From Candidatus Sulfotelmatobacter sp. (GTDB lineage: Bacteria; Acidobacteriota; Terriglobia; Terriglobales; Acidobacteriaceae): DNA of 10,742 bases. Numbering within the stretch: the first letter of the stretch is position 1; the number at the start of each line of letters is the position of its first letter. Of this stretch, positions 1 through 10,742 are shown piece by piece. The translations under genes and the position numbers were made by a program. The DNA lies in the NCBI GenBank assembly GCA_030037575.1, contig JASHRB010000475.1, positions 1 to 10,742 on the forward strand. The letters run 5' to 3'. The notes under the pieces are model-generated. The model was not told the DNA's origin, did no database searches, and worked only from the letters and a program-made list of their open reading frames with translations.

Positions 1-918
1 GGCTTTTTTTACCACTTTGCCGATATCAACACCGGCGAACGCATGTGGGATTCCGAAGTTTCCTCGGTCGATACGGCAATCCTTCTGTGCGGAATTCTCA
101 CCTGTCGCAGGCATTTTGAAGAGCATTCGGAGGTCAGTCTTCTCGCCTACGAAGTTTTTAATCGCGTGGATTGGAGCTGGCTCTCCGAGGATACTTCGCT
201 TTTGCCCCACGGATGGACGCCGGAGAACGGGTTCTTGCCCTATCGCTGGGACTATTACAGCGAAATGATGATGATTTATCTCCTGGGCCTGGGTTCGCTC
301 ACCCATCCTCTGCCCACCGATGTTTGGACCGCGTGGAAACGGCTTCATTTCGAATTTGACGGCATTCGATACATCGGCTCGTTTGCGCCTTTGTTCGTGC
401 ATCAGTACTCGCAGGCCTGGTTCGATTTCCGCAACAAGCACGACGCATACGCCAACTACTTCCAGAACTCCGTGCTCGCCACCGACGCCCACCGGCGCTT
501 CTGCATCGAACTGGGCAAGGAATTTGCCGATTACAGCGACGACTTGTGGGGCATCTCCGCTTCCGACTCGCAACAAGGATATGTAATTTGGGGAGGGCCG
601 CCGAGTCTCGGTCCCATTGACGGGACGGTGGTGCCCAGCGCATCTGCCGGTTCGCTGCCTTTTTTACCGCAACCGGTGATGCGAGTTCTAAAAAACATTC
701 GCACACGCTACAGCCAAGCATGGAGCCGCTACGGGTTCGTCAATGCTTTCAATCCCCTGAAGAACTGGTACGACACCGATGTGATTGGCATCGACACCGG
801 CATCACCATGTTGATGGCCGAGAACCAGCGCAGCAGTTTCGTGTGGCAAACGTTCATGAAAAACCCCGAAGCGCAACGCGGAATGGAGCGCGCCGGGTTT
901 CAACAGGAGCAGGCGTGA
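1..918 (+). CDS. PF10091 'glycoamylase' / GH144-related glycoside hydrolase, C-terminal part (5' end outside window)
   Basis: The frame is open from base 1 to a TGA at 916-918 and gives 305 residues; the start lies upstream of the window. The sequence opens with GFFYHF and then SEVSSVDTA (residues 18-26 of the visible part), the alpha/alpha-barrel signature of PF10091 proteins. Glu88 in YYSEMMM followed by LGSLTHP is the second conserved acidic motif. The C-terminal part carries YGFVNAFNP, WYDTDVIGIDTG and MKNPEAQRGMERAGF, which typically close this domain, so the 3' end looks intact. Characterised members of the related GH144 family act on beta-1,2-glucans, so a glucan hydrolase is likely, but the substrate cannot be read from sequence. 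The motif version here (VSSVD) differs from the DLVET version in the paralogous domain at the other end of the window. The gene converges on the minus-strand GH39 gene with 35 bases between the stops. Any signal peptide would be off-window. Confidence 0.9.
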   Translation, partial: GFFYHFADINTGERMWDSEVSSVDTAILLCGILTCRRHFEEHSEVSLLAYEVFNRVDWSWLSEDTSLLPHGWTPENGFLPYRWDYYSEMMMIYLLGLGSLTHPLPTDVWTAWKRLHFEFDGIRYIGSFAPLFVHQYSQAWFDFRNKHDAYANYFQNSVLATDAHRRFCIELGKEFADYSDDLWGISASDSQQGYVIWGGPPSLGPIDGTVVPSASAGSLPFLPQPVMRVLKNIRTRYSQAWSRYGFVNAFNPLKNWYDTDVIGIDTGITMLMAENQRSSFVWQTFMKNPEAQRGMERAGFQQEQA

Positions 919-953
919 TTTTGTTTTCGACAAGACTGCACTTTGGTTGCGCC

Positions 954-2459
954 CTATCTGAACTCGATCACGGCCAAGCCGTGAACGGGAAGGGTAATGC
1001 TCAGACCGCCGTTCCTGATCTCAACTTCTTCCGGCGCCGCAAGTTCGCTGGCTTTCCGCAATTGCCTGATCTGCCCCTGGGTGGGGAATCGCGGGCTGCC
1101 CATCGCTTGGTAGGCAGAATGAAAATCGCCCTGGTCGCTACCGACTCGCGAAATCACAGCTTGCTTGGTATCGGTGTTTTTCAGTTGAAGCCTCATGGTC
1201 TTGGACGAACCTGACGCCCCCGGGGGAGCGTAGTTCCACAACGCCAGAACCAAACTTCCATCGCTCCGGCGCGTGAGCAGTGCGGAATCGGAATCGAGCT
1301 GGATGCGTTCGCTTCCCAGCTGGTGCAGCAGTTTGAAAGCGTTGAACGCGGGTTTGGCTATTCCGTCTTCCGCAATGAGACCAAAACCGCCATAAAAAGG
1401 CGTTTTCACCACACCCTGTTCTTCGAACACGTCAGAGAAAGTCCAGTAGGACATCGAATCGACCAGGCCGTCACACTGGCGAATCGTGTCGGCTAGCCAT
1501 GGCCCCATATAGTCCGAATCGGTCACCTCAGTCTCGTTCTTATAGCTCGCGTTGAACTCGCTCCACATCAGCGGCAGATTCGGCATTGCCGAAGACTTGA
1601 TTTCCTGGTGAACCTTGCTTACGGCACGGCAAACCATGCGATCGCGGGGAATGTTTTCCTGCGTGTGGAAGACGTCTTCCGCGGTGTCGTTCGCATAGAC
1701 ATGCGTAGAAACAAAATCGAGCGGAATGCGCTTTTGCTGGCAATGGCCGATCATCTCGCCCACCCAGGCAGCCTGGGCGGTGGCTGGCCCTCCCACGCGA
1801 AGCCGCGGGCTCACCTTCTTAATGGCAAGCGCGGTGTGATCGTAAAGATCCCAGTACGTTTGTTGCCGGGGCTGGCCTGCCCAGAAGTCGAGATTGGGTT
1901 CGTTCCAGACTTCGAAATACCACTGCGAGACTTCATCGATGCCATAGCGATCGACGAGGTGCTCGACGAAGGCAGCAATCAACGCATCCCAACGATTCCA
2001 ATCTTTGGGAGGAGAAATATTGGGTCGGTACCAGAACGCTTGATGCGCGTCGCTGGCAGCCAGCTTACTGGGCATGAAGCTAAGTTCTACGTAAGGCCGT
2101 ACGCCATTGGCCAGCAGGCCGTCATAAATCTGATCGACATAGGAAAAGTTATAAACCGGACTGGCATTCGCATCTTCTTCATAAACTCCGACCTCGTCAT
2201 CGAGAACGGCGTGGAAACGGATGTAGCTGAAGCCGGTAATCTGCTTTACCGAGCGCAGGTCGCTGCGATAATCGTCTCGCAGGCTCAAGATTGCGCGCCC
2301 CGAGCCGAACATCTGTTCCCAAAAATGCGGAAAGGGATGCCGAGGCGCGTCAGCGCGGATGACCATCACATCAGGGGCCGCACCGATTTGAGCCGCAAGT
2401 CCGCCAGGACAGGGAAACCGCGAGAATAGGAGCGCAAGAATGAAGATCCAGCATCGCAT
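954..2459 (-). CDS. Secreted GH39-type glycoside hydrolase (beta-xylosidase/PslG-like fold)
   Basis: A 501-residue protein. The start at 2459 is chosen because the protein then begins with a clear signal peptide (MRCWIFILALLFSRF..., probable cleavage near LAAQ); an upstream in-frame ATG at 2603 would overlap the preceding gene by about 100 bases and hide this leader. A weak CAGG lies about 6 bases before the start. The body is a TIM-barrel GH39 domain. The acid/base glutamate is Glu187 in EVWNEPN and the probable nucleophile is Glu301 in WSEFN. The barrel is followed by a beta-rich C-terminal part (about 390-501) typical of GH39. The family includes beta-xylosidases, alpha-L-iduronidases and PslG, a GH39 enzyme in the Pseudomonas Psl exopolysaccharide cluster. 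It is the last gene of the three-gene minus-strand operon, 37 bases after the glycosyltransferase, which suggests a role in trimming or turning over the polymer made there (inference). The substrate is unknown. No terminator hairpin is seen after the stop. Confidence 0.9.
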   Translation of the reverse strand: MRCWIFILALLFSRFPCPGGLAAQIGAAPDVMVIRADAPRHPFPHFWEQMFGSGRAILSLRDDYRSDLRSVKQITGFSYIRFHAVLDDEVGVYEEDANASPVYNFSYVDQIYDGLLANGVRPYVELSFMPSKLAASDAHQAFWYRPNISPPKDWNRWDALIAAFVEHLVDRYGIDEVSQWYFEVWNEPNLDFWAGQPRQQTYWDLYDHTALAIKKVSPRLRVGGPATAQAAWVGEMIGHCQQKRIPLDFVSTHVYANDTAEDVFHTQENIPRDRMVCRAVSKVHQEIKSSAMPNLPLMWSEFNASYKNETEVTDSDYMGPWLADTIRQCDGLVDSMSYWTFSDVFEEQGVVKTPFYGGFGLIAEDGIAKPAFNAFKLLHQLGSERIQLDSDSALLTRRSDGSLVLALWNYAPPGASGSSKTMRLQLKNTDTKQAVISRVGSDQGDFHSAYQAMGSPRFPTQGQIRQLRKASELAAPEEVEIRNGGLSITLPVHGLAVIEFR

Positions 2460-2496
2460 GGGTTGCCTGATTAAGAACCGTTCAAGATCGGTCTGC

Positions 2497-5400
2497 TTAC
2501 GCCGCGCTGTTGCGGGATTTTGGCAACCGCGTGGGCTTTTCCTGCAGCAGTAGCTCGGTTGCCTGTACTCGCGGATGGCTGTGAAACCAACGCTCGACAA
2601 CATCCTGATGCAGGAAATTTGCGATCGCTAGCAACGTCATCCCCTGATGGTGCGCCATCCAACAACGAACCGGCACAAAGCGGCGAAAACGAGAGTGGGA
2701 GCGGCTGCGTTGCGGGTTGAAATCCACCGCGTCATAAAATCCGTAGGTGCCCAGTGCGCGCTTGCGCTGCAACTTGCGCAGGTTGCCGAGCGTGGCTGCG
2801 GAATCGACCGGAAGGGCAAGGAAGGTCGCATAGGGCGCAACCACGGGGCCATCGACATCAACTTTGTGTATCGCCAGTCGGGGCACGCCAAAAGCGTGGT
2901 ATTCATAATTGCCCTTTTCATCGAGCTTGAAACAGGCAGATTCCGAAATGCCCCAGGGAATGCCCATCTTCTCGGCATATGCGCGCTGCGCCCGCACCGC
3001 CGCGACCGCCGCGCGCTCAAGAAGCGTATTGGGGTAGATTCGCATCCACAGCGGCGGCATCATGTACTCGAACATGGTTCCCGTCCAGGAGAGCAAGCCG
3101 GCTACCCCATTCTCTATAATTTGCACTCGCCCCAGCTGGAACCAGCTTTCCTGCGGGATGTCATCTTTCGCGATGGCGACAAAGGAAGCCATGCGCGCTT
3201 CGCTGGCCAGCAGGTCGTAGCAGGCATTGTGCAGGTGGCGTTTCTCAACTTCGATCCCAATCGAAAGCAAGTTTCTGCTGCGGTTGAGCAGGATGCCAAA
3301 GTCCATTTCATCTGCCAGCACACTGGCCTGATTGGCGATATTTTTAAGATCTTCAATCAGCCGAACCACGTGGGCGCGCGCATCCGGCAAAAGCGCCAGC
3401 AGTTGCTGATAAAGGGCTTTACTGGGCCCCGAGGAAACTGCTTCGACCGCCTTGAGCCGGGTGGCCAGACCATCCATGTAGGCAGGCATGCGCTTGAGAG
3501 AGGGAAGATCGTCGGATCGGCCCGGCTGATGAACGGCCGGGTCATTCTTTAGCCCGGCAAACTCCGGCAGCAGCCAGGGCGCATAGATCTGGGCCGTCCG
3601 GCCAATCTGACTCAGCCGCTCCTCCGCCTGCTTCCGGAACCATTCGACCTCGGCGGCAAATTTCGGCTTGCCGGCGGTCCGGCGGATGTCTTTGAGAGCG
3701 GCCTCGGGAATATCGAGCAGATATGGCAACCATTGCTGTCCTTCGGCGCTGCGTCGGATTGCGGAGAACTTGCGCCGCGGCATCCCCCGCAGGCTTGTCA
3801 GAATGTACAAGTGGTCGAGGAACCCATCTGTCAGTTCATGCTGGAGCAAGGGCTGCTCGATCAGATCCAGGCACCCTCGTTGCAAAGTCCAGAGCGATGC
3901 CACAAGGTTTCCGTTATCTACACTGGAAACGAACGCGGGAGTGAGCGGAGCCAGCGTTCGCGTGTCGTACCAGTTGAGCAGGTGACCGCGATGGCGCTGC
4001 AAGTGAGAGACCGTATCCAGCGTTCGCAAGCTCTGCTGGGCAAACTCGGGCAGCGTGAGATAGCCGAATTCGCACGCGACCTGGCGCGCGTTGAGAAGAA
4101 ATCCCAGATTGGTTGTGGAGACGCGGGCGGCCACTTTCATGCCCTCTTCCACCACATTGTCGGGAATTAGCCAGTGGTGTTCTTCGTTGCTGAACTCGGC
4201 GAAGTATCGCCAGGTGCGAAGCGCGCTCTGCCGCAGCAGCCATTGACGTTTTTCCGCGAGTTGTTTGTGTGGGGACCGGGGCGGACGATTCAGCCACATG
4301 GAGATCGGTTTGCTGCACGCCCAGAACAGCAGTATCGGCAGTGCCGCGGGAAGGGCTCGTTGATGCACGCCCCAGACCAGAAATAACAACGCCAGAGCGA
4401 GCAGCGGAGTGCAATTCAGGTACAGATCGAGAACCGTACGCTTGTCATCGGCAAGTTCCGCCTGCGCCGCGGTCTCCCACTGCAACAATCTCCGCCGGGT
4501 GATCAGACGCCGCACGATGGTCCGGACCATCGCGTCCAGCGACAACAGAGCCTGGTGCGCCAGAAATGTGATGGTCAGCCAATCGGCGATACTTGCGTCG
4601 GCAAAAGCATTCAATCCGTCGCCCAGATTCGCCGGCCTGGCGAGCACCAGGGCTCTCCCCAGATCGAATCCGAGCTGTACCAGCGCCGGCAGGAAGATGA
4701 TCGCGACCGTGGCCAGAGTCCAGGCCTCCGGCTTTCCCGGCAGGCAAAGCCAGCCCAGCAGGAAGAGCACAAACAACGCGGGCTCCACCAGGCTGCGGCG
4801 CAAATTATCAAAAATCTTCCATCGCGAAACCACCGACAACGGATTCGGCACTTTTTGCCCTGACTCGTCCGGCACCAGCGGGCGCAACCACTCGGCAATT
4901 TGCCAATCGCCCCGTAACCAGCGATGCTTCCGCCGATTGTGGGCGCTGTAATGCGAAGGGTAATCTTCGATGACCTCGATATCGCTGACCAGGCCGGCGC
5001 GAGCGTAGGCGCCCTCCACCAGGTCATGGCTGAGCAGCGCATTGCGGGGGAAGCGGCGATCGAGCACGCGGCGCAGCGCGTCTACCTCGTAAATCCCCTT
5101 GCCAACAAAAATGCCTTCCCCGTAAAGATCCTGATAAACATCCGACGCCGCACGGCTGTAGATATCGATTCCCGTCTGTCCCGAATAAATGCTCGCCAGC
5201 CGGGAACGAGCCGAGCTCTGGACGCTCACTCCTACCCGCGGTTGCAAAATACCGTAGCCGGTGACCACCACCCCGAGATGGGGATCGATAATCGCCTGAT
5301 TGAGGGGATGAGCCAGCGCCCCCACCATGCGCTTGGCCGAGTCCCGCGGCAATTCGGTGTCGGAATCGAGTGTGATCACAAATCGAACCCGGGGAAAAAG

Positions 5401-6984
5401 CGATAAGTCGCCCACCTTCACGGGGAAGCTGTCGAACTGTCCCCGGAGAAGATTGTTGAGGTCTATCAGTTTGCCCCGCTTGCGCTCCCATCCCATCCAC
5501 AGCCGCTCGCGCGGGTTGTAACTGGGATGCCGATGCAAAAGGAAGAACGATCCCATCTCCTCGCCGGCGTACTTGTTGTTCAACCCCCGAATCAGATCGC
5601 CAGCCAAACCAACCAGCGGATTGCCGGCCGGCGGTTTTTCGGGAGAGTCGGGCAGATCGGTGAGCATCACAAAATGCAGATTCGGATCGTGATTGCCCAG
5701 GAAGCGAACTTCAAGGTCGTCAACCAGCTTGTGCACCTGTTGCTCATCGAGAAGCAGGGTGGGAATGGCCACCAGGGTTACGCAGTCGTTGGGCAGGCCT
5801 TCAGAAAAATCCAGCTTGGGCAAAATCTGCGCCGCCAGCACAACCGTCACGAAGAAATTAACCATCTGAACCGCGCTCTGTGAACTGGGCAGGAGCACGG
5901 CCAGGGCGGAAAGCAGGATCAGCCCGAGCGAAGTCGAGGCATCGGTCAACAGAATCACGACCCCTAGAACGATCAGCAGCGTGAGCGCCGCAATACCGGG
6001 CAGATAAAACTCGTCGGGATAAGTGCGAATCAAGGCGGGTATTCGTTCGGCCATGGAAGGGTGATAGCCGATCCGCTGCTCGAGCGCGGGAACGCCTTCG
6101 GCCACCAGATACGTGCCAATGTGAGAACGGCGCAAAGTCGAACGGGGATCGTCAGCGCGATTTTTTTGCGCCTCACGTGCCAACGCGAGCGCGGCTTGGG
6201 CGACCTCCATCTCGCTGCAATCGGAACGGCCGGCCAGCTTGACCACTTTTTTTCGGTACAGCTCCCGGCTGTCATAATCCATACGCGGATACGCTCCCGC
6301 AGGATCCTCGCGCAGGACACGATCGAAGGGGATCAGTGGTTCGAGCACCAGCTTCCAGTTGGTTTCTTTGATCTCGCGAAGGCTGAGCGCCATCTTTCCA
6401 ACGCCGTGGATGTGCGCCGGATCCTGCAGCAGTTGGCGGCCGCGCTGGGCGATGTTTTCGAGCAGGATGAGGTTGAGCGCCGGAACCAGCATCCAAAGCT
6501 CGGCTTTGTCGAGAACCGTGGTGTCCTCAAAGGCCTGAACGTAATCGGTAAAACTTGCCTGGCTAAACTCAAACTCGACCGCAGTGAGGTAGTCCTCAGC
6601 AATGGCGGCCACCCGGGGAATCACATCTCCGCTGAGGGTACGCACCTGCGGTAACTTCTCTACGCGCGTGAAAGTTTCGCAAGTTTCCTCCATTTCCGAC
6701 TGAATCAGAAGAAAGTTTTCGTGCAGCAAGCGGACGTCATCGCTGCCCGTCTTTGTGGGGGAATTGCCGAGAGCATCGGTCAAGGGCCGGGAGGCGCGAT
6801 GAAGCGTCCGACAACGTGCGTGAAAGGACCGCATCTCCGTCTCTCCCGGCAGCCACGCCAAGGCGCGGGAGAGCTTCGAGGCGCTCGAGCGCACGCCGCA
6901 ATGTTGCTCCGCGTCTTCGGCCCCACGGGTGTGAATTTCTTCGTTTTCCTTGCCCACTAGCTCCAGATGACCACTTTGCATCAT
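2497..6984 (-). CDS. Cyclic beta-1,2-glucan synthase-like protein: GT84 plus GH189/PF10091-type domain, no GH94 domain
   Basis: A 1495-residue inner-membrane glycosyltransferase related to NdvB/ChvB/Cgs, which polymerise glucose from UDP-glucose into beta-1,2-glucan and cyclise it. Domains in order: a charged, poorly conserved N-terminus (1-70); the NdvB-type cytoplasmic N-terminal region (about 75-325); hydrophobic segments near 329-347, 352-367 and 371-388; a GT-A glycosyltransferase core (about 400-700) with Asp540-Ser-Asp542 as the DXD motif and RWLRGDW (688-694) as the QxxRW-type motif; more membrane segments near 734-750, 755-772, 802-820 and 854-893; then the middle cyclisation-type domain (about 940-1480) with HLLNWYDTRT (1001-1010), VSSVDNGNL (1019-1027), PWGISES (1343-1349) and AHHQGM (1444-1449). 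Known family members are about 2800 residues and continue into a GH94 phosphorylase. This one ends at a TAA (2499-2497) right after QATELLLQE, and the next 37 bases lead into another gene. It is operonic with the exporter upstream and the GH39 gene downstream. Confidence 0.92.
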   Translation of the reverse strand: MMQSGHLELVGKENEEIHTRGAEDAEQHCGVRSSASKLSRALAWLPGETEMRSFHARCRTLHRASRPLTDALGNSPTKTGSDDVRLLHENFLLIQSEMEETCETFTRVEKLPQVRTLSGDVIPRVAAIAEDYLTAVEFEFSQASFTDYVQAFEDTTVLDKAELWMLVPALNLILLENIAQRGRQLLQDPAHIHGVGKMALSLREIKETNWKLVLEPLIPFDRVLREDPAGAYPRMDYDSRELYRKKVVKLAGRSDCSEMEVAQAALALAREAQKNRADDPRSTLRRSHIGTYLVAEGVPALEQRIGYHPSMAERIPALIRTYPDEFYLPGIAALTLLIVLGVVILLTDASTSLGLILLSALAVLLPSSQSAVQMVNFFVTVVLAAQILPKLDFSEGLPNDCVTLVAIPTLLLDEQQVHKLVDDLEVRFLGNHDPNLHFVMLTDLPDSPEKPPAGNPLVGLAGDLIRGLNNKYAGEEMGSFFLLHRHPSYNPRERLWMGWERKRGKLIDLNNLLRGQFDSFPVKVGDLSLFPRVRFVITLDSDTELPRDSAKRMVGALAHPLNQAIIDPHLGVVVTGYGILQPRVGVSVQSSARSRLASIYSGQTGIDIYSRAASDVYQDLYGEGIFVGKGIYEVDALRRVLDRRFPRNALLSHDLVEGAYARAGLVSDIEVIEDYPSHYSAHNRRKHRWLRGDWQIAEWLRPLVPDESGQKVPNPLSVVSRWKIFDNLRRSLVEPALFVLFLLGWLCLPGKPEAWTLATVAIIFLPALVQLGFDLGRALVLARPANLGDGLNAFADASIADWLTITFLAHQALLSLDAMVRTIVRRLITRRRLLQWETAAQAELADDKRTVLDLYLNCTPLLALALLFLVWGVHQRALPAALPILLFWACSKPISMWLNRPPRSPHKQLAEKRQWLLRQSALRTWRYFAEFSNEEHHWLIPDNVVEEGMKVAARVSTTNLGFLLNARQVACEFGYLTLPEFAQQSLRTLDTVSHLQRHRGHLLNWYDTRTLAPLTPAFVSSVDNGNLVASLWTLQRGCLDLIEQPLLQHELTDGFLDHLYILTSLRGMPRRKFSAIRRSAEGQQWLPYLLDIPEAALKDIRRTAGKPKFAAEVEWFRKQAEERLSQIGRTAQIYAPWLLPEFAGLKNDPAVHQPGRSDDLPSLKRMPAYMDGLATRLKAVEAVSSGPSKALYQQLLALLPDARAHVVRLIEDLKNIANQASVLADEMDFGILLNRSRNLLSIGIEVEKRHLHNACYDLLASEARMASFVAIAKDDIPQESWFQLGRVQIIENGVAGLLSWTGTMFEYMMPPLWMRIYPNTLLERAAVAAVRAQRAYAEKMGIPWGISESACFKLDEKGNYEYHAFGVPRLAIHKVDVDGPVVAPYATFLALPVDSAATLGNLRKLQRKRALGTYGFYDAVDFNPQRSRSHSRFRRFVPVRCWMAHHQGMTLLAIANFLHQDVVERWFHSHPRVQATELLLQEKPTRLPKSRNSAA

Positions 6985-6998
6985 TATTTTTCTTTCTA
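6985..6998 (-). promoter_or_regulatory. Ribosome binding site of the synthase overlapping the exporter stop codon
   Basis: On the minus strand the exporter's TAG stop (6998-6996) is itself the first part of the purine-rich TAGAAAGAAAAATA that precedes the synthase ATG at 6984. The Shine-Dalgarno-like AGAAAG thus starts inside the stop codon of the upstream gene. This arrangement favours translational coupling and supports 6984 as the synthase start. A second in-frame ATG follows directly (6981) and could be used instead. Confidence 0.55.
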
Positions 6999-8816
6999 AC
7001 GATAGTTCGATGCCTGCATTTCAAACATTTCCGCGTATCGCCCGCCCAAGCTGGCCAGTTGTTCGTGGGTTCCTTCCTCCATAATCTTGCCATTCTCCAG
7101 GACTAGGATGCGGTCGGCTGAACGGACGGTTGAGAACCGGTGCGAAATAAACAGCGCCATCTTTGCCGCCGTGAGTTCGGAAAAGCGATGGAAGACTTCA
7201 AATTCGCTGCGTGCGTCCAGTGAGGCAGTCGGCTCGTCGAGAATGAGCAATTGCGCATCGCGCAGGTAAGCCCGAGCCAGCGCAACCTTCTGCCACTCGC
7301 CCCCGGAAAGATCGACTCCCTGCTCAAAGCGGCGACCCAGCATCTGGTCGTATCCGAGCGCGAGCCGGCCGATGGTTTGGTCGGCCAGGCTCTTATGAGC
7401 AGCAGCTTTCACCAGCGGCAGATTGTTCCGCTCTTCAATCCGGCCGACCGCGATGTTCTCGCGCGCGGTCATCTCGTAGCGCATGAAATCCTGAAATATC
7501 ACCCCGATCTCGCGATGCAGATCATCCAGGTCGTACTCGCGCAGGTCGACTCCGTCCAGCAGGATTCCCCCCTCGGTGGGATCGTAAAGGCGAGTCATCA
7601 GCTTCACGATGGTGGTTTTTCCCTGGCCGTTTTCCCCGATCAGCGCGAGCCGTTCGTCAGTGTGCAGGGTGAAGCTTATACCATCGAGCACCAGCCGCGG
7701 GTTTCCGGGATACCGGAAGGACACATTGCGAAACTCGATTCCGCGCCGGATCGGCCGCGGTACGGGCCGGGCGTTCGGTCCGGATCGGATCGTCGGCCGC
7801 ATTTCGAAGAATGCCAGCAAGTCGGTAAGGAATAAAGCTTGGTCGCCAATGCCGGCGAGGGTCGAGAAAATTTGTTCGATGTTGCTGCTTGCTTGTTGAA
7901 TCGCTCCCGCCAAAAACGTCAGGGTGCCAATCGTCAGCACGCCAGCGATCGTCCGCCAAATCACGAACGCATATGCCGAGTAGTAACCCATGGTGCCGAG
8001 GGTGGAGAGCAGCGACCCCGCGATCAGCTTCCGCCTGGATAGGGCTACGTTTTCATCGTAGATTTCATCTGAAATCCGGGTGAAGCGGTCGCGTAAGAAG
8101 TTGCGCAGTCCGAAAAGCTTCAGTTCTTTCGCCGCTTCCTTGCTGCCAGCGAGAATGCGCAGATAATCGAGCTGCCGGCGCATCGGCGTCTGGCGGAAAT
8201 TCTTGGCGTAGCCCAGGAAAGCAAAATGACTCTCACCCAGAAAAGCCGGAACCACGCCGGCGATTAGCAGCAGCATCAGCCAGGGAGAGAACAGCATGAT
8301 CGAGACCGACAGCGTGATGGTGGTGATCGCCTGTTGCACCAGCCGGCCCATGGCCTGAATCATCACCAGCCGGTCGGTAGCCTGGACCCTGGCCCGCTCC
8401 AGCCGGTCATAAAAGACCGGATCTTCGTAGGCAATCAGATCAAGGCTGGCCGCGTGATTCATCACCCGGATGCTCACATGCCGGGTGTACTTGTCGGCCA
8501 GCAATGAATCCGAGTAATCGATGGTCCGCGTCACCATGCTGCCCAAGACGGCGAGCGAGAACTCTGCCACCACCAGCCACCAGAAGCCGGGATTCACCGG
8601 CTGGTGATGCGAGACGGAATGCACAATGCGATCGATGATGAGCTTGGTGATCCAAAGAAGCGCGAGCGGCAAGAACGAGGAGAATACCCGTGCCCCCACT
8701 CCGAACAGTACAACTCCGCGGCCCGACTCCCACATGATTTGCAGAACAGCCGGAACGTTACGCAGAGCAGAGATACGCTCTTGCCATCCTTTCCAGTAAC
8801 TTTCTCGATCCGCCAT
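6996..8816 (-). CDS. ABC exporter, fused membrane and ATPase domains (candidate glucan exporter)
   Basis: A 606-residue type I exporter half-transporter. The N-terminal transmembrane domain (about 30-320) shows hydrophobic stretches near 34-60, 77-97, 160-195 and 263-305. The ATPase domain (about 355-600) has Walker A GENGQGKT (394-401), the Q-loop Gln442, the signature LSGGE (503-507), Walker B LLILDEP (523-529) and the switch His559, so it should be active as a homodimer or with a partner. A good Shine-Dalgarno, AGGA (8827-8824), sits 7 bases before the ATG. It is the first gene of the minus-strand operon, and the synthase starts 11 bases after it. In rhizobia and Brucella, cyclic beta-1,2-glucan is exported by the ABC protein NdvA/ChvA/Cgt, of similar size. 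The position here suggests the same job (inference), although the sequence looks more like the general MdlB/NisT-type exporter group than NdvA, so another substrate is possible. Confidence 0.93.
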   Translation of the reverse strand: MADRESYWKGWQERISALRNVPAVLQIMWESGRGVVLFGVGARVFSSFLPLALLWITKLIIDRIVHSVSHHQPVNPGFWWLVVAEFSLAVLGSMVTRTIDYSDSLLADKYTRHVSIRVMNHAASLDLIAYEDPVFYDRLERARVQATDRLVMIQAMGRLVQQAITTITLSVSIMLFSPWLMLLLIAGVVPAFLGESHFAFLGYAKNFRQTPMRRQLDYLRILAGSKEAAKELKLFGLRNFLRDRFTRISDEIYDENVALSRRKLIAGSLLSTLGTMGYYSAYAFVIWRTIAGVLTIGTLTFLAGAIQQASSNIEQIFSTLAGIGDQALFLTDLLAFFEMRPTIRSGPNARPVPRPIRRGIEFRNVSFRYPGNPRLVLDGISFTLHTDERLALIGENGQGKTTIVKLMTRLYDPTEGGILLDGVDLREYDLDDLHREIGVIFQDFMRYEMTARENIAVGRIEERNNLPLVKAAAHKSLADQTIGRLALGYDQMLGRRFEQGVDLSGGEWQKVALARAYLRDAQLLILDEPTASLDARSEFEVFHRFSELTAAKMALFISHRFSTVRSADRILVLENGKIMEEGTHEQLASLGGRYAEMFEMQASNYR

Positions 8817-9182
8817 TCCCAGTTCCTGCCGCCCTCGAGCGTTTCACTTTCCGATGGAAGATTCTTAAAAAAGTGCCTGGAGTCTGACAGCGCCGCCGCC
8901 CTTTCCTTGTACCAACGGTCCACAGCAAAGATGCGGAAACCGTAGGCAAGGTTTATTGCTACCAATGTCGCAGCTGCTATTCGTAATAATAACTTGGCGA
9001 TGCCGAATCCGCTTGCAAAAATGGGCTGGAGGGCATGGGCCGGTCGGCTGATCGGTGGGCGGTGAACCATCGAAGAGCCGGGCTTTTGGCCAGGTTTTCG
9101 GAGTGCTCGCGGCGGGTTTCCTGATGTAAACTGCCGCTATCAGTGCAAGGCGGTTCTTTTCATCTTCTTACCGGGGTGTGCG
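8817..9182. promoter_or_regulatory. Divergent intergenic region, expected to hold promoters for both directions
   Basis: These 366 bases separate the start of the minus-strand operon from the GTG start of the plus-strand GH144-like gene, so both promoters should lie here. An AT-rich patch near 8981-8993 contains TATTAT on the minus strand, a fair -10 match, but no -35 box at proper spacing is seen. On the plus strand only weak candidates appear around 9125-9140. No convincing operator palindrome or riboswitch is visible. A minus-strand reading frame with a hydrophobic stretch crosses the region, but it is not accepted as a gene (see findings). Confidence 0.4.
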
Positions 9183-10742
9183 GTGCGCTTGGGCTTGTGC
9201 TTTTTCTGCCTTTTGTTTCTGATTGCGAACCCCTGTGGTGCGGTAACCGCCAGCGATTACTACAACCACGTTATCTTCGATAACAGCCTTACCTCCGATT
9301 ACTACTACTACAGCGGCGGCCGGGCGGTCTTTCCCAGCACACTCCAACTGCTCTCCGGAGCGGTGCCGGTCGAGAAAAAGAACTTCTTTACTCCGCCCAA
9401 TGCCTTGCGGCTGCAATGGCGCTCGGTATCCGGAGGGGCCTGGGAGGCCGAAGTGCGTGTGGTCAGCATGCGCAATCGCCCCACGAACTTTCTCGGCGAC
9501 ACGCTTTATATGTGGTGTTATTCGCCGCAGGAGATTCCGGCGGCAAATTTACCTGCCCTCCAGTTGGAGGACGAAGAGCACAATTTTACGGCGCCATTAA
9601 AGCTGAATGGCATCGTCGATGATCTGCCCGCCAAGCGATGGATTCAGATCCGTCTTCCGCTTAGCGAATTTCAAACCGCTTCGATCCATCCCTTCGAAGC
9701 CCGCGAGCTGCACAGCATTTATTTCAGCCAAAGCGCGGCGGATAACACCCCGCGCACGTTAATCATCGACGAGATCAAGATCGATGATCGCGGCGTCGCT
9801 TCGCCGGTGGCCCGGGAAATCAGAAAGGCCCCGCGTGCTCCGCAGAACGTCGAAGCCAAAGGCTACGACCGGCACGTCGATCTCAGTTGGGATCCGGTTT
9901 CCGGTCCTGATCTACAGAGCTATGTGGTCTATCGGTCGATGGGAAAGCAACGCTTTCAGCCCATAGGCATTCAGAGCGCGGACATTACTCGTTACACCGA
10001 CTTCATCGGAACACCCGCTGTAAAGGCGTCGTACCGTGTCAAAGCCGTCGACCGCTCCTATCGACAGTCCTTGTTTTCCTCCGCGGCTACGGCCTCCACA
10101 AGAGAACTCTCCGACGACGAACTGTTGACCATGGTGCAGGAAGCGTGCTTTCGCTATTACTGGGAAGGCGCCCATCCCGTCTCGGGAACAACCCTCGAAA
10201 ACATTCCGGGCGACGACCGGATTGTTGCGACCGGCGCCACCGGCTTTGGCATTATGGCGCTGGTGGTTGGGGTCGATCGCGGCTTCATCACGCGGCAGCA
10301 GGGAATCGAGCGCATGGAGAAGATTCTTGATTTCCTCGAAAAAGCCCCGCGCTATCACGGCGCATGGTCTCATTTCATGAACGGCTATTCGGCCGAAACC
10401 ATGCTGGTGTTCGGCATGTTCGATAACGGCGGAGATCTGGTGGAAACATCTTTCTTAATGGAAGGGCTGCTGGCCGCACGCCAATACTTCAAAGGCGAGA
10501 GTGAAGCCGAGAAGAGCATCTATCAGAGAATCACCAATCTTTGGCAGACGGTCGAGTGGGATTGGTACCGGCATTCTGCCGACGACCGCGCCTTGCTGTG
10601 GCATTGGTCGCCGCAGTGGTCGTGGTACATCGACCATCGGCTCACCGGATTCAACGAGACGATGATCACGTACTTGCTGGCCATTGCATCGCCCACCCAC
10701 GGCATCCCGGCCGACCTTTATTACACGGGTTGGGCCGGTCAA
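9183..10742 (+). CDS. Secreted multidomain GH144-like (PF10091) hydrolase with jelly-roll-like and FN3 domains, 3' end outside window
   Basis: The frame is open from GTG 9183 to the window end (520 residues). No in-frame ATG lies nearby upstream; the GTG is preceded by GGGG six bases away and directly begins a signal peptide (RLGLCFFCLLFLIANPCGA, cleavage near residues 20-23). Residues about 25-210 form a beta-rich, probably jelly-roll carbohydrate-binding-like domain ending in LIIDEIKIDD. Residues about 216-306 are an FN3 domain (VDLSWDPVSG, YVVYRS, YRVKAVD). From about 310 the PF10091/GH144-like barrel begins (FRYYWEG, TGATGFGIMAL, WSHFMNG). Asp418 and Glu421 in GDLVETSF and Glu492 in GFNETM sit where I recall the GH144 endo-beta-1,2-glucanase CpSGL carrying its key acidic residues. 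ASPTHGI follows. The gene is transcribed away from the synthase operon. Its product is probably extracytoplasmic and acts on a glucan, likely beta-1,2-linked (inference). The start choice is moderately sure. Confidence 0.85.
   Translation, partial: MRLGLCFFCLLFLIANPCGAVTASDYYNHVIFDNSLTSDYYYYSGGRAVFPSTLQLLSGAVPVEKKNFFTPPNALRLQWRSVSGGAWEAEVRVVSMRNRPTNFLGDTLYMWCYSPQEIPAANLPALQLEDEEHNFTAPLKLNGIVDDLPAKRWIQIRLPLSEFQTASIHPFEARELHSIYFSQSAADNTPRTLIIDEIKIDDRGVASPVAREIRKAPRAPQNVEAKGYDRHVDLSWDPVSGPDLQSYVVYRSMGKQRFQPIGIQSADITRYTDFIGTPAVKASYRVKAVDRSYRQSLFSSAATASTRELSDDELLTMVQEACFRYYWEGAHPVSGTTLENIPGDDRIVATGATGFGIMALVVGVDRGFITRQQGIERMEKILDFLEKAPRYHGAWSHFMNGYSAETMLVFGMFDNGGDLVETSFLMEGLLAARQYFKGESEAEKSIYQRITNLWQTVEWDWYRHSADDRALLWHWSPQWSWYIDHRLTGFNETMITYLLAIASPTHGIPADLYYTGWAGQ

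What the first reader, a model, noticed from the sequence alone, without database searches (positions are those of the whole stretch)
2497..6984. Cyclic beta-1,2-glucan synthase lacking the GH94 length-control domain
Seen: the protein follows NdvB/Cgs architecture from its N-terminus through the GT84 core and the middle cyclisation-type domain, then stops at residue 1495 after QATELLLQEKPTR. The remaining roughly 1200-1300 residues of the classical enzyme are not found in any frame downstream, where a GH39 gene begins after 37 bases. Known: in Brucella Cgs the C-terminal GH94 phosphorylase controls the size of the cyclic glucan. Inference: the product could be longer, linear, differently sized, or sized by another enzyme. 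The clean stop and tight operon spacing argue for a stable reduced form rather than a recent break.
Basis: partly seen in the sequence, partly recalled or inferred. Interest (0 to 1): 0.75.

Follow-up and report, generated by a model that had tools for sequence, protein, structure and literature searches.

The report
Ring-sugar synthase without its sizing domain
Soil acidobacteria carry a half-length version of the enzyme that makes ring-shaped beta-1,2-glucans; it lacks the domain thought to set ring size and sits beside its own export pump, so the role of the missing domain can be tested directly.

Summary
[quoted passage not shown] It is not an error or a recent break: relatives of 1316-1606 residues lie on one side of a single branch (59 short against 48 GH94-bearing proteins). 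All 15 published functional residues checked, including the glucan-priming tyrosine, are identical in 59 of 59 short and 48 of 48 long proteins. New here: the short form is half of a two-gene unit. An ABC exporter of one subfamily lies directly upstream in 65 of 65 usable short loci and 0 of 49 long loci; across 61 relatives it occurs only in genomes with the short form. Best explanation: the enzyme primes on its own tyrosine, elongates, and cyclises with GH189 alone, without phosphorolytic trimming; its larger or more varied rings leave through the dedicated exporter. This fits published work on isolated GH189 (rings of 17-26 glucoses) and on a synthase truncated in its phosphorylase domain (bigger rings, not released by the usual exporter). 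The product is unmeasured. A new variant of a known kind.

The parts
2497..6984 (-). [quoted passage not shown] no GH94
4705..5817 (-). Membrane/GT84 core, residues 390-760, with D443, D540/D542, D654 and R688 (AtCgs D527, D624/D626, D739, R773)
   Evidence: alignment to 8rf0, published roles, identical in 107 of 107 rows
5158..5160 (-). Codon of Tyr609, equivalent of AtCgs Tyr694, the published autoglycosylation (primer) site
2527..4269 (-). GH189 cyclisation domain, residues 906-1486, with E1262 (acid/base), E1306, E1348 (nucleophile), H1445, H1446 (TiCGS E1356, E1400, E1442, H1536, H1537)
   Evidence: alignment to 8wy1, published roles, identical in 107 of 107 rows
6996..8816 (-). ABC exporter, 606 aa, 11 bases upstream of the synthase: the obligate partner gene
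954..2459 (-). GH39 family protein downstream; frequent neighbour, not obligate (ORF listed as 954-2603; start at 2459 is my choice)
   Evidence: 14 of 73 short and 0 of 51 long loci
1..918 (+). PF10091 protein related to the GH144 endo-beta-1,2-glucanase XcSGL; 5' end outside the contig
9183..10742 (+). Second PF10091 protein, cut by the contig end (34 residues of the family matched)

Best explanation
[quoted passage not shown] GT84 glucosylates its own tyrosine (Y609) and extends the chain from UDP-glucose; GH189 then releases a ring by intramolecular transglycosylation. Ring size is set by GH189 geometry (minimum about 17) and by chain-growth kinetics, not by GH94 trimming, so rings should be larger or more spread than the usual 17-25. 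The ABC partner, of a subfamily other than Cgt/NdvA, exports these rings. Shown: domains, conserved residues, absence of GH94, one branch, ABC linkage. Inferred: the reaction, the ring size and the exporter's substrate.
For: Fifteen functional residues of GT84 and GH189, the primer tyrosine among them, identical in 59 of 59 short proteins. One side of one branch, support 100, FastTree. No GH94 gene in 29 of 29 same-genus genomes with the synthase. ABC directly upstream in 65 of 65 usable short loci and 0 of 49 long ones; ABC in 29 of 31 relatives with a short-type synthase (the two misses hold only the 3' part of the gene), 0 of 3 with a long one, 0 of 27 without. One genome (G552) has both forms and the ABC lies only beside the short one. 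Glucanase-clan neighbours in 30 of 73 short and 0 of 51 long loci point to beta-1,2-glucan. Published: isolated TiCGS GH189 makes rings of DP 17-26; a synthase truncated in its phosphorylase domain makes bigger rings that are mostly kept in the cell despite its exporter.
Against: No product has been measured for any short form. In AtCgs, cutting off the C-terminal half abolished function in a growth assay, so GH189 may need a scaffold that here would have to come from elsewhere. TiCGS GH189 alone already gives 17-26, so rings need not be larger than normal. ABC linkage shows co-function, not substrate. The Fisher test and the distance correlation ignore shared ancestry.
Confidence: 0.66

Rival explanations
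1. The short enzyme makes linear (or mostly linear) beta-1,2-glucan, because without the GH94/RFL surface GH189 transfers between chains or releases them instead of closing rings.
For: AtCgs authors propose that the C-terminal part arranges the chain for cyclisation, and its removal abolishes function. GH189 alone gives linear products from short substrates.
Against: GH189 alone does make rings, and a synthase truncated in its phosphorylase domain still makes cyclic glucan in E. coli. The GH189 residues are fully conserved in 59 of 59.
Confidence: 0.13
2. Size is controlled after export by neighbouring hydrolases (the GH144-like gene at 1-918, the PF10091 gene at 9183 and GH39), which replace GH94.
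For: Glucanase-clan genes in 30 of 73 and GH39 genes in 14 of 73 short loci, none in 51 long loci; XcSGL relationship.
Against: Fewer than half of the short loci have them nearby, so they are not obligate. An endo-hydrolase opens rings, which suits turnover better than sizing.
Confidence: 0.1
3. The enzyme makes another glucan (different linkage or a decorated polymer), with GH189 and the ABC adapted to it.
For: Separate branch and a distinct exporter subfamily.
Against: Active-site residues and the substrate-contact residues W1109/Y1456 are unchanged; beta-1,2-glucanase relatives as neighbours.
Confidence: 0.08
4. Broken or misassembled gene.
For: The genome is a fragmented, 82% complete assembly.
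Against: Same end point in 59 of 59 relatives, among them the complete genome of Terriglobus roseus DSM 18391 (L130); open frame; conserved active sites.
Confidence: 0.01

Closest known systems
A. [quoted passage not shown] PDB 8rf0, 8rf9)
   Same: N-terminal, GT84 and cyclase parts align (749 bits); primer Tyr and GT84 residues conserved
   Different: It carries the GH94/RFL half and loses function when that is removed; the window protein has none
T. italicus CGS cyclisation domain (founder of GH189; PDB 8wy1)
   Same: 374 bits; catalytic Glu pair, E1400, both His, W1109 and Y1456 identical
   Different: Studied as an isolated domain cut from its synthase; the architecture of the whole T. italicus protein was not tested here
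Synthase experimentally truncated in its phosphorylase domain (Cgstr, PMC11071196)
   Same: Artificial counterpart: GT84 and cyclase without a full phosphorylase domain; makes larger rings
   Different: A laboratory construct whose own exporter does not release the product; the window form is natural and has another exporter
Cgt/ChvA/NdvA glucan ABC exporters
   Same: Glucan-exporting role next to a synthase (role inferred here)
   Different: Window ABC scores 223 bits (NF010178, cut-off 733) and 177 bits (TIGR01192, cut-off 585), and ranks nearer to MsbA models
GH144 endo-beta-1,2-glucanase XcSGL (XCC2207, PDB 8xul)
   Same: Best solved relative of the neighbour at 1-918, E 1e-55
   Different: Neighbour is cut by the contig end; its activity and catalytic residues were not tested

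Membership tests
[quoted passage not shown]
   Identical in 59 of 59 short and 48 of 48 long rows
[quoted passage not shown]
   Y609; 107 of 107 rows; that it is glucosylated was not tested
[quoted passage not shown]
   short clade
[quoted passage not shown]
   No assay
GH189 | Similarity to TiCGS domain plus catalytic E1356/E1442 with E1400, H1536, H1537 | tested here: met
   374 bits to 8wy1; residues
GH189 | Transglycosylation without hydrolysis on beta-1,2-glucan | not testable with these tools
   No assay
Cgt/ChvA/NdvA exporter family (window ABC) | Score above NCBIfam cut-off | tested here: not met
   222.7 against 733 and 177.1 against 585.4
GH144 (neighbour at 1-918) | Similarity to a characterised GH144 enzyme | tested here: met
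   8xul XcSGL E 1e-55; CpSGL 5gzh/5gzk E 1e-33
GH144 (neighbour at 1-918) | Catalytic acidic residues in place | not tested
   N-terminal part outside the contig

The most novel reading that the evidence does not exclude
The short synthase and its ABC partner form one machine in which the exporter has taken over what GH94 does elsewhere: it accepts the ring or the growing chain and thereby fixes its size, giving acidobacteria a distinct class of large cyclic beta-1,2-glucans that Cgt-type exporters cannot carry.
Probability: 0.3. Interest if true: 0.75.

Novelty: new variant of a known kind. Interest (0 to 1): 0.62.

Why it matters
The review section and the structure paper read here describe the cyclic glucan synthase as a machine that ends in GH94. 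Evidence on whether that last part is dispensable conflicts: its removal abolishes AtCgs function in a growth assay, while another synthase truncated in that domain still makes, bigger, rings in E. coli. A large natural clade that does without it, with the catalytic residues intact, is a ready-made experiment on what sets ring size. The obligate, different exporter suggests that size control and export evolve together, and gives a defined two-gene unit for making larger cyclic glucans. It also predicts cyclic beta-1,2-glucans in soil Acidobacteriota; the listings of my paper searches showed no study of that.

Tried and rejected
Assembly error or frameshift: rejected, because relatives end at the same place. 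GH94 on a separate gene: none in the own genome or in the 29 same-genus genomes with the synthase; the one same-genus hit (G017, 83 bits) lies in a genome where no synthase was found.

Idea that the variable 4-helix insert of GH189 is relaxed in short forms because its docking partner is gone: rejected. It is about equally variable in long forms (mean pair identity 0.26 short, 0.24 long).

Idea that loss of an N-terminal segment of about 70 residues goes strictly with loss of GH94: only partly. All 59 short rows have 6-30 residues there and 41 of 48 long rows about 60-87, but 7 of 48 long rows have only 14-22.

Direction of change (short from long, or GH94 fused onto a short ancestor): not resolved, because the tree is unrooted. 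Loss is the simpler reading, since long forms span many phyla. The tree was FastTree, which warned of one long-branch join (L101 with L151, both long forms); no mixture-model tree was built. No structure prediction was run, because matches to solved structures were already strong. The L112 exception to the ABC rule came from my own ORF picker; tblastn shows the ABC there.

Full report
What is there. The window is a whole contig (C305) of a 4.25-Mb, 751-contig, 82% complete assembly. In my tree its nearest named relative is a Candidatus Sulfotelmatobacter assembly, phylum Acidobacteriota. The gene at 2497-6984(-) codes for 1495 residues. phmmer against solved structures matches the A. tumefaciens cyclic glucan synthase over the N-terminal, GT84 and cyclase parts (749 bits) and the T. 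italicus GH189 domain (374 bits). Pfam finds PF10091 near the C-terminus and nothing of GH94; NCBIfam has no match for this protein; the genome has no PF17167 match. The protein ends nine residues after the last position aligned to the cyclase part of AtCgs.

It is a stable family. Of the 120 database hits listed (2091 in all; 7994 candidates scored; candidates limited to 0.55-1.75 times the query's length, so full-length synthases are mostly excluded), 119 are 1439-1509 residues and one is 1259. With a divergent short relative as query, 119 of the 120 listed are 1392-1529 residues and one is 1162; names given there include Bryobacteraceae or Bryobacterales, one Blastocatellia and one 'Rhodospirillales' assembly, the last not followed up. 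Among these, the short forms with a visible 3' end are all Acidobacteriota, and the others carry GH94 or are cut before it.

A tree of 107 proteins (59 short, 48 with GH94; frames open at the 5' end, or cut at the 3' end without a GH94 match, were left out; 8 of the 48 long ones are cut at the 3' end inside GH94) needs one change of state, support 100, FastTree. In the Pseudomonadota sample 38 of 299 genomes matched: 37 with long frames (2362-3023) and one trivial hit. In the Verrucomicrobiota sample 24 of 240 matched: 19 long (2437-2997), two fragments (a 1453-residue frame whose match stops at query residue 1259, and one gene split over two contigs) and three weak unrelated hits. In the wider phylum 65 of 247 matched; one genome outside the class (G552) has a 1424-residue short form next to the ABC and, elsewhere, a 2844-residue long form without it. 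Other phyla were not sampled genome by genome, so short forms elsewhere are not excluded.

Active sites. From the printed alignments and published numbering, window D443, D540/D542, D654, R688 and Y609 correspond to AtCgs D527, D624/D626, D739, R773 and the autoglycosylated Y694; R501 and R691 to R586 and R776. E1262, E1306, E1348, H1445, H1446, W1005 and Y1362 correspond to TiCGS E1356, E1400, E1442, H1536, H1537, W1109 and Y1456. All 15 are identical in 59 of 59 short and 48 of 48 long proteins. The residues for initiation, elongation and cyclisation are thus all kept; only the phosphorylase is gone.

The partner. In the window an ABC exporter lies 11 bases upstream. Of 73 loci that my script classed as short, 68 had an upstream gene in view and 64 of these had this ABC directly upstream on the same strand. 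Of the four others, L161, L173 and L180 are frames from other phyla cut by the contig end before the GH94 position, so they cannot be classed; L112 does have the ABC directly upstream, as tblastn shows. That gives 65 of 65 usable loci. Some are the same or nearly the same sequence (L073/L106, L077/L107, L084/L126), four (L109, L120, L125, L135) are cut at the 3' end, and in L117 the ABC is split into two frames. None of 49 long loci with an upstream gene in view has it; one long locus (L096) has a related ABC gene (56%) a few genes downstream. Genome-wide, a match at E<=1e-150 occurs in 29 of 61 relatives: 29 of the 31 with a short-type synthase (the two misses, G006 and G010, hold only the 3' part of the gene), 0 of 3 with a long one and 0 of 27 with none (Fisher p=2e-15, ignoring relatedness; several of the 31 are fragments classed by identity). 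Tree distances of the two proteins correlate (r=0.92, 57 loci), as plain co-inheritance would also give. The ABC is far below the cut-offs for the known glucan exporter models.

The neighbours. The gene at 1-918 is related to the GH144 beta-1,2-glucanase XcSGL, and another PF10091 gene starts at 9183. Glucanase-clan genes occur in 30 of 73 short and 0 of 51 long loci, GH39 genes in 14 of 73 and 0 of 51 (flanks differ in length). This supports a beta-1,2-glucan product and local turnover; it is not obligate.

Mechanism. From papers, of which I saw the parts named: isolated TiCGS GH189 makes rings of DP 17-26 from linear glucan with no other domain (PMC10834661, passages). In AtCgs the phosphorylase active site is dispensable but the whole C-terminal part is not, and the authors propose that it sets the first length limit (PMC10901819, results part 1 and discussion). 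A synthase truncated in its phosphorylase domain, expressed in E. coli with its own exporter, makes larger rings that are mostly kept in the cell (PMC11071196, passages). Put together, the simplest model is a GH94-free synthase whose rings are sized by GH189 and exported by a transporter suited to them. The size shift and the exporter's substrate are inference. That AtCgs fails without its C-terminal half speaks against a simple reading and leaves open that the ABC, or changes in the short enzyme, supply the missing scaffold.

What is known. The review PMC11842490 (sections 11 and 13 read) describes the enzyme as three regions ending in GH94; PMC3960220 (passages) calls it a fusion of GT84 and GH94; PMC10901819 states that the phosphorylase active-site residue is conserved in known homologues, which this clade contradicts. 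Six full-text searches listed no paper on natural GH94-free synthases; I saw listings, not every paper, and most subscription journals are not held. [quoted passage not shown] I rate this a new variant of a known kind: by the three-part definition it fails one tested feature, while probably working like the rest.

Noticed in passing
L189 and L190 (genome G552): One complete genome outside the class carries both forms: a 1424-residue short synthase beside the ABC, and a 2844-residue GH94-bearing one without it: a natural paired comparison in one cell.
   Followed up: partly
L071 and L194 (genome G427): A second genome has a short synthase with the ABC and a second, contig-cut synthase that runs into GH94.
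   Followed up: partly
L096 (genome G112): The only long synthase among those examined with a related ABC gene (56%) nearby, a few genes downstream; possibly an intermediate arrangement.
   Followed up: no
P0136: A 1475-residue short form named as from a Rhodospirillales assembly: a transfer outside Acidobacteriota or a misbinned contig.
   Followed up: no
window 2497-6984, residues 180-195: Short forms have 6-30 residues where 41 of 48 long forms have a segment of roughly 60-87 residues in the N-terminal domain; 7 long forms lack it too.
   Followed up: partly
window 9183-10742: A second PF10091 gene, cut by the contig end, on the other strand beyond the ABC gene.
   Followed up: no
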